From assembly GCA_027621365.1 (NCBI GenBank), contig JAQCBH010000004.1:1-64000 (forward strand): a DNA stretch of 64,000 nucleotides. Reading direction: 5' to 3'. This DNA is from Bacteroidota bacterium. Lineage in GTDB: Bacteria > Bacteroidota > Bacteroidia > NS11-12g > UBA955. Below the pieces are notes generated by a model. That model was not told the DNA's origin, made no database searches, and worked only from the letters and a program-made list of their open reading frames with translations. The translations under genes and the position numbers were made by a program. This document shows positions 1-64,000 of this stretch, piece by piece (position 1 is the stretch's first letter; each line of letters begins with the position of its first letter).

Positions 1-2
1 TG

Positions 3-824
3 GCCGGAGCGGAGGCCGCGCTTCGCGCGGCCGACGGGTACCAAACCCAAGTCCAATCCCTGTTGAGCAACTACCAAATGGCCCTGCTCAACCGCCGCGA
101 CGACTCCCTGTATTTTGAACGCCAAAACCGTTTGTACAAACAAGGCATAGGCAGTCGCATGCAATGGGAAAAGGCTCAACTCAAATACCAATACAGCCGC
201 AACCAAAGCGAAGCGGCCCGCAGCGCCTACATCGATGGTCAACGCAAACTTGCAGCGGCACGAGATCAAGCGCGTTCAGCTGAGCAATTGGCTCGCAGTG
301 CCCGAGGCGACTACCAGGTTCGCGCTTTGGAAGACGGCAAGCTCTATGCTTGGAACGTGAGGGTCGGTGAAACAGTGGCTCCTCAAAGACCCATTGCCAC
401 CTTGGGATCGGCTTCCCGTTTTTATGCCGAATTGCAAATCGACGAAGTCGATGCCGCTCGCGTCAAATTCGGCCAACAAGTGGCCCTCAGGCTTGATGCC
501 TTCCCCGACAACGTCGTCACGGGATCCTTGCGTCAAATTGACCAGCAAGTCGACCCCAAAAGTGGCACCATATACTTGGAATGTTCCCTCGATTCAGCAC
601 AGTTGATGACAGGTGGCTTTTTCCCCGGTCTTTCGGCTGAAGCCTCTATTGTGATTCAAGAAAAAGAATCGGCCATCGTCTTACCCTTGGTTTATTTGAA
701 AAACGGCAAAGTCACTATGGCTAATGGCGACCAGGTGGAACCCAAACTCGGCATTCAAAGCATCAACATGGTCGAAGTCTTGGAAGGCTTGAAAGCCGGA
801 GATGAACTGGTAAAACCCCAATAA
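3..824 (+). CDS. HlyD/MacA-type periplasmic adaptor (5' truncated)
   Basis: This is the C-terminal part of a membrane-fusion (periplasmic adaptor) protein; the reading frame is open to the left edge, so the true start lies outside the window. About 273 residues are visible. The first ~95 are Gln/Ala/Arg-rich and look like the alpha-helical hairpin (coiled coil). They are followed by the second lipoyl half-motif and beta-barrel (GKLYAWNVRVGETVAPQRP, then YAELQIDEVDAARVKFGQQV) and a membrane-proximal domain ending at DELVKPQ. The family bridges an inner-membrane transporter to an outer-membrane TolC channel. The stop overlaps the next gene's start (TAATG), so it is co-translated with the ABC permease and ATPase behind it, giving a MacAB-like exporter. 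The cargo is unknown. A TTG inside the frame at 63 should not be taken as the start. Confidence 0.88.
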   Translation, partial: AGAEAALRAADGYQTQVQSLLSNYQMALLNRRDDSLYFERQNRLYKQGIGSRMQWEKAQLKYQYSRNQSEAARSAYIDGQRKLAAARDQARSAEQLARSARGDYQVRALEDGKLYAWNVRVGETVAPQRPIATLGSASRFYAELQIDEVDAARVKFGQQVALRLDAFPDNVVTGSLRQIDQQVDPKSGTIYLECSLDSAQLMTGGFFPGLSAEASIVIQEKESAIVLPLVYLKNGKVTMANGDQVEPKLGIQSINMVEVLEGLKAGDELVKPQ

Positions 825-2089
825 TGGCCTTGTTCAATCAGCTGTTGCTCGGCATCGCCAAAACACACCTTCTTGCCCGCAAGAAGCAATCGGCTATTGC
901 CGCATTGGGCGTCACCTTCGGCATTGGGGTATTCATCATCATGGTGAGTTTCATGACGGGCTTGAACGGCCTGTTGGACGGGCTCATCTTGAACCGAACG
1001 CCTCATGTTCGCATTTACAACGAGGTCAAACAGAGCGAACGACAGCCCATTGAGGATTTGGCCACCTACAAAGACATGGCCCACATCATCCATTCCATCA
1101 AGCCCAAAAACAGCCAACTCAAACTGCGCAATGGCTTGGCCATTCGAGCTGAATTGAGAAAAGACAAGCGAGTAAAAGGCATTACCCCACAGGTTTCTAC
1201 GCGCATTTTCTATCAGGCGGGAGCCGTGCAACTCAATGGGAACTTGGCAGGAATGGATGTACTGGAAGAAGCCAGATTGTTCAATTTCCAACAGTACATC
1301 GTAGGTGGAAAGCCCGAAGATTTGGCCAGCAACGAAAACGCCATTGTATTGGGAGCCGGCGTTGCCAAGAACTTATCGCTACAGGTGGGTGATTATGTAC
1401 AAATTGTCTCCATCAATGGCAGCCGGGAACGCTTGAAAATCGTGGGTTTGTTTCAAAGCGGCCTGGCCGACATAGACAAGGTCTTCAGTTATTGCAACAT
1501 TGGTACGGCCCAACGACTGAGCGGCGAAGGCGGAGATTATTTCACCGACTTGCACCTCAAGTTGCACGACATTGAAGCAGCGGCTGGCATGGCCGAAGAA
1601 CTTCGCAACAGTTGGGGCGTCAATGCCATCGATATCAAAACGGCCAATGCTCAATTTGAGACCGGCACCAGCATTCGCAACATGATTACCTATGCGGTAT
1701 CGTTTGCGCTGTTGATTGTGGCAGGTTTTGGCATCTACAACATATTGAATATGCTCATTTACGAGAAGATGCCCGACATCGCCATTTTGAAAGCCACTGG
1801 TTTTTCTTCGGGCGACGTTCAGCGCATATTCTTGTATCAAGCCATGATGATTGGCTTTGTGGGAGCGGCCATTGGGCTTGCCTTCGGATTTTTGGCTTCT
1901 TATGGCATTTCACAGGCCCCATTTGAAACCGAGGCCTTGCCCACCATCAAAACATTTCCGGTCAATTTCGACCCCAAGTTTTACATCATAGGAATCATTT
2001 TCGCATTGATTACCACCTTTTTGGCGGGCTTCATGCCCTCGCGAAAAGCCGGTAAAATTGATCCCGTTGACATTTTGAGAGGACAATAA
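824..2089 (+). CDS. ABC transporter permease, MacB/LolC (FtsX) family
   Basis: This is a 421-residue inner-membrane permease. It has an N-terminal transmembrane helix (about 25-48), a large periplasmic domain (about 50-275) and three C-terminal helices (about 280-303, 330-356, 384-403) with the FtsX-family loop EKMPDIAILKATGFSSGDV between helices 2 and 3 and the terminal PSRKAGKIDPVDILRGQ. This topology is typical of MacB and LolC/E proteins, which move substrates from the periplasmic side by mechanotransmission and do not pump them across the inner membrane. It sits between an adaptor and a LolD-like ATPase with one-base TAATG overlaps on both sides, so the three form one unit. LolC-like lipoprotein release is possible, but the adaptor upstream favours MacB-like export. 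Confidence 0.9.
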   Translation: MALFNQLLLGIAKTHLLARKKQSAIAALGVTFGIGVFIIMVSFMTGLNGLLDGLILNRTPHVRIYNEVKQSERQPIEDLATYKDMAHIIHSIKPKNSQLKLRNGLAIRAELRKDKRVKGITPQVSTRIFYQAGAVQLNGNLAGMDVLEEARLFNFQQYIVGGKPEDLASNENAIVLGAGVAKNLSLQVGDYVQIVSINGSRERLKIVGLFQSGLADIDKVFSYCNIGTAQRLSGEGGDYFTDLHLKLHDIEAAAGMAEELRNSWGVNAIDIKTANAQFETGTSIRNMITYAVSFALLIVAGFGIYNILNMLIYEKMPDIAILKATGFSSGDVQRIFLYQAMMIGFVGAAIGLAFGFLASYGISQAPFETEALPTIKTFPVNFDPKFYIIGIIFALITTFLAGFMPSRKAGKIDPVDILRGQ

Positions 2090-2766
2090 TGAAACCGGTT
2101 TTAGAAGCTAGAAACATTCGAAAGAAGTTCATTGACCCCGTCGAAGTAGAAATTCTTCGCGGATTGGACTTGAGCGTCATGCCCGGCGAATTTGTCTCCA
2201 TCATGGGTAAATCGGGTTGCGGAAAAAGCACTCTACTGTACGTGTTGTCTACAATGGATACGCAATACGAGGGAGAACTGTATTTGGCTGGACAGGCCTT
2301 GCAGGGCGAAAAGCCCAATGAGCTGGATAGAATTCGCAATCAGCACATTGGATTCGTGTTTCAATTCCACTACCTATTGCCTGAGTTCAGTGTATTGAAA
2401 AATGTGATGTTGCCTGCCTTGAAATTGGGCTTGAAAAGTGCAGAAGAGATCGAGCACGATGCCATGGAAAAGCTGCGTCTCTTAGACGTACAAGAACAGG
2501 CTCTAAAACGCGCGACACAGATTTCGGGTGGACAAAAACAACGCGTAGCCATTGCCCGTGCCTTGATCAACAACCCCGACATCATCATGGGAGACGAACC
2601 CACTGGGAATTTGGACTCCAAGAATGCCCAGCGGGTCTTTGATATTTTCCGCGAGATCACATCCGAACAAAAGCAATCCTTGCTCATTGTGACACATGAT
2701 CAAGATTTTGCTGCCAAAACCGACCGCATCATTGAAATGGCCGACGGTTCCATCGTTTCTAGTTAA
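2089..2766 (+). CDS. ABC transporter ATP-binding protein, LolD/MacB family
   Basis: This 225-residue cytoplasmic ATPase drives the permease encoded just upstream. The visible motifs are Walker A GKSGCGKST (about residues 40-48), a Q-loop in FVFQFHYLLPEF, the ABC signature ISGGQKQRVAIARAL, Walker B IIMGDEPTGNLDS and the switch histidine in THDQD. The GEKPNELDRIRNQHIGFVFQ stretch is characteristic of the LolD/MacB/FtsE class. Its start overlaps the permease stop (TAATG). It is the last gene of the exporter operon: a weak 6-bp hairpin spans its stop codon (2764-2778) and the next gene appears to have its own promoter. Confidence 0.93.
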   Translation: MKPVLEARNIRKKFIDPVEVEILRGLDLSVMPGEFVSIMGKSGCGKSTLLYVLSTMDTQYEGELYLAGQALQGEKPNELDRIRNQHIGFVFQFHYLLPEFSVLKNVMLPALKLGLKSAEEIEHDAMEKLRLLDVQEQALKRATQISGGQKQRVAIARALINNPDIIMGDEPTGNLDSKNAQRVFDIFREITSEQKQSLLIVTHDQDFAAKTDRIIEMADGSIVSS

Positions 2767-2791
2767 GGGTAGCCCTTAGGCACGGCTTTTG

Positions 2792-2799
2792 TATATTTC
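2792..2799 (+). promoter_or_regulatory. Probable -7 promoter box (TATATTTC)
   Basis: The sequence matches the Bacteroidota -7 consensus TAnnTTTG at seven of eight positions and ends five bases before the ATG at 2805. No convincing -33 TTG is present at the usual distance. If used, it would give the SIMPL gene an mRNA with almost no leader. Confidence 0.45.
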
Positions 2800-2804
2800 G
2801 GGCC

Positions 2805-3545
2805 ATGAACATTCGATTCTACATGTTGATTGCCTCCCTGTTGGCCACTTCTGTTTCTGTAGCTCAAAACCCGGGAACAGTGCCTGATGAGCCCTATATC
2901 GAAGTCAATGGGCGAAACACGATGCAAGTGGTCCCTGACCGCATCACCATCAATCTCACATTGGTTGATAAAAACGAAGGCCGAGAATTCATTTCGGTAG
3001 AAAGCCAAGAGCAGAATTTGATTCAAGCCCTGGGTCATGCTGGAATTTCGGCCGATCGTATCAGTATGGATAACGCCGAAACGGAAACGATTTCTTTTCG
3101 TTGGAACAGCGATGAAATCGTCAACATTCGCAGTTACAGCTTGATGCTGCACGATGCCGCTGAAATCAAGTCAGCCTTTAATATTTTTAAGAAGAGCAAA
3201 ATTCAGAATGCCTTTATCTACAAAGTCGAGCATTCTCAATACGACTCTCTTCAACAGGCTTCGCGCAAATTGGCCATGATTGATGCCAAACAAAAAGCGG
3301 AAGAGATGCTGGGGGCCATCGGCGAAACCTGTGGTTCTCCCCTATACGTTTACGCCAACTCTGGAATCGCTCGTAACAACTTCAATGAGGGCTTCGGAGT
3401 TCGCGGTTACCGCAACGATGGGCGCAGTACTCAGTATTCATTTGAATCGTTTGGAGACGGGAATGACTCCAAGGCTCCCCCAGCCATCGTTTATAAGAAA
3501 ATCACCTTCGACACCCAGGTTTTGGTCTGGTTCGGAATTGAGTGA
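2805..3545 (+). CDS. SIMPL-domain (DUF541) secreted protein
   Basis: This 246-residue protein has a cleavable signal peptide (ends near SVSVAQ, about residue 21) and one SIMPL/DUF541 domain over most of its length. The start of that domain, EVNGRNTMQVVPDRITINLTL, resembles the family opening, and KLAMIDAKQKAEEMLGAIG matches the conserved helix near the C-terminal half. SIMPL proteins are periplasmic or surface proteins of poorly defined function (YggE in E. coli is linked to oxidative stress). The gene is monocistronic: an ABC operon ends 38 bases upstream and a structured intergenic region follows. No catalytic residues are recognisable. Confidence 0.85.
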   Translation: MNIRFYMLIASLLATSVSVAQNPGTVPDEPYIEVNGRNTMQVVPDRITINLTLVDKNEGREFISVESQEQNLIQALGHAGISADRISMDNAETETISFRWNSDEIVNIRSYSLMLHDAAEIKSAFNIFKKSKIQNAFIYKVEHSQYDSLQQASRKLAMIDAKQKAEEMLGAIGETCGSPLYVYANSGIARNNFNEGFGVRGYRNDGRSTQYSFESFGDGNDSKAPPAIVYKKITFDTQVLVWFGIE

Positions 3546-3656
3546 TAGGCAGAGTACTTACTTAATAGTTCCCAACGCGGATTGGCTCACTGCGGCCGGC
3601 AGCTCGCCTATCCTTGAGGAGGGCCGTTCAACCCAAGGGAGCGCTACGCGCTGTAT

Positions 3657-3712
3657 TATTTCCAATCCTGGGCTGCTAGCAAACGAGCTTGCGCAGCCCA
3701 GGATTGGAAATA
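3657..3712. repeat. Perfect 20-bp inverted repeat (long hairpin)
   Basis: The arms at 3657-3676 and 3693-3712 are perfect reverse complements (core TCCAATCCTGGGCTGC) around a 16-base loop in which a further three pairs can form. It lies between the SIMPL gene and the tRNA-Cys terminator. It has no T-run in the + direction, so it is not a standard intrinsic terminator for the SIMPL gene, although it could still stop or stabilise that transcript's 3' end. The stretch 3546-3656 before it holds no gene that I can support. Confidence 0.8.
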
Positions 3713-3737
3713 AAAAAAGCCCCGCATGCGGGGCTTT
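3712..3737 (-). terminator. Intrinsic terminator of tRNA-Cys
   Basis: A perfect palindromic stem (AAAGCCCCGC / GCGGGGCTTT, 3716-3737) is followed on the minus strand by a run of T residues (A-run 3712-3718 on the plus strand). It starts 10 bases after the 3' end of the tRNA, as expected for a single-gene tRNA transcript. Confidence 0.9.
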
Positions 3738-3747
3738 CCTTGGGCTG

Positions 3748-3818
3748 AGGTCGGAACCGGATTCGAACCGGTGTAAGAGGTTTTGCAGACCTGTGCCTAG
3801 CCACTCGGCCATCCGACC
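3748..3818 (-). tRNA. tRNA-Cys (GCA)
   Basis: A 71-base tRNA is read from the minus strand. The acceptor stem GGTCGGA (5') pairs with TCCGACC (3'), the T-arm is ACCGG-TTCGAAT-CCGGT, and the anticodon arm AGGTCTGCAAAACCT carries anticodon GCA (plus-strand TGC at 3784-3786). The discriminator base is U73, an identity element of cysteine tRNAs, which supports the 3' boundary. CCA is not encoded. It has its own promoter (3831-3860) and terminator (3712-3737). Confidence 0.97.
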
Positions 3819-3830
3819 CTAAGGGGGCTG

Positions 3831-3860
3831 CAAAGATAGTGATTCAGGGAGACAGAGCAA
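3831..3860 (-). promoter_or_regulatory. Promoter of tRNA-Cys (TTG-N19-TATCTTTG)
   Basis: On the minus strand TTG (3858-3860) is followed after 19 bases by TATCTTTG (3831-3838), a full match to the Bacteroidota sigma-ABfr-type consensus TTG-N19-TAnnTTTG. The tRNA 5' end at 3818 lies 12 bases beyond the box. This is the clearest complete promoter in the window and serves as a reference for the others. Confidence 0.85.
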
Positions 3861-3895
3861 CCTGAAAGTATAAAATTGCGGCCCTGAAAAAGGGA

Positions 3896-4276
3896 TTATT
3901 CTCCGATCATGGCACGGTAATCGGCAGCACTCATCAAACCATCTACTTCAGAAGGGTTGCTCATGTTGACTTTTACCATCCATCCGGCGCCATAAGGATC
4001 GCTGTTGACTGACTCAGGTGAGCCGTCCAACTCGCCATTCACCTCGGTCACTTCACCGCTGATGGGCATGTACAAATCACTTACAGTTTTCACTGCTTCT
4101 ACGGATCCGAAAATCTCATGTGCGCCCAAGGTATCGCCTTGGCTAGAGATGTCTACAAATACGATGTCACCCAACTCGCTTTGAGCGAAATCAGTAACTC
4201 CGATGGTAGCGGTGTTGCCTTCAACCAAAACCCACTCGTGGTCTTTGGTGTACTTCAAATTATCAGGGAAGTTCAT
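3896..4276 (-). CDS. gcvH: Glycine cleavage system H protein
   Basis: This 126-residue lipoyl-carrier protein shuttles the methylamine group between the P, T and L proteins of the glycine cleavage complex. The lipoylated lysine is K63 in [20 protein letters not shown]. The N-terminal [22 protein letters not shown] is a classic H-protein opening and the length is normal for the family. It is the last gene of a three-gene operon (fba-accD-gcvH), nine bases after accD. The P, T and L genes are not in the window. A weak hairpin (3882-3894) follows the stop codon. Confidence 0.97.
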
Positions 4277-4285
4277 GTTGTTGAA

Positions 4286-5182
4286 TTAATCTTGAATATG
4301 GGAAAGCAAGCGACTAAGCGTTGCTTTGAGTTCTGTTCTGTCGACAATGAAGTCCAAGAAGCCGTGTTCCAGCAAAAACTCACTGCTTTGGAAGCCCTTG
4401 GGCAAATCTTTGCCAATGGTTTCTTTGATGACCCGGGGTCCTGCAAAGCCGATCAAGGCCTCTGGTTCGGCGATGTTGAAATCACCCAACATGGCGAAAG
4501 AGGCAGTTACTCCACCCGTAGTGGGGTTGGTCATCAAGGAGATATAAGGAATACCGGCTTTGGCCAACAGGGCCAACTTGGCTGATGTCTTGGCCATTTG
4601 CATCAATGAGAAGGCCGCTTCCATCATACGAGCACCGCCCGATTTGGAAATCATCAGAAAAGGAGTCTTGGTAGCCAAGCTGTGGTCAATGGCACGGGCG
4701 ATCTTCTCTCCCACTACCGAACCCATAGATCCGCCGATGAAAGCGAAGTCCATACAGGCGACGCACAAGGCTTGACCGTTGATGACACCATGAGCAGTGC
4801 GCACAGCGTCTTTCAAACCAGTCTTCTTTTGGGCCACGACTACACGATCGGTATAGGGGGCAGAATCGACGAAGTTCAATGGGTCACCCGAACTGAGATT
4901 GGCATTCAACTCCGTGAAATTGCCATCGTCGAACAAAATCTCAAAATACTCAGCCGAACCTATGCGCTCATGGTAATGGCAAGATGGACAAACGCAGTGA
5001 TTGGCCAACCATTCTTTGGATGGAACGACTTCTTTGCAACGCTTGCACTTCTCCCACAATCCGTCAGGAGTAGGCTTTTTGTCTTTGGTTTTGGTCAATA
5101 TACCTGACAGGGTACGTTTGTACCAGGTCGAGTCAGAAGACTCCATTGGCAAATCGTCAAAGTCAGAATGGTTCACAGCCAT
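4286..5182 (-). CDS. accD: Acetyl-CoA carboxylase carboxyltransferase subunit beta
   Basis: This 298-residue protein is the beta half of the carboxyltransferase that makes malonyl-CoA for fatty acid synthesis. The N-terminal zinc ribbon is intact: CKRC (C46, C49) and CPSC (C65, C68). The carboxyltransferase core follows, with [16 protein letters not shown] and [15 protein letters not shown] for acyl-CoA/oxyanion binding and [12 protein letters not shown] near the C-terminus. The length fits the family. It lies three bases after the aldolase gene and nine before gcvH, so the three are probably one transcript. The alpha subunit (accA) is not in the window. Confidence 0.97.
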
Positions 5183-5185
5183 GAA

Positions 5186-6244
5186 TTAAGCCAAGGTAAT
5201 GCTATTGTCCAAGTATACGTCTTGAACGGCATTCAATAACTGAATACCTTCGGCTACAGGCTTTTGGAAAGCTTTGCGACCCAAAATCAAACCGGCACCA
5301 CCGGCGCGCTTGTTGACTACGGCCGTGATTACGGCTTCTTCCATATCGCCTTGACCCTTGCTCTCACCACCTGAGTTGATCAAACCGGCACGACCCATGT
5401 AGCAATTGGCTACTTGGTAGCGGGTCAAATCGATGGGGTGATCAGAAGACAATTCGCTGTATACCTTAGGATGCGTTTTACCGTGTTTGGTAGCCAAGTA
5501 ACCGCCATTGTTGGTCGGCAACTTCTGCTTGATGATATCGGCCTGAATGGTTACACCCAAGTGGTTGGCTTGGCTAGTCAAGTCAGCAGCTGTGTGGTAA
5601 TCCACGCCGTCAACTTTGAAACCATTGTTGCGGGTGTAGCACCACAAAATGGTCGCCATGCCCAATTCGTGAGCGCGCTCGAAGGCTTCAGCCACTTCCA
5701 CGATTTGGCGACGGCTTTCGGGGCTTCCGAAATAAATGGTAGCACCTACGGCAACCGCACCCATATTCCAAGCATCTTCAACCGAACCGAACATGATTTG
5801 GTCGTAGGCATTGGGGTAACTCAAGAATTCGTTGTGATTGATTTTCACAATGAACGGAATCTTGTGGGCGTATTTGCGGGCGTTCATAGCCAACACACCG
5901 TAGGTTGAAGCAACCGCGTTGCATCCGCCGTCGATGGCCAACTTGATGATGTTCTCGGGATCAAAAAATGCGGGATTGGGAGCGAAAGAGGAACCTGCGC
6001 TGTGCTCAATTCCCTGATCGACTGGCAAAATGCTCAGGTAACCTGTACCGGCCAAACGACCGTGGTTGTACAAGGTTTGGATGCTGCGCAAAACCTGAGG
6101 ATTGCGGTTGGTCTGTGCAAACACACGGTCTACAAAGTCAGGCCCTGGAGCGTGGATATTCGCATGAGGGATGGTTTTGCATTCGTGGGAGAGCAAGAAC
6201 TCAGCTTGATCACCGAGCAAAGTTTGAATCTGAGAATTAGCCAT
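5186..6244 (-). CDS. fbaB: Class I fructose-bisphosphate aldolase (DhnA/FbaB type)
   Basis: This 352-residue aldolase cleaves fructose 1,6-bisphosphate into two triose phosphates through a Schiff-base lysine. It is of the archaeal/DhnA type also found as E. coli FbaB. The opening of the barrel, [13 protein letters not shown] (about 72-84), the second barrel segment [10 protein letters not shown] and the catalytic lysine in [12 protein letters not shown] (K239, close to K237 of E. coli FbaB) are all visible, as is the phosphate-binding C-terminal [12 protein letters not shown]. It heads the fba-accD-gcvH operon. A TAAATTTG box (6277-6284) lies about 32 bases upstream. Confidence 0.95.
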
Positions 6245-6256
6245 TTTGTTTTGATG

Positions 6257-6284
6257 TACTTTTGAACGTCAGTTGGCAAATTTA
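6257..6284. promoter_or_regulatory. Divergent promoter boxes between fbaB and a GNAT gene
   Basis: TACTTTTG (6257-6264, plus strand) faces the acetyltransferase gene and TAAATTTG (6277-6284, minus strand) faces fbaB. Both are exact matches to TAnnTTTG, while good -33 TTG elements at 19 bases are lacking. Each would leave a leader of about 25-30 bases. Confidence 0.55.
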
Positions 6285-6294
6285 ACCAAATCCG

Positions 6295-6726
6295 ATGATT
6301 GAAGTTCAAGAAATAACGAGTGAATCTCAGTTGCAACAGGCTTTTGATATTCGAAGGCAGGTTTTTGTGATTGAACAGGCCGTAGACCCGGCAGAAGAAT
6401 ACGATGAATTCGAGTCGAGCTGCTTGCACTTCTTGGCCATTTACAAAGGCTTGGCCGCCGGCACGAGCCGCATTCGCAAAACCGAAAATGGCACCAAATT
6501 GGAGCGCTTTGCTGTTCTCGAAAAACTCAGGGGCAAAGGCGTCGGCAAAGCCTTGGTAGAGGCCTGTTTGACAGAACTCAAGCAACGGGAATCAACGGGA
6601 AAAATCTATTTGCATGCCCAAGAACACGCGGTTCCTTTTTATGCCCAATTTGGATTTGAACCAAAAGGCGAACTCTTTTGGGAGGCGGGCATTCCGCACT
6701 ACAAAATGTTCTTAGCCCAGGGCTGA
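6295..6726 (+). CDS. GNAT family N-acetyltransferase
   Basis: This 143-residue protein is a single GNAT domain. RIRKTENGTKLERFAVLEKLRGKGVGKALVEACL contains the acetyl-CoA pyrophosphate loop RGKGVGKAL (about residues 82-90), and HAVPFYAQFGFEPKG is the usual C-terminal motif. The N-terminal IRRQVFVIEQ resembles the YjcF/ElaA-like subgroup, whose substrates are mostly unknown. Its 3' end overlaps the convergent glycosyltransferase gene by 15 bases. It has its own promoter box at 6257-6264. Confidence 0.9.
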   Translation: MIEVQEITSESQLQQAFDIRRQVFVIEQAVDPAEEYDEFESSCLHFLAIYKGLAAGTSRIRKTENGTKLERFAVLEKLRGKGVGKALVEACLTELKQRESTGKIYLHAQEHAVPFYAQFGFEPKGELFWEAGIPHYKMFLAQG

Positions 6727-7896
6727 CAAGAAGTTCATGGCCGATTGAATGTTCGGCCCGAGTTGGTAGCGTTCGGCCACCGCGATTCGTCCGTTTTCAG
6801 CCATTTCAATGGCCTTTTTGCGGTTTTCCATGAGTTCCAAAATGTGCGAGGCCATGAGGGTAGGCTCATCGGCTATGCAAATTTCTTTATCAGCCACAAC
6901 CGACAATCCTTGGGCACCTATGCTGGTGCTGATAACGGGGACTCCCAAAGACAAGGCTTCTAAGGTCTTCATGCGAATGCCACTACCGGCCCGAAGGGGC
7001 ACTACAAGCAATCCATGATGGCGCAAGAATTCATCAGAACTTTCTACCTCGCCGTGGTTGATGACTCCCATTTGAAAATAGGCGGGATCGGCTTTGGAGA
7101 GACCTTTACCAGCCAAATGAAACTGAGCCTGAGGGCGCTCGGCCAAGACCTTGGGCCAAACTCGCTGTAGGAACCAAGTGACCGCCTCTTTGTTGGCCAA
7201 CCACTCCATACTCCCAAGATGGGAAACAGAGTCTGGCGCTATTTGAACAGGGTCGAGCAAGCGCACGTTCATTCCGGGCAACAAAAGATGTATGGGTACA
7301 TTGGGCGAAACACGGGCCATGGCCTCGGCATCGCTGTGAGAAATGGGCAGCAGAGCATCAACCTGTTTCCAAGCCTGTTCCTCCTCGGCCCGCAAACGAC
7401 GAGTCTGAATCGTCAAATAGATCTTCTTGAACCATGAAATCCCGGAATGAGCCAAACGAGACCATATTTGGTATTCTACATTGTGAGCCCTGTAAACCAA
7501 ACGCACACTGGGCTTCAACCGCTTCAACTGCCATGCTAGAGGCATGGAATACAGGCCTTCCACTTGAACCCAATCGGCCCAGTCGGCTTTTTCGAGCAAA
7601 GCATCCAGGGCCTTTTGATTGCGGTAGCGAGCCAAAAAATAACTGCGACTGGAGAGCAAATTGCGAAGTGCATCCCAAGGGCTCAGATTCGCGTCGTGAT
7701 CTATGGCGAGCACCTCACAAAAGGGGAAAGCCGTTTGAATTTCGGCCTCAGGCAAATAATGTTTGCGTGTATTGAGAGCGACGAAGCAAACCTCAGCACC
7801 GGCTTCGGCATAGCCCTTCAACAGCTGGTAACTGGCCATTGCGCCACCGTCTTTGATGGGCCATGGAATTCGATTGCCAATGACCAAAATCTTCAT
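6712..7896 (-). CDS. Glycosyltransferase family 4-like, GT-B fold
   Basis: This 394-residue glycosyltransferase has an N-terminal half like Glyco_transf_4 (MKILVIGNRIPWPIKDGGAM, YRAHNVEYQIW) and a C-terminal GT1 half with the nucleotide-sugar segment RAGSGIRMKTLEALSLGVPVISTSIGAQGL. It probably adds a sugar to a surface polysaccharide or glycolipid; the donor and acceptor are unknown. A longer reading to 8028 is possible on paper, but the start at 7896 begins with the typical MKILVIGN strand and overlaps the stop of the upstream permease gene as ATGA. It is therefore co-translated with that LptF/G-like gene. A related but truncated gene lies at the right edge of the window. Confidence 0.9.
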   Translation of the reverse strand: MKILVIGNRIPWPIKDGGAMASYQLLKGYAEAGAEVCFVALNTRKHYLPEAEIQTAFPFCEVLAIDHDANLSPWDALRNLLSSRSYFLARYRNQKALDALLEKADWADWVQVEGLYSMPLAWQLKRLKPSVRLVYRAHNVEYQIWSRLAHSGISWFKKIYLTIQTRRLRAEEEQAWKQVDALLPISHSDAEAMARVSPNVPIHLLLPGMNVRLLDPVQIAPDSVSHLGSMEWLANKEAVTWFLQRVWPKVLAERPQAQFHLAGKGLSKADPAYFQMGVINHGEVESSDEFLRHHGLLVVPLRAGSGIRMKTLEALSLGVPVISTSIGAQGLSVVADKEICIADEPTLMASHILELMENRKKAIEMAENGRIAVAERYQLGPNIQSAMNFLSALG

Positions 7897-9359
7897 GACT
7901 CTTGCGTTTTTCTGCGTTTTCGCCAAGGCATTTGAATCGACGACCAGGAGCGGTCTTTGTTGGCCTGATAGGTAATGAACAGCCCGATGGGAAGCAAGAA
8001 CAAGGAGCTCAACCACATGCCCAACCAAACAGGAACCACGCCTTCTTTGCCCATTTTTTCACCGGTCAGGTTAACCGCATAAAAGAGCACAAACAAGAGC
8101 ACAGAAATCACCAAGGGAAGGCCGATTCCCCCCTTTTGGATAATAGCACCAAGGGGGGCGGCAATCAAAAAGAGCAGCAACACGATCAACGACAAGGAGA
8201 ACTTCTTGTGCAGTTCGATTTGATACGGGCGAGCCGTTTCCACTTTGTATTCCATGTTGGTCTGCAGCCCATCAACGGTGCCCTTGATGCCCCGAGCGTG
8301 AGTAATGGCCGCGGCCATGATGACCTCGCGATCCTTCTTTCGATAATTGTTCAGAATATTGGGGTCGGTCAATGCCGGAACAATCGGCTTGCTTCGCTGA
8401 AGAGTAGTATCAAACTCTTGCATCGGATATAGGCCAGGAATGTGCAGGTACCGCGACATGTATTGCTCGTGCTCCTGAACGATCTCGGCTCGACGCATGA
8501 TGTTCGTATCCAAATCAGCCGACAACTGGCGCACGTTCAGCAGGCGATAATCGCGACTCATGGCCTTTCGATCGGTCAATTCCACGTCCAAGCTGGACAA
8601 ATCAATGGTCATTTGTTGCTTCTTGAAATGCATGGCATTGAAAGGGAAGGTCGAGCGGTACTCCTTTTGATTGGTCATTTCGTCGTAGCGTACCCCATTG
8701 TAAAGCGTAAACGAAAGCTCCGATTGGTCTGAACTGAGTTTCATCTGCCCCCATTCGGCGCGAAGCACGTTCAAGCGCTTGGACTCATCGTTTTTGAATT
8801 CGTAAATGAGCACATCGCGAACCGTTTCATTGTCTTTTTCTTTGGCGCCTATTCGAATGGAATACCCTTCAATGGCCTGATAGAATTCACCCGGGCTGAT
8901 GTTGAATGCGGGCTTTTTCTTTCTCAGGTCCATCAACATGGCCTTGGCCTCTAGGTTGGCTCTTGGAATGACTATGTTCAAAAACAAAAAGTTCAGCCCC
9001 ACCAAGGCAATCATGACCCATAAGGCAGGGCGCAGAATGCGCATGAGCGAAATGCCATTGGCTTTCATGGCCACTAACTCAAAGCTCTCCGATAGGTTTC
9101 CGAAGGTCATCAAAGAGGCCACCATGACGGTGAGGGGCAGAGCCATAGGAACCAGGTCAGCCAATGAGTAAAAGATCAACTGAAGCATGACCCCCGTCTC
9201 AATGCCCTTCCCTACCAATTCATCGATGTATTTCCATAGAAATTGCATCAAAAACAAGAACAGGCTGAGCAGGAAGGTGACAGCAAAGGGCCCCAAGAAG
9301 TTCCCCAAGATCAGGCGATCAATGGCGTTCAGTTTGAACTTGAACTTGTGTTGAGGCAT
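7893..9359 (-). CDS. LptF/LptG family permease (YjgP/YjgQ)
   Basis: This 488-residue inner-membrane protein is of the family that, with LptB, extracts lipopolysaccharide from the inner membrane and feeds it to the LptC-A-D bridge. It has three N-terminal helices (IDRLILGNFLGPFAVTFLL, then around 60-85 and 100-125), a long periplasmic beta-jellyroll region (about 130-370) and three C-terminal helices ending near SSLFLLPIGLFITYQ. The segment MALPLTVMVASLMTFGNLSESFELVAMKANG is strongly diagnostic. Bacteroidota usually have two such genes; only one is here. It is followed with ATGA overlap by a glycosyltransferase, which fits a role in LPS biogenesis. An exact TATATTTG box ends four bases before its ATG. 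Confidence 0.93.
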   Translation of the reverse strand: MPQHKFKFKLNAIDRLILGNFLGPFAVTFLLSLFLFLMQFLWKYIDELVGKGIETGVMLQLIFYSLADLVPMALPLTVMVASLMTFGNLSESFELVAMKANGISLMRILRPALWVMIALVGLNFLFLNIVIPRANLEAKAMLMDLRKKKPAFNISPGEFYQAIEGYSIRIGAKEKDNETVRDVLIYEFKNDESKRLNVLRAEWGQMKLSSDQSELSFTLYNGVRYDEMTNQKEYRSTFPFNAMHFKKQQMTIDLSSLDVELTDRKAMSRDYRLLNVRQLSADLDTNIMRRAEIVQEHEQYMSRYLHIPGLYPMQEFDTTLQRSKPIVPALTDPNILNNYRKKDREVIMAAAITHARGIKGTVDGLQTNMEYKVETARPYQIELHKKFSLSLIVLLLFLIAAPLGAIIQKGGIGLPLVISVLLFVLFYAVNLTGEKMGKEGVVPVWLGMWLSSLFLLPIGLFITYQANKDRSWSSIQMPWRKRRKTQES

Positions 9360-9363
9360 GGCT

Positions 9364-9371
9364 CAAATATA
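9364..9371 (-). promoter_or_regulatory. -7 promoter box TATATTTG, 4 bases before the ATG
   Basis: An exact TAnnTTTG match on the minus strand ends four bases before the start codon of the LptF/G-like gene (9359). With the usual distance from box to start site, transcription would begin at or next to the ATG. Confidence 0.6.
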
Positions 9372-9389
9372 CGGCAATCCAACGTGGCC

Positions 9390-10388
9390 TTAAGGCAGTT
9401 CAATGGCAAAGCCAGGCACCACTCCGCAGGCGTCTCCTTGATTGAGGATTTCTCCAGAAAGGCCCAAGCGAAACAACCGACCTTTTGATACATAGTCCCG
9501 AGCATCGGTCAGACAAAACTCTTGGCGTTTGGCCAAATACTGCAAGGAGTAGGCATTCGACCAAGGTCCGGAGACCCATTGTTGGCATTCATCAGTGCTG
9601 CTTGCACCCAAGGGCATGCGCATCACAGCATTTCCTTTGAGGAAATAAGCCGCATCGGGACCCAAAGTCAACTCCGAAATCCCGGCTTTTTGGAAAGACC
9701 AGGTGGTTCGAATGCCTGAGGGCATGATGCGCATCAGGCTGGACCCGCTGTCCATATCGGAATTCAACACCCACAGGTTGCCAGAGGGATCAACTTCCAA
9801 TTCTTGGCATCCTTTGGCGGTCGTTATACTATCGACTCGCTGACCTTCAGCATTATACAGGGCTATCTGACCCTGGTATTCGGCTACTGCTAAACGGCCC
9901 TTCCAAGGAGTCAATTCTTCGGTCCAAGTCTGAGCCCAAGCCTCTGAAACTTTGGAAAGGGTTTGGGTATCCAACACCGTTAATTTCGACGCATACAAAT
10001 CGCTCACCCACAGCTTGCCCTGCCAAATCTGGGCATATCTCGGGCTCGTCAATTCGCGATTTTGATGACTCAATTTCAAGCTGTTGGCGTTCAACTTCAA
10101 GACGGACCCTGAATTGTTGACCACCACGTACAACAGATTTTCGTTCAAAACCGCAGATTGGGCTATGTCTCCTAAAGGGCGAGCATTGACCTTAGCAAAT
10201 TGCCCTAGAACGACCTTGGAAGAATCAGGATACCACACATCAATGGAAGCATTGTTCCATTGAAAGGTTCCTTCGCAGAGAATGGCTACCGATGAACCAG
10301 ATTGGGGCTCTTGGGGATCAACCAGCTCCTTGTCACAGGAACTCAGCAACAACAGAGCGGCGCCAAGGAATGCCTTGTTCAATTGCAT
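9390..10388 (-). CDS. YncE/DUF5074-like beta-propeller lipoprotein, BtuG-like
   Basis: This 332-residue predicted surface lipoprotein has signal sequence MQLNKAFLGAALLLLSSC with the lipobox cysteine at residue 18, followed by a run of blade-like repeats (PLGDIAQSAVLNENLLYVVVNNSG, LWVSDLYASKLTVLDTQTL, LEVDPSGNLWVLNSD) typical of YncE/DUF5074 propellers. In Bacteroides, BtuG proteins of this kind cap the BtuB transporter and bind cobalamin. The role here is inferred from the fold and from the operon: it is third after a B12 riboswitch, btuB-like and DUF4465 genes. The start at 10388 is preferred over the upstream in-frame codon at 10442 because it begins the lipoprotein signal and overlaps the previous gene by only 10 bases. 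Confidence 0.8.
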   Translation of the reverse strand: MQLNKAFLGAALLLLSSCDKELVDPQEPQSGSSVAILCEGTFQWNNASIDVWYPDSSKVVLGQFAKVNARPLGDIAQSAVLNENLLYVVVNNSGSVLKLNANSLKLSHQNRELTSPRYAQIWQGKLWVSDLYASKLTVLDTQTLSKVSEAWAQTWTEELTPWKGRLAVAEYQGQIALYNAEGQRVDSITTAKGCQELEVDPSGNLWVLNSDMDSGSSLMRIMPSGIRTTWSFQKAGISELTLGPDAAYFLKGNAVMRMPLGASSTDECQQWVSGPWSNAYSLQYLAKRQEFCLTDARDYVSKGRLFRLGLSGEILNQGDACGVVPGFAIELP

Positions 10389-11356
10389 ATCAAACGCAAT
10401 GACTGCACCCCAGTTGCATGGTATACACGAACGGTATACCATCCATTGGGCACTTGAAGATTGCAGGGCACGCGATGACCAGAAGCCTTTTGCTCGTGCA
10501 CCCGTCTACCCGACAAATCCAATACTTCGATACCCGTAACGGGCATAGTACTTTCAACCCAAAACTGACCAGAGCTGGGATTGGGGTACAGGATCAAGGC
10601 AGGATAGTTCGCTGCCGAATGAACCGATTCGGTGCGATCCATGTACAAGCGATCTATGGCGAAAAAAGCCGGCGTATTCATGCCAAAATCACCGTTGTCA
10701 GAACTGTACAATCGAAACACAATGGAATCTTGCAAGAACCCGGATAACAAGATCTGGTTCCAAGCCCCCATGATGGAATCTTGTGCAGCATTGGAGGAGC
10801 GAAAATCAGCCAATGCTACGCGTTGAGTGGACTGAGACTCGCCCTGCCAATAGGTCTCAATCTCAAGAAGAAAGCTATCGGCCTGAGAACCATCTTGGCC
10901 ACCAAATTTCTTGGCAAACATGTCTCCGTTCTTCATGCTGTTGTAGGCGTAAGTAGAATTGGCCACATACAGGCTGGCCAATCGAAGACCTCCACCCGTT
11001 TTGTTCAACAAATAGGCACCATTTTGGCCGATGGCGTATACTTTTCCAACCCCTTCTCCTTCTGCTCCCCAACCGGGCTTGGCACAGTAGAGTTGGGTAT
11101 TGAAATCACTGGCTCCCTCTTGGCCATTCACCTTGGCTGATAAAGCCCAATTGCTAGCCCAATACCCACCCCATGAGGTATCCCAACCCAAAGGGAGTTC
11201 AATGGACCCGTTGCTATATGACAGGTTCCCATCTGAGCCATTGAGTACTTGGCCCGAATCCAGACTAAGAGATTCGAAACCTTCTTCTAGTTGGCACCAA
11301 GCCGCAGAAGTGACCGTCATGACCATTAAAGTGGTCAGTAATTTTATTTTTTTCAT
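10379..11356 (-). CDS. DUF4465 protein with type A T9SS sorting domain, possible BtuH-like B12 binder
   Basis: This 325-residue secreted protein has signal peptide MKKIKLLTTLMVMTVTSAAWCQ (no lipobox), then a DUF4465-like domain (about 25-235: GWDTSWGGYWASNWALS, VYAIGQNGAYL, FLLEIETYWQGESQS, WNQILLSGFLQDSIVFRLYSSDNGDFGMNTPAFFAID). It ends in a C-terminal type A T9SS signal (ILYPNPSSGQFWVES, IEVLDLSGRRVHEQ, VPNGWYTVRVYH). DUF4465 proteins occur in Bacteroidota B12-uptake loci; as I recall, the BtuH cobalamin-binding lipoproteins of Bacteroides fall in this group. Here T9SS export and surface attachment replace the lipid anchor. It overlaps the btuB-like gene as ATGA, so it is co-translated with the receptor. 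The B12-binding role is inference. Confidence 0.78.
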   Translation of the reverse strand: MKKIKLLTTLMVMTVTSAAWCQLEEGFESLSLDSGQVLNGSDGNLSYSNGSIELPLGWDTSWGGYWASNWALSAKVNGQEGASDFNTQLYCAKPGWGAEGEGVGKVYAIGQNGAYLLNKTGGGLRLASLYVANSTYAYNSMKNGDMFAKKFGGQDGSQADSFLLEIETYWQGESQSTQRVALADFRSSNAAQDSIMGAWNQILLSGFLQDSIVFRLYSSDNGDFGMNTPAFFAIDRLYMDRTESVHSAANYPALILYPNPSSGQFWVESTMPVTGIEVLDLSGRRVHEQKASGHRVPCNLQVPNGWYTVRVYHATGVQSLRLICN

Positions 11357-13245
11357 TGTGATAATTGACTGTTGTAGTAGATAGAGAAGTATAGAAGGCG
11401 CGGGGCCATGGGCCTGCCGGGCATATTTTGATAAGACACATTGCTGAGATTTTCAGACCCCAAGCCCAAGCACCAATTCGTTTGAGGAAGCTGATAATTC
11501 CCGCTCAGTTCCCAAAGCGTGTAAGACGGCAAAGAAGCTTGGTTGTCTGTTTGTATGTAGCGTGAACCGTTATAGTTGGCTCTTAGGGTTATTTGCCATG
11601 ACTCATGCGAATACATCCATGCGCTTGTACCGTTCCATTTCGGCACAAACAACTGTTGCAAGGCTTTGACTTGCGTCTGATCCATCCAAACCCAAGACCG
11701 AACAGCATCCCAGCGATTGGTCCAGCGAAACTTGCCCTTCTGCCAGCGACTGTGTACTTGAAAACCCACAAATTGGCTGCGGTATAAATTTTGGGCTTGC
11801 CAAAACGATGAACTCGAAGGCAACCAAACAATGGGGTTGTCGAGTTCTCGAGCATACAGAGTACCCTCGAGCAGAACATTGCCCTGATTCCATTTTTTCA
11901 GCCCACTCATCTCTGCACCGTATCCTTTTTCTGGACTTAAATCGGGGATCAACCCAGAATTCCAATACAAATCATTGAAGGTGGGTCGGCGAAAACTACT
12001 GTGCAGATTGAATTTGAAAGTGGTCAATCCCTGCTGCCTTTCGCCAGAAAAAGAGAAAGTAGGCAAGCGCTCTACCCATTCCAAGCGGGACTGAAGCGAC
12101 ATTTTCCACTGATTGGTGGAACGATTCACGGCTATAAAACTGGCCCAATACCCTGTTTCTTGTTGGTAAAACGGAGTTAGTGCCAAAATGCGCAAACCAT
12201 CTTGACCAGCCATCAACTCCCATGATTCATGCGACCAATGGTACTCCAATTGCAAATGCTGGGCTCGACTATAGCTGCTGTCCCACTCTGGCAATGAGGT
12301 AGTTCCATCTTCAAATTGAATGGCATTGCTTGTTTGCCCCAAGCGCATCAAAAAGAGACCCCAGGGAGTTTGGGATTGTGTTTCAAACGACCACCTGAAC
12401 AGTTGATCTTGTTGAATTCCGAGCGAACTCTCTCTGCCCCACTGTTGACCCAAATGGCGTTGGCTCTGAAGTTGTTCAGCCTTAAAGGACATTTGCCATT
12501 GCCCGGGCGTATGGGATTGCCATGCGAGGTGTTGATTCCATCCCAACTGGGCGGTGCCTGCGTGTTGCATGACCCTGTCTGTCATCCAAATCGGATCATA
12601 AAAGCCGAATCGGTTTGCGTTCGCACGGCGTGACAAGGTTGTTGAGCTGTAAAAACGCGCAGTGCCCACCTGAGAGCGGAGCATCTGGTTGTTTCGGCCA
12701 TATTGACCGTTTTCAGCAAAGACTTGAATATTCGAGCCACCGAAAAACCGAGGGTTTTGATTCAGGTACAAGGTCCCTCCCACACTGCCACTCCCTACCA
12801 GGGTCGAAGATCCACCTTCCACCAACTCCACCCGATCCATCGACCAAATATTTTGGTTGTAAAAATCAGACATCCCTAGCATGGGATTGTTGACCGGCAG
12901 TCCATTCCAAACCACTTGGGTTTGTGTGGCATCAGCCCCTCGGCGGCCAACGGTGGTTGATCCAGACACACCGTATTGCTTCATGAACACACCCTCTGAC
13001 TCCAACAACTCAACTCCAGACCCTATGTCTACACTCGTCTCAAAGCCTACCCGAGAACGGCCCAATTCCGAGAATTTGGTTCGGCTATAGGCCGTGATAC
13101 GAACGGTGTCACTGATGGTATATGGCTCAGTGGGAGGCACAGATGGAACCACATGGACCGTATCCATGGGCATTCCGAAGGAACAAATGCTATGCAAACA
13201 AGCCAACCACATAGGTATAATGCGGCCAACGGGGACTAAGGGCAT
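11353..13245 (-). CDS. btuB: TonB-dependent outer-membrane receptor, BtuB-like
   Basis: This is a 630-residue outer-membrane barrel with an N-terminal plug. After the signal peptide there is a TonB-box-like stretch (ISDTVRITAYSR), then plug motifs (VGRRGADATQTQVVWNGLPVNNPMLG, MDRVELVEGGSSTLVGSGSVGGTLYLNQNP) and many amphipathic strands to the C-terminus (RLLYFSIYYN). The length is close to E. coli BtuB (about 600). A cobalamin riboswitch directly upstream and the two downstream genes make B12 the most likely substrate. The ATG at 13245 is chosen because it starts a reasonable signal peptide; the longer frame begins with a GTG at 13272. Confidence 0.88.
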   Translation of the reverse strand: MPLVPVGRIIPMWLACLHSICSFGMPMDTVHVVPSVPPTEPYTISDTVRITAYSRTKFSELGRSRVGFETSVDIGSGVELLESEGVFMKQYGVSGSTTVGRRGADATQTQVVWNGLPVNNPMLGMSDFYNQNIWSMDRVELVEGGSSTLVGSGSVGGTLYLNQNPRFFGGSNIQVFAENGQYGRNNQMLRSQVGTARFYSSTTLSRRANANRFGFYDPIWMTDRVMQHAGTAQLGWNQHLAWQSHTPGQWQMSFKAEQLQSQRHLGQQWGRESSLGIQQDQLFRWSFETQSQTPWGLFLMRLGQTSNAIQFEDGTTSLPEWDSSYSRAQHLQLEYHWSHESWELMAGQDGLRILALTPFYQQETGYWASFIAVNRSTNQWKMSLQSRLEWVERLPTFSFSGERQQGLTTFKFNLHSSFRRPTFNDLYWNSGLIPDLSPEKGYGAEMSGLKKWNQGNVLLEGTLYARELDNPIVWLPSSSSFWQAQNLYRSQFVGFQVHSRWQKGKFRWTNRWDAVRSWVWMDQTQVKALQQLFVPKWNGTSAWMYSHESWQITLRANYNGSRYIQTDNQASLPSYTLWELSGNYQLPQTNWCLGLGSENLSNVSYQNMPGRPMAPRLLYFSIYYNSQLSQ

Positions 13246-13311
13246 TGAATTAAAGAGGATGACCTCGATCACTCACTGCGCTTTTATTCCCGAAAGCGAG
13301 CAATTTTTGGA

Positions 13312-13475
13312 TCAAAGGCAGGTCTTCTGACTTCCCCAACCGAAGCGCCTTCCCACCCATCAGGGCAGTGGCAAAAAGGCTTCGGTTCATTGCGCAAAGC
13401 GCGGGGGTTACAGCTGCGGGTACAGTTGTCGATTCGCACGACATTCCCTTTTCATTCCTCACGAGTTTGACCAAC
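13312..13475 (-). ncRNA. Cobalamin riboswitch controlling the btuB-like operon
   Basis: Read on the minus strand, the conserved pieces of the cobalamin aptamer occur in order: AAAAGGGAAT near 13450, the ACCCGCAGCTGTAA stretch near 13405-13422, GCCACTGCCC near 13363-13376, GGGAAGGCG near 13349, and the 3' B12 box AGTCAGAAGACCTGCC at about 13318-13333. It ends about 70 bases before the btuB start codon. A 6-bp hairpin (CGCTTT/AAAGCG, 13279-13298) without a T-run lies between aptamer and gene, so translational or non-intrinsic control is more likely than classic termination. Boundaries are approximate. B12 binding should repress the operon. Confidence 0.94.
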
Positions 13476-13501
13476 GCGTTTGGAAACCAATAGAACCACT
13501 G

Positions 13502-13509
13502 CAAATATG
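13502..13509 (-). promoter_or_regulatory. Possible -7 box (CATATTTG) upstream of the B12 riboswitch
   Basis: The sequence matches TAnnTTTG at seven of eight positions on the minus strand and would start transcription near 13497, shortly before the aptamer. No -33 element is clear. Confidence 0.35.
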
Positions 13510-13619
13510 TTGAACTTTTAGCCTTCGATTGTTCACTGTTTGAAAATTGTTCAGAAGTCTCTTATCGGTTCTCTTTTGGGCTTTGGCGAAGCTCTTAACT
13601 AGGAGCCCATCATCGTGAT

Positions 13620-13627
13620 TACCTTTG
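13620..13627 (+). promoter_or_regulatory. -7 promoter box TACCTTTG, 5 bases before the tolC-like ATG
   Basis: An exact TAnnTTTG match ends five bases before the ATG at 13633. Its position argues that the GTG at 13615, which lies upstream of the box, is not the start codon. Confidence 0.6.
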
Positions 13628-13632
13628 CGTTC

Positions 13633-15075
13633 ATGAGAGGTTTTCTGTTGTCGCTCAGCTTATTCACCACGATAACTCTAAAAGCCCAACTGCCATGGAG
13701 TTTCGAACAGTGCTTGCAACAAGCGCTTTCCCAAAACATCGACTTGCAGTTGAGCCAATTGAGTATAGAAAGCGCCAAATGGCAATGGCAACAAACCCGA
13801 CATGCTCAAATGCCCAGCGCATCATTGTCAGCCGGTCAATTTTACCAATCAGGAAGAAGCATCGATCGCTTTACCAACCAGTTCGTTCAAAGCACCATTT
13901 CGAGCAACAATTTCCAAGCCCAAGGTTCGATCACGCTGTTTGCGGGTCGGCAATTGCAAGAACAGAAATCTGGAAGTTACAGCAATCTGCAATCCAGCAA
14001 GGAGAATCAGCGTGCAGCCGAACAGGCCCTAGCCTTAAACTTGGCTACTGTGTATTTGCAGTGCTTGCAAACCCAAGCCCGTTGGAGAGCTGCCCAAAAT
14101 CAAATGAAAAACGGCGAAGCCTTGGCTAAACGAGCCCAGTTGCAATTCGAATCCCAAATCATCAACGAATCTGACTTGGCCAGCACGCTGGCTCAATACG
14201 AAAGCCAAAAGGCGGGTGAACGAAATGCCCGCAACGCCTATCATTCGTCACTTCAATCGTTGCAATTGCTCATTCGCAAGCCTTACGACCCACAATTTTC
14301 CATTGCTGAGGGTGGCTTAGGTTTGGATGCCGCAGCCTTGGATTCCACCCAAAAGCTCCCTTACCAATTGGAAGACTTGTTCGCCCTGATTGAACAGAGA
14401 CCCGATGTCCAAGCCGCCTTGTACTCGGTTCAAACGGCCGAACACAATCTCAAAGCGGCCAAAGGCGCCCTACTTCCAACTTTAAGCATGGGTGCAAGCA
14501 CAGGAACCGTTTATTCTGACAACGCCAAAGAAATCACGGGCATAAGCCTTGGTGATTTCCAACCCATCGGGCGCGTTCAAGGCTCGGGAGAAATCGTGGA
14601 AGCCCCAGAAGTCCTATACCAAACCCAAACTTCTGCCTTTTCTGATCAATTGAGCAACAACCTAGGAAATTCTGTTGGGATCAACCTATCTATACCCTTG
14701 TACAACAACCGTCAAGCCTATATACGCATTCAGCAATCTGAACTTGAACTGACACGCGCTCAATTGAATTTGGAAAAAACGCGCATGAACGCACAAAACG
14801 AAATTCAAAGCGCTTGGCTCCAACATGAGAACGCCAAATCCCAGTATTTCGCCAGCTCTAGCGCCGAGAAGGCCCAAGAAAAGAGTATCAAGTTGCAACG
14901 AATGCGCTTTGAACAAGGCTTGGCTTCACAAGTCGATTTTTGGGTCAGCGAATTCAATTACAACAACGCTGTACAAACGAGAATTGAAGCCGAATTTGAA
15001 TACCAGTTTCGTCGGTTGATTTTGGATTATTACGCCAATCCGTCGGGATTGACAAAGACTGTATATTATGAATAA
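13633..15075 (+). CDS. TolC family outer-membrane efflux protein
   Basis: This 480-residue protein forms the outer-membrane channel of a tripartite exporter. It has a signal peptide (ends near TTITLKAQ, about residue 18), then the repeated TolC/OEP fold: SFEQCLQQALSQNIDLQLSQLS opens the first half, and LEDLFALIEQRPDVQAALYSVQTAEHNLKAAKGALLPTLS opens the second. Both halves are rich in coiled-coil helices. The in-frame GTG at 13615 is less likely because the promoter box lies between it and the ATG. The last 8 bases overlap the adaptor gene that follows. No inner-membrane pump follows. Confidence 0.93.
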   Translation: MRGFLLSLSLFTTITLKAQLPWSFEQCLQQALSQNIDLQLSQLSIESAKWQWQQTRHAQMPSASLSAGQFYQSGRSIDRFTNQFVQSTISSNNFQAQGSITLFAGRQLQEQKSGSYSNLQSSKENQRAAEQALALNLATVYLQCLQTQARWRAAQNQMKNGEALAKRAQLQFESQIINESDLASTLAQYESQKAGERNARNAYHSSLQSLQLLIRKPYDPQFSIAEGGLGLDAAALDSTQKLPYQLEDLFALIEQRPDVQAALYSVQTAEHNLKAAKGALLPTLSMGASTGTVYSDNAKEITGISLGDFQPIGRVQGSGEIVEAPEVLYQTQTSAFSDQLSNNLGNSVGINLSIPLYNNRQAYIRIQQSELELTRAQLNLEKTRMNAQNEIQSAWLQHENAKSQYFASSSAEKAQEKSIKLQRMRFEQGLASQVDFWVSEFNYNNAVQTRIEAEFEYQFRRLILDYYANPSGLTKTVYYE

Positions 15076-16312
15076 AAAGTGGATCTGGATTGCCGGCCTT
15101 TCATTGGTGGGCATTGTCATTGTTGCCAGCATTAAAAAGGGTGGAACGAAAACTGCAGAAGTGGAAACCACTGAGGTGACTCGCCGAGACATCACTGAAT
15201 TGGTCAGTGTTTCCGGAAAGATTCAACCGGAGTTTGAAGTAAAAATCTCTGCCGATGTCAGTGGAGAGATCATCGAACTAGCCGTTGCAGAAGGAGACAC
15301 TGTTCGACAGGGTCAGTTGTTGTTGCGCATCAATCCAGAGTTGTACGAAACGACTTTGAATCAGCTCAGAGCCAATTTGGACAATGCGATGGCAGGCATG
15401 GCCGCCTCAGAGGCACAACTGGAAAAAGCCAAAGCCAATGTATTGCAGCAAAATGCCAACGCAAAGCGACTGAAGCCTTTGTTTGAAGCCGGAGCTATTT
15501 CCCTACAAGAATGGGAAAACGCTCAATTGCAGCAAACATTGGCCAAGAGCGACGCCCTGGCCGCTGAGAAAAATGCACTGGGATCGCAATACAATGTAAA
15601 GAGCCTGCAAGCGCGCTTGGAAGAAGGTCGTCGAAATTTGGGAAGAACTTCCATCTACGCTCCCACCGCTGGCGTTGTCACTCAACTGAGCGCAGAAAAG
15701 GGCGAGCGCGTGGTTGGTACCCAACAAATGACAGGAACAGAAATCATGCGCATCAGCAACCTAGACCGCATGGAAGTGCAAGTCAACATCAATGAAAATG
15801 ATATTGTTCGTGTTCGTGTCGGCAATGAAGCCGACGTACGCGTTGATGCTTATCCGGGGAAGACCTTCAAAGGAAAGGTGGTTGAAGTAGCCAATTCGGC
15901 TCGATTCAACGCCGCAACCCCGATGAATGACCAAAGCAGCAATTTCATTGTCAAGGTTCAACTCGATCCTGCTTCTTACCAAGACCTGCAAACTCAAGGT
16001 CAATTGGTAGTTTTTCCAGGCATGACCGCAACAGTTGACATTCATACCCGAACATCCTCGCAAGCCCTGAGCATTCCGATTTCGGCTTTGTGTACCCGTT
16101 CGTTCGGCGACTCCATTTCTTCGGGCCAATCGGTTTTCGTTCTCAGTGACGGGAAGGCCGTGATCAAATCCATTGAAGTGGGTGTTCAAGACCTCGACTA
16201 TTATGAAGTTCTCAGCGGATTAAAAGAAGGCGATGTCGTCATTTCAGGCCCAACCATGACCGTGGCCAAAACCCTTCAACCGGGAGAAAAAGTCAAAACC
16301 AAATCACCATAA
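15068..16312 (+). CDS. Periplasmic adaptor (membrane fusion protein) of an efflux system
   Basis: This 414-residue adaptor has an N-terminal anchor helix (WIWIAGLSLVGIVIVAS, about 4-20), a first lipoyl half (SVSGKIQPEFEVKISADVSGEI), a helical hairpin (about 95-190), a second lipoyl half (GRTSIYAPTAGVVTQLSAEKGERV) and a beta-barrel (MEVQVNINENDIVRVRVGNEADVRVDAYPGKTF). It resembles MacA. It overlaps the tolC-like gene and ends at a strong terminator, so the operon lacks its own pump. The MacB/LolD-like ABC genes of this window (824-2766) are about 12 kb away and already have an adaptor. Confidence 0.92.
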   Translation: MNKKWIWIAGLSLVGIVIVASIKKGGTKTAEVETTEVTRRDITELVSVSGKIQPEFEVKISADVSGEIIELAVAEGDTVRQGQLLLRINPELYETTLNQLRANLDNAMAGMAASEAQLEKAKANVLQQNANAKRLKPLFEAGAISLQEWENAQLQQTLAKSDALAAEKNALGSQYNVKSLQARLEEGRRNLGRTSIYAPTAGVVTQLSAEKGERVVGTQQMTGTEIMRISNLDRMEVQVNINENDIVRVRVGNEADVRVDAYPGKTFKGKVVEVANSARFNAATPMNDQSSNFIVKVQLDPASYQDLQTQGQLVVFPGMTATVDIHTRTSSQALSIPISALCTRSFGDSISSGQSVFVLSDGKAVIKSIEVGVQDLDYYEVLSGLKEGDVVISGPTMTVAKTLQPGEKVKTKSP

Positions 16313-16341
16313 AAAAAGGGCCCTACGCAGGGCCCTTTTTT
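16311..16341. terminator. Bidirectional intrinsic terminator
   Basis: GGGCCC arms (16318-16323 and 16330-16335) are flanked by an A-run before and a T-run after, so the hairpin can end both the adaptor transcript (+) and the convergent OmpA-family transcript (-). It fills the 30 bases between the two stop codons. Confidence 0.92.
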
Positions 16342-16342
16342 A

Positions 16343-18538
16343 TTAGAATCGATCGATATGGAAAGTCGTTCTTCGGTTGAGCGCGTGCTGCGTTTCTGAA
16401 CAGGGCACTCCATCAGGACAAGGAACGGCAAGTTGAGTTTCTCCCACCCAAGTAGAACGAAAACGACTGGAAGGAAGGTTGTGTTTGGTCAACATGTAGT
16501 TCAATGCAGAACGCGTGCGTCGCATCGATAAATTCTGGTTGTACAAATCGCTAGCGCGAGCATCGGTGTGCGAGCGCAGTTCCACAACCACGTAGGAATA
16601 TTCCTTCATGAATCGAGCCAATTGATCCAAACTCTCTTTGTCTGCAGCATCCAATTCGGTGCGATCCAATTCGTAATAAACAGGACCGATACCCAAGTCA
16701 GACCCCAGCAAATCACCCTTTACCATGGGGGTCAGTTGAACCTCTACAACTCCAGTATCCAATACAGACTGGCGTACTTTGACCACCTTTGAGTAGTAGC
16801 CTCTGCGCTCCATTTTAATTTTACGCAAAGGATCATTCGCAGCAGGACTAACAGAAGAGCCACTGGCTGTTCCAGTTGAATTGGCGCCATTCGCAGTATT
16901 CCCGTTGGTTGAAGATCCTGCATTATTCAATCCTGAAGCATTGCCTGAAGCGGCCGTCGAAGAACCAGAGGTATTACCGGCTTGGTTGGAACCAGTACCA
17001 TTAGCGGCAGTTCCAGAAGCGGGAGGAGTACCAGAGGCTCCATTTGTGTTAGCAGTGGCTGCATTCCCCATTGGATTTTCATCAGACTCATCTTCATCAA
17101 TGAACGTCGCCTTGAAGGCTGCTACTTTTTGACCGTCCAACTCGTTGACGACACGAATTTCTGGATTCGCCACTGGCTTGGTCTTCACCACTGGGGTTTC
17201 GACTTTCACATCGTTCTGAGCAACAACAGGCTCGTCCAGGACGAATGGATCAAAACCATTTCGTGGACCAGCAGTAGCCTGAATGGCATAAATATCATCC
17301 ATATAAGTTCCGGCCACGCGATTGCTACTCAGGCTAATCCAGCCAGCAGCCATGGAAAAACCAAAATCATCGTACTCGGAATTGAATCGACCGGGCAAAC
17401 GCTTGAATTCACCGGTTTGCAAATGGAATTGAAACAGATCCAAGCCCCCTTTACCATAATGGCCTTCTGAAGAAAACACCAATACTTCATCGGTCAAAAA
17501 GAAAGGGAAATTCTCCCTTAGTGAGGTATTGATTTGAGCGCCCAATGAACGAACATTGGTCACCTCAAATTTGCCCATTTCACAGCTAACAACATCAGCC
17601 AGAAAAATATCAGATTGCCCGATGGAACCGAACCCGTTGCTAGCAAAGGCAGCCAACTTACCGTTGGGTGAAATGACCATACTGGAAACAGAAATGTTGG
17701 GGTCGTTGATATTCAAGGATGTCGCCACCCATTTTGAACCATCCCAATCGGAACGGTATACTTCAAACAAGCGCTCGTTGTTTTGATTGAATTCTTCGGC
17801 ATTCTGTGTATACAGCAGGGCGTTGCGCTCGGGCCAATACTGCGAAGGTTGATGGTGCAAATAAGTGGCCAAATCAGGGTTCAAACGATGGGCATCCTGA
17901 ATGTACAATTGCTTTTTACTATCGGCATCATCGGCTTGCAGCACTCCCAATTTGGAATCAAACAAAGCATAGTACGGACGATCAAAGACCGAACTCTTTT
18001 TGCGATCCAACAATACATCGGCATTGGCTGAATACAAGGCTACCAAGCCCTCGCCTTCACCTTGAGCCAAGACCAAACCATAGGCACCATAGGCTTTGGG
18101 ATCCAACAAGGTCTGAAAGGATTCCATGTTCCAGAAAGACTCTGTAACTTCGGTAGTATAAAAGGCGTTTACGGCCGTTGAGTAACCATTGGCTTTTGCT
18201 TTGTCAAGCAATATTTTAGCCGTGCTAACATTGCCCATTCTCAAATGAGCCAAAGCCGCATAAAAGCGATCTTCGTCGTTGTAGCGATCGGCATAATTGG
18301 CTTGCAAATGTTCAAATGCCGCCAGCGCTTTACCAGCATCTTGAACCAACAAATAAGACAGAGCCAAATCGTGCTGGGCCTCGTAGTTTTTATTCCTGGC
18401 CTGTGTTGATGAACCGTTCGCATGAATGACTTCAGCAAATTCTAAGTTCTTCGCATCGGTGCTATAAAAAGTTTGGGCCATAGCCAACCCACAGGCTGTG
18501 TAGCCTAATAAAAAAGAAACAATTTTCTTCATGTGCAT
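16343..18538 (-). CDS. OmpA-family protein with TPR and PD40 propeller, PorE-like
   Basis: This 731-residue envelope protein has a signal peptide (ends near GLAMAQ), TPR-like helices (about 50-130), a PD40/WD40-like propeller (about 200-430: MVISPNGKLAAFASNGFGSIGQSDIF, FFLTDEVLVFSSEGHYGKGGLDLFQF), a carboxypeptidase-regulatory-like segment (about 465-610) and a C-terminal OmpA domain (SHTDARASDLYNQNLSMRRT, about 655-675) that should bind peptidoglycan. The same domain order is known for PorE of the type IX secretion system. A Gly/Ser/Asn/Thr-rich run of about 65 residues is inserted in the regulatory-like segment. It ends the operon giant protein-PorP/SprF-OmpA. A second ATG at 18532 is an equally good start. 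Confidence 0.9.
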   Translation of the reverse strand: MHMKKIVSFLLGYTACGLAMAQTFYSTDAKNLEFAEVIHANGSSTQARNKNYEAQHDLALSYLLVQDAGKALAAFEHLQANYADRYNDEDRFYAALAHLRMGNVSTAKILLDKAKANGYSTAVNAFYTTEVTESFWNMESFQTLLDPKAYGAYGLVLAQGEGEGLVALYSANADVLLDRKKSSVFDRPYYALFDSKLGVLQADDADSKKQLYIQDAHRLNPDLATYLHHQPSQYWPERNALLYTQNAEEFNQNNERLFEVYRSDWDGSKWVATSLNINDPNISVSSMVISPNGKLAAFASNGFGSIGQSDIFLADVVSCEMGKFEVTNVRSLGAQINTSLRENFPFFLTDEVLVFSSEGHYGKGGLDLFQFHLQTGEFKRLPGRFNSEYDDFGFSMAAGWISLSSNRVAGTYMDDIYAIQATAGPRNGFDPFVLDEPVVAQNDVKVETPVVKTKPVANPEIRVVNELDGQKVAAFKATFIDEDESDENPMGNAATANTNGASGTPPASGTAANGTGSNQAGNTSGSSTAASGNASGLNNAGSSTNGNTANGANSTGTASGSSVSPAANDPLRKIKMERRGYYSKVVKVRQSVLDTGVVEVQLTPMVKGDLLGSDLGIGPVYYELDRTELDAADKESLDQLARFMKEYSYVVVELRSHTDARASDLYNQNLSMRRTRSALNYMLTKHNLPSSRFRSTWVGETQLAVPCPDGVPCSETQHALNRRTTFHIDRF

Positions 18539-18543
18539 TCTTT

Positions 18544-19476
18544 TTAGAAGAATCGAGGAACGGGTACCCGTCCTTGCGTCTTGTATGGTATCTGATACTG
18601 AACGCCAAACTCATGTGAACCCATGGTTGCTCCGTTGAAACGATTCAAACGGTAATCATAGGAATACAGGACTCGGAAATTCTCGGCCAAAACTGCGTTA
18701 ACCATCAATCCCACATCACCCTCGGTGCGGTAAAATGTACCCAAACTCAAATTCTCATTGAGAATGGCATGCACATTCACATCCAACTGAGTGGGAACTC
18801 CGTTGGTCATTTTCACCTGTGTGGTCGGTTTGATTTTCAAGGTTGGGCCCGCATCAAGCACTATTCCACCTGAAATGAAATAGTGCATTTGGGTCGCATA
18901 GGCGACATCAACTTGGTTCTGAATGTCTTCCTTAACGAAAACCATTCGAGGGGAACTGAAAGCCACAAACGACTTTTCATTGTACAAGTAAATGCCGAAC
19001 CCGGTCATGGGGGCTGTGATGGAATAATCTTGACTGAAAGAGCCATCACCAGGATTGTTCAACACCAACTTGGACATTTCCAATCGGTAATTGAACAAAC
19101 CGGCACGCAAACCAACGGCCATACGCCAATCGGCATTCAAACTCTTGTGATAGGCCAAGTTCAATCCCACATGGGTCTCTCCCAAGGGAGAGGCCTGCTG
19201 GAATTTTCCAATGGTACCGCTTTGGATGTTCAAGCCCAAAGCCACGTCTTTCCCAACTGGACTGTGAATCGCCAAGTTGTTGTATACAGGGGCTCCTGGC
19301 CAGTCAGTCCATTGAGTTCTGCGCATAGCCAAAGCCGTAAATGTACGTGGGGTGCCTGCGTACGCCGGATTCATAGCCAGCGAGTTCAGGTCGTAATGGG
19401 TGTACATCTGCTCCTGTTGCGCCATGGCAACAGAAGCAGACAATCCCAAAACCGCAGTGAATATGATATTCTTCAT
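18544..19476 (-). CDS. PorP/SprF family type IX secretion outer-membrane protein
   Basis: This 310-residue predicted beta-barrel has signal peptide MKNIIFTAVLGLSASVAMAQ and the family opening QMYTHYDLNSLAMNPAYAGTPRTFTALAMRRTQW. PorP/SprF proteins cooperate with T9SS substrates carrying type B C-terminal signals and are usually encoded just behind such a substrate. That is the case here: the giant surface protein gene ends nine bases before this start. Alternating-residue strands run to the end (SHEFGVQYQIPYKTQ). It is probably specific for the giant protein. Confidence 0.95.
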   Translation of the reverse strand: MKNIIFTAVLGLSASVAMAQQEQMYTHYDLNSLAMNPAYAGTPRTFTALAMRRTQWTDWPGAPVYNNLAIHSPVGKDVALGLNIQSGTIGKFQQASPLGETHVGLNLAYHKSLNADWRMAVGLRAGLFNYRLEMSKLVLNNPGDGSFSQDYSITAPMTGFGIYLYNEKSFVAFSSPRMVFVKEDIQNQVDVAYATQMHYFISGGIVLDAGPTLKIKPTTQVKMTNGVPTQLDVNVHAILNENLSLGTFYRTEGDVGLMVNAVLAENFRVLYSYDYRLNRFNGATMGSHEFGVQYQIPYKTQGRVPVPRFF

Positions 19477-19484
19477 GGGTTGTT

Positions 19485-22400
19485 TTATCGTTTGATGTAA
19501 AGGTTTCCAGAGATAGGATCCTTGATGAATTGAGGTTCACCCGTCCCATTGAATTCAAAGAGCAGGAAGTAGACGTTTTCAGGCAAGGGTCCTTGACCGA
19601 TGCTGAATGTCTTTCCATTGTATACACCATCCCAATCGTTCTGGTATCCGCGTGGAGATTCGTATACAATCTGACCCCAACGGTTGAAGACCGTCAATTT
19701 GGCTTGGGGGTAGTTCTTCAAGCCTTTGATGTACAACACATCGTTGGTACCGTCACCGTTGGGTGAGAATCCTTCTGGAATGAACACCTGCGGATCTCGC
19801 CAATCAGGAATGCCATTCTTGTCGCGATCACCGGTTCCTTCGGTCGCGTCATCGACTTCGTCGTTATCGGAATCCAAATCACGCCAATCACCAATGCCAT
19901 CACCGTCTGTATCTACATCGGTTTCGATTTCATCACTGATGCCGTCATCGTCAGAATCCAAGTCGCGCCAATCGCCTACGCCGTCACCATCGGTATCGAT
20001 GTCAGTTTCGATTTCGTCGCTGATTCCGTCGTTGTCAGAATCCAAATCGCGCCAGTCGCCTTTGCCATCGCTATCGGTGTCGACAGGGAACTTGGTGGGA
20101 CCGCGCTCAATCCAATCCAAAATTCCGTCTTCGTCTGCATCGATGTCTTTGTAATCAGGCAAGGCGTCGGCATCGGTGAAGATTTCCGCGTATCCGCCGG
20201 CAGCAATAACAGGGACACCGTTTGCATCGACCACAGGAGCACCTGTTCCGGCAATACCGTCCAAATCTGGATCAGAGCCGTCTACCTCAATGATGTCATC
20301 GATGGTGTCGTCATCGGTATCCAAGTCTTTGTAGTTAGGTGTACCGTCACCGTCCAAGTCAAGCTCGGTGCTTTGACCTTCGTTTTCAACAATATCCAAA
20401 ATACCGTCGTTGTCTACGTCCAAGTCGCGCCAGTCTCCTACTCCATCACCATCGGTGTCAAAGTCGGTTTCGATGTCGTCACCCAAGCCGTCGTTGTCGG
20501 TATCTAGATCTCGCCAGTCTCCGGTTCCGTCACCATCGGTGTCGCGATCGGTTTCGATCTGGTCGCTGATACCATCGTTATCGGAATCCAAATCGCGCCA
20601 GTCACCCGTACCATCACCGTCTGTGTCTACATCGGTCTCAATCTGATCGCTGATGCCGTCATTGTCTGTATCCAAATCGCGCCAATCACCGGTACCATCA
20701 CCATCGGTGTCGATGTCGGTCTCGATCTGATCGCTGATGCCGTCGTTATCGGAATCCAAATCACGCCAATCACGAGTTCCATCGCTGTCGGTATCAACCG
20801 GATCTTTGGACGGGCCACGCTCTACGCTATCTAGGATTCCATCATTGTCGGTATCGAGATCTTTGTAGTCAGGCTGAGCATCGGCATCGGTAAATACTTC
20901 GGCGTACCCGCCGTTAGCAATGGTCGGAACACCGTTAGCGTCTACGACGGCAGGTCCGTTTCCTGCTATTCCATCAAAATCAGGATCGTTTCCGTCAACT
21001 TCAACCACATCGTCGAAGCCATCGTTGTCGGTATCCAAATCTTTGTAATCAGGCGTGCCATCCAAATCCAGATCCAGGAGATAGTCTTTTCCTTCGTTCT
21101 CGACCACATCCAAAATGCCGTCGTTGTCGGAATCCAAATCCATGAAGTCGTAAACTCCGTCTCCGTCTTTGTCATCAGAACCTTCGATGTAGTCAGGTAT
21201 TGAATCGTTGTCAGAATCGCGAATCAACACCAAAACTCTTGTGCGAACAGGCCCTGTGGTATTGCCGTTCTTGTCGGTCACCCAAACATCGACATCTACC
21301 CAACCCGTATCGTTCAAGGTGAAGGTGTATTGGCTGACCAAGGTATCAATGGTACCGCAGTTGTCGGTTATGCTGGCAATCACGTCAACATTCACCATGC
21401 TGGCTTTGGCCGCCGTATCCAACCAAACGGTATGGGTTTTGGTTACAACCACAGGCTTCATGGTATCCAATACGGTTACATTGTAGGCCGCAAAGGCGCT
21501 GTTGCCTGAGTAGTCAGTAGCGATCAACATCAAATTGTGCACCCCGGTATCCGAGCAATCGAAACTGCTGTCTACAATGTTGTATTCACGAATCGAGCAG
21601 TTGTCGAACGAACCATTGTTGATCAAGGTATAGTTCGTACTTACAACCCCATTGACATCGAGGTAAACCGTGATGTCTTGTGCTTTCACCGTAGGTGCAC
21701 TGGTATCAAATACACGTACCGTAGCGGTAGCGGTCTGGGTATTCCCTGAACCGTCTACGGCAGTCAAAGTCACTACATTGAACTTACCCGTATCAGCGCA
21801 GCTGAAGGTCGATGGATTGACACTGAGACTCTTGATGCCACAGTTGTCGCTGGATGCATTGTCAATGTCAGCCGCAGTGAAGCTCACTTGGCCATTGGCA
21901 TCTAGTGCCAACACCAAGTTCTTTGTTAACACAATGGGCTTCGTAGTATCGGATACAGTCACGTAAGCGTGAGCCGTGTCGGTATTGCCAGAGCCGTCTA
22001 CAGCGGTCAATATTACCTTGTTCACCCCTGTATCGGAACAAGTGAAGCTAGAAGGACTTACGCTCAAGCTCTTGATGCCGCAGTTGTCATTCGAACCGCT
22101 GTTGACGTCAGAAGCGGTGATGCTAACCGCACCCGTTGCATCTAGGCTTATGCTGATGTTTTGGGTAATGGCAGTTGGCTTGGTCACGTCTTTCACAGTC
22201 ACGTAAGCGTGAGCCGTGTCGGTATTGCCAGAGCCGTCTACAGCGGTCAATATTACCTTGTTCACCCCTGTATCGGAACAAGTGAAGCTAGAAGGACTTA
22301 CGCTCAAGCTCTTGATGCCGCAGTTGTCGTTGGTACCGTTGTTCACGTCAGCAGCGGTGATGCTGATGCTGCCGCTGGCGTTCAAGTTCACGGTGATGTT

Positions 22401-25400
22401 CTTGGTGATCGCTGTGGGCTTGGTTACGTCTTGAATGGTCACATTCACTGTAGATGTGCTTGTGTTACCATTCACATCATAAACTGTAACCGTCACAACA
22501 TTGACCCCAGTATCATTGCAATCAAAGGTCGAATCGCTCAATACAAACTTCTGAATACCACAAGCATCGCTGCTTCCGTTGTCGATGTCTGACCAGGTGA
22601 TGCTAGCAGCACCAGTGGCATTCAAGTACACCGTTGCATTCTTCGCTGATGGAATGGGGCTACGAGCGTCTACTACGGTTACTGTAGCTGTCGTGCTAGC
22701 ATTGTTTCCATTTTTATCAGTAACCGTCATAGTTACTGTTTTAGATCCAACCTCAGAGCAATCAAACGTGGAATCGCTGAGTTTATAATCAACAATTTCA
22801 CAGTTATCGCTGGAACCATTGTCCATATCTGTATAGTTGATACTAGCACTACCGCTAGCATTCAAGTATACCGTAACGTTCTTGGCAGAAGCTACTGGAT
22901 TTGTGTAATCACCATTGACCAAAGTGATATTGGTTGATGCATTATTGATTACCGTACATCCTTTGGAATCTGATACAGCAATCTTGTATGGGCCCTTGGA
23001 CAAACCAGTAAATGATCCAGTATTCTGGTAGCTTGTACCGGAGTCAATGCTATAGGTCAATGTGTTTCCTCCTGCAGCCGTAATGGTGATAGTACCATCA
23101 GACGCCAAGTCACAAGAAGGATCTGTATAAGTTACTGAAGAGATTGTGGCAGCAGCGGGTTCTGTAATGGAAATGCTCGCTTTACTTGCCGTACATCCGT
23201 TTGCATCAGTAACTGATACACTGTAGATACCAGCAGCGAAATTGCTCGGATCTTCAACTGAGGAAGTGTAAGAGCCTGTTCCTGTCCAAGCAAAAGTGTA
23301 TGGAGTGGTTCCGCCAGTGACGGTGATATCAGCCGTACCATCGCTACCTCCGTTACAAGAAACCGGGGTTGTGGTTACAGTAGATGATACGCTCAACGCG
23401 GCAGCAGGCTCAGTGATCGTTACACTCAAGGTCTGGGTGCAGTTGTTGGCATCCTTTACTGTGATAGTATAAGTTCCAGCCGCCAAGCTGCCGAAGGTGG
23501 AGCTTGCGCCGTAACTGCCTGTGCCGATCTTATACGTGTAGGGGCTGGTTCCGCCTCCGGCTGTTACCGTTACTGAACCTGTAGAATTGCCGTAACAGGC
23601 CACATTCGTTTGGCTGCCGTTACTCAAGGTCAAGGCCGTAGGCGAGCCTACCACTACGCTTGAGTTGGTCGAAGTACAGCTTTTGGCATCGGTTACTACT
23701 ACGGTGTAGGTGCCCGCTGACAAGCCAGTGATGTCTTCTGTTGTTGCACTGTAGCTAGATGGGCCGCTCCAGGCATACGTGTAGGGAGTAGTACCACCGC
23801 TTACGGTGATATCAGCAGCTCCGTCAGTTCCACCATTACAGCTTACATCTGTTACCGATACGCTGCTAGAGCTCAACGCGGCAGGTTGGGTAATCGTCAC
23901 ACTCAAAGTACCCGTACAGCCTTGGGCATCTTTTGCCGTGATGGTATAAGTACCGGCGGCCAAGCCACTGAAAGTAGCGCTTGAAGCAAAGGAACCTGAA
24001 CCGATTTGATAGGTATAAGAACCAGAACCACCGCTAGCAGAAACCGTTACGGCACCGGTTGAGTTTCCGTTACAAAGAACATTGGTTTGGCTAGAGTTCG
24101 TTACAGAAACAGCTGTTGGCTCTGTCACTACCACACTAGCATTGACAGCTGTACATGAGTTGGCATCGGTAACTGTTACAGAATATGTTCCAGCGCTCAA
24201 TCCCGTAATACTAGCATTCGTTGAACCCGTGCTCCAAGAGTAGGTATACGTTCCTGTTCCGCCACTTGGCGAAGAGGCGGCAGAACCGTCGTTAGAACCA
24301 TTACAAGTCAAGTTGGTCACAGTGACTGAACTTGCGCTCAAAGCAGTAGGCTGAGTAACGGTCACACTATTATTGGTGGAAGTACAGCCACTGGCATCCG
24401 TTACTGTCACAGAGTAAGTGCCAGCTGACAAACCAGTAATGTCTTCTGAAGTAGAATTGTAGCTAAATGGTCCGCTCCAGGCATACGTGTATGGAGTAGT
24501 ACCACCGCTTACAGTGATATCGGCTGCACCATTACTTCCACCATTACAACTTACATGGGTAATGGCAACACTGCTTGAACTCAAAGCAGCCGCTGGCTGG
24601 GTAATGGTTACGCTCAAGGTTTGCGTACAGTTGTTCGCATCTTGTGCTGTAATGGTATAAGTTCCTGCGGCAAGACCGGTGAAGGTTGCGCTAGAACCGT
24701 ATGTTCCAGTTCCGATTTTATAGGTGTAAGGACTCGTTCCACCGGCAGCAGCCACAGTAACTGCACCGGTAGAATTTCCATAACACAATACGTTGGTTTG
24801 GCTAGAGTTGCTCAAGCTCAAGGCAGCAGTAGGCTCCGTCAAGGTAGCACTGGTAGTAGCCGTACAGCTGTTGCCGTCAGTAACGGTTACATTGTAAGTA
24901 CCGGCTGCCAAGCTTGAAATGTCTTCGGTTGTAGCCGTGTAACTGTTTGGTCCAGTCCAGGCATAAGACAGCGTGGCTGTTCCACTGGCGGTCAAATTGA
25001 TCGATCCCGTAGATGCACCATAACATCCAACGTTTGTTGAAGATGCTATTGTTGCTGTGGGGTTCGCATTTACTGTAATAGAAACAGTATTGGAGTATTG
25101 AACCGAACTGGCGGCATCGGTTACTTTTCTGCGGTAATCGGTGCTTGAGGTCAATCCAGAAGAGAACGAATAAGTGGCAGATGTAGCACCGCTTATGTCA
25201 GTCCAAGATGATCCACCAGCAGAAGTTGACTGCCATTGATAGCTCAATGTACCCGTTCCACCTGAAGCAGCTACACTGGATGTGAAACTAGAAGGCGTCG
25301 CTCCAGAACAAATGGTTTGGTTGCTAGCTACAGTTCCACCTGACAAAGATGAAGTCACGGTTATGGCTGATGTAGCTGTTCCGGTACAACCGTTGGCATC

Positions 25401-28022
25401 GGTGCCAGTTACGGTATAAGTAGTCGTGCTGGAAGGAGTCGCTGTTACAGATGAACCTGTTGTAGCTGACAAGCCAGTAGCCGGAGACCAAGAATAGGTT
25501 GATGCACCCGAAGCAGTCAAGGATTGAGAGTTGCCTTGCACAATGGTTGCGCTTGTTGGAGAAACAGAAACAGTCGGGTTGGAATAAACAGAGACTGAAA
25601 CAGTCGCCGTACAACTGTGGTTATCAGTGTATATGATGTAAGCCGTTCCCGCTGAAACCCCCGTTACGGTCTCATTGACCGTACTAGAACCCGAAACGGT
25701 CGCAATACCCGTCAATGCGGAAACCCATGCATTGCTAGCTGCTGGAGTGCCTGTTGCGGTCAAGGACGTTGTACCTGTTCCACAAATACTAGAGGTGCCC
25801 GAAACCGTTGGTTCCGAATAAACATTCATGGTAACAGTAGCCGTACAACCATTGTTATCTGTATAGGTAATAACAGAAGTACCAGCTGACACACCGGTTA
25901 CAACGCCACTAGAATTAATGGTCGCAACTGCCGTGCTGGCGGAAACCCATGGATTGCTTGTGGCTGGTGTTCCCGAACCAAAAATCATGCTCGTGGAAGT
26001 TCCACAAATTCCCGTAGTTCCTGTAATGGATGGACTGTTATTAACGGTAACGGTTTGAGACGTTGAACAACCATTATTATCCGTATATGTAATTGAACTT
26101 GTTCCGGCTGAAACCCCAGTAACGAGGCCACTAGAATTTACTGTTGCAACCGATGTGGCAGACGAAACCCAAGGATTGCTTGTGGCCGCCGTGCCAGAAC
26201 CTGTCAAAGCAGAAGTTCCGGTACCACAAATGCTGAATGTCCCAGTTATTGTAGGCAGGGCATTGACCACAACCGTTTCAGTTGCCGTACAACCGTTGTT
26301 GTCGGTGTAGGTAACAACCGAGCTACCAGCAGAAACGCCGGTTACAACACCACTTGAATTCACAGTTGCGACTCCTGTGCTAGCAGAGACCCAAGGGTTG
26401 CTGCTGGCAGCCGTACCCGAACCGGTTAAGGTGGTAGTACTACCCACACAAACAGATGTTGTACCCGTAATGGTTACTGCAGCCGGATCAGTCAAGGTAA
26501 CCACCTTGGTCGAAACCTTACCCGATGCTGATTTTACGTAGAAGGTATAAGTACCTGCTGACAATCCAGTGAATACGGAATCATTCCCATAGGTTGTTCC
26601 ATCTTTACTCCATGTGAACGGACGAGGTGCGTCATAACCCGAGATTTTCACGGAGCCGTCCGAGCCACCATTGCAGGTAGGGTTTGTTGCTGTAACAACA
26701 GTTACCGTTGGTGCGCCGCCTTCAACTATTGTCACAACTCCCGTATCCAACAAATTGGTGTAGATATACGCAGAAGCCGTATTAGTCAGAGAACCCGTAG
26801 CTGAGGCAGTAGCAAATACACGAATTTTCAGAGTTTTGGAGCTCCCAGCTGGCACAACCAATGAAATTTCACCTGAGGTAGCATCTGTAACACCACCAAC
26901 AAAGTTGAGAGTTCCTGTCGCCCCTGCAGCAGGAACACTTGATAGTTTGGACAAAGTATAATCAGTTCCAGCAGCCAAACGAACATATTCAAAGCCAGTC
27001 GGCAGCACGTCGACAATTTTATCAATGCTTACACTTGCACTCGAAGAAGAATTCGCAATGGTAATGGTATAAGTTAATGTATCAACACCAGGGGAATATT
27101 TAATCTTATCACAGGATTTGGATACTGAAATGGTATTGGCATTGGCACTTACAACTATGGGCTTACCCGTGGCCTTACTCCAAGAAGAATCAGCCACCAA
27201 ACCTTTTAAGTTAGTCCCACCTTGCTGGTTCATACTAAAGGGCACCAACAAAGTAGAATCTCCATATCCAACAATTCGCCATTTAAAAATCTGGCGTACC
27301 GCATAGTTTGTACTACCCGATGCCTTAAACGTAGGGTTGAAGTACAACTTATCTTTATCGCCAGCAGTCAAACCTAGTCCGGATGCACAACTGTCAACTT
27401 CGACAGAAATCAACTCCAACAAATCACCCTTGAACGTGTACAACGTTGAAGGAGAACAGAACAAATGGTTTCCAGAGCTGAAGCCCTGATAAGCAAACGT
27501 TACGCGATCTGTCACTATCGAGCCAATAACGTCAAGTTTTTGAACTGTACTTGATATAGAACCTGCTGATGCCGCCGTAATGACACCTTCAACATCAAGG
27601 GGCATTCGATAATACTGCGTATTGGCACCATTGTTTGCTTTGAATCGAATTTTTACAGCCTTGCCCTTGTCAGCGCAGTTAGCATGGACATAAAAATATA
27701 CCACTTTGCTTTGGCCAGCTACCAATTTACCAATAACTGCCGTTGCATTTGCAGGTCCTCGAACCACCCAACCAGAAGGCATGGAGTCCAAGGTCAAGGT
27801 TCCAACATCAATGGTCGTTGACCCCGAATTTGTCGCTTTTACCGTGACAAAATTTGCCGTTGGCGCAGCCACGCCACAACTGTTAGCATCCACATAGAAT
27901 AGAGGCCCACTTGTTGTAGAAAAACTCAAATTTGAGCTGATCTGCGCATTCAGCAGTTGGGTAGATAACGCACCAATCATTGCGATTAGGAGCGCTGTAA
28001 GTTTTGAGAATTTATTCTGCAT
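19485..28022 (-). CDS. Giant multi-repeat surface protein with type B T9SS signal (SprB-like adhesin)
   Basis: This is a secreted protein of about 2845 residues. After signal peptide MQNKFSKLTALLIAMIGALS come, in order: an N-terminal region with a DUF11-like module (TLTYTITIANSSSS); ten SprB-type repeats (pattern CxGxxxG, for example NVLCYGNSTGAVTV), the first separate from the rest; four BIG2-like Ig modules (WVSASTGVATVNSSGVVTG) and two further Ig-like modules; seven HYR-like modules of about 80 residues (KNITVNLNASGSISITAADV); an Asp-rich thrombospondin type 3 region, probably calcium binding (DLDSDNDGISDQIETD); and a C-terminal gliding-motility-type sorting domain (IPEGFSPNGDGTNDVLYIKG). 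SprB-like proteins act in adhesion or gliding. The start at 28022 is chosen because the promoter box lies at 28086-28093, inside the longer open frame that reaches 28100. Confidence 0.92.
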   Translation of the reverse strand: MQNKFSKLTALLIAMIGALSTQLLNAQISSNLSFSTTSGPLFYVDANSCGVAAPTANFVTVKATNSGSTTIDVGTLTLDSMPSGWVVRGPANATAVIGKLVAGQSKVVYFYVHANCADKGKAVKIRFKANNGANTQYYRMPLDVEGVITAASAGSISSTVQKLDVIGSIVTDRVTFAYQGFSSGNHLFCSPSTLYTFKGDLLELISVEVDSCASGLGLTAGDKDKLYFNPTFKASGSTNYAVRQIFKWRIVGYGDSTLLVPFSMNQQGGTNLKGLVADSSWSKATGKPIVVSANANTISVSKSCDKIKYSPGVDTLTYTITIANSSSSASVSIDKIVDVLPTGFEYVRLAAGTDYTLSKLSSVPAAGATGTLNFVGGVTDATSGEISLVVPAGSSKTLKIRVFATASATGSLTNTASAYIYTNLLDTGVVTIVEGGAPTVTVVTATNPTCNGGSDGSVKISGYDAPRPFTWSKDGTTYGNDSVFTGLSAGTYTFYVKSASGKVSTKVVTLTDPAAVTITGTTSVCVGSTTTLTGSGTAASSNPWVSASTGVATVNSSGVVTGVSAGSSVVTYTDNNGCTATETVVVNALPTITGTFSICGTGTSALTGSGTAATSNPWVSSATSVATVNSSGLVTGVSAGTSSITYTDNNGCSTSQTVTVNNSPSITGTTGICGTSTSMIFGSGTPATSNPWVSASTAVATINSSGVVTGVSAGTSVITYTDNNGCTATVTMNVYSEPTVSGTSSICGTGTTSLTATGTPAASNAWVSALTGIATVSGSSTVNETVTGVSAGTAYIIYTDNHSCTATVSVSVYSNPTVSVSPTSATIVQGNSQSLTASGASTYSWSPATGLSATTGSSVTATPSSTTTYTVTGTDANGCTGTATSAITVTSSLSGGTVASNQTICSGATPSSFTSSVAASGGTGTLSYQWQSTSAGGSSWTDISGATSATYSFSSGLTSSTDYRRKVTDAASSVQYSNTVSITVNANPTATIASSTNVGCYGASTGSINLTASGTATLSYAWTGPNSYTATTEDISSLAAGTYNVTVTDGNSCTATTSATLTEPTAALSLSNSSQTNVLCYGNSTGAVTVAAAGGTSPYTYKIGTGTYGSSATFTGLAAGTYTITAQDANNCTQTLSVTITQPAAALSSSSVAITHVSCNGGSNGAADITVSGGTTPYTYAWSGPFSYNSTSEDITGLSAGTYSVTVTDASGCTSTNNSVTVTQPTALSASSVTVTNLTCNGSNDGSAASSPSGGTGTYTYSWSTGSTNASITGLSAGTYSVTVTDANSCTAVNASVVVTEPTAVSVTNSSQTNVLCNGNSTGAVTVSASGGSGSYTYQIGSGSFASSATFSGLAAGTYTITAKDAQGCTGTLSVTITQPAALSSSSVSVTDVSCNGGTDGAADITVSGGTTPYTYAWSGPSSYSATTEDITGLSAGTYTVVVTDAKSCTSTNSSVVVGSPTALTLSNGSQTNVACYGNSTGSVTVTAGGGTSPYTYKIGTGSYGASSTFGSLAAGTYTITVKDANNCTQTLSVTITEPAAALSVSSTVTTTPVSCNGGSDGTADITVTGGTTPYTFAWTGTGSYTSSVEDPSNFAAGIYSVSVTDANGCTASKASISITEPAAATISSVTYTDPSCDLASDGTITITAAGGNTLTYSIDSGTSYQNTGSFTGLSKGPYKIAVSDSKGCTVINNASTNITLVNGDYTNPVASAKNVTVYLNASGSASINYTDMDNGSSDNCEIVDYKLSDSTFDCSEVGSKTVTMTVTDKNGNNASTTATVTVVDARSPIPSAKNATVYLNATGAASITWSDIDNGSSDACGIQKFVLSDSTFDCNDTGVNVVTVTVYDVNGNTSTSTVNVTIQDVTKPTAITKNITVNLNASGSISITAADVNNGTNDNCGIKSLSVSPSSFTCSDTGVNKVILTAVDGSGNTDTAHAYVTVKDVTKPTAITQNISISLDATGAVSITASDVNSGSNDNCGIKSLSVSPSSFTCSDTGVNKVILTAVDGSGNTDTAHAYVTVSDTTKPIVLTKNLVLALDANGQVSFTAADIDNASSDNCGIKSLSVNPSTFSCADTGKFNVVTLTAVDGSGNTQTATATVRVFDTSAPTVKAQDITVYLDVNGVVSTNYTLINNGSFDNCSIREYNIVDSSFDCSDTGVHNLMLIATDYSGNSAFAAYNVTVLDTMKPVVVTKTHTVWLDTAAKASMVNVDVIASITDNCGTIDTLVSQYTFTLNDTGWVDVDVWVTDKNGNTTGPVRTRVLVLIRDSDNDSIPDYIEGSDDKDGDGVYDFMDLDSDNDGILDVVENEGKDYLLDLDLDGTPDYKDLDTDNDGFDDVVEVDGNDPDFDGIAGNGPAVVDANGVPTIANGGYAEVFTDADAQPDYKDLDTDNDGILDSVERGPSKDPVDTDSDGTRDWRDLDSDNDGISDQIETDIDTDGDGTGDWRDLDTDNDGISDQIETDVDTDGDGTGDWRDLDSDNDGISDQIETDRDTDGDGTGDWRDLDTDNDGLGDDIETDFDTDGDGVGDWRDLDVDNDGILDIVENEGQSTELDLDGDGTPNYKDLDTDDDTIDDIIEVDGSDPDLDGIAGTGAPVVDANGVPVIAAGGYAEIFTDADALPDYKDIDADEDGILDWIERGPTKFPVDTDSDGKGDWRDLDSDNDGISDEIETDIDTDGDGVGDWRDLDSDDDGISDEIETDVDTDGDGIGDWRDLDSDNDEVDDATEGTGDRDKNGIPDWRDPQVFIPEGFSPNGDGTNDVLYIKGLKNYPQAKLTVFNRWGQIVYESPRGYQNDWDGVYNGKTFSIGQGPLPENVYFLLFEFNGTGEPQFIKDPISGNLYIKR
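19850..21220 (-). repeat. Asp-rich thrombospondin type 3 repeat DNA with 84-bp period
   Basis: This part of the giant gene encodes DxDxDG calcium-site motifs. Much of it follows a 28-residue (84-bp) unit around DLDSDNDGISDQIETDxDTD, clearest at about 20400-20780 and 19880-20060. Two longer blocks with DYKDLDTDNDG and WIERGP/SVERGP bracket the units, suggesting duplication of a larger segment. Confidence 0.8.
21955..22328 (-). repeat. Exact 134-bp direct repeat inside the giant gene
   Basis: Positions 21955-22088 and 22195-22328 are identical base for base, with an offset of exactly 240 bp (80 codons, one HYR-like module). Neighbouring modules share the protein pattern but have diverged in DNA, so this copy is recent or kept by gene conversion. 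Confidence 0.93.
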
Positions 28023-28085
28023 ACTTTTTAAGTTCAATTTCATTAAGCCTAGCGATATTCCCACTAGACACATCTTTCGAATGTT

Positions 28086-28093
28086 CAAAAGTA
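28086..28093 (-). promoter_or_regulatory. -7 promoter box TACTTTTG of the T9SS surface operon
   Basis: An exact TAnnTTTG on the minus strand would start transcription near 28080, leaving a leader of about 57 bases before the ATG at 28022. No clear -33 TTG. The rest of the divergent gap (28094-28205) shows nothing else that I can support. Confidence 0.5.
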
Positions 28094-28207
28094 CAACCAT
28101 ACGTCCTCATAACATAGTTATAAAACCTAACATTCTATAACATTTTGTTTAAGCTACCAACCTTTCGAAACCAAGCGTCAGGTCAGGGTCATTTGAAGAA
28201 TTAACTT

Positions 28208-28236
28208 TTGCAATTCACGCCATATTGTTACATTTA
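28208..28236 (+). promoter_or_regulatory. Candidate promoter of the dnaE-like gene (TTG-N18-TACATTTA)
   Basis: TTG at 28208-28210 and TACATTTA at 28229-28236 are spaced 18 bases. The second box matches seven of eight consensus positions. The start site would be near 28243, ahead of the ATG at 28266. Confidence 0.45.
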
Positions 28237-28265
28237 TAGACATTCTTTTGTCAATATTTTTAACA

Positions 28266-31200
28266 ATGGTATTCCACATTCATTCTTACTTCAGTTTGCG
28301 GTATGGACTCCTGGCTCCTGAAGACATCATGGCTTGGGCAGGGCGCGAGCGAATGAGTTTGGTATTGGGGGATATTAACAATGCGAGCGCCGCCTGCAAC
28401 TGGCTGAAAGCGGCGCGAGAGCAAAGCGAAGCGCGCGCCCATGTAGGCGTTCACATCAAGAACGGGCCGCAAGACCTGTACCTGCTCATCAGCCGCAGCC
28501 AGGAAGGGTTTGCGGCCATCAACCGTTTTGTCAGCGATTGTCTCTTGCGAGAGAAGCCCTTTCCTGTTCATCCGCCGAGACTCAAAGACTGTGACGCCTT
28601 GGTTTTCTTCAAAGACTGGCACAAACAAGACCCCGGCTCCTTGCCCATGCACGCCTGGGTCGCCGTCAGGGCCGAAGACCTGCCCCGATTGCGCCTATCG
28701 CCTTGGAAACGGGAGTCGGAACGGCTCTTGGCCTACAAGCGCATGAGTTTGTGGAGCCCCGAAGATGCCGAAACCCACCATGCGCTGCGCTGCATCGACG
28801 CCAACTGCCTGCACTCTACCCTTCCCGAGGTCAACAAGGCAGGGCCGCACGATTTTTTCCAACGCCAAGCCGACGCCCTGAAACCTTTCGAAGAAGCTCC
28901 AGAACTGGTGCGCAATGCCGAGCGGCTGCTAGAAGGAGGCGATTGGCAGTTCGACTGGAAGGAAGCACAGAACAGAAAGACCTACAGCGGAGACCCTGAC
29001 GAAGACTACCGCATGATGAGCGAGCTGGCCCAAGAGGGCTTGAAATACCGTTATCCGCGGTTCACCTACGCCACCACCCAGCGCTTGGAAAAGGAAATGA
29101 AGGCCATTTACGAATTGGGCTTCACCGCCTATTTCCTGATCAACTGGGACATTTGCCGCTATGCCAGGCAGGAAGGCTTCTTTTATGTGGGCCGAGGCTC
29201 GGGCGCCAATTCCATGGTGGCCTATTGCCTGCGCATCACCGATGTAGACCCCATCGAGCTCGACTTGTACTTCGAGCGCTTCATCAACCCCTTTCGCAGC
29301 AGCCCGCCCGACTTTGACTTGGACTTCTCTTGGCAAGACCGGGACCAGGTGACCTCCTATATACTTCAGAAATACGAACAAGAGCACGCCGCCTTGCTGG
29401 GCACCTACAACACCTTTCAAACGAATGCGGTCATTCGCGAATTGGGCAAGGTGTACGGCCTACCCAAACACGAGATCGAACACTTGCTGAACAAACCCAG
29501 CTACTACAGCCCTTCTACCTTTGAAGAATACAGCGCCCCCAGCCCCGGCGATATTTACAGCCAACCGGGCATGGGCAAGCGGGTGCGCAGCCGCAAACTG
29601 GGACGCGGAAGCGAAACCCCAAACGAGCAGAACAAAAAGCACCTCTACAGCCAACTCATGCGGCAGGCCCAGCGCATTCACAACTTGCCCAACTACCGCA
29701 GCTTGCACGTGGGGGGCATACTGATCAGCCACAAAACCCTCTACCATTTCTCCCCGCTCGAAATGCCGCCCAAGGGCTTCCCATCGGTGCAGTTCAGCAT
29801 GCTGGAGGCCGAAGATTTGGGACTGGCCAAATTTGACATTCTCTCCCAACGCGGGCTAGGGCACATCAAAGACACGGTGAAAATCATTGCCGAAAACCGA
29901 GGCGAAACCGTCGATCCTCACCGAACTCGGGAGTTCAAACAGGACCCCCGCATCGCCCGCATGCTCAAAGGCGGGCACACCATGGGCTGCTTTTATGTAG
30001 AAAGCCCTGCCATGCGCCAGCTGCTGCGCAAGCTGGCCTGCGACGACTACCCTACTTTGGTGGCTGCCAGTAGCGTCATTCGGCCTGGGGTCGCCCAAAG
30101 CGGCATGATGCGCAGTTTCATTGAACGGCACGTTCAACCCGACAAGCGAAAGGAAGCCCATCCCGTTTTGCACGCCATCATGCCCGAAACCTATGGCATC
30201 ATGGTCTACCAAGAAGACGTGATTCGGGTGGCTCACGAATTTGCGGGCTTGGGGCTAGCCGAAAGCGATGTACTGCGCCGAGGCATGAGCGGCAAGTTCA
30301 GAAGCAAAGACGAGCTCAAGCAAGTCAAAGACCGCTTTTTCGAGTTGGCCCAGGCCAAGGGGCAACCCACCGCTCTGATTCAATCGGTCTGGCAGCAAAT
30401 TGAAAGCTTTGCGGGCTACAGTTTTGCCAAGGGACACAGCGCCAGTTATGCGGTTGAAAGCTACCAAAGCCTGTACCTCAAGGCCTACTACCCTTTGGAG
30501 TTCTACACGGCGGTCATCAACAACTTCGGCGGCTTTTACCGCACTGAATTCTATGTGCACGCCGCCCGCATGTGCGGAGCCCAAGTCGAAGCCCCTTGCT
30601 TGAACAACAGCCGCTGGCTGACTCACCTGGAGGGACAAACGCTGTGGTTGGGATTGGGACTGGTTCAGGGCTTGGAACAGAAGTTGGCGGAGAGGCTGTT
30701 GCGCGAGCGAAGCGAGCGCGGCCCTTATTGTGGCCTGCTCGACTTCAAGGAGCGCTGCAACCCAGGGCTGGAGCAAAGCAAAGTCCTCATACGCTTAGGC
30801 GCCCTTCGCTTTACCCAGAAATCGCGCAAAGCCTTGCTTTGGGAGGCGCATAGCCTGATGGGGCAAGCACTCAAAACAACCATCGGCGTTCAACCCCTGT
30901 TTCAACGGGAAGAGAAAGCCTATACCCTCCCTAGCTTGGAAGACAGCCCGCTCGAACTGGCCTATGACGAAAAGGAATTGCTGGGCTTTTCCTTGAGTTC
31001 GCCTTTTTTATGGGTGAAGGAAGATGGCCCGCGCAGCCACATTCGGGCCCGGCACTTTGCCCAGGTACACGGCAAGCGCGTGGCCATCGATGGGTATTTG
31101 GTGACGGTTAAACCCACCCGCACCCAGAATGGGCAAGAGATGAATTTTGGCACCTGGATCGATGCCGAAGGGCAGTTTTTCGACAGCGTACACTTTCCCC

Positions 31201-31343
31201 CATCGCTCCGGGCATACCCCTTCAAGGGCCGAAGCGTGTACCGCCTAGAAGGCCGGGTTACCGAAGATTTCGGGGTGTACAGTTTGGAAGTAGAGCGCAT
31301 GCAGAAAGCAGAGCCGCTCCCCGACCCTCGCTACAGCGATTAG
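28266..31343 (+). CDS. DNA polymerase III alpha subunit, short second-type DnaE
   Basis: This is a 1025-residue C-family DNA polymerase. The N-terminal PHP domain is short and degenerate (HIHSYFSLRYGLL; GDINNASAA where replicative enzymes have a TDHxN-like metal site). The polymerase core is intact: YVGRGSGANSMVAYCLRITDVDP, the catalytic pair in PPDFDLDF (about residues 345-352) and the third aspartate in LAKFDILSQRGL; the fingers include YGIMVYQEDVIRVAH and SFAKGHSASYA. An OB-fold-like region is at the C-terminus. Length and the missing tau-binding tail fit the DnaE2/ImuC-like or second DnaE type found in many Bacteroidota, which acts in repair or mutagenic synthesis. No imuA, imuB or lexA lies nearby. 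ATG at 28266 is preferred over TTG at 28248. Confidence 0.85.
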   Translation: MVFHIHSYFSLRYGLLAPEDIMAWAGRERMSLVLGDINNASAACNWLKAAREQSEARAHVGVHIKNGPQDLYLLISRSQEGFAAINRFVSDCLLREKPFPVHPPRLKDCDALVFFKDWHKQDPGSLPMHAWVAVRAEDLPRLRLSPWKRESERLLAYKRMSLWSPEDAETHHALRCIDANCLHSTLPEVNKAGPHDFFQRQADALKPFEEAPELVRNAERLLEGGDWQFDWKEAQNRKTYSGDPDEDYRMMSELAQEGLKYRYPRFTYATTQRLEKEMKAIYELGFTAYFLINWDICRYARQEGFFYVGRGSGANSMVAYCLRITDVDPIELDLYFERFINPFRSSPPDFDLDFSWQDRDQVTSYILQKYEQEHAALLGTYNTFQTNAVIRELGKVYGLPKHEIEHLLNKPSYYSPSTFEEYSAPSPGDIYSQPGMGKRVRSRKLGRGSETPNEQNKKHLYSQLMRQAQRIHNLPNYRSLHVGGILISHKTLYHFSPLEMPPKGFPSVQFSMLEAEDLGLAKFDILSQRGLGHIKDTVKIIAENRGETVDPHRTREFKQDPRIARMLKGGHTMGCFYVESPAMRQLLRKLACDDYPTLVAASSVIRPGVAQSGMMRSFIERHVQPDKRKEAHPVLHAIMPETYGIMVYQEDVIRVAHEFAGLGLAESDVLRRGMSGKFRSKDELKQVKDRFFELAQAKGQPTALIQSVWQQIESFAGYSFAKGHSASYAVESYQSLYLKAYYPLEFYTAVINNFGGFYRTEFYVHAARMCGAQVEAPCLNNSRWLTHLEGQTLWLGLGLVQGLEQKLAERLLRERSERGPYCGLLDFKERCNPGLEQSKVLIRLGALRFTQKSRKALLWEAHSLMGQALKTTIGVQPLFQREEKAYTLPSLEDSPLELAYDEKELLGFSLSSPFLWVKEDGPRSHIRARHFAQVHGKRVAIDGYLVTVKPTRTQNGQEMNFGTWIDAEGQFFDSVHFPPSLRAYPFKGRSVYRLEGRVTEDFGVYSLEVERMQKAEPLPDPRYSD

Positions 31344-31849
31344 TGGTGATGACCGCCGGGGCCGTGAACGTGACCGTGGTCCAATTCTTCAGCCGTGGCT
31401 TCGCGCACTTCCAAAATCTCTCCTTTGAAATGCAACTCTTCGCCGGCCAAAGGGTGGTTAAAGTCCATCTTCACGGTTTCGGTTCCAATTTCAAGCACGC
31501 GGCCATCCATCGGGTTGCCATCCTGATCCTGCATCGGCAAAGTGGCACCAACAGACAAGATATCAGCAGGCACATCGGGCCCTTCAAAAATGTTCAAAGG
31601 AAGATCCACGACGAAGTTGGGATTGCTCTCACCGTAGGCATTTTCAGCCGACAAGGCAAAGGCAAATTTGTCGCCTACTTTCATGCCATCCAACTGAGCA
31701 TCAAAGGCCTCAAGGGTTTGACCAATGCCGTGAATGAACAACAGCGGGTTCTCAGCGTCAGCTTCATCGGCCAACTCGCCATTGCTCAACAACAGCGTAT
31801 ACGAAAGGCTCACCACGCGATTGGCGGCCACAGTCAATTGATTGCTCAT
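31340..31849 (-). CDS. slyD: FKBP-type peptidyl-prolyl isomerase, SlyD family
   Basis: This 169-residue proline isomerase/chaperone has the FKBP core (VSLSYTLLLSNGELADEA, LLFIHGIGQTLEAFDAQLDGMKVGDKFAF) interrupted by the insert-in-flap chaperone domain (ENAYGESNPNFVVDLPLNIF to VLEIGTETVKMDFNHPLAGEELHF). It ends in a short His-rich tail (HGHVHGPGGHHH) that could bind nickel or other metals as in E. coli SlyD. The gene is convergent with the polymerase gene and their stop codons overlap by four bases, so no room is left for a terminator between them. In front of its ATG is GTTCTTTG, a weak form of the promoter box. Confidence 0.95.
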   Translation of the reverse strand: MSNQLTVAANRVVSLSYTLLLSNGELADEADAENPLLFIHGIGQTLEAFDAQLDGMKVGDKFAFALSAENAYGESNPNFVVDLPLNIFEGPDVPADILSVGATLPMQDQDGNPMDGRVLEIGTETVKMDFNHPLAGEELHFKGEILEVREATAEELDHGHVHGPGGHHH

Positions 31850-31919
31850 GGGTTCAAAGAACTTACATAGTTCGCAAAGCCCCTTCTTCCTGTGCCTAAA
31901 TCAAGCGTTTTGTGCATAA

Positions 31920-33968
<2,049 letters not shown>

Positions 33969-33970
33969 GC

Positions 33971-34519
33971 ATGGCAAATCAAAGCATCAACGATCGCATA
34001 GCACTGGCTCTGATCAAGAGAAAGTCAGCCCGTTATCCGCAGGCGAGATTTGTACCCAATTACGCCCAAGCCAAACGCGTTTTGATGGCTTATCCCAGCA
34101 GCGTTTCAGCCTCAGAACTGCAAGACATTGAACGATTTTCCCTGGATTTGGAAAGCGATCGAATCAAAGTCGTGCATGCCATTTATTTCAACACCAAAGA
34201 CAAAAATCAACTGCCCTTGGTGTCCAAACCCAACCGGCACCATTGGGGCCGCTGGGACTTTGATCGCTTTTATTTCCCCTTGAGCGAAGAATTGATTCAC
34301 CTGCTGCGCGGAGACACCTTTGATTTGTTCATTTCGGCTGACATGGGCGACTCCTTGCCCATCGCCGCTATGGGAGCTACGGTCAATGCCGCTTGTAAAA
34401 TCGGGCACTACCACAAATCGTACGAGGGATTCTACAACATCCTGATTCGCGACTCGGCCTCAACGAACCTCAATCAGTACCTTCGCGATGTCAAATTGCA
34501 CATCAAGAATTTAGGATGA
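33971..34519 (+). CDS. DUF6913-like protein of unknown function
   Basis: This 182-residue cytoplasmic protein has no signal peptide or membrane helix. It resembles the DUF6913 family, which I know only from Bacteroidota, where it often precedes dapA. Conserved-looking features are VLMAYPSSVSASELQDIERF near the N-terminus, PLVSKPNRHHWGRWDFDRFYFPL in the middle and FDLFISADMGDSLPIAAMGATVNAACKIGHY in the C-terminal half. It lies two bases after ligA and its stop overlaps the dapA start as ATGA, so it is translated with both. No catalytic motif is evident. Confidence 0.8.
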   Translation: MANQSINDRIALALIKRKSARYPQARFVPNYAQAKRVLMAYPSSVSASELQDIERFSLDLESDRIKVVHAIYFNTKDKNQLPLVSKPNRHHWGRWDFDRFYFPLSEELIHLLRGDTFDLFISADMGDSLPIAAMGATVNAACKIGHYHKSYEGFYNILIRDSASTNLNQYLRDVKLHIKNLG

Positions 34520-35388
34520 AAGAACTCATAGGAACCGGCACAGCCTTGATCACCCCCTTCCGCGCCGACGGAACGGTAGATTTTGAAGCCCTGGGCCGAA
34601 TTGTGGAACAGCAAATTCAAGGCGGAACCGACTATCTGGTTGTATTGGGCACTACGGGCGAAAGCGCCACCCTATCTTCCAGCGAGAAATCAGAGGTCAT
34701 CGCTTGCATCAAAGAAGCCAATGCCGGTCGTTTGCCCCTGGTTTTGGGCATGGGTGGCAACAATACAGCCGCATTGACCGATTCGATCTCCCAGCAAGAC
34801 ATCAGCGGATTCACCGCCCTTTTGAGCGTTAGTCCTTACTACAACAAGCCCAATCAAAAAGGCATTTTGCGCCACTACACGGCTGTGGCCAACGCCAGTA
34901 AACTGCCCGTCATCTTGTACAATGTTCCCGGTAGAACCGGCGCCAGTGTTTCGGCCGCTGTTCAACTCAAAATGGCCGAACACCCCAATGTTGTGGCCAC
35001 CAAAGAGGCTTCTGGGAACATGGATTTGATCATGAACATCTTGCGCGACAAACCCGATGATTTTTTGGTCATCAGTGGTGACGACGCCTTGACCTTCCCC
35101 ATGATGGCATTGGGCGCGAGCGGAGTCATTTCAGTGGTCAACCACGCCATTCCCCAGATTTATTCCGGAATGGTTCGCGCCGCTTTGAACGGAGATTGGA
35201 CGCAGGCACGCGAATTGCACTACCAATCTTTGGCCCTTTCAAATGCCATTTTTGAAGATGGTAGCCCCGGAGGCATCAAAACCGTCTTGAACGAAATGGG
35301 ATTGTGCGGCACGACCGTTCGCCCACCCTTGTACGATGTGAATCCTGCTTTGGATCAACGCCTGCGCCAAATGGCCCAACAATTTTAA
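34516..35388 (+). CDS. dapA: 4-hydroxy-tetrahydrodipicolinate synthase
   Basis: This 290-residue TIM-barrel aldolase condenses pyruvate with aspartate semialdehyde in the lysine/diaminopimelate pathway and so supplies peptidoglycan precursors. The visible motifs are GTGTALITPFRADGTVDFEAL at the start, VVLGTTGESATLSSSE, the catalytic tyrosine in VILYNVPGRTG and the Schiff-base lysine in VVATKEASGNMD (about residue 161). It overlaps the DUF6913 gene as ATGA and is three bases ahead of ruvB. Confidence 0.97.
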   Translation: MKELIGTGTALITPFRADGTVDFEALGRIVEQQIQGGTDYLVVLGTTGESATLSSSEKSEVIACIKEANAGRLPLVLGMGGNNTAALTDSISQQDISGFTALLSVSPYYNKPNQKGILRHYTAVANASKLPVILYNVPGRTGASVSAAVQLKMAEHPNVVATKEASGNMDLIMNILRDKPDDFLVISGDDALTFPMMALGASGVISVVNHAIPQIYSGMVRAALNGDWTQARELHYQSLALSNAIFEDGSPGGIKTVLNEMGLCGTTVRPPLYDVNPALDQRLRQMAQQF

Positions 35389-35391
35389 TCC

Positions 35392-36414
35392 ATGAACCCC
35401 AATCTTGACCCCAACAAAGCCCCCTTGAATGCCGGCGAACGCGAACTGGAAAAGGTTCTGCGCCCCGCTGACTTCAGCGACTTCACGGGCCAAGATCACA
35501 TATTGGAGAACCTCAAGGTGTTCGTTCAAGCCGCCAAACAACGCGGCGAAGCCTTGGACCACATCTTGCTGCACGGCCCTCCAGGCTTGGGCAAAACGAC
35601 CTTGAGCCATATTGTGGCCAACGAAATGGGTTCTTCCATGAAAATCACTAGCGGCCCCGTATTGGAAAAACCGGGTGATTTGGCCGGCCTTTTGACCAAC
35701 CTGAGCGAGGGTGATGTGTTGTTCATCGACGAAATTCACCGCCTAAGCCCAGTCGTAGAAGAATACTTGTACTCGGCCATGGAAGATTACCGCATCGACA
35801 TCATGATCGATACCGGGCCGAATGCGCGCAGCGTGCAAATCAACCTTTCTCCCTTCACCTTGGTAGGCGCTACGACCCGAAGCGGTCTGTTGACGGCTCC
35901 ATTGAGGGCACGTTTCGGCATCAATTGCCGATTGGAATACTACAAGGCCGATACCCTACAGGGCATCATTTCCCGCAGTGCTGGGATCTTGCAAGCGCCC
36001 ATTGACGAAAATGCAGCCTTTGAAATTGCCCGCCGAAGCCGAGGCACGCCGCGTATCGCCAATGCCTTGTTGCGCCGTGTTCGCGACTTTGCCCAAATCA
36101 AAGGCGATGGCCGTATCACCTTGGACATTGCCCAGTTTGGCCTCAAAGCACTGAATGTCGACGCAAATGGATTGGACGAAATGGACAACCGCATTTTGTT
36201 GACCATCATTGAGAAATTCAAGGGAGGCCCCGTCGGATTGAACACCATAGCCACAGCGGTAGGTGAAGATGCAGGCACCATTGAAGAGGTTTATGAGCCC
36301 TTCTTGATTCAGGAAGGATACATTCAGCGCACAGCCCGCGGCCGCGAAGCTACCCAAGCGGCCTTCAACCATTTGGGCAAGATGTCTCACAAGCCCCAAG
36401 GCGGCTTATTTTAA
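35392..36414 (+). CDS. ruvB: Holliday junction branch migration helicase RuvB
   Basis: This 340-residue AAA+ motor, with RuvA, drives Holliday junction branch migration. It has Walker [10 protein letters not shown] (about 63-71), Walker B LFIDEIHR, sensor 1 [20 protein letters not shown] with the arginine-finger region, and a winged-helix C-terminal domain ([30 protein letters not shown]). The length is typical. It is fourth in the ligA series. ruvA and ruvC are not in the window. Confidence 0.98.
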
Positions 36415-36420
36415 ACGCCC

Positions 36421-37377
36421 ATGACGCCTGAAGCGCTTGCCAAGGCCATCAGAGCAAAAGCCCTTGAGCTGGGTTTTTTGGATTGCCGTTTTTCTCAAGC
36501 CCGAGCCCTAAGTGAGGAATCGGAGCACTTTCAAGCCTATCTCGACGCAGATTACCACGGCAGCATGGGTTACCTGGAACGAAACGTAGAAAAACGACTG
36601 GATCCACGTGAATTGGTGCCCGGTTGCCAATCCGTCATCAGTTTGGCCTACAACTATTTCCCCTCTACCGAACAAGAGGAGGGCAGCCCCAAAATTGCCA
36701 AATACGCCTATGGGGAAGACTACCACCGGGTGGTCAAAGATCAGGCCTATCTCCTATTTGATTTCATTCGACAATGCGACCCCCAAAGCCAAGGCCGGGT
36801 ATTTGTCGACAGCGCACCGGTCATGGAACGGCAGTGGGCCGCCCTGTCTGGCTTGGGTTGGATCGGAAAAAACAGTTTGCTGCTGAGAAAAGGCGAAGGT
36901 TCCTACTTCTTTTTGGCTGAAATACTGTGCAGCACCGTTGTAGCCGCCGATGCTCCAACGACCGACCACTGCGGCACTTGCACGGCCTGCATTGACGCCT
37001 GCCCAACCCAGGCCATTGTACAGCCCGGAGTCATCGACAGCCGTTCCTGCATCAGTTACCTGAGCATCGAACAAAAGGAAAACTTGAGCCCCGAACAAGA
37101 ACGAATGTTGAACGGCTGGGCTTTTGGTTGCGATGTATGCCAAGACGTTTGTCCTTGGAACCGCTTCGCCACCGCCCATCAAGAGCCACGATTTGAACCC
37201 GTCGGTCACTGGGTAAACTGGACCAAAGAAGACTGGAATCGCCTGACCCCGAACTCGTGGAGCGAGCACTTCGGTCATAGCCCCATTACGCGAACGGGCT
37301 TTGACAAATTTCAGCTACAGGTTCAGGCTTCGCTCTCGGTCGATTCAGACTCTGAGAGCACAGGCAAAGACACATAG
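36421..37377 (+). CDS. queG: Epoxyqueuosine reductase
   Basis: This 318-residue cobalamin-dependent iron-sulfur enzyme performs the last step of queuosine synthesis in tRNA. It has the N-terminal catalytic domain (SMGYLERNVEKRLDP, FVDSAPVMERQWAALSGLGWIGKN) and two 4Fe-4S motifs, CGTCTACIDACPT and CDVCQDVCPWN. It needs B12, which links it to the B12 uptake operon elsewhere in the window. The last 55 bases overlap the convergent histidine kinase gene, so the tails of the two proteins share DNA. The family usually ends around here, and the Ser/Asp-rich last residues are probably not conserved. Confidence 0.95.
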   Translation: MTPEALAKAIRAKALELGFLDCRFSQARALSEESEHFQAYLDADYHGSMGYLERNVEKRLDPRELVPGCQSVISLAYNYFPSTEQEEGSPKIAKYAYGEDYHRVVKDQAYLLFDFIRQCDPQSQGRVFVDSAPVMERQWAALSGLGWIGKNSLLLRKGEGSYFFLAEILCSTVVAADAPTTDHCGTCTACIDACPTQAIVQPGVIDSRSCISYLSIEQKENLSPEQERMLNGWAFGCDVCQDVCPWNRFATAHQEPRFEPVGHWVNWTKEDWNRLTPNSWSEHFGHSPITRTGFDKFQLQVQASLSVDSDSESTGKDT

Positions 37378-40300
37378 AAAATCGTACCCTGACCCAGTTC
37401 CGATCGGAACCAAATTTCTCCACCAAACTGCTCAATCATCTTCTTGGACATGGCCAAACCCAAGCCCATGCCGCTGTTTTTTGTGCTGAAATTCGGCGAG
37501 AAAATCTTGCTTCTCAAGTCTTCGGCAATGCCCTTTCCGTTGTCGGTAATGCGAACTTGAACCCTAGCTTCTTCAGCCTGCAGTTCTACCCGAATGTGGC
37601 CCATTCGATCTTCCGGAATCGACTGTATCGCATTTTTAATCAAGTTGTTAAATACCCGACCCAGCTGTTGCTGATCCACCCAAACCCAACAGGGAATGCG
37701 CGGCGGATTCCACTCCAGCGGCGAGGCATGTTCCTTGCCCATCAGGGCCACCGCACTCGAGAGCACTTCAACCAAATCATGGCGCGCCATCACCGGGTCA
37801 GGCATTTTCGCAAAAGAGGAAAATTCTTCGGCCATATTGCTCAGAGCGTCAATCTGCTGGATCAATAGCTCGGAGGTTCGCTGAAACTTCTCAACCAAAT
37901 TCTCATCGCCCCGGCGAATGGCTTGTTGCAAGTGCTGCAATGACAATCGCATCGGTGTCAGCGGATTCTTAATTTCATGAGCCACCTGCTTGGCCATTTC
38001 TCTCCAAGCACCTTGACGTTCGCTTTCGGCCAACTGATTCAAACTGGCCTCCAATTGCTCCACCATGGTGTTATACGCGGCCACCAATAGCCCAATCTCG
38101 TCTTTCTTTTCCCAGCTCAATCGCTGATGACTGCTACCCAAATGCAGGGCTCCCATTTGATCGCGAATCCAATTCAGGGGATGAGAAATGCGAAGGGCCA
38201 AGGCATTCGCTACAAATGCGGCCAGCGCAAAGACCAAGGCGAACAAATTGATCAGGGTCGAGCCGTATTCACTCAATTCGCGGTACAAATCGCTTCGGTT
38301 TGAGAAGTAGGGCAAATTCAAGTAGCCCACCGTATTCAGATCGTTATCGAGCAAGGCGGTGTAGGCTGAGATGTATTCCAATTCACCCAAATACTCAGTC
38401 TTGATGCAAGCCGAAATGCGGTCTTGCTGAAATTCTCTGTATGCCTCTGGGTTCATCAAACGACCGTGGTGGTAATCGCGAAACAGGCTTTCATTGCTGG
38501 ATACCAAGAGGCGACCCTTGGTATCGTACAAGTTGATATCGGTATTGTAATACTCGCTCAGCTCGTCGAGTATGCCGGTTTCATAGCGCCCAAACAAGGC
38601 GTTCAAGTTGGCTTGTCGCTGCAGCGTAGTGGAAATCTCCGCAGCTTGTTCCGATAGGAACTCGCGCTGACGCCGTTCGTAATTTGTACTGGAGAAGTTG
38701 ATGGTAATGAACAAGACCACCATGAAGATCCCAAACACCAGCCAAGTCACGGACATTCTCAAGCGACTGGACAAGAAAAATTCTCGCTCCTCCTCACCTG
38801 ATTCCTGCTCCCACAATTCGCTGGTCAACCAACGCGAGTAACGGGGCTTCCAAAAGCGCATCCAAGCTTCGACGGCATACTTCCCAATCAACACCAAGAA
38901 TCCAAACAAGGCAATCAGGGTAAAGCTGGTCAAGTTCTCAATGCTGCGATCTTGGGGCTTGCTCAGTACCGTCGCGTTGCCGTTCTCATCGAGCCACACC
39001 AAATGGCGGTACCCCGGCATTTCCTTCCAAAATCCCGACCGCTCTTTTTGCGAAATTCGGTACTCGCCGGCATGGCCTATTTTCGACGAATCCAACAAAA
39101 CCAAGGGCTGTTTTAAGCCCGAAAACAGGGCTATGGGGTATCGAAAACTGCCTTCTTGGTGGCTAAGCCTTCCCTGTACGTATCGAGCTGAACTGTATCC
39201 GTAATCGGCAATTTGTTGTTTGAGAACACTGGGCCTCAGTGCTTCAGTCAATCGTCCATTCGAATTGGAGGTTTGAGGTGACAAGAGAAGATACACTGTG
39301 CCCAAATTTTCTTGACCATCTCGAACCTCAAATCGACCCAAATAGGACCCGTACAAACTTTTGGATTCCAGTCGCTTGAACTTCTCCCCAATGGTTTTCG
39401 ATTCGGGTGAATGGAAAAGCGTTCTCAAGGTAGCCTCGTCAAAGACCGAAACCCCTTGCCTGTCGACGCCATTGGGATCAAAATCGTAAATGCTCAGTTG
39501 GAATTTTTGCTCGGTACCGGGCAAATAAATCTGACGAATGCGCTGTTCAAATTCACTTTTGGAACCGGTATTGTAGCGGAAGTAATTCAACAATCCAGGA
39601 TCGCTTGGAAAGGATCGCTGAACATTCAACAACTCTAACACGGGAACATCATGCTCGGCCAAACTCATTTCGCAGATCAGTTCATACTGCACGCGCTCTT
39701 CTTTGAGTTTGTTCTCCAAATTCAAGTGCAACCCGATCACCAAACAAGGCACCACGATGCGCAAGGCCGCAAATCCATTTTCACGCTGACCCGACCAAGC
39801 CAACTCCAACAAGCCCCAACCCAATACCAGGAGTTCTCCCAAGGCGTACAAGCGCCAAGAGGTACCCGTGAGAAGCACGAATACGGCCGGCACGATCAGG
39901 GTGAAAACCGCTATCAAAATGGCTTCTTTTTGATGAGTTATCAAGGAAACCAGGAGGCGAAGTAGCCAGTGCAACGCCATGAATAAAACGGCCAAAGCAA
40001 GGAGTGCCGCCAAAGAAAGAGGCTCCAGCAAATGCAGCTTTTTCAGATCAAGCGAGAATAGACCCCTTTGAACCAAAGTCGAAGCCATACTCAAAACATA
40101 AGCCGTCGAAAACAAAACCAGCCCTAGCAGAATAAAGGCCAACACACGGCGAATGCCCGCGCGACCCCAGCTTCGAACTTGGCCAGTTAAAATTCTCAGT
40201 GTGTCGATCAGAAGTAGCCCTTCTAAGGCATGAACGAAAAGCAACCCCAAACTGGCATCGAAGCGATTGGCTTTGAAAAACTCAAAGGCAAACAAAGCCG

Positions 40301-41057
40301 AATGATTCAGGTTGGGCAGAATGGTACCATTTCGAAACGAATATTCAACTGTGGCAAACAAGAACAAGGCCAACAACCTACCGGCCATGCCTCCTCGCCA
40401 ACCTTGAAACAAGTTGAAGGTTCCAAATCCCAATAAAGCTAGCCCCAGAATGAAAATCAAATCCCAATAAATTGGCGCACGGAATTCCACAATTTTCAAA
40501 TAGAAAAAGGGCACCCCAGCCACTGAAATAGGCAGACTTCCTTGCTCAGGGTTGGCCACTATATCGTAGCGTTCGGCATTCCGGCCTTTGCTCTGCAAAC
40601 TATCTAACTCTTGGGTGGATCGAATCAAGGGCAAGGCAAAGACCGTCGTTTGACGCTGGCTCACCTTCTGCCAACACAAGACATACAGGTCACCGTGCTT
40701 TTGGAGTTCCACCAGATCTGATCCTTGAGCGTTGATGCTCACCGAATATTCGTGGGTCGTCCAATACCTAGGTCCCGACTGATCAAAAACGAACATGTCC
40801 AATCCCAGTTCTCCCAAACCTTCCGATTGTATGTCTGATTCGGAGTTGGCCCCATCAAAAGAAAGGGGGATATCGCTCAAAGAATCCAGCTTGCTTTGAA
40901 CCTCCTCGATGGACAGCAACATTTGCTCGGCTTTAGCCTGCAAGGCTTCTTCCGCGCCCAAGTTGTGCTGTCTGAGCAACACAAAATTGGAAACAGCCAT
41001 GAGCACGAGCCCCAAGAGCACGTTCAACCAGGCCGATGAAGAAAACCTCAACCGCAT
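37323..41057 (-). CDS. Large polytopic sensor histidine kinase (NtrY-like output), orphan
   Basis: This 1244-residue kinase has about twelve predicted membrane segments: one near residue 11-28, a group of eight around 190-430, one near 720, one near 770 and one near 970 just before the HAMP linker. The soluble part has a HAMP-like segment (ALRISHPLNWIRDQMGAL), a HisKA box with the phospho-acceptor at about H1027 (AKQVAHEIKNPLTPMRLSL), and ATPase N, G1 and G2 boxes (VFNNLIKNAIQS, ITDNGKGIAED, GMGLGLAMSKKM). The input signal and the response regulator are unknown; none is encoded nearby. It follows hldD with a 10-base overlap. Confidence 0.92.
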   Translation of the reverse strand: MRLRFSSSAWLNVLLGLVLMAVSNFVLLRQHNLGAEEALQAKAEQMLLSIEEVQSKLDSLSDIPLSFDGANSESDIQSEGLGELGLDMFVFDQSGPRYWTTHEYSVSINAQGSDLVELQKHGDLYVLCWQKVSQRQTTVFALPLIRSTQELDSLQSKGRNAERYDIVANPEQGSLPISVAGVPFFYLKIVEFRAPIYWDLIFILGLALLGFGTFNLFQGWRGGMAGRLLALFLFATVEYSFRNGTILPNLNHSALFAFEFFKANRFDASLGLLFVHALEGLLLIDTLRILTGQVRSWGRAGIRRVLAFILLGLVLFSTAYVLSMASTLVQRGLFSLDLKKLHLLEPLSLAALLALAVLFMALHWLLRLLVSLITHQKEAILIAVFTLIVPAVFVLLTGTSWRLYALGELLVLGWGLLELAWSGQRENGFAALRIVVPCLVIGLHLNLENKLKEERVQYELICEMSLAEHDVPVLELLNVQRSFPSDPGLLNYFRYNTGSKSEFEQRIRQIYLPGTEQKFQLSIYDFDPNGVDRQGVSVFDEATLRTLFHSPESKTIGEKFKRLESKSLYGSYLGRFEVRDGQENLGTVYLLLSPQTSNSNGRLTEALRPSVLKQQIADYGYSSARYVQGRLSHQEGSFRYPIALFSGLKQPLVLLDSSKIGHAGEYRISQKERSGFWKEMPGYRHLVWLDENGNATVLSKPQDRSIENLTSFTLIALFGFLVLIGKYAVEAWMRFWKPRYSRWLTSELWEQESGEEEREFFLSSRLRMSVTWLVFGIFMVVLFITINFSSTNYERRQREFLSEQAAEISTTLQRQANLNALFGRYETGILDELSEYYNTDINLYDTKGRLLVSSNESLFRDYHHGRLMNPEAYREFQQDRISACIKTEYLGELEYISAYTALLDNDLNTVGYLNLPYFSNRSDLYRELSEYGSTLINLFALVFALAAFVANALALRISHPLNWIRDQMGALHLGSSHQRLSWEKKDEIGLLVAAYNTMVEQLEASLNQLAESERQGAWREMAKQVAHEIKNPLTPMRLSLQHLQQAIRRGDENLVEKFQRTSELLIQQIDALSNMAEEFSSFAKMPDPVMARHDLVEVLSSAVALMGKEHASPLEWNPPRIPCWVWVDQQQLGRVFNNLIKNAIQSIPEDRMGHIRVELQAEEARVQVRITDNGKGIAEDLRSKIFSPNFSTKNSGMGLGLAMSKKMIEQFGGEIWFRSELGQGTIFYVSLPVLSESESTESEA

Positions 41058-42031
41058 TCCAGAGTTTTGTTCGCCATCAAATATCGTTGCACATAGCGTG
41101 CCACATCATCTTCAAGCGTCGAAAACGCCTGTATATAACCCGCCTTCACCAATCTCTGGGTATCGGCTTGAGTAAAGTATTGGTAATTGCCTCGAATGTC
41201 TTCGGGCATATCGATAAATCGAATATCGGCTTCACGCCCCATGGCCTGAAATACGGCCCTCGCAAGATCATAAAAGCTGCGAGCCTGGCCTGTACCCAAA
41301 TTGTAGATGCCTGAATTTCGGCGATGTTCCATAGCCTGGACCAAGACCCTAAGCACGTCAAAAATGCTGACAAAGTCTCGCTCTTGTTGACCATCGGCGC
41401 ATCCTTCTTTGTAGCTTTTGAATAGGCTGATGTAACCTTGACTAAGCACCTGATTGAATCCGTGAAACACAACGCTCGCCATGCGGCCTTTGTGGTATTC
41501 TCCGGGACCAAAGACGTTGAAAAACTTGAATCCGGCCCAATACGGTGGGCAATGTTCAGCCCTGACCTGATCCTGCACCCAGACATCAAACTTCTGCTTG
41601 CTTCTGCCATAGGGATTCATGGGCCTCAAAGCAGCTAGCCCTTCAGGCTGATCACCAAATCCTTGGCTTCCATCACCGTAGGTTGCTGCCGAAGATGCGT
41701 AAACCAGAGGAATGGAATGTTCCACACACAAATTCCAAACCGATTGGCTATAGCCCCAATTCAGAGACGCCAACACCGCTTCATCAAATTCATTGGTTTT
41801 TGTGCGGGCGCCCAGGTGAAACACAAATTGAACATCTCGACCATTCTGGGCCAGCCAGAAGACGAACTCAGAACGTTCAACTTGCTGTTTCAAGGGTAAA
41901 TGCTCCCAATTGCGTCGTTTTTCACCCGAAGAAAAATCGTCAACCGCGACCAGTTCACCGTAACCCAAACGGGACAATTCGGCCAGCAAGGCCGAACCAA
42001 TAAAACCAGCAGCACCTGTAACGACAATCAT
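41048..42031 (-). CDS. hldD: ADP-L-glycero-D-manno-heptose 6-epimerase
   Basis: This 327-residue short-chain dehydrogenase-type epimerase makes the heptose used in the LPS inner core. It has NAD-binding MIVVTGAAGFIGSALL at the N-terminus, the catalytic region VYASSAATYGDGSQGF with NPYGRSKQKFD (Y and K of the active site), and FNVFGPGEYHKGRMASVVFH, which is typical of HldD. A reading frame extends much further upstream, but the Rossmann motif fixes the ATG at 42031 and an exact TAAGTTTG box lies six bases before it. It is co-transcribed with the histidine kinase gene downstream. Confidence 0.95.
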   Translation of the reverse strand: MIVVTGAAGFIGSALLAELSRLGYGELVAVDDFSSGEKRRNWEHLPLKQQVERSEFVFWLAQNGRDVQFVFHLGARTKTNEFDEAVLASLNWGYSQSVWNLCVEHSIPLVYASSAATYGDGSQGFGDQPEGLAALRPMNPYGRSKQKFDVWVQDQVRAEHCPPYWAGFKFFNVFGPGEYHKGRMASVVFHGFNQVLSQGYISLFKSYKEGCADGQQERDFVSIFDVLRVLVQAMEHRRNSGIYNLGTGQARSFYDLARAVFQAMGREADIRFIDMPEDIRGNYQYFTQADTQRLVKAGYIQAFSTLEDDVARYVQRYLMANKTLECG

Positions 42032-42037
42032 GCCTAG

Positions 42038-42045
42038 CAAACTTA
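42038..42045 (-). promoter_or_regulatory. -7 promoter box TAAGTTTG, 6 bases before hldD
   Basis: An exact TAnnTTTG match on the minus strand, directly in front of the ATG at 42031. A divergent weaker box, TATTATTG, lies at 42061-42068 seven bases before the small + strand gene. Confidence 0.6.
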
Positions 42046-42075
42046 CTCCATTTTGGGGGTTATTATTGCAGAAGC

Positions 42076-42411
42076 ATGAACTTAGACGCCCTTCAAAATG
42101 CCCCTCAAAGCTTGATGGATTCCGTCCAATTTCAAATTGAAAAAGACCTGTCCCTGATTGGATTTGAGTTTCAAAAAGCCCAATATCCGCATTTGGCCGC
42201 CATGTTACCCGAGCTCGTTTTGGCGGTTGAAAAGGCCCAACAAGAGCGCCCTGCCTTGCTCTTGAAAGCCGTTGTTCGGGTAGACTTGAGTCAATCGCAA
42301 TGGCAGAAAGCCCGAAACATGAAGGGAGAGCTCGCAGAAAATCAGGCCAAAGCCATTTTGCTTCGCTGCTTTCAAAAGGTGTACAGCCGCAAGACGCGTG
42401 GGGCTCAATAG
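42076..42411 (+). CDS. Small hypothetical protein (111 aa)
   Basis: I do not recognise this 111-residue protein. It is hydrophilic, without signal peptide or membrane helix. The middle (AAMLPELVLAVEKAQQERPALLLKAVVRVDL) looks helical to mixed, and the C-terminal half (QSQWQKARNMKGELAENQAKAILLRCFQKVYSRK) is charged and helical. It is divergent from hldD with 44 bases between the starts. The last seven codons and the stop lie inside the first copy of a 76-bp tandem repeat, so the original C-terminus may have been altered by the repeat. Coding is likely from the amino-acid composition and position, but this is not certain. Confidence 0.6.
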   Translation: MNLDALQNAPQSLMDSVQFQIEKDLSLIGFEFQKAQYPHLAAMLPELVLAVEKAQQERPALLLKAVVRVDLSQSQWQKARNMKGELAENQAKAILLRCFQKVYSRKTRGAQ

Positions 42412-42640
42412 CAAACGCGACTAAATTTAAACCCAGAACGAGGACTGCAGCCGTTCGAGCAGTCGAAAGACGCGTGGGGCTCAATAGCAAACGCGACTAA
42501 ATTTAAACCCAGAACGGGGACTGCAGCCGTTCGAGCAGTCGAAAGACGCGTGGGGCTCAATAGCAAACGCGAATAAATTTAAACCCGGAACGAAGACTGC
42601 AGCCGTTCGAGCAGCCGCAAGACTCGCGGGGCTCAGTAAA
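42391..42640. repeat. 76-bp tandem repeat, three full copies and a partial fourth
   Basis: Units begin at 42391, 42467 and 42543 (AAGACGCGTGGGGCTCAATA in each), with a partial copy at 42619-42640. The period is exactly 76 bp, with a few base differences between copies. Each unit holds GACTGC-N10-GCAGTC (imperfect in copy 3), able to form a 6-bp stem, and an AT-rich core AATTTAAACCC. The first copy covers the 3' end of the small upstream gene. The following stretch to 42788 shows no gene or structure that I can support. Confidence 0.95.
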
Positions 42641-42788
42641 CAGCAGGGAACACGCATACTCTGTAAATGTTGCATCGCTCCTCCCCAGAGAGTTCCTTAT
42701 TTTCGCAAAACCGTCTACCCATTTCCAAGGCAAACTTGGAGCTGAAACCCAAGGCAATCCACCCCCTTTTGCACCTTCGGTTTTGCCC

Positions 42789-42819
42789 TTGTACAGTTCA
42801 GTACTTTAAGCGAATTTTG
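42789..42819 (+). promoter_or_regulatory. Candidate promoter of the DUF5606 gene (TTG-N20-GAATTTTG)
   Basis: TTG at 42789-42791 and GAATTTTG at 42812-42819 (seven of eight positions) are spaced 20 bases. The second box ends five bases before the ATG at 42825. Confidence 0.5.
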
Positions 42820-42824
42820 CCCAC

Positions 42825-43376
42825 ATGGAAATGAAAGACGTAGTTGCCGTTACTGGCATGCCTGGCTTGCACAAAATCATTGGTCAAAACAAAACCGGCT
42901 TGGTGTTGGAATCACTGGCAGACGGAAAGAAGTTCGCCTCTACCATTCGCCAGCGAGTGAGCATTTTGGCTGATATCGCCATCTACACCGAAGAGGGCGA
43001 AGCCAAGTTGGCACAAGTCTTTCAAAGCATTGAAGCCTTAGAGGCAGACGGCAAAACAGCTCCTGACCACAAAGCCGACAACGATGCATTTCGCGCTTAC
43101 ATGGCCTTGGCTCTCCCCGACTACGATCGCGAGCGAGTATACCCCAGCGACATGAAGAAATTGTTCGTGTGGTATCACCTGTTGAAAGGCAAAATGGATT
43201 TTGCGGCTAGCAGCGAAAGTGCAGAAGGAACAGAAGAAGATGCTGCCACTGCCCTGGCCAAGAAAACCAAGCAGAACGTCGTAAAAACAAGCAACACGGC
43301 GAAAAAATCTAGCGCCAAAACATCCAGCAAAGCCGCGGGCAAGAGCCAAACCAACGTTCCCCGCAAAATGAGCTAA
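42825..43376 (+). CDS. DUF5606 domain protein of unknown function
   Basis: This 183-residue protein carries an N-terminal DUF5606-like domain (about 1-130: DVVAVTGMPGLHKIIGQNKTGLVLESL, RQRVSILADIAIYTEEGEAKLAQVF, DYDRERVYPSDMKKLFVWYHLL), a family I know from Bacteroidota. A low-complexity Lys/Ala/Ser/Thr tail (about 135-183) follows, positively charged at the end, which could bind nucleic acid. No signal peptide. It is eight bases ahead of the M3 peptidase gene, so the two are probably co-transcribed. Confidence 0.85.
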   Translation: MEMKDVVAVTGMPGLHKIIGQNKTGLVLESLADGKKFASTIRQRVSILADIAIYTEEGEAKLAQVFQSIEALEADGKTAPDHKADNDAFRAYMALALPDYDRERVYPSDMKKLFVWYHLLKGKMDFAASSESAEGTEEDAATALAKKTKQNVVKTSNTAKKSSAKTSSKAAGKSQTNVPRKMS

Positions 43377-43384
43377 TCGTTCGC

Positions 43385-45082
43385 ATGAACACTTGGCTTC
43401 CCAACCCTTGGAACATCGAAAGCAAAGACGATGTTCTTCCTTTTTTTCAAGATTTATTGGACCGCGAAATCAATAGCGCGGCTGATTACCAATCCTTGCT
43501 GGCCGACACTTCCGATTTGGAAAGTGCTCTGTCTGAAGACATGGCTTGGCGCTACATACGCATGACCTGCGATACGCAGAATGCCGACATCGAGAAGCGC
43601 TACTTGGATTTTGTTCAGAATATTCAGCCTCATTTGGCGGCTTACGAAGACCGCCTGAACCGCAAAATAGCCGAATCTTCTTGGGCGGAGTCCTTGACCG
43701 ATTCGGCGCATCAAATCTATTTGCGCGGCATCAAAGGGGCCATCGAAATTTACCGAGAAGAGAACGTCGAGATACAAAGCCAATTGGCGACGCTAGCCCA
43801 AGAATACAGCAGCATTCAAGGGGCTATGAGTGTAGAGTTGGACGGCGAAACCCTCACCCTTCAGCAAGCCGGAAACTGGCTCATGCGCACCGATCGCGAG
43901 CAGCGTCAGAGAGCCTGGGAAGCCATGAGCAAGCGCCGCTTGGAAGACAGCGACAAACTCAACGCCATCTTTGACAAAATGGTCGCTCTACGCCATGAAA
44001 TGGCACAAAACGCCGGCTTTGCCAACTACCGCGACTACATGTTCAAAGCCCTTGGGCGTTACGATTACAACCCTAGCGATTGTTTTGAATTCCATCAATC
44101 AGTCGAAGAGCATGTCGTTCCCCTGCACCGGGCCTTGATGCAAAAGCGCCAATCGCTCATGGGCCTTGACTCCCTCAAACCCTGGGATACGGCCGTTGAT
44201 CCTGAGGGCAAACAACCCTTGAAACCCTTCAGCGGCGGCGATGAATTGCTGGCCAAAAGTTTGGAGATCTTGGGTCGTCTGAATCCGTATTTCCGAGCCT
44301 GTTTGGAAACCATGCAGCGCGAGAATCTGCTGGATTTGGACAGCCGCATTGGCAAAGCTCCCGGCGGATACAACTACCCCTTGGCTCGCACCAATATGCC
44401 CTTCATTTTCATGAATGCCAGCGGCAATTTGCGCGATGTAGAAACCTTGCTGCACGAAGCAGGCCATGCCATTCACAGTTTCAAAATGGCTCCCTTGGCG
44501 TTGAACGGCTTCAAAAACACCCCTTCAGAAGTAGCCGAGTTGGCTTCCATGAGCATGGAACTGATTTCCATGGGCGAATGGGATGCTTTTTTCTCTAGCA
44601 CAGACGAACTCAACCGAGCCCAATTGGAACAAATTGAAGGGGTCATTGGCACCTTGCCTTGGATCGCCACGGTTGACTGTTTTCAGCACTGGATATACGA
44701 GAATCCTGGGCACAGCGCGGCCGAGCGAAGCGAGGCCTGGCTCCGCATCCAAAAACGATTCGGAACGGGACTTGTCGATTACACTGGCTACGAGGAAGCC
44801 CTCACCCATGCTTGGCACAAGCAATTGCACATATTTGAAGTGCCCTTCTATTACATCGAGTATGGCTTTGCCCAATTGGGCGCCATCGGGGTTTGGAAGA
44901 ACCACTGCGAAGATGCAGCCAAAGCCATTCAGGACTACCAATCTTTCCTAGAATTGGGCTATACCCGTTCGATTTCCGAAATTTACCACAGCGCGGGTGT
45001 TTCGTTTGATTTTAGCTCTCAGAACATTCGACGCTTGATGGAATTCACACAAGCCCAATGGGATTTGAGGCAAAGCAAATAA
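43385..45082 (+). CDS. M3 family oligoendopeptidase
   Basis: This 565-residue zinc metallopeptidase of the thimet oligopeptidase/PepF type cleaves short peptides in the cytoplasm (no signal peptide). The zinc motif HEAGHAIHSF (about residues 359-368) and the third-ligand helix PSEVAELASMSMELIS are intact. The N-terminal half is the usual helical region (LTLQQAGNWLMRTDREQRQRAWEAM). It follows DUF5606 by eight bases, and its last 25 bases overlap the start of the membrane glycosyltransferase gene. Confidence 0.95.
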   Translation: MNTWLPNPWNIESKDDVLPFFQDLLDREINSAADYQSLLADTSDLESALSEDMAWRYIRMTCDTQNADIEKRYLDFVQNIQPHLAAYEDRLNRKIAESSWAESLTDSAHQIYLRGIKGAIEIYREENVEIQSQLATLAQEYSSIQGAMSVELDGETLTLQQAGNWLMRTDREQRQRAWEAMSKRRLEDSDKLNAIFDKMVALRHEMAQNAGFANYRDYMFKALGRYDYNPSDCFEFHQSVEEHVVPLHRALMQKRQSLMGLDSLKPWDTAVDPEGKQPLKPFSGGDELLAKSLEILGRLNPYFRACLETMQRENLLDLDSRIGKAPGGYNYPLARTNMPFIFMNASGNLRDVETLLHEAGHAIHSFKMAPLALNGFKNTPSEVAELASMSMELISMGEWDAFFSSTDELNRAQLEQIEGVIGTLPWIATVDCFQHWIYENPGHSAAERSEAWLRIQKRFGTGLVDYTGYEEALTHAWHKQLHIFEVPFYYIEYGFAQLGAIGVWKNHCEDAAKAIQDYQSFLELGYTRSISEIYHSAGVSFDFSSQNIRRLMEFTQAQWDLRQSK

Positions 45083-46182
45083 CGCGATACTCTCTGGCCA
45101 TACTGGCCTTTGTTCTAGGACTAGTCGGCACTCACCTATTGGCCATTCACAGCCACTGCTGGGAAGGACTGAATCCCTACTGCTTGATTCGCTGGGATTC
45201 AGGCCTGTACTTGGACATCGCCAAAAATGGCCATACCCTGGTTCCCTGTCCCGATGATCCCAACAAATGGTGCGGAAATGCCGGCTGGGCACCCCTTTAC
45301 CCCTATTTGGTTCGATGGTTTTCTTATCTGATTCCCGGCCATTCTTTGGAATGGAGCTCGGTCATCGTCGCTTGGTCCGGCCTGTTGGCGAGCTTCTTAT
45401 TGGTGGCCCACATGCTCAAAGGCAAGAGCACCCAAACCCTGTTGTGGCATCTTGCCATTCTGCTCTTAGCACCTGGATCCATCTACTTCTATGCCGCATT
45501 CCCCCTTTCTTGGACCCTGTTTTTCACACTAGGTCTCTACCACGGGCTATCCACATTCAGCAGGACTTGGGTATGGGTCTCGGCCATAGCTCTGATGTGG
45601 ATCTACAGCATCGGATTCGTCTTTCTCGGTCTTCTGTTCTTACTATGGACCTATTCCCACAGCATTGACGACCCAAGCCCCATAAAAAAATTGAGCGGAC
45701 AAGCGCTCATTGCCGCAGCGATATCCTTTCTTGCTCTGTTGGGGTACGAATACGGGAGTACCGGTCATTGGAATGCCACATTTATGGTACAGGCCAAATA
45801 CGGCCACACCCTGAATCAGCCCCTCAAATTCATGGGCATTCACGCCGAACGCCTGCTAAAAAGTTGGGGCGGAATTCAGAGATTCATCGAATTGCAGCAT
45901 TTCGGAATTTGGATCTTCCTTCTATTGATAGCCGCGCAAAAGGGTCTATTTCAATCTCATAGCTTGATCAAATTCTCTGCTTTGGCCCTGCTATTGTTGT
46001 GGGCACTGCCCTACGGCGCTAGCCCCGATGTAGCCCTTTACCGGAATGCTGCTTTGGGAGCTCCCTTTTGGATGCTTCTGCTCAATCAACATTCATCGCG
46101 AGTTCGCTGGGCCTGGCTCCTGTACTTTGGGATTTGTTGGGGGCCCATGGCCGTGTTATTTTTCCAAAGTATTTTGATATGA
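45058..46182 (+). CDS. PIG-V-like GT-C membrane glycosyltransferase (putative)
   Basis: This 374-residue polytopic membrane protein has about nine hydrophobic helices. After the first helix (SLAILAFVLGLVGTHLL) comes IRWDSGLYLDIAKNGH, then GWAPLYPYLVRW. This RWDSxxYxxIAxxG...PLYPxLxR arrangement, with an Asp in the first loop, is what PIG-V/Mannosyl_trans2 proteins show and suggests a lipid-linked sugar donor with transfer at the outer face of the inner membrane. Substrates are unknown. Two cysteine-rich bits in the first loop (HCWEGLNPYC, PCPDDPNKWC) may form disulfides. It overlaps the M3 gene by 25 bases and the next gene as ATGA. Confidence 0.7.
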   Translation: MGFEAKQITRYSLAILAFVLGLVGTHLLAIHSHCWEGLNPYCLIRWDSGLYLDIAKNGHTLVPCPDDPNKWCGNAGWAPLYPYLVRWFSYLIPGHSLEWSSVIVAWSGLLASFLLVAHMLKGKSTQTLLWHLAILLLAPGSIYFYAAFPLSWTLFFTLGLYHGLSTFSRTWVWVSAIALMWIYSIGFVFLGLLFLLWTYSHSIDDPSPIKKLSGQALIAAAISFLALLGYEYGSTGHWNATFMVQAKYGHTLNQPLKFMGIHAERLLKSWGGIQRFIELQHFGIWIFLLLIAAQKGLFQSHSLIKFSALALLLLWALPYGASPDVALYRNAALGAPFWMLLLNQHSSRVRWAWLLYFGICWGPMAVLFFQSILI

Positions 46183-47288
46183 GAATTTCCTTTCTGGCCT
46201 TGGGCATGATGTTGGCGACAACTCTGCAGGCCCAAAACCTGAACCTTGATAAGCACAGTGTCAAAGTTCCCAGAACCAGCCTTCCACAAGACCCTTTGCA
46301 AGGCCAAAACGAAGTCGACAGCTTGGCCCCCCGCACCTATCAAATTAAATTTGACTGGGGTTATGATTTTACCTCAACCGTGTATTACCAGCAACCCACC
46401 CGTGAAAGTGCTTTGTTGGATCGCTTGAAGCTAGAAGGCTGGAAAGAATACAATGAATCACCAGCCCACTTGAACATCCTGCTTCGCTTCACCGACTTTC
46501 AGATGTTGGGCACCCAAATTCAAACCCGTCAACAAGAGGTGAAAAACAAAGACGGTTCTAGCAGGACGTACAATTACTATTGGATTGAGTACAAATACCG
46601 CTTTGAAAGCCAATATTCGACTACCAATCAACACGGAGATGCTTTGAGTTCGGCTCGCTCCTTGGTTTCAGAGCGCATGGGCCGATTCAATAGTCAAGAA
46701 TTCAACTCTCAAAGCGAGGCCTATCGCTGGCAACGCATGAACGATGACAACATCAAAGAGCGTCTGCTGCGAGAAAACGTCGACAACAGCATCTTGCAGT
46801 TGAACAACGAAATGAACCGTCGATGGGGATACATGCGCACCCGCGACGATTTGATCATGATGGGCAGTGATTCCCGCAAATGGGAAGGTCAAGCTGAATT
46901 TGACGGCTATGTACTCAATTGTGTCAGGGAAATCGAATCTTGGCCGAACTCAGCATGGGGTCCTCAAGATTTGGCTCAAATCGAATCGCACGTGCAGTAT
47001 TTCGATTCCATCGTCAACGCCAATGATGGTGACGATAAATTCAGCCGCAAATTTCGCTATGCCTGCTTGTGGAACAATACCGCATTGTGCTTAGCCGCAG
47101 AACGCTGGGAAGATTGTGAGCGTTATGCTACAGCCATGGGCGAAACTGGATTTGACATGCGTGAAGGTGCTTATTTCACGAAACGAATCGCCGAGCTCAA
47201 GGAAGATCTCAGCAAAAACCCACCTCACGATTCCTTCCATTTCGATATCGACATCAAGGCCATTCGCCCCCCCTCTCAACCCGAATAA
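46179..47288 (+). CDS. Secreted protein of unknown function (369 aa)
   Basis: I do not recognise the family. The start at 46179 gives a clean signal peptide (MRISFLALGMMLATTLQAQ, cleaved around residue 19) and overlaps the stop of the membrane protein gene as ATGA; the longer frame from 46068 reads through that gene and is rejected. The mature part holds a beta-rich segment (TYQIKFDWGYDFTSTVYYQQP, LNILLRFTDFQMLGTQIQTR) and a helical, TPR-like C-terminal part (RYACLWNNTALCLAAERWEDCERYATAMGE). It is probably periplasmic, since neither a T9SS signal nor a lipobox is present. It is the last gene of the operon before a strong terminator. Confidence 0.8.
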   Translation: MRISFLALGMMLATTLQAQNLNLDKHSVKVPRTSLPQDPLQGQNEVDSLAPRTYQIKFDWGYDFTSTVYYQQPTRESALLDRLKLEGWKEYNESPAHLNILLRFTDFQMLGTQIQTRQQEVKNKDGSSRTYNYYWIEYKYRFESQYSTTNQHGDALSSARSLVSERMGRFNSQEFNSQSEAYRWQRMNDDNIKERLLRENVDNSILQLNNEMNRRWGYMRTRDDLIMMGSDSRKWEGQAEFDGYVLNCVREIESWPNSAWGPQDLAQIESHVQYFDSIVNANDGDDKFSRKFRYACLWNNTALCLAAERWEDCERYATAMGETGFDMREGAYFTKRIAELKEDLSKNPPHDSFHFDIDIKAIRPPSQPE

Positions 47289-47292
47289 CACG

Positions 47293-47325
47293 AAAAAAGG
47301 CGCTGCTCACGCAGCGCCTTTTTTT
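47293..47325. terminator. Bidirectional intrinsic terminator
   Basis: A perfect 14-bp stem (47293-47306 with 47311-47324) and a TCAC loop, with A-run and T-run tails, sits between the convergent genes for the 369-residue secreted protein and hppD. Confidence 0.95.
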
Positions 47326-47343
47326 ATGCTCAAACCAGCAACA

Positions 47344-48465
47344 TTAAAGGTTGCCTCGAACGGCCTGCTCGCGCTCAATGCTTTCGAACAAGGCCTTGAA
47401 ATTGCCCTTGCCAAAGCTCTTGGCACCCTTGCGCTGAATGATTTCGTAAAACAAGGTAGGACGATCTTCAACTGGTTTGGTGAAGATCTGAAGCAGGTAA
47501 CCCTCTTCATCGCGATCAATCAAAATATTGAGCTCCTTTAAGGCCATCAATTCTTCATCGATTTCACCGACACGGTCCAATACATCGTCGTAGTAGTTAT
47601 CGGGAACGTACAAGAACTCAACGCCCCGTCGACGCAATTCTGCTACGGTCTCAAGAATGTCGTATACCTCTAAGGCAATGTGCTGCACACCGGCACTTTG
47701 ATAGAAATCCAAATACTCTTCAATTTGGGACTTCTTTTTTCCTTCAGCGGGCTCGTTGATCGGGAATTTCACATAGCCTGATCCATTGGAAACCACCTTG
47801 CTCATCAAAGCGCTGTATTCGGTCGAAATGTCCTTGTCATCGAAGGTCAACAGCAATTTGAAACCCATGACCTCTTCGTAGAAATTCACCCACTCGTTCA
47901 TGCGACCCAACTCCACGTTTCCGACACAGTGGTCGACATGGCGAATGCCAACAGGCTTCACTTCCATAGCATTCTCAACGGCTTTGAATCCAGGTATAAA
48001 CGCGCCCTTGTAGTTTTTGCGCTCCACAAACTTGTGAACAGTCTCTCCATAGGTATAGATGGCCGAAACAACCACTTCGCCAGACTCATCGGTCATGACA
48101 GTAGGCTCCATAAAGGAACGAGCGCCACGCTTGGTGGTTTCTTCCCACGCGCTGCGCGCATCATCCACCCACAAGCTCAAAAACTTCACACCGTCTCCGT
48201 GCTTTTGGTGATGGGCGGCAATGTCACTATCGGGCAACAAGGAGGTCGTCAATACCAAGCGAACTTTGTTTTGCTCCAAAACGTAGGAAGCGCGATCGCG
48301 TATCCCTGTTTCAGGACCTGCGTAGGCCACCAATTTATAGCCCCAGGCTACTTGGTAGTAATATGCGCTTTGCTTGGCGTTTCCAACGTAGAATTCAACA
48401 TGATCGGTGCCATTTAAGGGCAAAAAATCAACAGCCGTAGCATTCGGCATGGTCTGAGTCTCCAT
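47344..48465 (-). CDS. hppD: 4-hydroxyphenylpyruvate dioxygenase
   Basis: This 373-residue non-haem iron enzyme turns 4-hydroxyphenylpyruvate into homogentisate in tyrosine breakdown. It has two vicinal-oxygen-chelate halves; the iron ligands are the His in RHVDHCVGNV, the His in VQHIALEVYD and the Glu in PTLFYEIIQRKG. The C-terminal FGKGNFKALFESIEREQ is typical. The ATG at 48465 is chosen because an exact TATCTTTG box at 48472-48479 lies six bases before it; the longer frame starts with TTG inside that box. It is a single-gene unit, and the homogentisate pathway genes are not in the window. Confidence 0.95.
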   Translation of the reverse strand: METQTMPNATAVDFLPLNGTDHVEFYVGNAKQSAYYYQVAWGYKLVAYAGPETGIRDRASYVLEQNKVRLVLTTSLLPDSDIAAHHQKHGDGVKFLSLWVDDARSAWEETTKRGARSFMEPTVMTDESGEVVVSAIYTYGETVHKFVERKNYKGAFIPGFKAVENAMEVKPVGIRHVDHCVGNVELGRMNEWVNFYEEVMGFKLLLTFDDKDISTEYSALMSKVVSNGSGYVKFPINEPAEGKKKSQIEEYLDFYQSAGVQHIALEVYDILETVAELRRRGVEFLYVPDNYYDDVLDRVGEIDEELMALKELNILIDRDEEGYLLQIFTKPVEDRPTLFYEIIQRKGAKSFGKGNFKALFESIEREQAVRGNL

Positions 48466-48471
48466 AGAATG

Positions 48472-48479
48472 CAAAGATA
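48472..48479 (-). promoter_or_regulatory. -7 promoter box TATCTTTG, 6 bases before hppD
   Basis: The same octamer as in the tRNA-Cys promoter, here six bases before the ATG at 48465. No -33 TTG is visible. Confidence 0.6.
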
Positions 48480-48504
48480 AGAGGAAAATCGCCGCGACCT
48501 TATC

Positions 48505-50949
48505 CTAGTGAGGGTCCACGTCGAATGACACTCGCAACCCTCTGAATGCCTTTTGTTTGCTCATCTCTTCGGCCATGGCATTCAAGTAGTGCTTGATTTT
48601 GCTCGGTGAGTCTTGTTGCTTGTCAATTTTGACCAAAATCTGCTGTCGGAACAAGTTTTTGACCCGCGCTACATTGGGAACCTGTGGCCCCAAGATGCGA
48701 TCGCCCAGCTGCTGCCGCAAATTCTCTGACAACCAAGCGGCTGCTTTGAATAATTGTTCGGGATCAGAACCTTGCAATTCCATTTGCACCAATCTCGCAT
48801 ACGGCGGATAACGAAATTCCTTGCGCTGTGGAAGTTCCAGATTTGACAAGCCCTCGTAGTCCTGTGTTTTCAGATGCTCCAAGACAGGGTGTTCGGGCTG
48901 AAAAGTTTGGATGTAGCATTTGCCCTCAGGCGCTCGACCCATCAACTGATGCAACCATTGATAGGCTCGCTCTGAAGACCGAAAATCAGGGCTCAAAAAG
49001 AGCGAATCAGCTTGCGGAACGGCAATCAAATCGACACGCTCGAGATCCAATCCGCGGGCCAACAGTTGAGTACCCACCAAAATATCGATCTCTCCCTGTT
49101 TGAATCGATTCAAGACCATCTGCACATCGCTGCGCTTTCTCAAAGAAGTCTGATCAAAGCGCTCGATCCTGGCCTCGGGGAAATGCAATTCCAATTCTTC
49201 AGCCATCTTCTCTGAACCCATTCCTTTCATTTGCAGAGAGGTGGAACCGCAAGCCGCACAGGCGTGTGGAATGCTCTGGGAATACCCGCAGTAGCCGCAT
49301 TTCAACTGCTGAGAGCTCTTGTAATAGGTCAAGGAAATGTCGCAGTGATGGCACTGAACACTCGTGCCGCACAATTCGCATTGCACGTAGGGGACATAGC
49401 CTTTTCGGGGATGAAACACCAGGATGCCTTTTTGATTCTTCAAGGCTTCGGCCATGGCCTCTTGAAGAGGTTCAGACAAAAAACCATCGAAGCGATTCTG
49501 CTGCTTGAAAAGGGCCAAATTCAATACGGCCAGCTCTGCGCGTTTTTTGTAATCAAATCGGCTCTCTAACCTTACTCGAGTAAAGGCTCCTTCTTGAGCG
49601 GCATGAAGAGACTCAAAACTGGGAGTGGCGGAACCGAGAAGCAGTTGACTTCCGTGTTGCTGGGCCAGGGTAAAAGCGGCTTCCCGAGCATGGATGAGGG
49701 GACGCTTATCAAAGCCCTTGTAGGAGCCCTCATGCTCTTCATCCATGACGATCAAGCCCAGCGATTGAAATGGCGCAAAAAGGGCGGTACGCGTTCCCAG
49801 AACCACCGAAACCTCACCCGATAGAATCTGGGCATACAACTCGGTTCGCTCTTGGGCATGCACCCAGTGATGCCAGACCCCCACCGGCTCTTGCACCAAA
49901 GCGGCCAGCCGCTGAACCTGGTATTCGGTCAATGCCGCTTCCGGCATGAGAATCAACACTTGCTTGCCTTCTTCTCGAGCCTTGCGAATGCAGGCCGCAT
50001 AGACCCAGGTTTTTCCTGAACCTGTGACCCCATCCAGGAGCACAGGAACCTGGTTTTCAAAGGCTCGCTCTATTTGGTTGTAGGCCTCTTTTTGAGGCTC
50101 AGACAACTCAAGCGGCCAAGCCTCAGACTCTACCGCTTTGAATCGATCCACCTTTCTGGATTCTATTCGAATCAGACCCTTTTTCTCAAGGCCCTTGGCG
50201 TGCGTTCGGTTCAATCCATGATCCTGGACCAAGTCCTTAATTCGGGCCTCTTTCCCAACAGCACTCAACAAGAGCATCATGAACTCGAATTGCTTGTATG
50301 TCCGTTTTTCCAACTGATCCAAGTGCTCCCCAGCAGCTTCAGACTCCCAAAGCTCATCGGCCACCGCCCATTCTTCAAACTTGGGTTTGTAGCTCTCACG
50401 CATGTCCTCGTGAAAGGCAATGACCCCTCTCAAATGCAAGGACTTGAGGTAGCGCATAACGCTTCGAATGCCCAAAGCCTCTTGCACATCCATTACAGTA
50501 CGGGGCTGTGAGGCCTTCAGTAAATCCAAGACCTCCTGTTCACGTGGCTCTAACTCCAAGGTCCATTCTGGGTCGAATTCGGGATGCAAAACCAGTTGAG
50601 TTTGGCTCTGTACGCGAAACCCTGCGGGCATGGAGGCCGCCATCACATCTCCTAAGGAGCATAGGCTGTAGCGAGCCGTCCAATTCCAGAAATCCATTTG
50701 CTTGGGGGTTACAATGGGGGCGTCATCCAACAATTCCGTGATGTACTGAGCATTGTACCCTTTTGGGGGCTGATCGTGCAGTTCCCACAGAATTCCCGAG
50801 TACATCTTTTTTCCGCCGAACGGAACGGCCACTCGCTGCCCTATTTGCACCTCATCGTTCCACTCATAGGGTACGCGGTAGGTAAAAAGCTTGGGCAAGG
50901 GCAAAGGCAAGAGCACCTCAGCAAAGAGGGTGATTCGCTCCTGACTCAT
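48505..50949 (-). CDS. priA: Primosomal protein N' (replication restart helicase)
   Basis: This 814-residue 3'-5' helicase restarts stalled replication forks. It has the N-terminal DNA-binding domain (FAEVLLPLPLPKLFTYRVP), Walker A GVTGSGKTWVY, the DEEH box (MDEEHEGSYKGFDKR), the zinc-binding insertion with paired cysteines (CELCGTSVQCHHCDISLTYY, KCGYCGYS, CAACGS) and the C-terminal helicase motifs (GTQLLARGLDLERVDLIAVPQADS). The start at 50949 overlaps the UbiA stop as ATGA; a longer frame to 51078 is rejected. It is the last gene of the mevalonate gene string. Confidence 0.96.
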   Translation of the reverse strand: MSQERITLFAEVLLPLPLPKLFTYRVPYEWNDEVQIGQRVAVPFGGKKMYSGILWELHDQPPKGYNAQYITELLDDAPIVTPKQMDFWNWTARYSLCSLGDVMAASMPAGFRVQSQTQLVLHPEFDPEWTLELEPREQEVLDLLKASQPRTVMDVQEALGIRSVMRYLKSLHLRGVIAFHEDMRESYKPKFEEWAVADELWESEAAGEHLDQLEKRTYKQFEFMMLLLSAVGKEARIKDLVQDHGLNRTHAKGLEKKGLIRIESRKVDRFKAVESEAWPLELSEPQKEAYNQIERAFENQVPVLLDGVTGSGKTWVYAACIRKAREEGKQVLILMPEAALTEYQVQRLAALVQEPVGVWHHWVHAQERTELYAQILSGEVSVVLGTRTALFAPFQSLGLIVMDEEHEGSYKGFDKRPLIHAREAAFTLAQQHGSQLLLGSATPSFESLHAAQEGAFTRVRLESRFDYKKRAELAVLNLALFKQQNRFDGFLSEPLQEAMAEALKNQKGILVFHPRKGYVPYVQCELCGTSVQCHHCDISLTYYKSSQQLKCGYCGYSQSIPHACAACGSTSLQMKGMGSEKMAEELELHFPEARIERFDQTSLRKRSDVQMVLNRFKQGEIDILVGTQLLARGLDLERVDLIAVPQADSLFLSPDFRSSERAYQWLHQLMGRAPEGKCYIQTFQPEHPVLEHLKTQDYEGLSNLELPQRKEFRYPPYARLVQMELQGSDPEQLFKAAAWLSENLRQQLGDRILGPQVPNVARVKNLFRQQILVKIDKQQDSPSKIKHYLNAMAEEMSKQKAFRGLRVSFDVDPH

Positions 50950-51839
50950 AACCAGGACCCTCCGTGAAGCAGCAAGGCTAGTGTATAAGCGATCACCCCG
51001 ATTTTGAAACCCAAATCCAATTTCGACCAGACCTGTTCCGTACGCCCAAAGGCCATGAAGGCTGAGAGTATCAAACAATACAGAGCTATGGCGTAGGTCG
51101 CGCTGTAGTAGAAATCAAATTCAAAGCCTTTCCATTGGCTCCAACCCAACAGGGCACAGACCACAGCGGTTTGGATAAAGGGCAAGAGGGTGCGCAATCG
51201 ACTGGAACCCGTTTGTACTGCTGCGGTAAGGTAACCGAAGACAATATTGCCTCGGTGACCCATCAAATCCTTCCACAATTCCCGGGTCAACAGAAGAAGC
51301 ATCAAGCCCAGCATGTAATAGGCGAAGCCCCAGTGCCAGCGACCAAAGTGCAACCAGACAGCTAGCAGTGGAGAAAGGGTCAACAGTGTAGCCGAAAACT
51401 CCCTTAACCAAGGCAGTTTTTGCAATTTATGGCTGTAAAACCAGCAAAGAATGTTGTAGGCCAGATAGAACAACCCAATTTTCAAGGAAGCCCAGAACGA
51501 AACCAGAATGGCCATCAAGACCAGCAAGGCATACACATTCATCAAAGGCCCCTGCCTCATCAGCCTGCCCATGATCACTTGATTCGGGTTGTTGACCAAG
51601 TCCTTGTCTTTGTCGTAAAAGGCATTGATCAAAAAGGCCGCAGCGACGGTAAAGGCCGAGGCGACCACCATGAAAACCAGTTTGGCATCAGAGACCAAAG
51701 GCCGCCATTGGCCTTCTGCAAACACCACCCATGCCACTAAAATTTGGGCCAACAAAAGGGCCAAAACATTGTACCAGCGTATGACACGCAGCAACAATAG
51801 CAATTTGATGAATGGGCGATGCAATGGAGCCCTAGGCAT
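50946..51839 (-). CDS. UbiA-family prenyltransferase
   Basis: This 297-residue membrane enzyme has eight to nine hydrophobic helices. The first Asp-rich motif is NAFYDKDKDLVNNPNQVI (about residues 72-89) and the second conserved region holds YSHKLQKLPWLRE with LTRELWKDLMGHRGN. UbiA enzymes attach polyprenyl chains to quinone precursors, haem, or glycerol phosphate lipids. The acceptor cannot be told from sequence. It is co-transcribed with the mevalonate pathway genes that supply prenyl precursors, six bases after mevalonate kinase, and overlaps priA as ATGA. Similar Bacteroidota genes are often annotated as geranylgeranylglycerol-phosphate geranylgeranyltransferase, which I would not accept without a test. 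Confidence 0.88.
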   Translation of the reverse strand: MPRAPLHRPFIKLLLLLRVIRWYNVLALLLAQILVAWVVFAEGQWRPLVSDAKLVFMVVASAFTVAAAFLINAFYDKDKDLVNNPNQVIMGRLMRQGPLMNVYALLVLMAILVSFWASLKIGLFYLAYNILCWFYSHKLQKLPWLREFSATLLTLSPLLAVWLHFGRWHWGFAYYMLGLMLLLLTRELWKDLMGHRGNIVFGYLTAAVQTGSSRLRTLLPFIQTAVVCALLGWSQWKGFEFDFYYSATYAIALYCLILSAFMAFGRTEQVWSKLDLGFKIGVIAYTLALLLHGGSWL

Positions 51840-51845
51840 AGCGGG

Positions 51846-52784
51846 TTAGATTTTGTAAATCACCTGCAAGTTATGCCCTTTGAGCATTTCCTGGGCCTTC
51901 TTCCAATCATGGGTAAAGCCCAAAACGAAACCTCCGCCCCCGCTACCGCAGAGTTTGAGGTAGTAGGCATTGGTTTCCAATCCCTGTTTCCAAACCTGCT
52001 CAAATCGAGCGGGAATCATGGGCTTGAAGTTCTCTAAAAACAAGCCTGACAAGGATTTAACATTATCCAACAAGGAGCCCGTCTCCCCTTTCAAAAAGGC
52101 TTGAACGCAGGCGTCGTTGTATTTTTTCAACTGGGTGCGCACCAAGTGGCGGAATCCCTCGTCTTTCAATTTTTGCAAGAAAATGGCGACCATTCCCTGC
52201 GTCTTTCCGGGACTACCTGAATTCATCAAGAAAATAGCACCCTGACCTTCGCTGTTTTCAGTGGGCAAGCCGACCGCATCCAAATCGCCCTGACCTTTGA
52301 TCAAAATGGGCAAATTCAAATAACAGATCAGCGGGTCCAATCCCGAGCTCTTGCCGTGAAAATACGATTCCAACATGGCCAAATCTTGTTTCAATTCAGC
52401 CAACTTGCCGTCTTCCATCACCGTGTCAGCGGTATACTTTTGCCCGGCATATTCAGCGTACAAGGCCGCTACCAACGCTCCTGAACTGCCCACTCCAAAG
52501 CCCTGAGGAATGCTGCTTTCAAAGTACAATCCTTGATTGACATCGGCTTCCAGGCGATCGATATCAATGCCGGCGGGCAAACGATTTTCTCGGCTCCACC
52601 TGCGCAGCTCAATGGCATACTGACGAATGCTCTGATTGGAGGCCATTTGGTCAGGAGTCAATGACTCCGATTGGCCCAATTGACCCTTGAAAAAAGTGTA
52701 AGGAATGCTCAACCCCATCGAATCTTCGATGATGCCGTACTCGCCAAAGAGTAAAATTTTCGCGTAGTACAAGGGGTTGTTCAT
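51846..52784 (-). CDS. GHMP kinase, probable mevalonate kinase
   Basis: This 312-residue cytoplasmic kinase has the N-terminal YYAKILLFGEYGIIED, the ATP-loop PQGFGVGSSGALVAALYAEY (about residues 94-113) and a C-terminal LKLCGSGGGGFVLGF motif. MLESYFHGKSSGLDPLICYLN fits mevalonate kinases, with the Asp as probable catalytic base. With the second GHMP kinase two genes away it gives the two phosphorylations before mvaD. It overlaps mvaD as ATGA. Confidence 0.85.
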   Translation of the reverse strand: MNNPLYYAKILLFGEYGIIEDSMGLSIPYTFFKGQLGQSESLTPDQMASNQSIRQYAIELRRWSRENRLPAGIDIDRLEADVNQGLYFESSIPQGFGVGSSGALVAALYAEYAGQKYTADTVMEDGKLAELKQDLAMLESYFHGKSSGLDPLICYLNLPILIKGQGDLDAVGLPTENSEGQGAIFLMNSGSPGKTQGMVAIFLQKLKDEGFRHLVRTQLKKYNDACVQAFLKGETGSLLDNVKSLSGLFLENFKPMIPARFEQVWKQGLETNAYYLKLCGSGGGGFVLGFTHDWKKAQEMLKGHNLQVIYKI

Positions 52785-53872
52785 AGCTTCAATGGTTCAG
52801 GGCCGCGATCCAGTGCTGTACAAAGGTATTGCTTGTCCTGACAATGAAATAACAATGAAGGCAACAGATTGTTCACAATGCGGTTTTCGTCGACGGGAGC
52901 AAACAACATGTGCACGTTCGCACCTGCATCAAGTGTGAAGCAGACCTGAGCCCCTGTTTGAGATCGGAAAGCGCGAATGGCCTCCATAATGGCCAATGTT
53001 CCTGGCCTCATGAGCACAAAGGAAGGCTTGGAAACCATCATCATGGCATGCAGTTGCAAAGCCTCACTTTCCACGACTTCTATGAAGGTATCGACATCGC
53101 CTTTCTCAAAGGCTACCAGCAACTGACTCAAATTTTCCTGGGCCTGTTCAAATCGCACTTGAGCATAGGCATTGCTATCTAGCAGCGCATGCCCTTGGGT
53201 ACTGGAAACCGACTTTTCACCGGCATCGACAATCAAGACACAGTCCTTCCATCCTTGCAAGGACGAAGCAACAGCGCCTGTATGTGGAACAGCGTAATCA
53301 TCACTCGAATCAGCCACATCTATGTGCAATCCCCAAATGGCGGGTGCTTCGTACAAACTGCGGCAAGCCGACCCCGAGCCCAAACGAGCCCAGCGACTGG
53401 CCAAGTACATTTGCATGGGCCGCTGGGTATCCCACTGCTGCTGCAAATCGGCCAGACAGAGAGCCAAAGCCCCAAATCCCGCTGCACTGCTGGCTATGCC
53501 CGTTCCATGCGGGAAATTGTTGGTCGAATCTATGCGAAAACTCCCTCCATCAATGGCTTCTCTCAAAGCCGATGAGCAAGAATCATCGTTGTACACGCGC
53601 TGAAAAAAATCCTTGATTTTGGGCTCGAACGATTCCTTGCGTTGCCCATCCAAAAAGAATTCTATGCTGCCTGGCTGTATCCCTTTGCGGTAGCTCAAGC
53701 GTGTTTGAGCTCTCAAATCACCCAAGGCCCAGCTGATACTGGCATTGGCTGGCCATTGAACGGCCCCAGCCTTTTTGCCCCAGTATTTAACCAAGGCAAT
53801 GTTGCTCGGACAAGACCAAGCGGCCTGTGCATCAGGCTCAAAAGCCAAGGTAGGGAAAACAGTATTCGTCAT
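52781..53872 (-). CDS. mvaD: Diphosphomevalonate decarboxylase
   Basis: This 363-residue GHMP-fold enzyme converts mevalonate diphosphate to isopentenyl diphosphate with ATP. The opening AAWSCPSNIALVKYWGKK matches the family's conserved start, NFPHGTGIASSAAGFGALALCLADL is the phosphate-binding loop, and GSGSACRSLYEAPAIW is diagnostic of the decarboxylase. VCFTLDAGANVHMLF lies near the C-terminus. The ATG at 53872 overlaps the upstream kinase's stop; the longer frame to 53896 adds eight residues without support. Confidence 0.95.
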   Translation of the reverse strand: MTNTVFPTLAFEPDAQAAWSCPSNIALVKYWGKKAGAVQWPANASISWALGDLRAQTRLSYRKGIQPGSIEFFLDGQRKESFEPKIKDFFQRVYNDDSCSSALREAIDGGSFRIDSTNNFPHGTGIASSAAGFGALALCLADLQQQWDTQRPMQMYLASRWARLGSGSACRSLYEAPAIWGLHIDVADSSDDYAVPHTGAVASSLQGWKDCVLIVDAGEKSVSSTQGHALLDSNAYAQVRFEQAQENLSQLLVAFEKGDVDTFIEVVESEALQLHAMMMVSKPSFVLMRPGTLAIMEAIRAFRSQTGAQVCFTLDAGANVHMLFAPVDENRIVNNLLPSLLFHCQDKQYLCTALDRGPEPLKL

Positions 53873-54789
53873 TCGTTGATTACAATATCGTTCCAAGCCC
53901 AGCTCTGCCAGGCCTCAAAGTTGATTTTATGAGCTTCGTAAAAGGTTCGGTTCACCAACAAGGTATCACCACCCCATGCTCCCAGCCACTTGCAAAGCCC
54001 CCCCTTGACCGGGCTAAGGTTCAATTGCTGGTAAGGAGTGGGCAAGCCGATTTGGCTCGCCAATAAGGCTTGCCACCATTCCAGGCCCGACTCCAGCATG
54101 GCTTTCTGTCCTGCATTTTTCAAGGCATCGACCATTTTTTGCAGCTGACCCATCATGAAGGGATCTTCGGACATGGCTTCCAGGGCCTGAGCCACCGATT
54201 CCATGCTCTTGCGCGAATCCACCTTTTTCCCAGGGTTCAACAGCATCCATTCCTGGGTCCAATCTGGGTTCAGAGACCAAGTATCCCAATGGGGTTGATC
54301 ATCGCGAATCCAGAACACCAGAGGCTTGCCCAATTCGGCCACGGCCACATCGTATCCAGATCCTCCCAAAAGGGCCTGTTGCAATGGCTGTGCATCCATG
54401 CCGGTCGCTAGTGCCCAAAGGGCCACAAAGGTGCTGCTGCTTCCCCATCCGCTGGAGCGATCAAACTCCAACTGGGTTTCAAAACGGTACGACTTGCCCT
54501 CTTTCCAAAAAGAAGGCGGGGTAAAGGCCAAGGTCTGGCGAATGAACCGCGAATCATCGCTCGATTCAAAATCAGCAGCGACAAAAGGAAGCTTCAACTG
54601 AAGATCCACAAAGCGGGCACCTTCGTTGTCATAGGCTTGGTAAATGAAGGAATCTTCGCTAGGACTGTCGTATTCCCAAACGCGCAAATGCTGCCCTTTT
54701 CGCACCGGCAAAGCCAGGGCTTCAATGCCCAATTTCACGGCGTATTCGCCGATGAGCATCACTTTCCCCGCTGCGTAGTAACTCTTCAT
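53869..54789 (-). CDS. GHMP kinase, probable phosphomevalonate kinase
   Basis: This 306-residue kinase has N-terminal YYAAGKVMLIGEYAVKLGIEA, ATP-loop DRSSGWGSSSTFVALWALAT and the motif LLGGSGYDVAVAELGKPLVFW. GYDVA(x)A is usual in phosphomevalonate kinases, which makes this the better candidate for the second phosphorylation, but Bacteroidota GHMP kinases are often mislabelled. The GHMP C-terminal motif is altered (CKWLGAWGGDTLLVN in place of Gly-rich SGxGG). It overlaps HMG-CoA reductase and mvaD, both as ATGA. Confidence 0.78.
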   Translation of the reverse strand: MKSYYAAGKVMLIGEYAVKLGIEALALPVRKGQHLRVWEYDSPSEDSFIYQAYDNEGARFVDLQLKLPFVAADFESSDDSRFIRQTLAFTPPSFWKEGKSYRFETQLEFDRSSGWGSSSTFVALWALATGMDAQPLQQALLGGSGYDVAVAELGKPLVFWIRDDQPHWDTWSLNPDWTQEWMLLNPGKKVDSRKSMESVAQALEAMSEDPFMMGQLQKMVDALKNAGQKAMLESGLEWWQALLASQIGLPTPYQQLNLSPVKGGLCKWLGAWGGDTLLVNRTFYEAHKINFEAWQSWAWNDIVINE

Positions 54790-56123
54790 GCATCAGGGCC
54801 TATGCCCCTCAATTTAAAAAAGGCTTCAACCGCGCCTGAGAAGCTGACCACCTTGTCTTTGAAATGCTCAACAATCTGTTCTTTTTCTTCTTCGGTCGCC
54901 TCCAACTGATTGAGAATGTTCAATAAGTGCATTTTCATGTGCCCTTTTTGAATGCCCGAAGTAATCAAGCTGCGAACGGCCGAAAAATTCTGGGCCAAGC
55001 CCGCTACAGCTATGATTTGCATCAATTCTTCTGCGTTGGGATTGCCCAATAATTCGTGGGAGAATTTCACCAGCGGATGCAAACTGGTTATACCCCCTAC
55101 CGTACCCAATGACATCGGGATGTCGATCCAAAAACGGAAGGTTCCAGAGGCAATCTCTGCGTGAGTCAAGGAACGGTAAGAGCCCTGCGAGGCCGCATAA
55201 GCATGCGCACAGGCCTCAACGGCTCTAAAATCATTGCCGGTAGCCATCACAACCGCATCAATGCCATTCATGATGCCCTTGTTGTGGGTGACGGCGCGGT
55301 AAGGCTCAACGGTAGCGATTCGCAAGGCGCGGACAAATTTCTCGGCAAACTCCTGGTTGCCGATGCCGCTGCCTTCGTTGATTTGATCAATGGGACAAGT
55401 CACCTCGGCACGAACCTTACACTCGGGAGTAAAGTTGCTCAAAATGCTCATCACTACTTGTATGCCCGGTCGATCGCCGCGGTTTTCTTCTACCGCTAGG
55501 GTCCAAGTCTTGGCCAATTCTTCCAAACAAGAATTGATGAAATTGGCCCCCATAGAATCACGGGTATCAAAGCGCGCTTCGATTTGGTAGTAACCGGGTT
55601 CGCTGTCGGTTTTGTCTTTGAGTTTCAGATCCAGGATTCCACCACCCCGGGCGCGCATGTTGCGGGTCAGAGCCTCGGTTTCAGCCATGAAACGATCTTG
55701 AGTCTGGGCAAACAAGGCTTCCAACCACTGGGGGTCACCACCCTGCCACACAAAGTGAACATGCCCAATTTTGGTCATGGAAATCACGCTGGCCTTGAAG
55801 CCGCCGCGGTCAAACCAAAAATTCGCTGCTTTGGAAGCTGCTGCGACGACCGAACTTTCTTCGATGGCCATGGGAATGGCATAGACCTTCCCGTTGATCT
55901 TGAAGTTCGGCGCCACACCAAAGGGCATGTAGAAGTTGGACAGGGTATTTTCGATGAACTCATCGTGCAACTTTTGCACCTCTCCACTGCTGTGCCAATA
56001 GCCTTCCAACATGGCGCGGGTGGCGTCAGGATGCGTCGAATAGTGCTTCAAAAGCCAGTCCAGCTTCTGTTCCTTGCTCAGCTTTGAAAAGCCTTTAATG
56101 GCTTCTGTCGGTCTTTGGTTCAT
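54786..56123 (-). CDS. mvaA: Hydroxymethylglutaryl-CoA reductase, class II type
   Basis: This 445-residue enzyme interconverts HMG-CoA and mevalonate, the committed step of the pathway. Active-site motifs are PMAIEESSVVAAASKAA (Glu), DTRDSMGANFINSCLE (substrate binding), THNKGIMNGIDAVVMATGND (Lys and Asp) and SGIQKGHMKMH (His). There is no membrane domain, so the protein is soluble and bacterial in type. Length and motif order fit class II. It overlaps the fni stop and the phosphomevalonate kinase start as ATGA. No HMG-CoA synthase gene is in the window. Confidence 0.95.
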   Translation of the reverse strand: MNQRPTEAIKGFSKLSKEQKLDWLLKHYSTHPDATRAMLEGYWHSSGEVQKLHDEFIENTLSNFYMPFGVAPNFKINGKVYAIPMAIEESSVVAAASKAANFWFDRGGFKASVISMTKIGHVHFVWQGGDPQWLEALFAQTQDRFMAETEALTRNMRARGGGILDLKLKDKTDSEPGYYQIEARFDTRDSMGANFINSCLEELAKTWTLAVEENRGDRPGIQVVMSILSNFTPECKVRAEVTCPIDQINEGSGIGNQEFAEKFVRALRIATVEPYRAVTHNKGIMNGIDAVVMATGNDFRAVEACAHAYAASQGSYRSLTHAEIASGTFRFWIDIPMSLGTVGGITSLHPLVKFSHELLGNPNAEELMQIIAVAGLAQNFSAVRSLITSGIQKGHMKMHLLNILNQLEATEEEKEQIVEHFKDKVVSFSGAVEAFFKLRGIGPDA

Positions 56124-57127
56124 GATCGAAGTTCCAAGTATTGATGGGCCATGGCTAGGCCCTTGATTTGCGTTTCACAAAAAGCATCCAGGGCTTCTTG
56201 ACTCTCCAATGCGGGTTTCAAGAAGGCTGAGGCCTGAGCATAAAGAACGCTGCCGGGCAAGCGCTTGATGTGGTAATATCCGTCGAGAAAGTTTTGAATG
56301 CCGCCGCTGACAATGATCTGTTTGGCCTGGGGCTTCCAGCCTTCACGGGTCCAATTCAAGATCCAATTGCCCATTTCTTCGGCAGTGTGGCCCACTTGAG
56401 CAACGGGCTTCAAGCCTTCCATGTTGGAAGCTTGGCTTCTCATGGCCTCGATCAGGGCGAAGTTGGTCCCTCCAAACGAGCCGAAATCAACCGCCTCTAA
56501 GGGCAAATCCATCAAGGCCTTCAAACTTTTTGGACCAAAACCCTGCCCTACTTCTTTGACAATGATGGGCATGCCCAACTCGTCCATCACCCGTTTTAGC
56601 GTGTCAAGGGGTGCCTGGTGCAGGCGATCTCCTTCGGGTTGAACCCACTCTTGCAAAGGGTTGATGTGAACGATCAAGCCATCGGCTTCCAAAGAGTGAA
56701 CCATTTCGGTCACACGAGCCAACTGACCCGACTGGATCAATTCCTCCAACTGGGCGACACCCAGGTTGGCAAACAAGGGCTGGTCGCCAATGTAACGGCG
56801 AACCGCGAAATCAGCTCGGGTACTGGGATCCACCAAAACGGGACGGCAGGAGCCCAAGCCCATTCCCAAACCAAATTTGGCGGCGGCTTTGGCCAAGCGC
56901 TCATTGATGCTCGCTGCGCGAGCCTCTCCTCCGGTCATGCTGCTGATCCACCAGGGAACTTGCATGCTCCGGCCCGCTATGGGTGTAATGCCCCAAGGCT
57001 GATCGCCTGTAGGATGCCCAACCTGAATGGGCTCGTAATAAAAACGAGCATCAGCCTCAGGGGTTTGGGCGGCAAAAGCCAGTTCAATGTGATCGGCCTT
57101 GCGGGAACTCAAAGAAGAATCGTTCAC
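56120..57127 (-). CDS. fni: Type 2 isopentenyl-diphosphate delta-isomerase
   Basis: This FMN- and NADPH-dependent isomerase of about 335 residues converts IPP to DMAPP. It has RKADHIELAF at the N-terminus, the glycine-rich FMN region (WWISSMTGGEARAASINERLAKAAAKFGLGMGLGSCRPVL), VKEVGQGFGPKSLKAL and FGSFGGTNFALIEAMR. No ATG is available in a suitable place: the possible starts are TTG at 57133 and GTG at 57127. An exact TACCTTTG box at 57136-57143 ends too close to the TTG, so GTG at 57127 is chosen. The gene can therefore be transcribed both from upstream and from its own promoter. Confidence 0.93.
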   Translation of the reverse strand: MNDSSLSSRKADHIELAFAAQTPEADARFYYEPIQVGHPTGDQPWGITPIAGRSMQVPWWISSMTGGEARAASINERLAKAAAKFGLGMGLGSCRPVLVDPSTRADFAVRRYIGDQPLFANLGVAQLEELIQSGQLARVTEMVHSLEADGLIVHINPLQEWVQPEGDRLHQAPLDTLKRVMDELGMPIIVKEVGQGFGPKSLKALMDLPLEAVDFGSFGGTNFALIEAMRSQASNMEGLKPVAQVGHTAEEMGNWILNWTREGWKPQAKQIIVSGGIQNFLDGYYHIKRLPGSVLYAQASAFLKPALESQEALDAFCETQIKGLAMAHQYLELRS

Positions 57128-57135
57128 GTGCAAAG

Positions 57136-57143
57136 CAAAGGTA
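57136..57143 (-). promoter_or_regulatory. Internal -7 promoter box TACCTTTG in front of fni
   Basis: An exact TAnnTTTG match lies in the 15-21-base gap between the MazG-like gene and fni. It would let the mevalonate genes be expressed apart from rfbC-kynA-mazG. Confidence 0.55.
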
Positions 57144-57148
57144 ACAAA

Positions 57149-57484
57149 TCAAAGCTTGGGATTGTTTCGGTGGCGATCTTGATCGCGCTGAGTCTTTTTG
57201 TCCATGTTTCGCTCGAAAGCTTCGGTCAAATTCACTCCTGTTTGATTGGCCAAACACACCAAGACCCACAACACATCGGCCATTTCATCGCCGAGGTCTT
57301 TGCCCTCTTCGCCCGCTTTGAAAGATTGGTCGCCGTATTGACGGGCCATGATCCTGGCCAACTCACCCACTTCTTCGGTCAGAACGGCCATGTTGGTCAG
57401 CTCCGAGAAATAGCGAACACCCACCGTACGAATCCACTCGTCGACTCGAGCTTGTACTTCTTCTAGGCTGGGACTCTTGCTCAT
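57149..57484 (-). CDS. MazG-like nucleotide pyrophosphohydrolase
   Basis: This 111-residue all-helical protein has the MazG/iMazG metal signature: LTEEVGELARIMARQYGDQ (EExxE) and GDEMADVLWVLVCLANQTG (ExxD). Such enzymes remove non-canonical nucleoside triphosphates. The start at 57484 overlaps the kynA stop as ATGA. A longer frame to 57817 runs through kynA in another frame and is not used. The C-terminus is rich in Lys, Arg and Asp. Confidence 0.9.
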   Translation of the reverse strand: MSKSPSLEEVQARVDEWIRTVGVRYFSELTNMAVLTEEVGELARIMARQYGDQSFKAGEEGKDLGDEMADVLWVLVCLANQTGVNLTEAFERNMDKKTQRDQDRHRNNPKL

Positions 57485-58446
57485 ACACCTTTGGGTTTGT
57501 ATTGAAGTTGTTCCTCTACCCAACCTTTGCCCCAATTGTCGATTTCTTCGCTGGTCCACAACGACGGGAATGAAACTATTTTCTGGAAACGCGGAGGCAA
57601 GAACTTCTGCCAGTTGGTACCGCCGGTGGCTGAAGCATCGCCCGACTTGCTCTGCAAGTAGCGAACGGCTGAGCGGTAATGCGACAAACGCCAGTTGACG
57701 TTCAAATAGGTATCTAAGCGGCGAAACTGGTGCTTCAACTCTTCGGTCAATGCCCCTTGTTTTTGAAGCTCTTCGCAGTGGTCGTTCAAGGTTTTGCCTT
57801 CCCAACTGCGCATCCACTCTTGGAATCGCTGGCCATAGGCATCTTCGAACTGCTGAAGAGTCAGCGTCTTTTGACCCGTGGCCAAGTCCATGGCACCGTT
57901 GCGCCAGTAAATGCCCTTGTATTGAGCGATTAAATCTTGATTGCGAAGGGCATCTCGTTGTTCGACTGTCACCAAATTGATGGCCTGGGTAGAAGCCATT
58001 TCAATCATTCGAAACTGGGCACTTTGAAAACCCGAGGCGGGTAGCAAGGCCATTCTGAACTGCAAGAACTGCTCCTTTTCCATGCCGTCAATCATTACGT
58101 CAAAGGAATGAATGAGGTTTTGGAAATAGCGAACGATGCGATTGAGTTTATCGGCCCAGCGATCGGGCTGATCATAGCCCATCACCTTCATTTGCTCCAA
58201 TTCGTGAATGGCCAACTTGAAGTACAATTCGGTGATTTGGTGATAGCCGATGAAAATGGTTTCGTCGGGGATATCGGTCTTGGGTTGTTGCAAACTTAAG
58301 AGCGTATCCAAGGCGATGTAACGCCAGTAGGGCTCGTAATTCGACACCAACAATCCCTCCAAATAATCATCGATGTTCTGGCCGCTCAATTTGTATTTCT
58401 CAAACAGCTGTTCCAGCAGTTTTTGCGTTTTTTCAGTCTGTGCCAT
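57481..58446 (-). CDS. kynA: Tryptophan 2,3-dioxygenase
   Basis: This 321-residue haem enzyme opens the indole ring of tryptophan to N-formylkynurenine. It has LLVSNYEPYWRYIALDTLLSLQ, the conserved IFIGYHQITELYFKLAIHELEQ (family motif HQxxELWFK) and QFRMALLPASGFQSAQFRMIE. The C-terminal part has GDASATGGTNWQKFLPP. The length and order fit the tetrameric TDO family. Other kynurenine pathway genes are not nearby. It lies two bases after rfbC and overlaps the MazG-like gene as ATGA. A TACCTTTA element lies 10 bases before its start within rfbC. Confidence 0.93.
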   Translation of the reverse strand: MAQTEKTQKLLEQLFEKYKLSGQNIDDYLEGLLVSNYEPYWRYIALDTLLSLQQPKTDIPDETIFIGYHQITELYFKLAIHELEQMKVMGYDQPDRWADKLNRIVRYFQNLIHSFDVMIDGMEKEQFLQFRMALLPASGFQSAQFRMIEMASTQAINLVTVEQRDALRNQDLIAQYKGIYWRNGAMDLATGQKTLTLQQFEDAYGQRFQEWMRSWEGKTLNDHCEELQKQGALTEELKHQFRRLDTYLNVNWRLSHYRSAVRYLQSKSGDASATGGTNWQKFLPPRFQKIVSFPSLWTSEEIDNWGKGWVEEQLQYKPKGV

Positions 58447-58448
58447 AC

Positions 58449-59000
58449 TTAAGATGTAAAGGTAAAGGGTGATTCAAACTCTGCAAACGCTTTGTGCAAC
58501 TCGTCTTTGGCCGACAAGGTGGGCTGGTCAATTCCCCAATCAATGCCCAAATCTGGATCGTTCCAAGGCAGGCCTTGTTCACTGGTAGGAGCATAGTATT
58601 TGTTGCACTTGTACAAGAACAAGGTCTGATCTTCTAGGGTCAAAAACCCATGAGCAAACCCTTCTGGTATGTACAATTGTCTGTGATTTTGGCCACTCAA
58701 TTCAACCGCCACGTGTTGCCCGTAGGTTGGAGAGCCTTTGCGAATATCAACGGCTACGTCCAACACCGAACCTTGAACCACGCGAACCAATTTGCTCTGG
58801 GTATGCGGGGGTAGCTGAAAATGCAGTCCGCGCAGAATACCGCGGTTGGACAAACTCTGATTATCCTGCACAAATTGATCGGCAACTCCATGATTCTGAA
58901 GGGCGTCAGAACGAAAACTTTCAAAAAAAAGGCCTCGGTGATCTTCGTATACTTTGGGCGTAATTAGCAGTAAACCAGGCAGTAATTCTTCTATGTGCAT
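58449..59000 (-). CDS. rfbC: dTDP-4-dehydrorhamnose 3,5-epimerase
   Basis: This 183-residue cupin epimerase of dTDP-rhamnose synthesis supplies sugar for surface polysaccharide. The visible motifs are LLLITPKVYEDHRGLFFESFR, RGILRGLHFQLPPHTQSKLVRVVQGSVLDVAVDIRKGSPTYG (with the catalytic His in LRGLHFQ) and YIPEGFAHGFLTLED. The start at 59000 gives the usual MHIEELLPG; an upstream TTG/ATG at 59015 would add five residues. rfbA, rfbB and rfbD are absent here, so the other steps are encoded elsewhere. It is first in the 10-gene minus-strand series. Confidence 0.95.
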   Translation of the reverse strand: MHIEELLPGLLLITPKVYEDHRGLFFESFRSDALQNHGVADQFVQDNQSLSNRGILRGLHFQLPPHTQSKLVRVVQGSVLDVAVDIRKGSPTYGQHVAVELSGQNHRQLYIPEGFAHGFLTLEDQTLFLYKCNKYYAPTSEQGLPWNDPDLGIDWGIDQPTLSAKDELHKAFAEFESPFTFTS

Positions 59001-59022
59001 AACGATACAAAGCACAAAACCC

Positions 59023-59030
59023 TACCTTTG
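59023..59030 (+). promoter_or_regulatory. -7 promoter box TACCTTTG of the coiled-coil protein gene
   Basis: An exact consensus match on the plus strand, 46 bases before the ATG at 59077, so this gene would have a normal leader. Confidence 0.5.
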
Positions 59031-59076
59031 GCAAGATATTTGATACTTAACACAAAGGAAAAATCGAAAAACCAGT

Positions 59077-59985
59077 ATGCAAAACAATCAAGAGAAAAAC
59101 AACAGCAAGACCCTGCTTTATTTCATTATCGCCATTCTCTTGCTTTTGAATGTGGGGCTCGCCTACCTATGGCAAACGGGCAACACCAAACAAGAAGCAC
59201 TCACAGTCAGCAACAACGAATTAACCGCTGAATTGACGGGCAAAGAAGAAGCCCTGATGCAAGCTCAATTGCTGATAGACCAGTACCGTGCTGATAGCTT
59301 GATCCTGGCCGAAAACAACAAAACCATTTCAGCCGAGTTGGTTGCCAAGAAAAACGAAATCATGAAATTGGTGGCCCGCATCAAGAGCGACACCAAACTC
59401 AGCCAAAGCACCATCGAAGAGTTAAATACTCAGTTGTTGGATTTGCGCAACCGAATAGCAGAATTGGAAAAAGAAAATTCTGAATTGGTAGCCCGAAATG
59501 AAGAATTGAAAGAAGAAGTTAGTACGCTAAATACAGAAAATGACGCGCTGGCCAAACAAGGACGTGTATTGAAAAGTTTTGCCGAACGGTTGCAAAGCGC
59601 TGACTTAAAAATTGAAACCCTGAAGAAAAAATGGTTAACCGGTAAAGAAACTGGAACCGTTCGCGCCAAAGATGTCGAGGCTTTCCGCATTAGCTTTAGT
59701 ATTGCAGACAACAATTTTGCACAACCCGGAGAGCGAACCATTTATGTAAAAATCACCAGTCCTGAGGGTGTAACTATGTCGAAAGGAAACGAAGGGGGAA
59801 CCTTTGACTATTTGGATAAATCAAGCCGTTACACCTACAAAGTGAGCACGGTATTTGAAAGTGAAGCCAAAGTGGTTCCCGCCACTATTTGGAAACCCGT
59901 TCAAAATTTGACTTCTGGACAATACTCCATCGAATTGTATTGCGAAGGATACCGAATGGGCTCTGCCATTTTGAATTTGCTCTAA
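59077..59985 (+). CDS. Membrane-anchored coiled-coil protein of unknown function
   Basis: This 302-residue protein has one N-terminal transmembrane helix (LLYFIIAILLLLNVGLAYLW, about 13-32) and short polar ends, so it is anchored in the inner membrane with the rest probably in the periplasm. Residues about 40-190 form a long coiled coil rich in Glu, Leu, Asn and Lys. A C-terminal beta-rich domain (about 205-302) begins near EAFRISFSIADNNFAQPGERTIYVKITSPEG and ends YCEGYRMGSAILNLL. I do not recognise a named family. It is a single-gene unit with its own promoter and terminator. Confidence 0.85.
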   Translation: MQNNQEKNNSKTLLYFIIAILLLLNVGLAYLWQTGNTKQEALTVSNNELTAELTGKEEALMQAQLLIDQYRADSLILAENNKTISAELVAKKNEIMKLVARIKSDTKLSQSTIEELNTQLLDLRNRIAELEKENSELVARNEELKEEVSTLNTENDALAKQGRVLKSFAERLQSADLKIETLKKKWLTGKETGTVRAKDVEAFRISFSIADNNFAQPGERTIYVKITSPEGVTMSKGNEGGTFDYLDKSSRYTYKVSTVFESEAKVVPATIWKPVQNLTSGQYSIELYCEGYRMGSAILNLL

Positions 59986-60000
59986 ATCTAATAGACTAAG

Positions 60001-60034
60001 AAAAGCCCGGCTGCTGCGCAACCGGGCTTTTTTT
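60001..60034. terminator. Bidirectional intrinsic terminator
   Basis: The 10-bp stem AAAAGCCCGG (60001-60010) / CCGGGCTTTT (60022-60031) has an 11-base loop and T-runs on both strands. It serves the coiled-coil gene (+) and the convergent TPR gene (-). Confidence 0.92.
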
Positions 60035-60066
60035 ATACTCTCCGGGCCCCAGTAGTCCCCGAAATT

Positions 60067-63030
60067 TTAAGGCTTGCCCAAGGCCTGCACCTTGCGCTGG
60101 GCCTCTTCCGCCAGTTCAGAAGAACCGAAGCTCTCAATGACCACATTCCAAGTAGCCTGAGCATTAAACTCATCGCCCTCTTTCAAAAAAGCGTCGCCCA
60201 ACAGAATCAAGGCCTTACCCACCCAGTAATCGTAACCGTTGAATCGGTCCAACACTGCGTAACAAGCCTCTTTGCAGAGCTCCAAGCTGTCGATGTTGTA
60301 GTACAATTCCCCCAGACGAAATTGGGCCTCAGCGGCAAAGCGGTTGTCATCTTTGCCCAAAATGGACTCCAAGGCTGCTTTCGCCATTTCGGTCTTGCCC
60401 AAGCGAATGTGAGACTTGGCCAAGATCAATTCTGACTCCGTGCGCAAATCGCCGCTCACGCCAGGATCGTCCATCACCTTGCGGGCCAACAACTCCAGTT
60501 CTTCGGTCTTGCCCAGCTTTTGGTAGCAGTACAACAACGAAGTCCAGGTTTGGGTGCGGGTATCGCGCGACTTGGTGATGGCCTCCAGTTCGACCACGTA
60601 TTCCACAATGTCTTCGCATTTGGCGTCTTTGCCCAGAATTTTCAAGGTGGCCAACAAGGCGTCTTCCTTGTAATCTACGCTGCTGGATTTGGCCACTTTT
60701 TTGTAGTGGACCAAGGCATTGGCTGGTTGACCCAAGGTCTCGTGGCAAATGGCCTTGAAATAGTTGGCGTTGATCACAAAAGCACCGCTCTCCTGCTCCT
60801 TCAAATAAGACTCAAAGCTGTTGATGGCCTGTTGATATTGAGATTTCTCGTACAAGGCATAGGCTGTCTCGTACAACAAGCTGTCCTGTTCGCTGAAGCG
60901 AATGCCCCCGCGGTTTTTGGCCCATTTGACGTACTCAGGAGCACGGCCCGTTTCTTGGTAAATACCCTTGACCATTTGAGCGGCCGCTTTGGCCTCGGGA
61001 GTACCGGGGTATTTGTCGTACAACTGGGTATAGGCGTTCACGGCATCTTCGATTCGCTCTTGGTTGTAGTACAAGCGACCCAGCGTAGAATAGGCTCGGC
61101 TGGCGGCCAAGTTGTTGGGGAACTGTTGAACCACGTATTCCAAATACTTCACCGCCTGATTGGGTTGGTCCAAAATCATGTATTCAGCGGCTAACTCGCT
61201 GTAGGCATCAACCAAAAAGCGAGAGGCGCTGTATTCGTTGGTCAAGCGCTTGAGGGTGGTGATTTTCTCTTCGGCATTTCCTTTCAATCCGTAAATCAAC
61301 GAGCTCTGGAACAGGGCGTAGTCGGCATCGGCGCCGCGCTTACCGGTTACATAAGCATAAGCTTTCAAGGCCTCATCCAATTCTTTGGCCATGAAGTGGC
61401 AATCGCCTGACCGCAAATAAGCGTCTTGCACCAAACGCTCGTCGTAGCGGCCTTTGGAGACACGGTCAGTAAAGCCGTCAAAGTACTGCGCGGCTCTGGC
61501 GTACAACTTGTCTTTGTACGAGATATAACCCAAGCCGTAGTAAGCGTAAGCGTATTCTGAGACTTCAGAGGCCCCGCTCATGTCCAAAAACTTGAGGTAA
61601 GCATTTTGGGATTCGGCCACATTGCCCATCTGACCATTGGCCTCAGCAATCCAAAATCGAGACTCAGCCGCCATGGCTTTGTCAGCCTTCTTAGACGAGC
61701 ATTTTTCAAACAATTCAATGGCTTGACTGAAGTCGCGGGCTTTGTATAATTCTTTGCCGCGGTTAAGGGTCACACGCTGATACAACATCTCGGTCTGAGC
61801 ATCCAAATTATCGAGCTGATCCAAGAGTGCGACGGCTTCGCGGTAGGAATCAGTTTCCAAGAGCAAACGCGCTTTCAGCTTGGTGGCTTCCTTGGCATTG
61901 GCCGAGCTTGGAAACAACTTTACAAAGCGGTCCAGCAAGGCTATATTGTTGGGATCGGACAATTGAACGGCCAATTTCGCTTGATTGAATAAGGCCAATT
62001 CAGCGATTTCTTTGTTGTATCCGCTGCGATATGCCTCACCATAAGCGGTTTGAGCTTCGCGGTAATTTTTGAGCTTCAACAGGGCATTACCCAAGCTAAA
62101 ACTGGCCATTTGGCTGATGGAATCGCCTTGAGCCGCCACTTTGCGAAGCCAGGGCAAACTCTCGGTAAACGAACCCGACTTGTACAGGGAATAACCGATT
62201 TCGTACTGTTCAGCCGTAGACAGGGATTCGGGGTTGGGGTCAGCCGCCAAGAAGGCTTCGGCAGCCTTGGGGTAGTTCTGCAAACGGTAGTTGCATTTGG
62301 CTTTCAACATCTCTACTTCGCTGCGATCCACGCCTTTCTGGGGCTTTTCGAGCTCAGCCAGAGCCGATGGATAGTTGTCCAACTGGTAGTAAATCTGAGC
62401 GATGTAGAACGACACTCGGGCATAGCCCAAATCTCTCACTGCCTTGAAGGCTTCGATGGCCTCTTGATAGTGCTGATTTCGCAACTCGGCATAGGCGTAG
62501 TAGTACTGTGCCAAGTTTTTGTATTCGCCACCGGTCTGGGTCAAAGGCTTGAACCCTTCGGCCGCCTTGTCGTATTCATTCACGCTGAGGTAACAGTTGG
62601 AACGGCGAAAAGCGAAGCGATTGCGATCATCGGGGCTCAGGGCTGCGGCATCAACATCTTTGAAGTAGCGCAGGGCCGAGCGGTAGCGAGGCTTCTCGTA
62701 TTCGTAGTCACCCAAAGCCAGGTTGGCCTCATTGGACTGAATGGAACCTGGATGACGATCCAAAAACTGCAACAAGGTCACTTCTCCATCGACATGCCCC
62801 GCTTTCAACTTGGACATGGCCAAATAGAACTCAGCCTCATCCAATCGCGACTCCGACAATTCCGAACCCAAATAATGCTCAAACTGGGCAATAGCCGCGT
62901 TGTAGCGCCCTTCCTGATACAACTCCATACCCCGATCCAGGAACATTCCGGGCATACGATTCACTGCGTGCTGTTGAGCAAACGCCACTGAGCTAGCCAA
63001 GGCCAGCAACGAAAGGAAAGCAATCCTCAT
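60067..63030 (-). CDS. Long TPR protein, secreted/periplasmic
   Basis: This 987-residue protein has a signal peptide (ends near ASSVAFAQ, about residue 19) and TPR units over nearly all of its length (for example YQEGRYNAAIAQFEHYL, YYYAYAELRNQHYQEAIEAF, AYYGLGYISYKDKLYARAAQYF). About 20 or more repeats form a superhelix for protein binding. No lipobox, membrane helix or T9SS signal is seen, so it is expected in the periplasm. Similar proteins in Bacteroidota are of unknown role. Its ATG is preceded four bases away by an exact TAGATTTG box. It appears to be monocistronic. Confidence 0.9.
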   Translation of the reverse strand: MRIAFLSLLALASSVAFAQQHAVNRMPGMFLDRGMELYQEGRYNAAIAQFEHYLGSELSESRLDEAEFYLAMSKLKAGHVDGEVTLLQFLDRHPGSIQSNEANLALGDYEYEKPRYRSALRYFKDVDAAALSPDDRNRFAFRRSNCYLSVNEYDKAAEGFKPLTQTGGEYKNLAQYYYAYAELRNQHYQEAIEAFKAVRDLGYARVSFYIAQIYYQLDNYPSALAELEKPQKGVDRSEVEMLKAKCNYRLQNYPKAAEAFLAADPNPESLSTAEQYEIGYSLYKSGSFTESLPWLRKVAAQGDSISQMASFSLGNALLKLKNYREAQTAYGEAYRSGYNKEIAELALFNQAKLAVQLSDPNNIALLDRFVKLFPSSANAKEATKLKARLLLETDSYREAVALLDQLDNLDAQTEMLYQRVTLNRGKELYKARDFSQAIELFEKCSSKKADKAMAAESRFWIAEANGQMGNVAESQNAYLKFLDMSGASEVSEYAYAYYGLGYISYKDKLYARAAQYFDGFTDRVSKGRYDERLVQDAYLRSGDCHFMAKELDEALKAYAYVTGKRGADADYALFQSSLIYGLKGNAEEKITTLKRLTNEYSASRFLVDAYSELAAEYMILDQPNQAVKYLEYVVQQFPNNLAASRAYSTLGRLYYNQERIEDAVNAYTQLYDKYPGTPEAKAAAQMVKGIYQETGRAPEYVKWAKNRGGIRFSEQDSLLYETAYALYEKSQYQQAINSFESYLKEQESGAFVINANYFKAICHETLGQPANALVHYKKVAKSSSVDYKEDALLATLKILGKDAKCEDIVEYVVELEAITKSRDTRTQTWTSLLYCYQKLGKTEELELLARKVMDDPGVSGDLRTESELILAKSHIRLGKTEMAKAALESILGKDDNRFAAEAQFRLGELYYNIDSLELCKEACYAVLDRFNGYDYWVGKALILLGDAFLKEGDEFNAQATWNVVIESFGSSELAEEAQRKVQALGKP

Positions 63031-63034
63031 GCTT

Positions 63035-63042
63035 CAAATCTA
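63035..63042 (-). promoter_or_regulatory. -7 promoter box TAGATTTG, 4 bases before the TPR gene
   Basis: An exact TAnnTTTG match on the minus strand, ending four bases before the ATG at 63030. The rest of the gap (63043-63115) holds nothing else that I can support. Confidence 0.6.
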
Positions 63043-63115
63043 CCCCACGCGTGCGCGTGAAAAGCGAGGCTTTATGCACCGTATTCAGGGGTGAATCCTG
63101 CAGTGTACAATGGGC

Positions 63116-64000
63116 TTAGGCCCCGAGCTCCAAACCCAACAATTCGGCCAAAACCAAGGCATTCGCTCGGTTGTCAAACTGCTGTCCGAGCCGTTCTTTT
63201 CTCAGGTCAATTTGACCCTGTTCAAAGGGAAGATTCCAGCATTCATTGATGGCTTGAACCAAATCGGTCGAATCTCGCCCAATGGCACACAATTCCTCCA
63301 GTCCTGTATCGTCAATCATAGGGCCATTGACCACGCAATGTCGACCCCGGTGCAGGGCATTGAGCAATTTGAGCTTGATTCCCGTCGATTGAAAGGTCAC
63401 CAAGGCGTTTACCTGCGCGGTTGAAACCAAATCCAAGACCTCCTCAGCGCCAATATTGGCCTTGAGTTCGATGTGATCGTATCGGGCTACAGCCTGCTGC
63501 AATTCTGCCGACGGATGATTGCCAGCAATCACACAAGGATGGGAAATGTGAGGGAACACTTCTCGGGCCAGATACAGGGCCGCTCGGTTGTTTTCTGGCA
63601 CGGCCAAATTGCCGTGGTAGAGCACAAATTCCCCTCGACCCACTGGGCTATTTACATCGGAGTTGGGGTGAAATGCCGGCACATAGCTGGTCTTCCCGTA
63701 CATCTCCTCGAAATACTGGGTCTCCAAGGGGGAAATGGCGGCAATGGCTTGGGCGTGTTTCAATACCGGCTCCCATGCTTTCAATCGCTCGGATTCGATG
63801 CGAAAGAAGTACTTCTTAAAAAAGGACCCTTCTGCCTGTTCCAAGGCGCTGTAATAATGGTGCTCCACGTTGTGGGCCCGCACCACTTTCACGCGCTGCT
63901 TCAAGTCAAAATGATTCAAGAAGAAGGTGGAGTGCAATCCCTCGAACAATACGGGGTATTTGTCGCGACGAAGGCGGTATAAGAGGCGTTCGTCGTCCCG
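63116..64000 (-). CDS. Glycosyltransferase, GT4-like (5' truncated)
   Basis: The frame is open to the right edge of the window, so the N-terminus is missing; about 294 residues are visible. The N-terminal visible part has VVRAHNVEHHYYSALEQ, equivalent to YRAHNVEYQIW of the other glycosyltransferase at 6712-7896. The C-terminal Rossmann half has FVLYHGNLAVPENNRAALYL, LVTFQSTGIKLKLLNALHRGRHCVVN and GLEELCAIGRDSTDLVQAINE. It is probably a GT-B enzyme acting on surface glycans. A TTG inside the frame at 63949 should not be taken as the start. Confidence 0.85.
   Translation of the reverse strand, partial: RDDERLLYRLRRDKYPVLFEGLHSTFFLNHFDLKQRVKVVRAHNVEHHYYSALEQAEGSFFKKYFFRIESERLKAWEPVLKHAQAIAAISPLETQYFEEMYGKTSYVPAFHPNSDVNSPVGRGEFVLYHGNLAVPENNRAALYLAREVFPHISHPCVIAGNHPSAELQQAVARYDHIELKANIGAEEVLDLVSTAQVNALVTFQSTGIKLKLLNALHRGRHCVVNGPMIDDTGLEELCAIGRDSTDLVQAINECWNLPFEQGQIDLRKERLGQQFDNRANALVLAELLGLELGA

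Follow-up and report, generated by a model that had tools for sequence, protein, structure and literature searches.

How can a bacterium place a vitamin B12 binder outside the cell when the binder carries no lipid anchor? The question is raised by three overlapping genes in the window, by which we mean the whole 64,000-nt stretch of DNA that was analyzed (contig JAQCBH010000004.1, assembly GCA_027621365.1, Bacteroidota). Environmental Bacteroidia live in settings where the exchange of B12 between microbes and algae is important. The type IX secretion system (T9SS), for its part, is known chiefly for enzymes, adhesins, and motility proteins. In the DUF4465 family paper, more than 70% of the members were lipoproteins and the remainder were periplasmic (PMC13398666). 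The initial annotation of the locus proposed a B12 capture operon in which a DUF4465 protein is routed through the T9SS while its propeller partner keeps a lipobox.

Organization of the operon

The gene order given by that annotation, a cobalamin riboswitch followed by a BtuB-like receptor, a DUF4465 protein, and a propeller protein with overlapping ends, was borne out (Table 1). On the minus strand, the receptor open reading frame (13272-11353) overlaps the DUF4465 frame (11356-10379) by 4 nt, and the end of the latter overlaps the start of the propeller gene by 10 nt; the three genes are thus very likely cotranscribed. The flanks are presumably a TolC-like gene that starts at 13615 and runs in the opposite direction and, after the operon, an LptF/G-like permease gene at 9359, so that the operon is compact. 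A search of the riboswitch region for an expression platform gave no clear candidate; the leader fold had a z score of −1.5, and a terminator-like match lies at 13230-13202 on the minus strand.

Table 1. Positions of the operon features in the window
Feature	Position	Strand	Basis
Cobalamin riboswitch aptamer, complete	13300..13507	−	Rfam RF00174, 98.2 bits, E 2.8e-23 (gathering score, 31.5)
BtuB-like TonB-dependent receptor (open reading frame)	11353..13272	−	PF07715 plug, 43.4 bits
DUF4465 protein, 325 aa; plain signal peptide, T9SS type A C-terminal domain	10379..11356	−	PF14717, TIGR04183, AlphaFold, Foldseek
N-terminal signal peptide MKKIKLLTTLMVMTVTSAAWCQ, without lipobox (Trp before Cys)	11294..11356	−	Inspection and script
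DUF4465 domain, residues 61-236	10649..11176	−	PF14717 (IPR027828) profile
Phe231, HI loop (MNTPAFF), aligned with the B12-binding Tyr245 of BtuJ1	10664..10666	−	Alignment
T9SS type A sorting domain, residues 256-323 (YPNPSSGQF...)	10388..10591	−	TIGR04183, own-genome HMM, fold
BtuG-like propeller lipoprotein, most likely ATG at 10388	9390..10388	−	8p97_B match
Lipobox LSSC (within LLLSSC), then acidic DKE	10335..10346	−	Sequence

The real start of the receptor probably lies inside the listed frame, near 13245. Its nearest solved relatives are the Bacteroides BtuB chains 8bmx_C (E 6e-29) and 8p97_A, which together with the riboswitch context (RF00174) group it with BtuB. It is named BtuB-like rather than BtuB because it falls far under the cut-off of the TIGR01779 equivalog model (44.7 bits versus 599.7). 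The motif DTVRITA, which we take to be TonB-box-like, is similar to DTLVVTA of Escherichia coli BtuB.

The propeller protein had been described as a DUF5074-type lipoprotein, and this description held only in part. The surface lipoprotein signal expected of a BtuG is present, with the lipobox followed by acidic DKE, whereas the DUF5074 profile PF16819 stayed under its cut-off (18.9 bits versus 27.2). The protein is therefore called BtuG-like. It matches the BtuG chain 8p97_B of the solved BtuBG complex across the whole propeller (residues 41-344; E 3e-18), and eight further BtuG-type chains match below 2e-15.

Domain, fold, and sorting signals of the DUF4465 protein

Profile searches for the two domains of this protein had been named beforehand as a possible refutation of the annotation, and both profiles were passed: PF14717 gave 96.7 bits on the 325-residue protein (cut-off, 25) and TIGR04183 gave 28.1 bits on its tail (cut-off, 23). 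The best solved sequence relatives are all DUF4465 proteins (9hmu, 4jqr, 9i2l, and 4e9k). An AlphaFold model (mean pLDDT, 77; alignment of 16 homologues) retrieved the B12-bound DUF4465 structures 9hmu, 9qpm, and 9fct in Foldseek with E values of about 1e-11 to 1e-12, the match to 9hmu_A having an E value of 4.7e-12 and a TM score of 0.75 of the target; 4jqr was matched too. The protein is thus predicted to fold as the augmented beta-jellyroll of the B12-bound members.

Sec signal peptides and lipoboxes of DUF4465 proteins were called by inspection and script. The cysteine of SAAWCQ in the window protein was considered as a lipobox and rejected, as it has a Trp at −1 and the corresponding GSAHAQ of a 62% identical homologue (L006) has no Cys. 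The signal peptide is therefore plain, as annotated, and the protein, although of the DUF4465 family, is not a BtuJ-type lipoprotein. At the other end, the type A T9SS tail was recognized by several comparisons. An HMM trained on 19 further T9SS tails encoded in this genome gave 47.9 bits, compared to at most 8.4 bits for 5000 shuffles of the tail. PF18962 was marginal (26.5 bits, narrowly under the cut-off of 27), and the protein ends in LRLICN, a less typical sequence than the KxIKK that is usual there. In Foldseek, the chain end matched the NucA T9SS signal domain caught in the translocon (8glk_D; TM score, 0.83 of the target; rmsd, 2.0) as well as the signal domains of RgpB and mirolase. 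Judging from these signals, the DUF4465 protein is probably exported by the T9SS.

Distribution of the arrangement in Bacteroidia

The initial annotation had raised the matter of how often DUF4465 proteins next to btuB carry T9SS domains. DUF4465 was present in 112 of 395 evenly sampled Bacteroidia species. With a tail called T9SS at 20 bits or more, and counting the intact DUF4465 proteins of the loci read (n = 109), 99 carried a T9SS tail, 6 had a long tail below 20 bits, and 4 were lipoproteins without a tail. In the order to which the window belongs, the tail was present on all 77 intact proteins, so the arrangement is not a peculiarity of one genome. The neighborhood is conserved as well. 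Of 124 DUF4465 loci, 105 have a TonB-dependent receptor no more than 1.5 kb away on the same strand; a propeller follows downstream in 81 of 104, and a cobalamin riboswitch precedes the operon or btuB in each of the 20 related loci tested. The related well-scored propellers all have a Cys lipobox (108/108) and none has a T9SS tail (0/108); an acidic residue stands at +1 to +4 of the lipobox in 86 of 90 distinct propellers. A T9SS-tagged DUF4465 protein beside a lipoprotein propeller is therefore the rule, and the conservation of tails, neighbors, riboswitch, and lipoboxes indicates that this division of labor between lid and binder is a stable design.

Some loci encode tandem DUF4465 proteins, with two domains in a polypeptide of ∼530 to 590 residues and one T9SS tail (L065-L093, which are order-mates in group f2, and L039, L040, L048, L056, L137, and L160). 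These may perhaps offer two B12 sites per exported protein.

Anchor type and presence of the T9SS

SprA was found in 78 of 80 DUF4465-bearing genomes tested, and the two without it belong to one genus whose DUF4465 proteins are lipoproteins. Both fall in the family labeled f34, which from its pattern and position we take to be Bacteroidaceae. In this family, which includes Bacteroides, lipoprotein DUF4465s predominate and SprA is missing from 16 of the 35 DUF4465 genomes. Among the 13 SprA-less f34 genomes with readable loci, a T9SS tail occurred in none and clear lipoproteins in 12. Of the SprA-positive members, 10 keep lipoprotein DUF4465s and 8 have other C-terminal extensions. A strict rule that presence of the T9SS means a T9SS tail was rejected because of these 10 genomes: in the genomes examined, the tail was found only where the T9SS exists, but the converse fails. 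The association of SprA with anchor type is strong (Fisher test, P = 2e-13); however, anchor types are clustered on a tree of 78 domains (7 changes observed versus 29.8 in shuffles), and the P value is therefore no evidence for many independent switches. The clustering suggests that switches were few and that each anchor was then long retained.

The DUF4465 proteins of six f34 loci (L234, L235, L236, L241, L242, and L250) have no lipobox and a short end tail of ∼55 to 60 residues, in several cases as GIYIVNGQKVLVK. Perhaps these tails are a divergent T9SS signal missed by the models.

T9SS machinery and B12 use in the host genome

The genome is a 2.13-Mb MAG that is 94% complete. It encodes the T9SS translocon protein SprA (536 bits) and the sortase PorU (927 bits), and 54 T9SS type A tails were counted. 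The B12-dependent methionine synthase MetH and the IcmF mutase are also encoded. Elsewhere in the genome, one FecCD permease gene adjoins a gene for a periplasmic binding protein, and this pair could be BtuC and BtuF. CbiC was not found, although at 94% completeness its absence is just suggestive. Taken together, these features lead to the natural reading that the host is a B12 user that takes up corrinoid rather than making it.

In the window itself, on the minus strand, a gene for a 2871-residue repetitive surface protein (19485-28100) is followed by PorP/SprF-like and OmpA-like genes (18544-19476 and 16343-18538). The end of the large protein looks like a type B T9SS tail of the gliding type, and the cassette would be typical of type B T9SS.

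A model for T9SS-dependent B12 capture

We estimate a probability of about 80% that the operon is a B12-repressed outer-membrane capture system in which a T9SS-exported DUF4465 binder feeds BtuB-BtuG. The riboswitch would turn the operon off when cobalamin is plentiful. The BtuB-like protein would be the channel, driven by TonB, and would have the propeller lipoprotein as its BtuG-type lid, the role that BtuG has on BtuB (PMC10404256). The DUF4465 protein, a BtuJ-type B12 binder, would cross the inner membrane via Sec and be exported by the T9SS through its C-terminal domain, with cleavage probably by PorU. Displayed on the surface or released, it would gather corrinoid outside the cell and hand it over to BtuB-BtuG. 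The T9SS signal would thereby fill the placement role that lipidation has in Bacteroides BtuJ. That the T9SS can carry a cofactor binder has a precedent in the heme binder HBP35 of Porphyromonas gingivalis, which is T9SS cargo (PMC3120885).

The choice between display and release is the point at which a different outcome has the best chance. If the signal is cleaved and the protein is shed to the medium or to vesicles, it would act as a hemophore-like scavenger and reload BtuG, instead of being a binder fixed to the cell surface. In favor of this, BtuJ1 and BtuJ2 of Bacteroides thetaiotaomicron are a B12 source on vesicles and deliver from outside the cell (PMC12751083); the PorU sortase is encoded in the genome and the DUF4465 protein has no other membrane anchor. 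However, in dilute water it is costly to rely on a free carrier, and in P. gingivalis PorU cleavage is coupled to A-LPS attachment, which keeps cargo such as HBP35 on the cell (PMC3120885). We hold release to be somewhat doubtful.

The ligand of the DUF4465 protein has to be considered too, since the hallmark Tyr of the HI loop is absent from the window protein, which has Phe231 instead. The corresponding Tyr245 of BtuJ1 was reported as critical and as conserved in 97% of homologues (PMC13398666), and proteins with Phe might bind another corrinoid form or bind weakly, in which case the DUF4465 protein would be a B12 sensor or buffer and not a tight collector. This is unlikely. Across 247 surveyed domains the position was nearly always one of the two residues (142 Tyr and 102 Phe), and therefore the published 97% is not valid for Bacteroidia at large; in the f34 set, no Phe occurred wherever the motif was readable. 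Furthermore, Phe loci are the same riboswitch-btuB-btuG loci, and the DE-loop/DE-helix Tyr (Tyr136 in NSTYAYNSM) and the NTP motif are both retained in the window protein. Phe is thus a natural variant in Bacteroidia DUF4465 proteins, and its frequency does not support reading Phe231 as a sign of decay with loss of B12 binding. Because the family is defined by profile and fold and Phe is common in it, Phe231 weakens the binding claim but not DUF4465 membership. Eight divergent DUF4465 proteins bind B12 (PMC13398666), and the window protein would be expected to do the same.

It is very improbable that the protein is an ordinary periplasmic one with an Ig-like tail of no sorting role, as might be concluded from the "periplasmic targeting signals" that the family paper gives to non-lipoproteins (PMC13398666), since the tail passes TIGR04183, exceeds every shuffle, matches solved T9SS signal domains, and occurs in T9SS-bearing genomes but in 0 of 13 SprA-negative relatives examined. 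T9SS-dependent capture thus remains the preferred reading.

Sorting signals beyond Bacteroidota and a second protein family

DUF4465 proteins with PEP-CTERM ends were found in Hydrogenophilales, Comamonadaceae, and Kiritimatiellales loci, with scores over the TIGR02595 cut-off in L022, L026, and L028 and narrowly under it in L027 and L030. The protein of a Desulfobacteraceae locus (L029) ends in a CFI-box motif that scored narrowly above the cut-off. These genes (L022 and L026-L030) adjoin TonB-dependent receptors or riboswitches, and a cobalamin-class riboswitch was present in 9 of the 10 non-Bacteroidota DUF4465 loci tested.

Of 99 well-flanked B12 loci, 41 encode a second, unnamed family next to DUF4465, and the two are fused in 7 frames. 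Examples were seen at L015 (10013-10975) and in L013, L018, L020, L021, L022, L026, L029, L030, L146, L153, and L166; none was found in the family-mates of the window that were checked. Its members are 40 to 50% identical across phyla and exchange T9SS, PEP-CTERM, and CFI-box tails likewise. The core had no Pfam match and no close solved fold, only weak jellyroll matches. The family is a candidate new B12 binder.

These patterns make it somewhat probable that B12 capture proteins are cross-phylum surface-display modules whose sorting signal goes with lineage: Bacteroides and its family use a lipobox, most other Bacteroidia a T9SS tail, Betaproteobacteria and Kiritimatiellota PEP-CTERM, and one Desulfobacteraceae genome a CFI box, with the second family using the same signals. 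In that case, selection would generally favor the extracellular placement of B12 binders, and the T9SS would be a device for micronutrient uptake.

Comparison with known systems

The DUF4465 domain, the receptor-lid pair, the cobalamin riboswitch, and T9SS tails are each already known. No paper on DUF4465 with T9SS or PEP-CTERM was found in a search of the open-access journal literature. Relative to the literature searched, what is new is the combination of a B12 binder with the T9SS, the dominance of this arrangement in Bacteroidia, and the lineage-wise swap of sorting signals. The T9SS thus looks like a routine part of B12 uptake in environmental Bacteroidia, and this corrects the published view that DUF4465 proteins are either lipoproteins or periplasmic. 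The same binder with different sorting signals is also a natural experiment on why B12 binders have to be extracellular.

Several known systems resemble parts of the locus. First, HBP35 of P. gingivalis is a cofactor (hemin) binder exported to the surface by the T9SS, as is proposed for the window protein; however, its domain is unrelated, its ligand is heme and not B12, and it lies outside a receptor-lid operon as far as tested. Second, the closest solved structure by both sequence and fold is the DUF4465-B12 complex of D5EK51 from Coraliomargarita (9hmu), which is from outside Bacteroidota and whose solved chain, unlike the window protein, has no T9SS tail. Third, BtuJ1 and BtuJ2 of B. thetaiotaomicron (BT_1491 and BT_1957) have the same DUF4465 domain and fold and are encoded in a riboswitch-controlled btu locus beside BtuB and BtuG, but they are lipoproteins on vesicles with the HI-loop Tyr, whereas the window protein has a plain signal peptide, a T9SS tail, and Phe. 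Finally, the BtuB-BtuG pedal-bin complex of B. thetaiotaomicron (8p97, 8bmx, and 8blw) consists of a receptor and a propeller lipoprotein lid that are clear sequence relatives of the window pair. To this pair, the Bacteroides btu loci add the lipoprotein binders BtuH, BtuK, and BtuJ, whereas the locus in the window adds a T9SS cargo.
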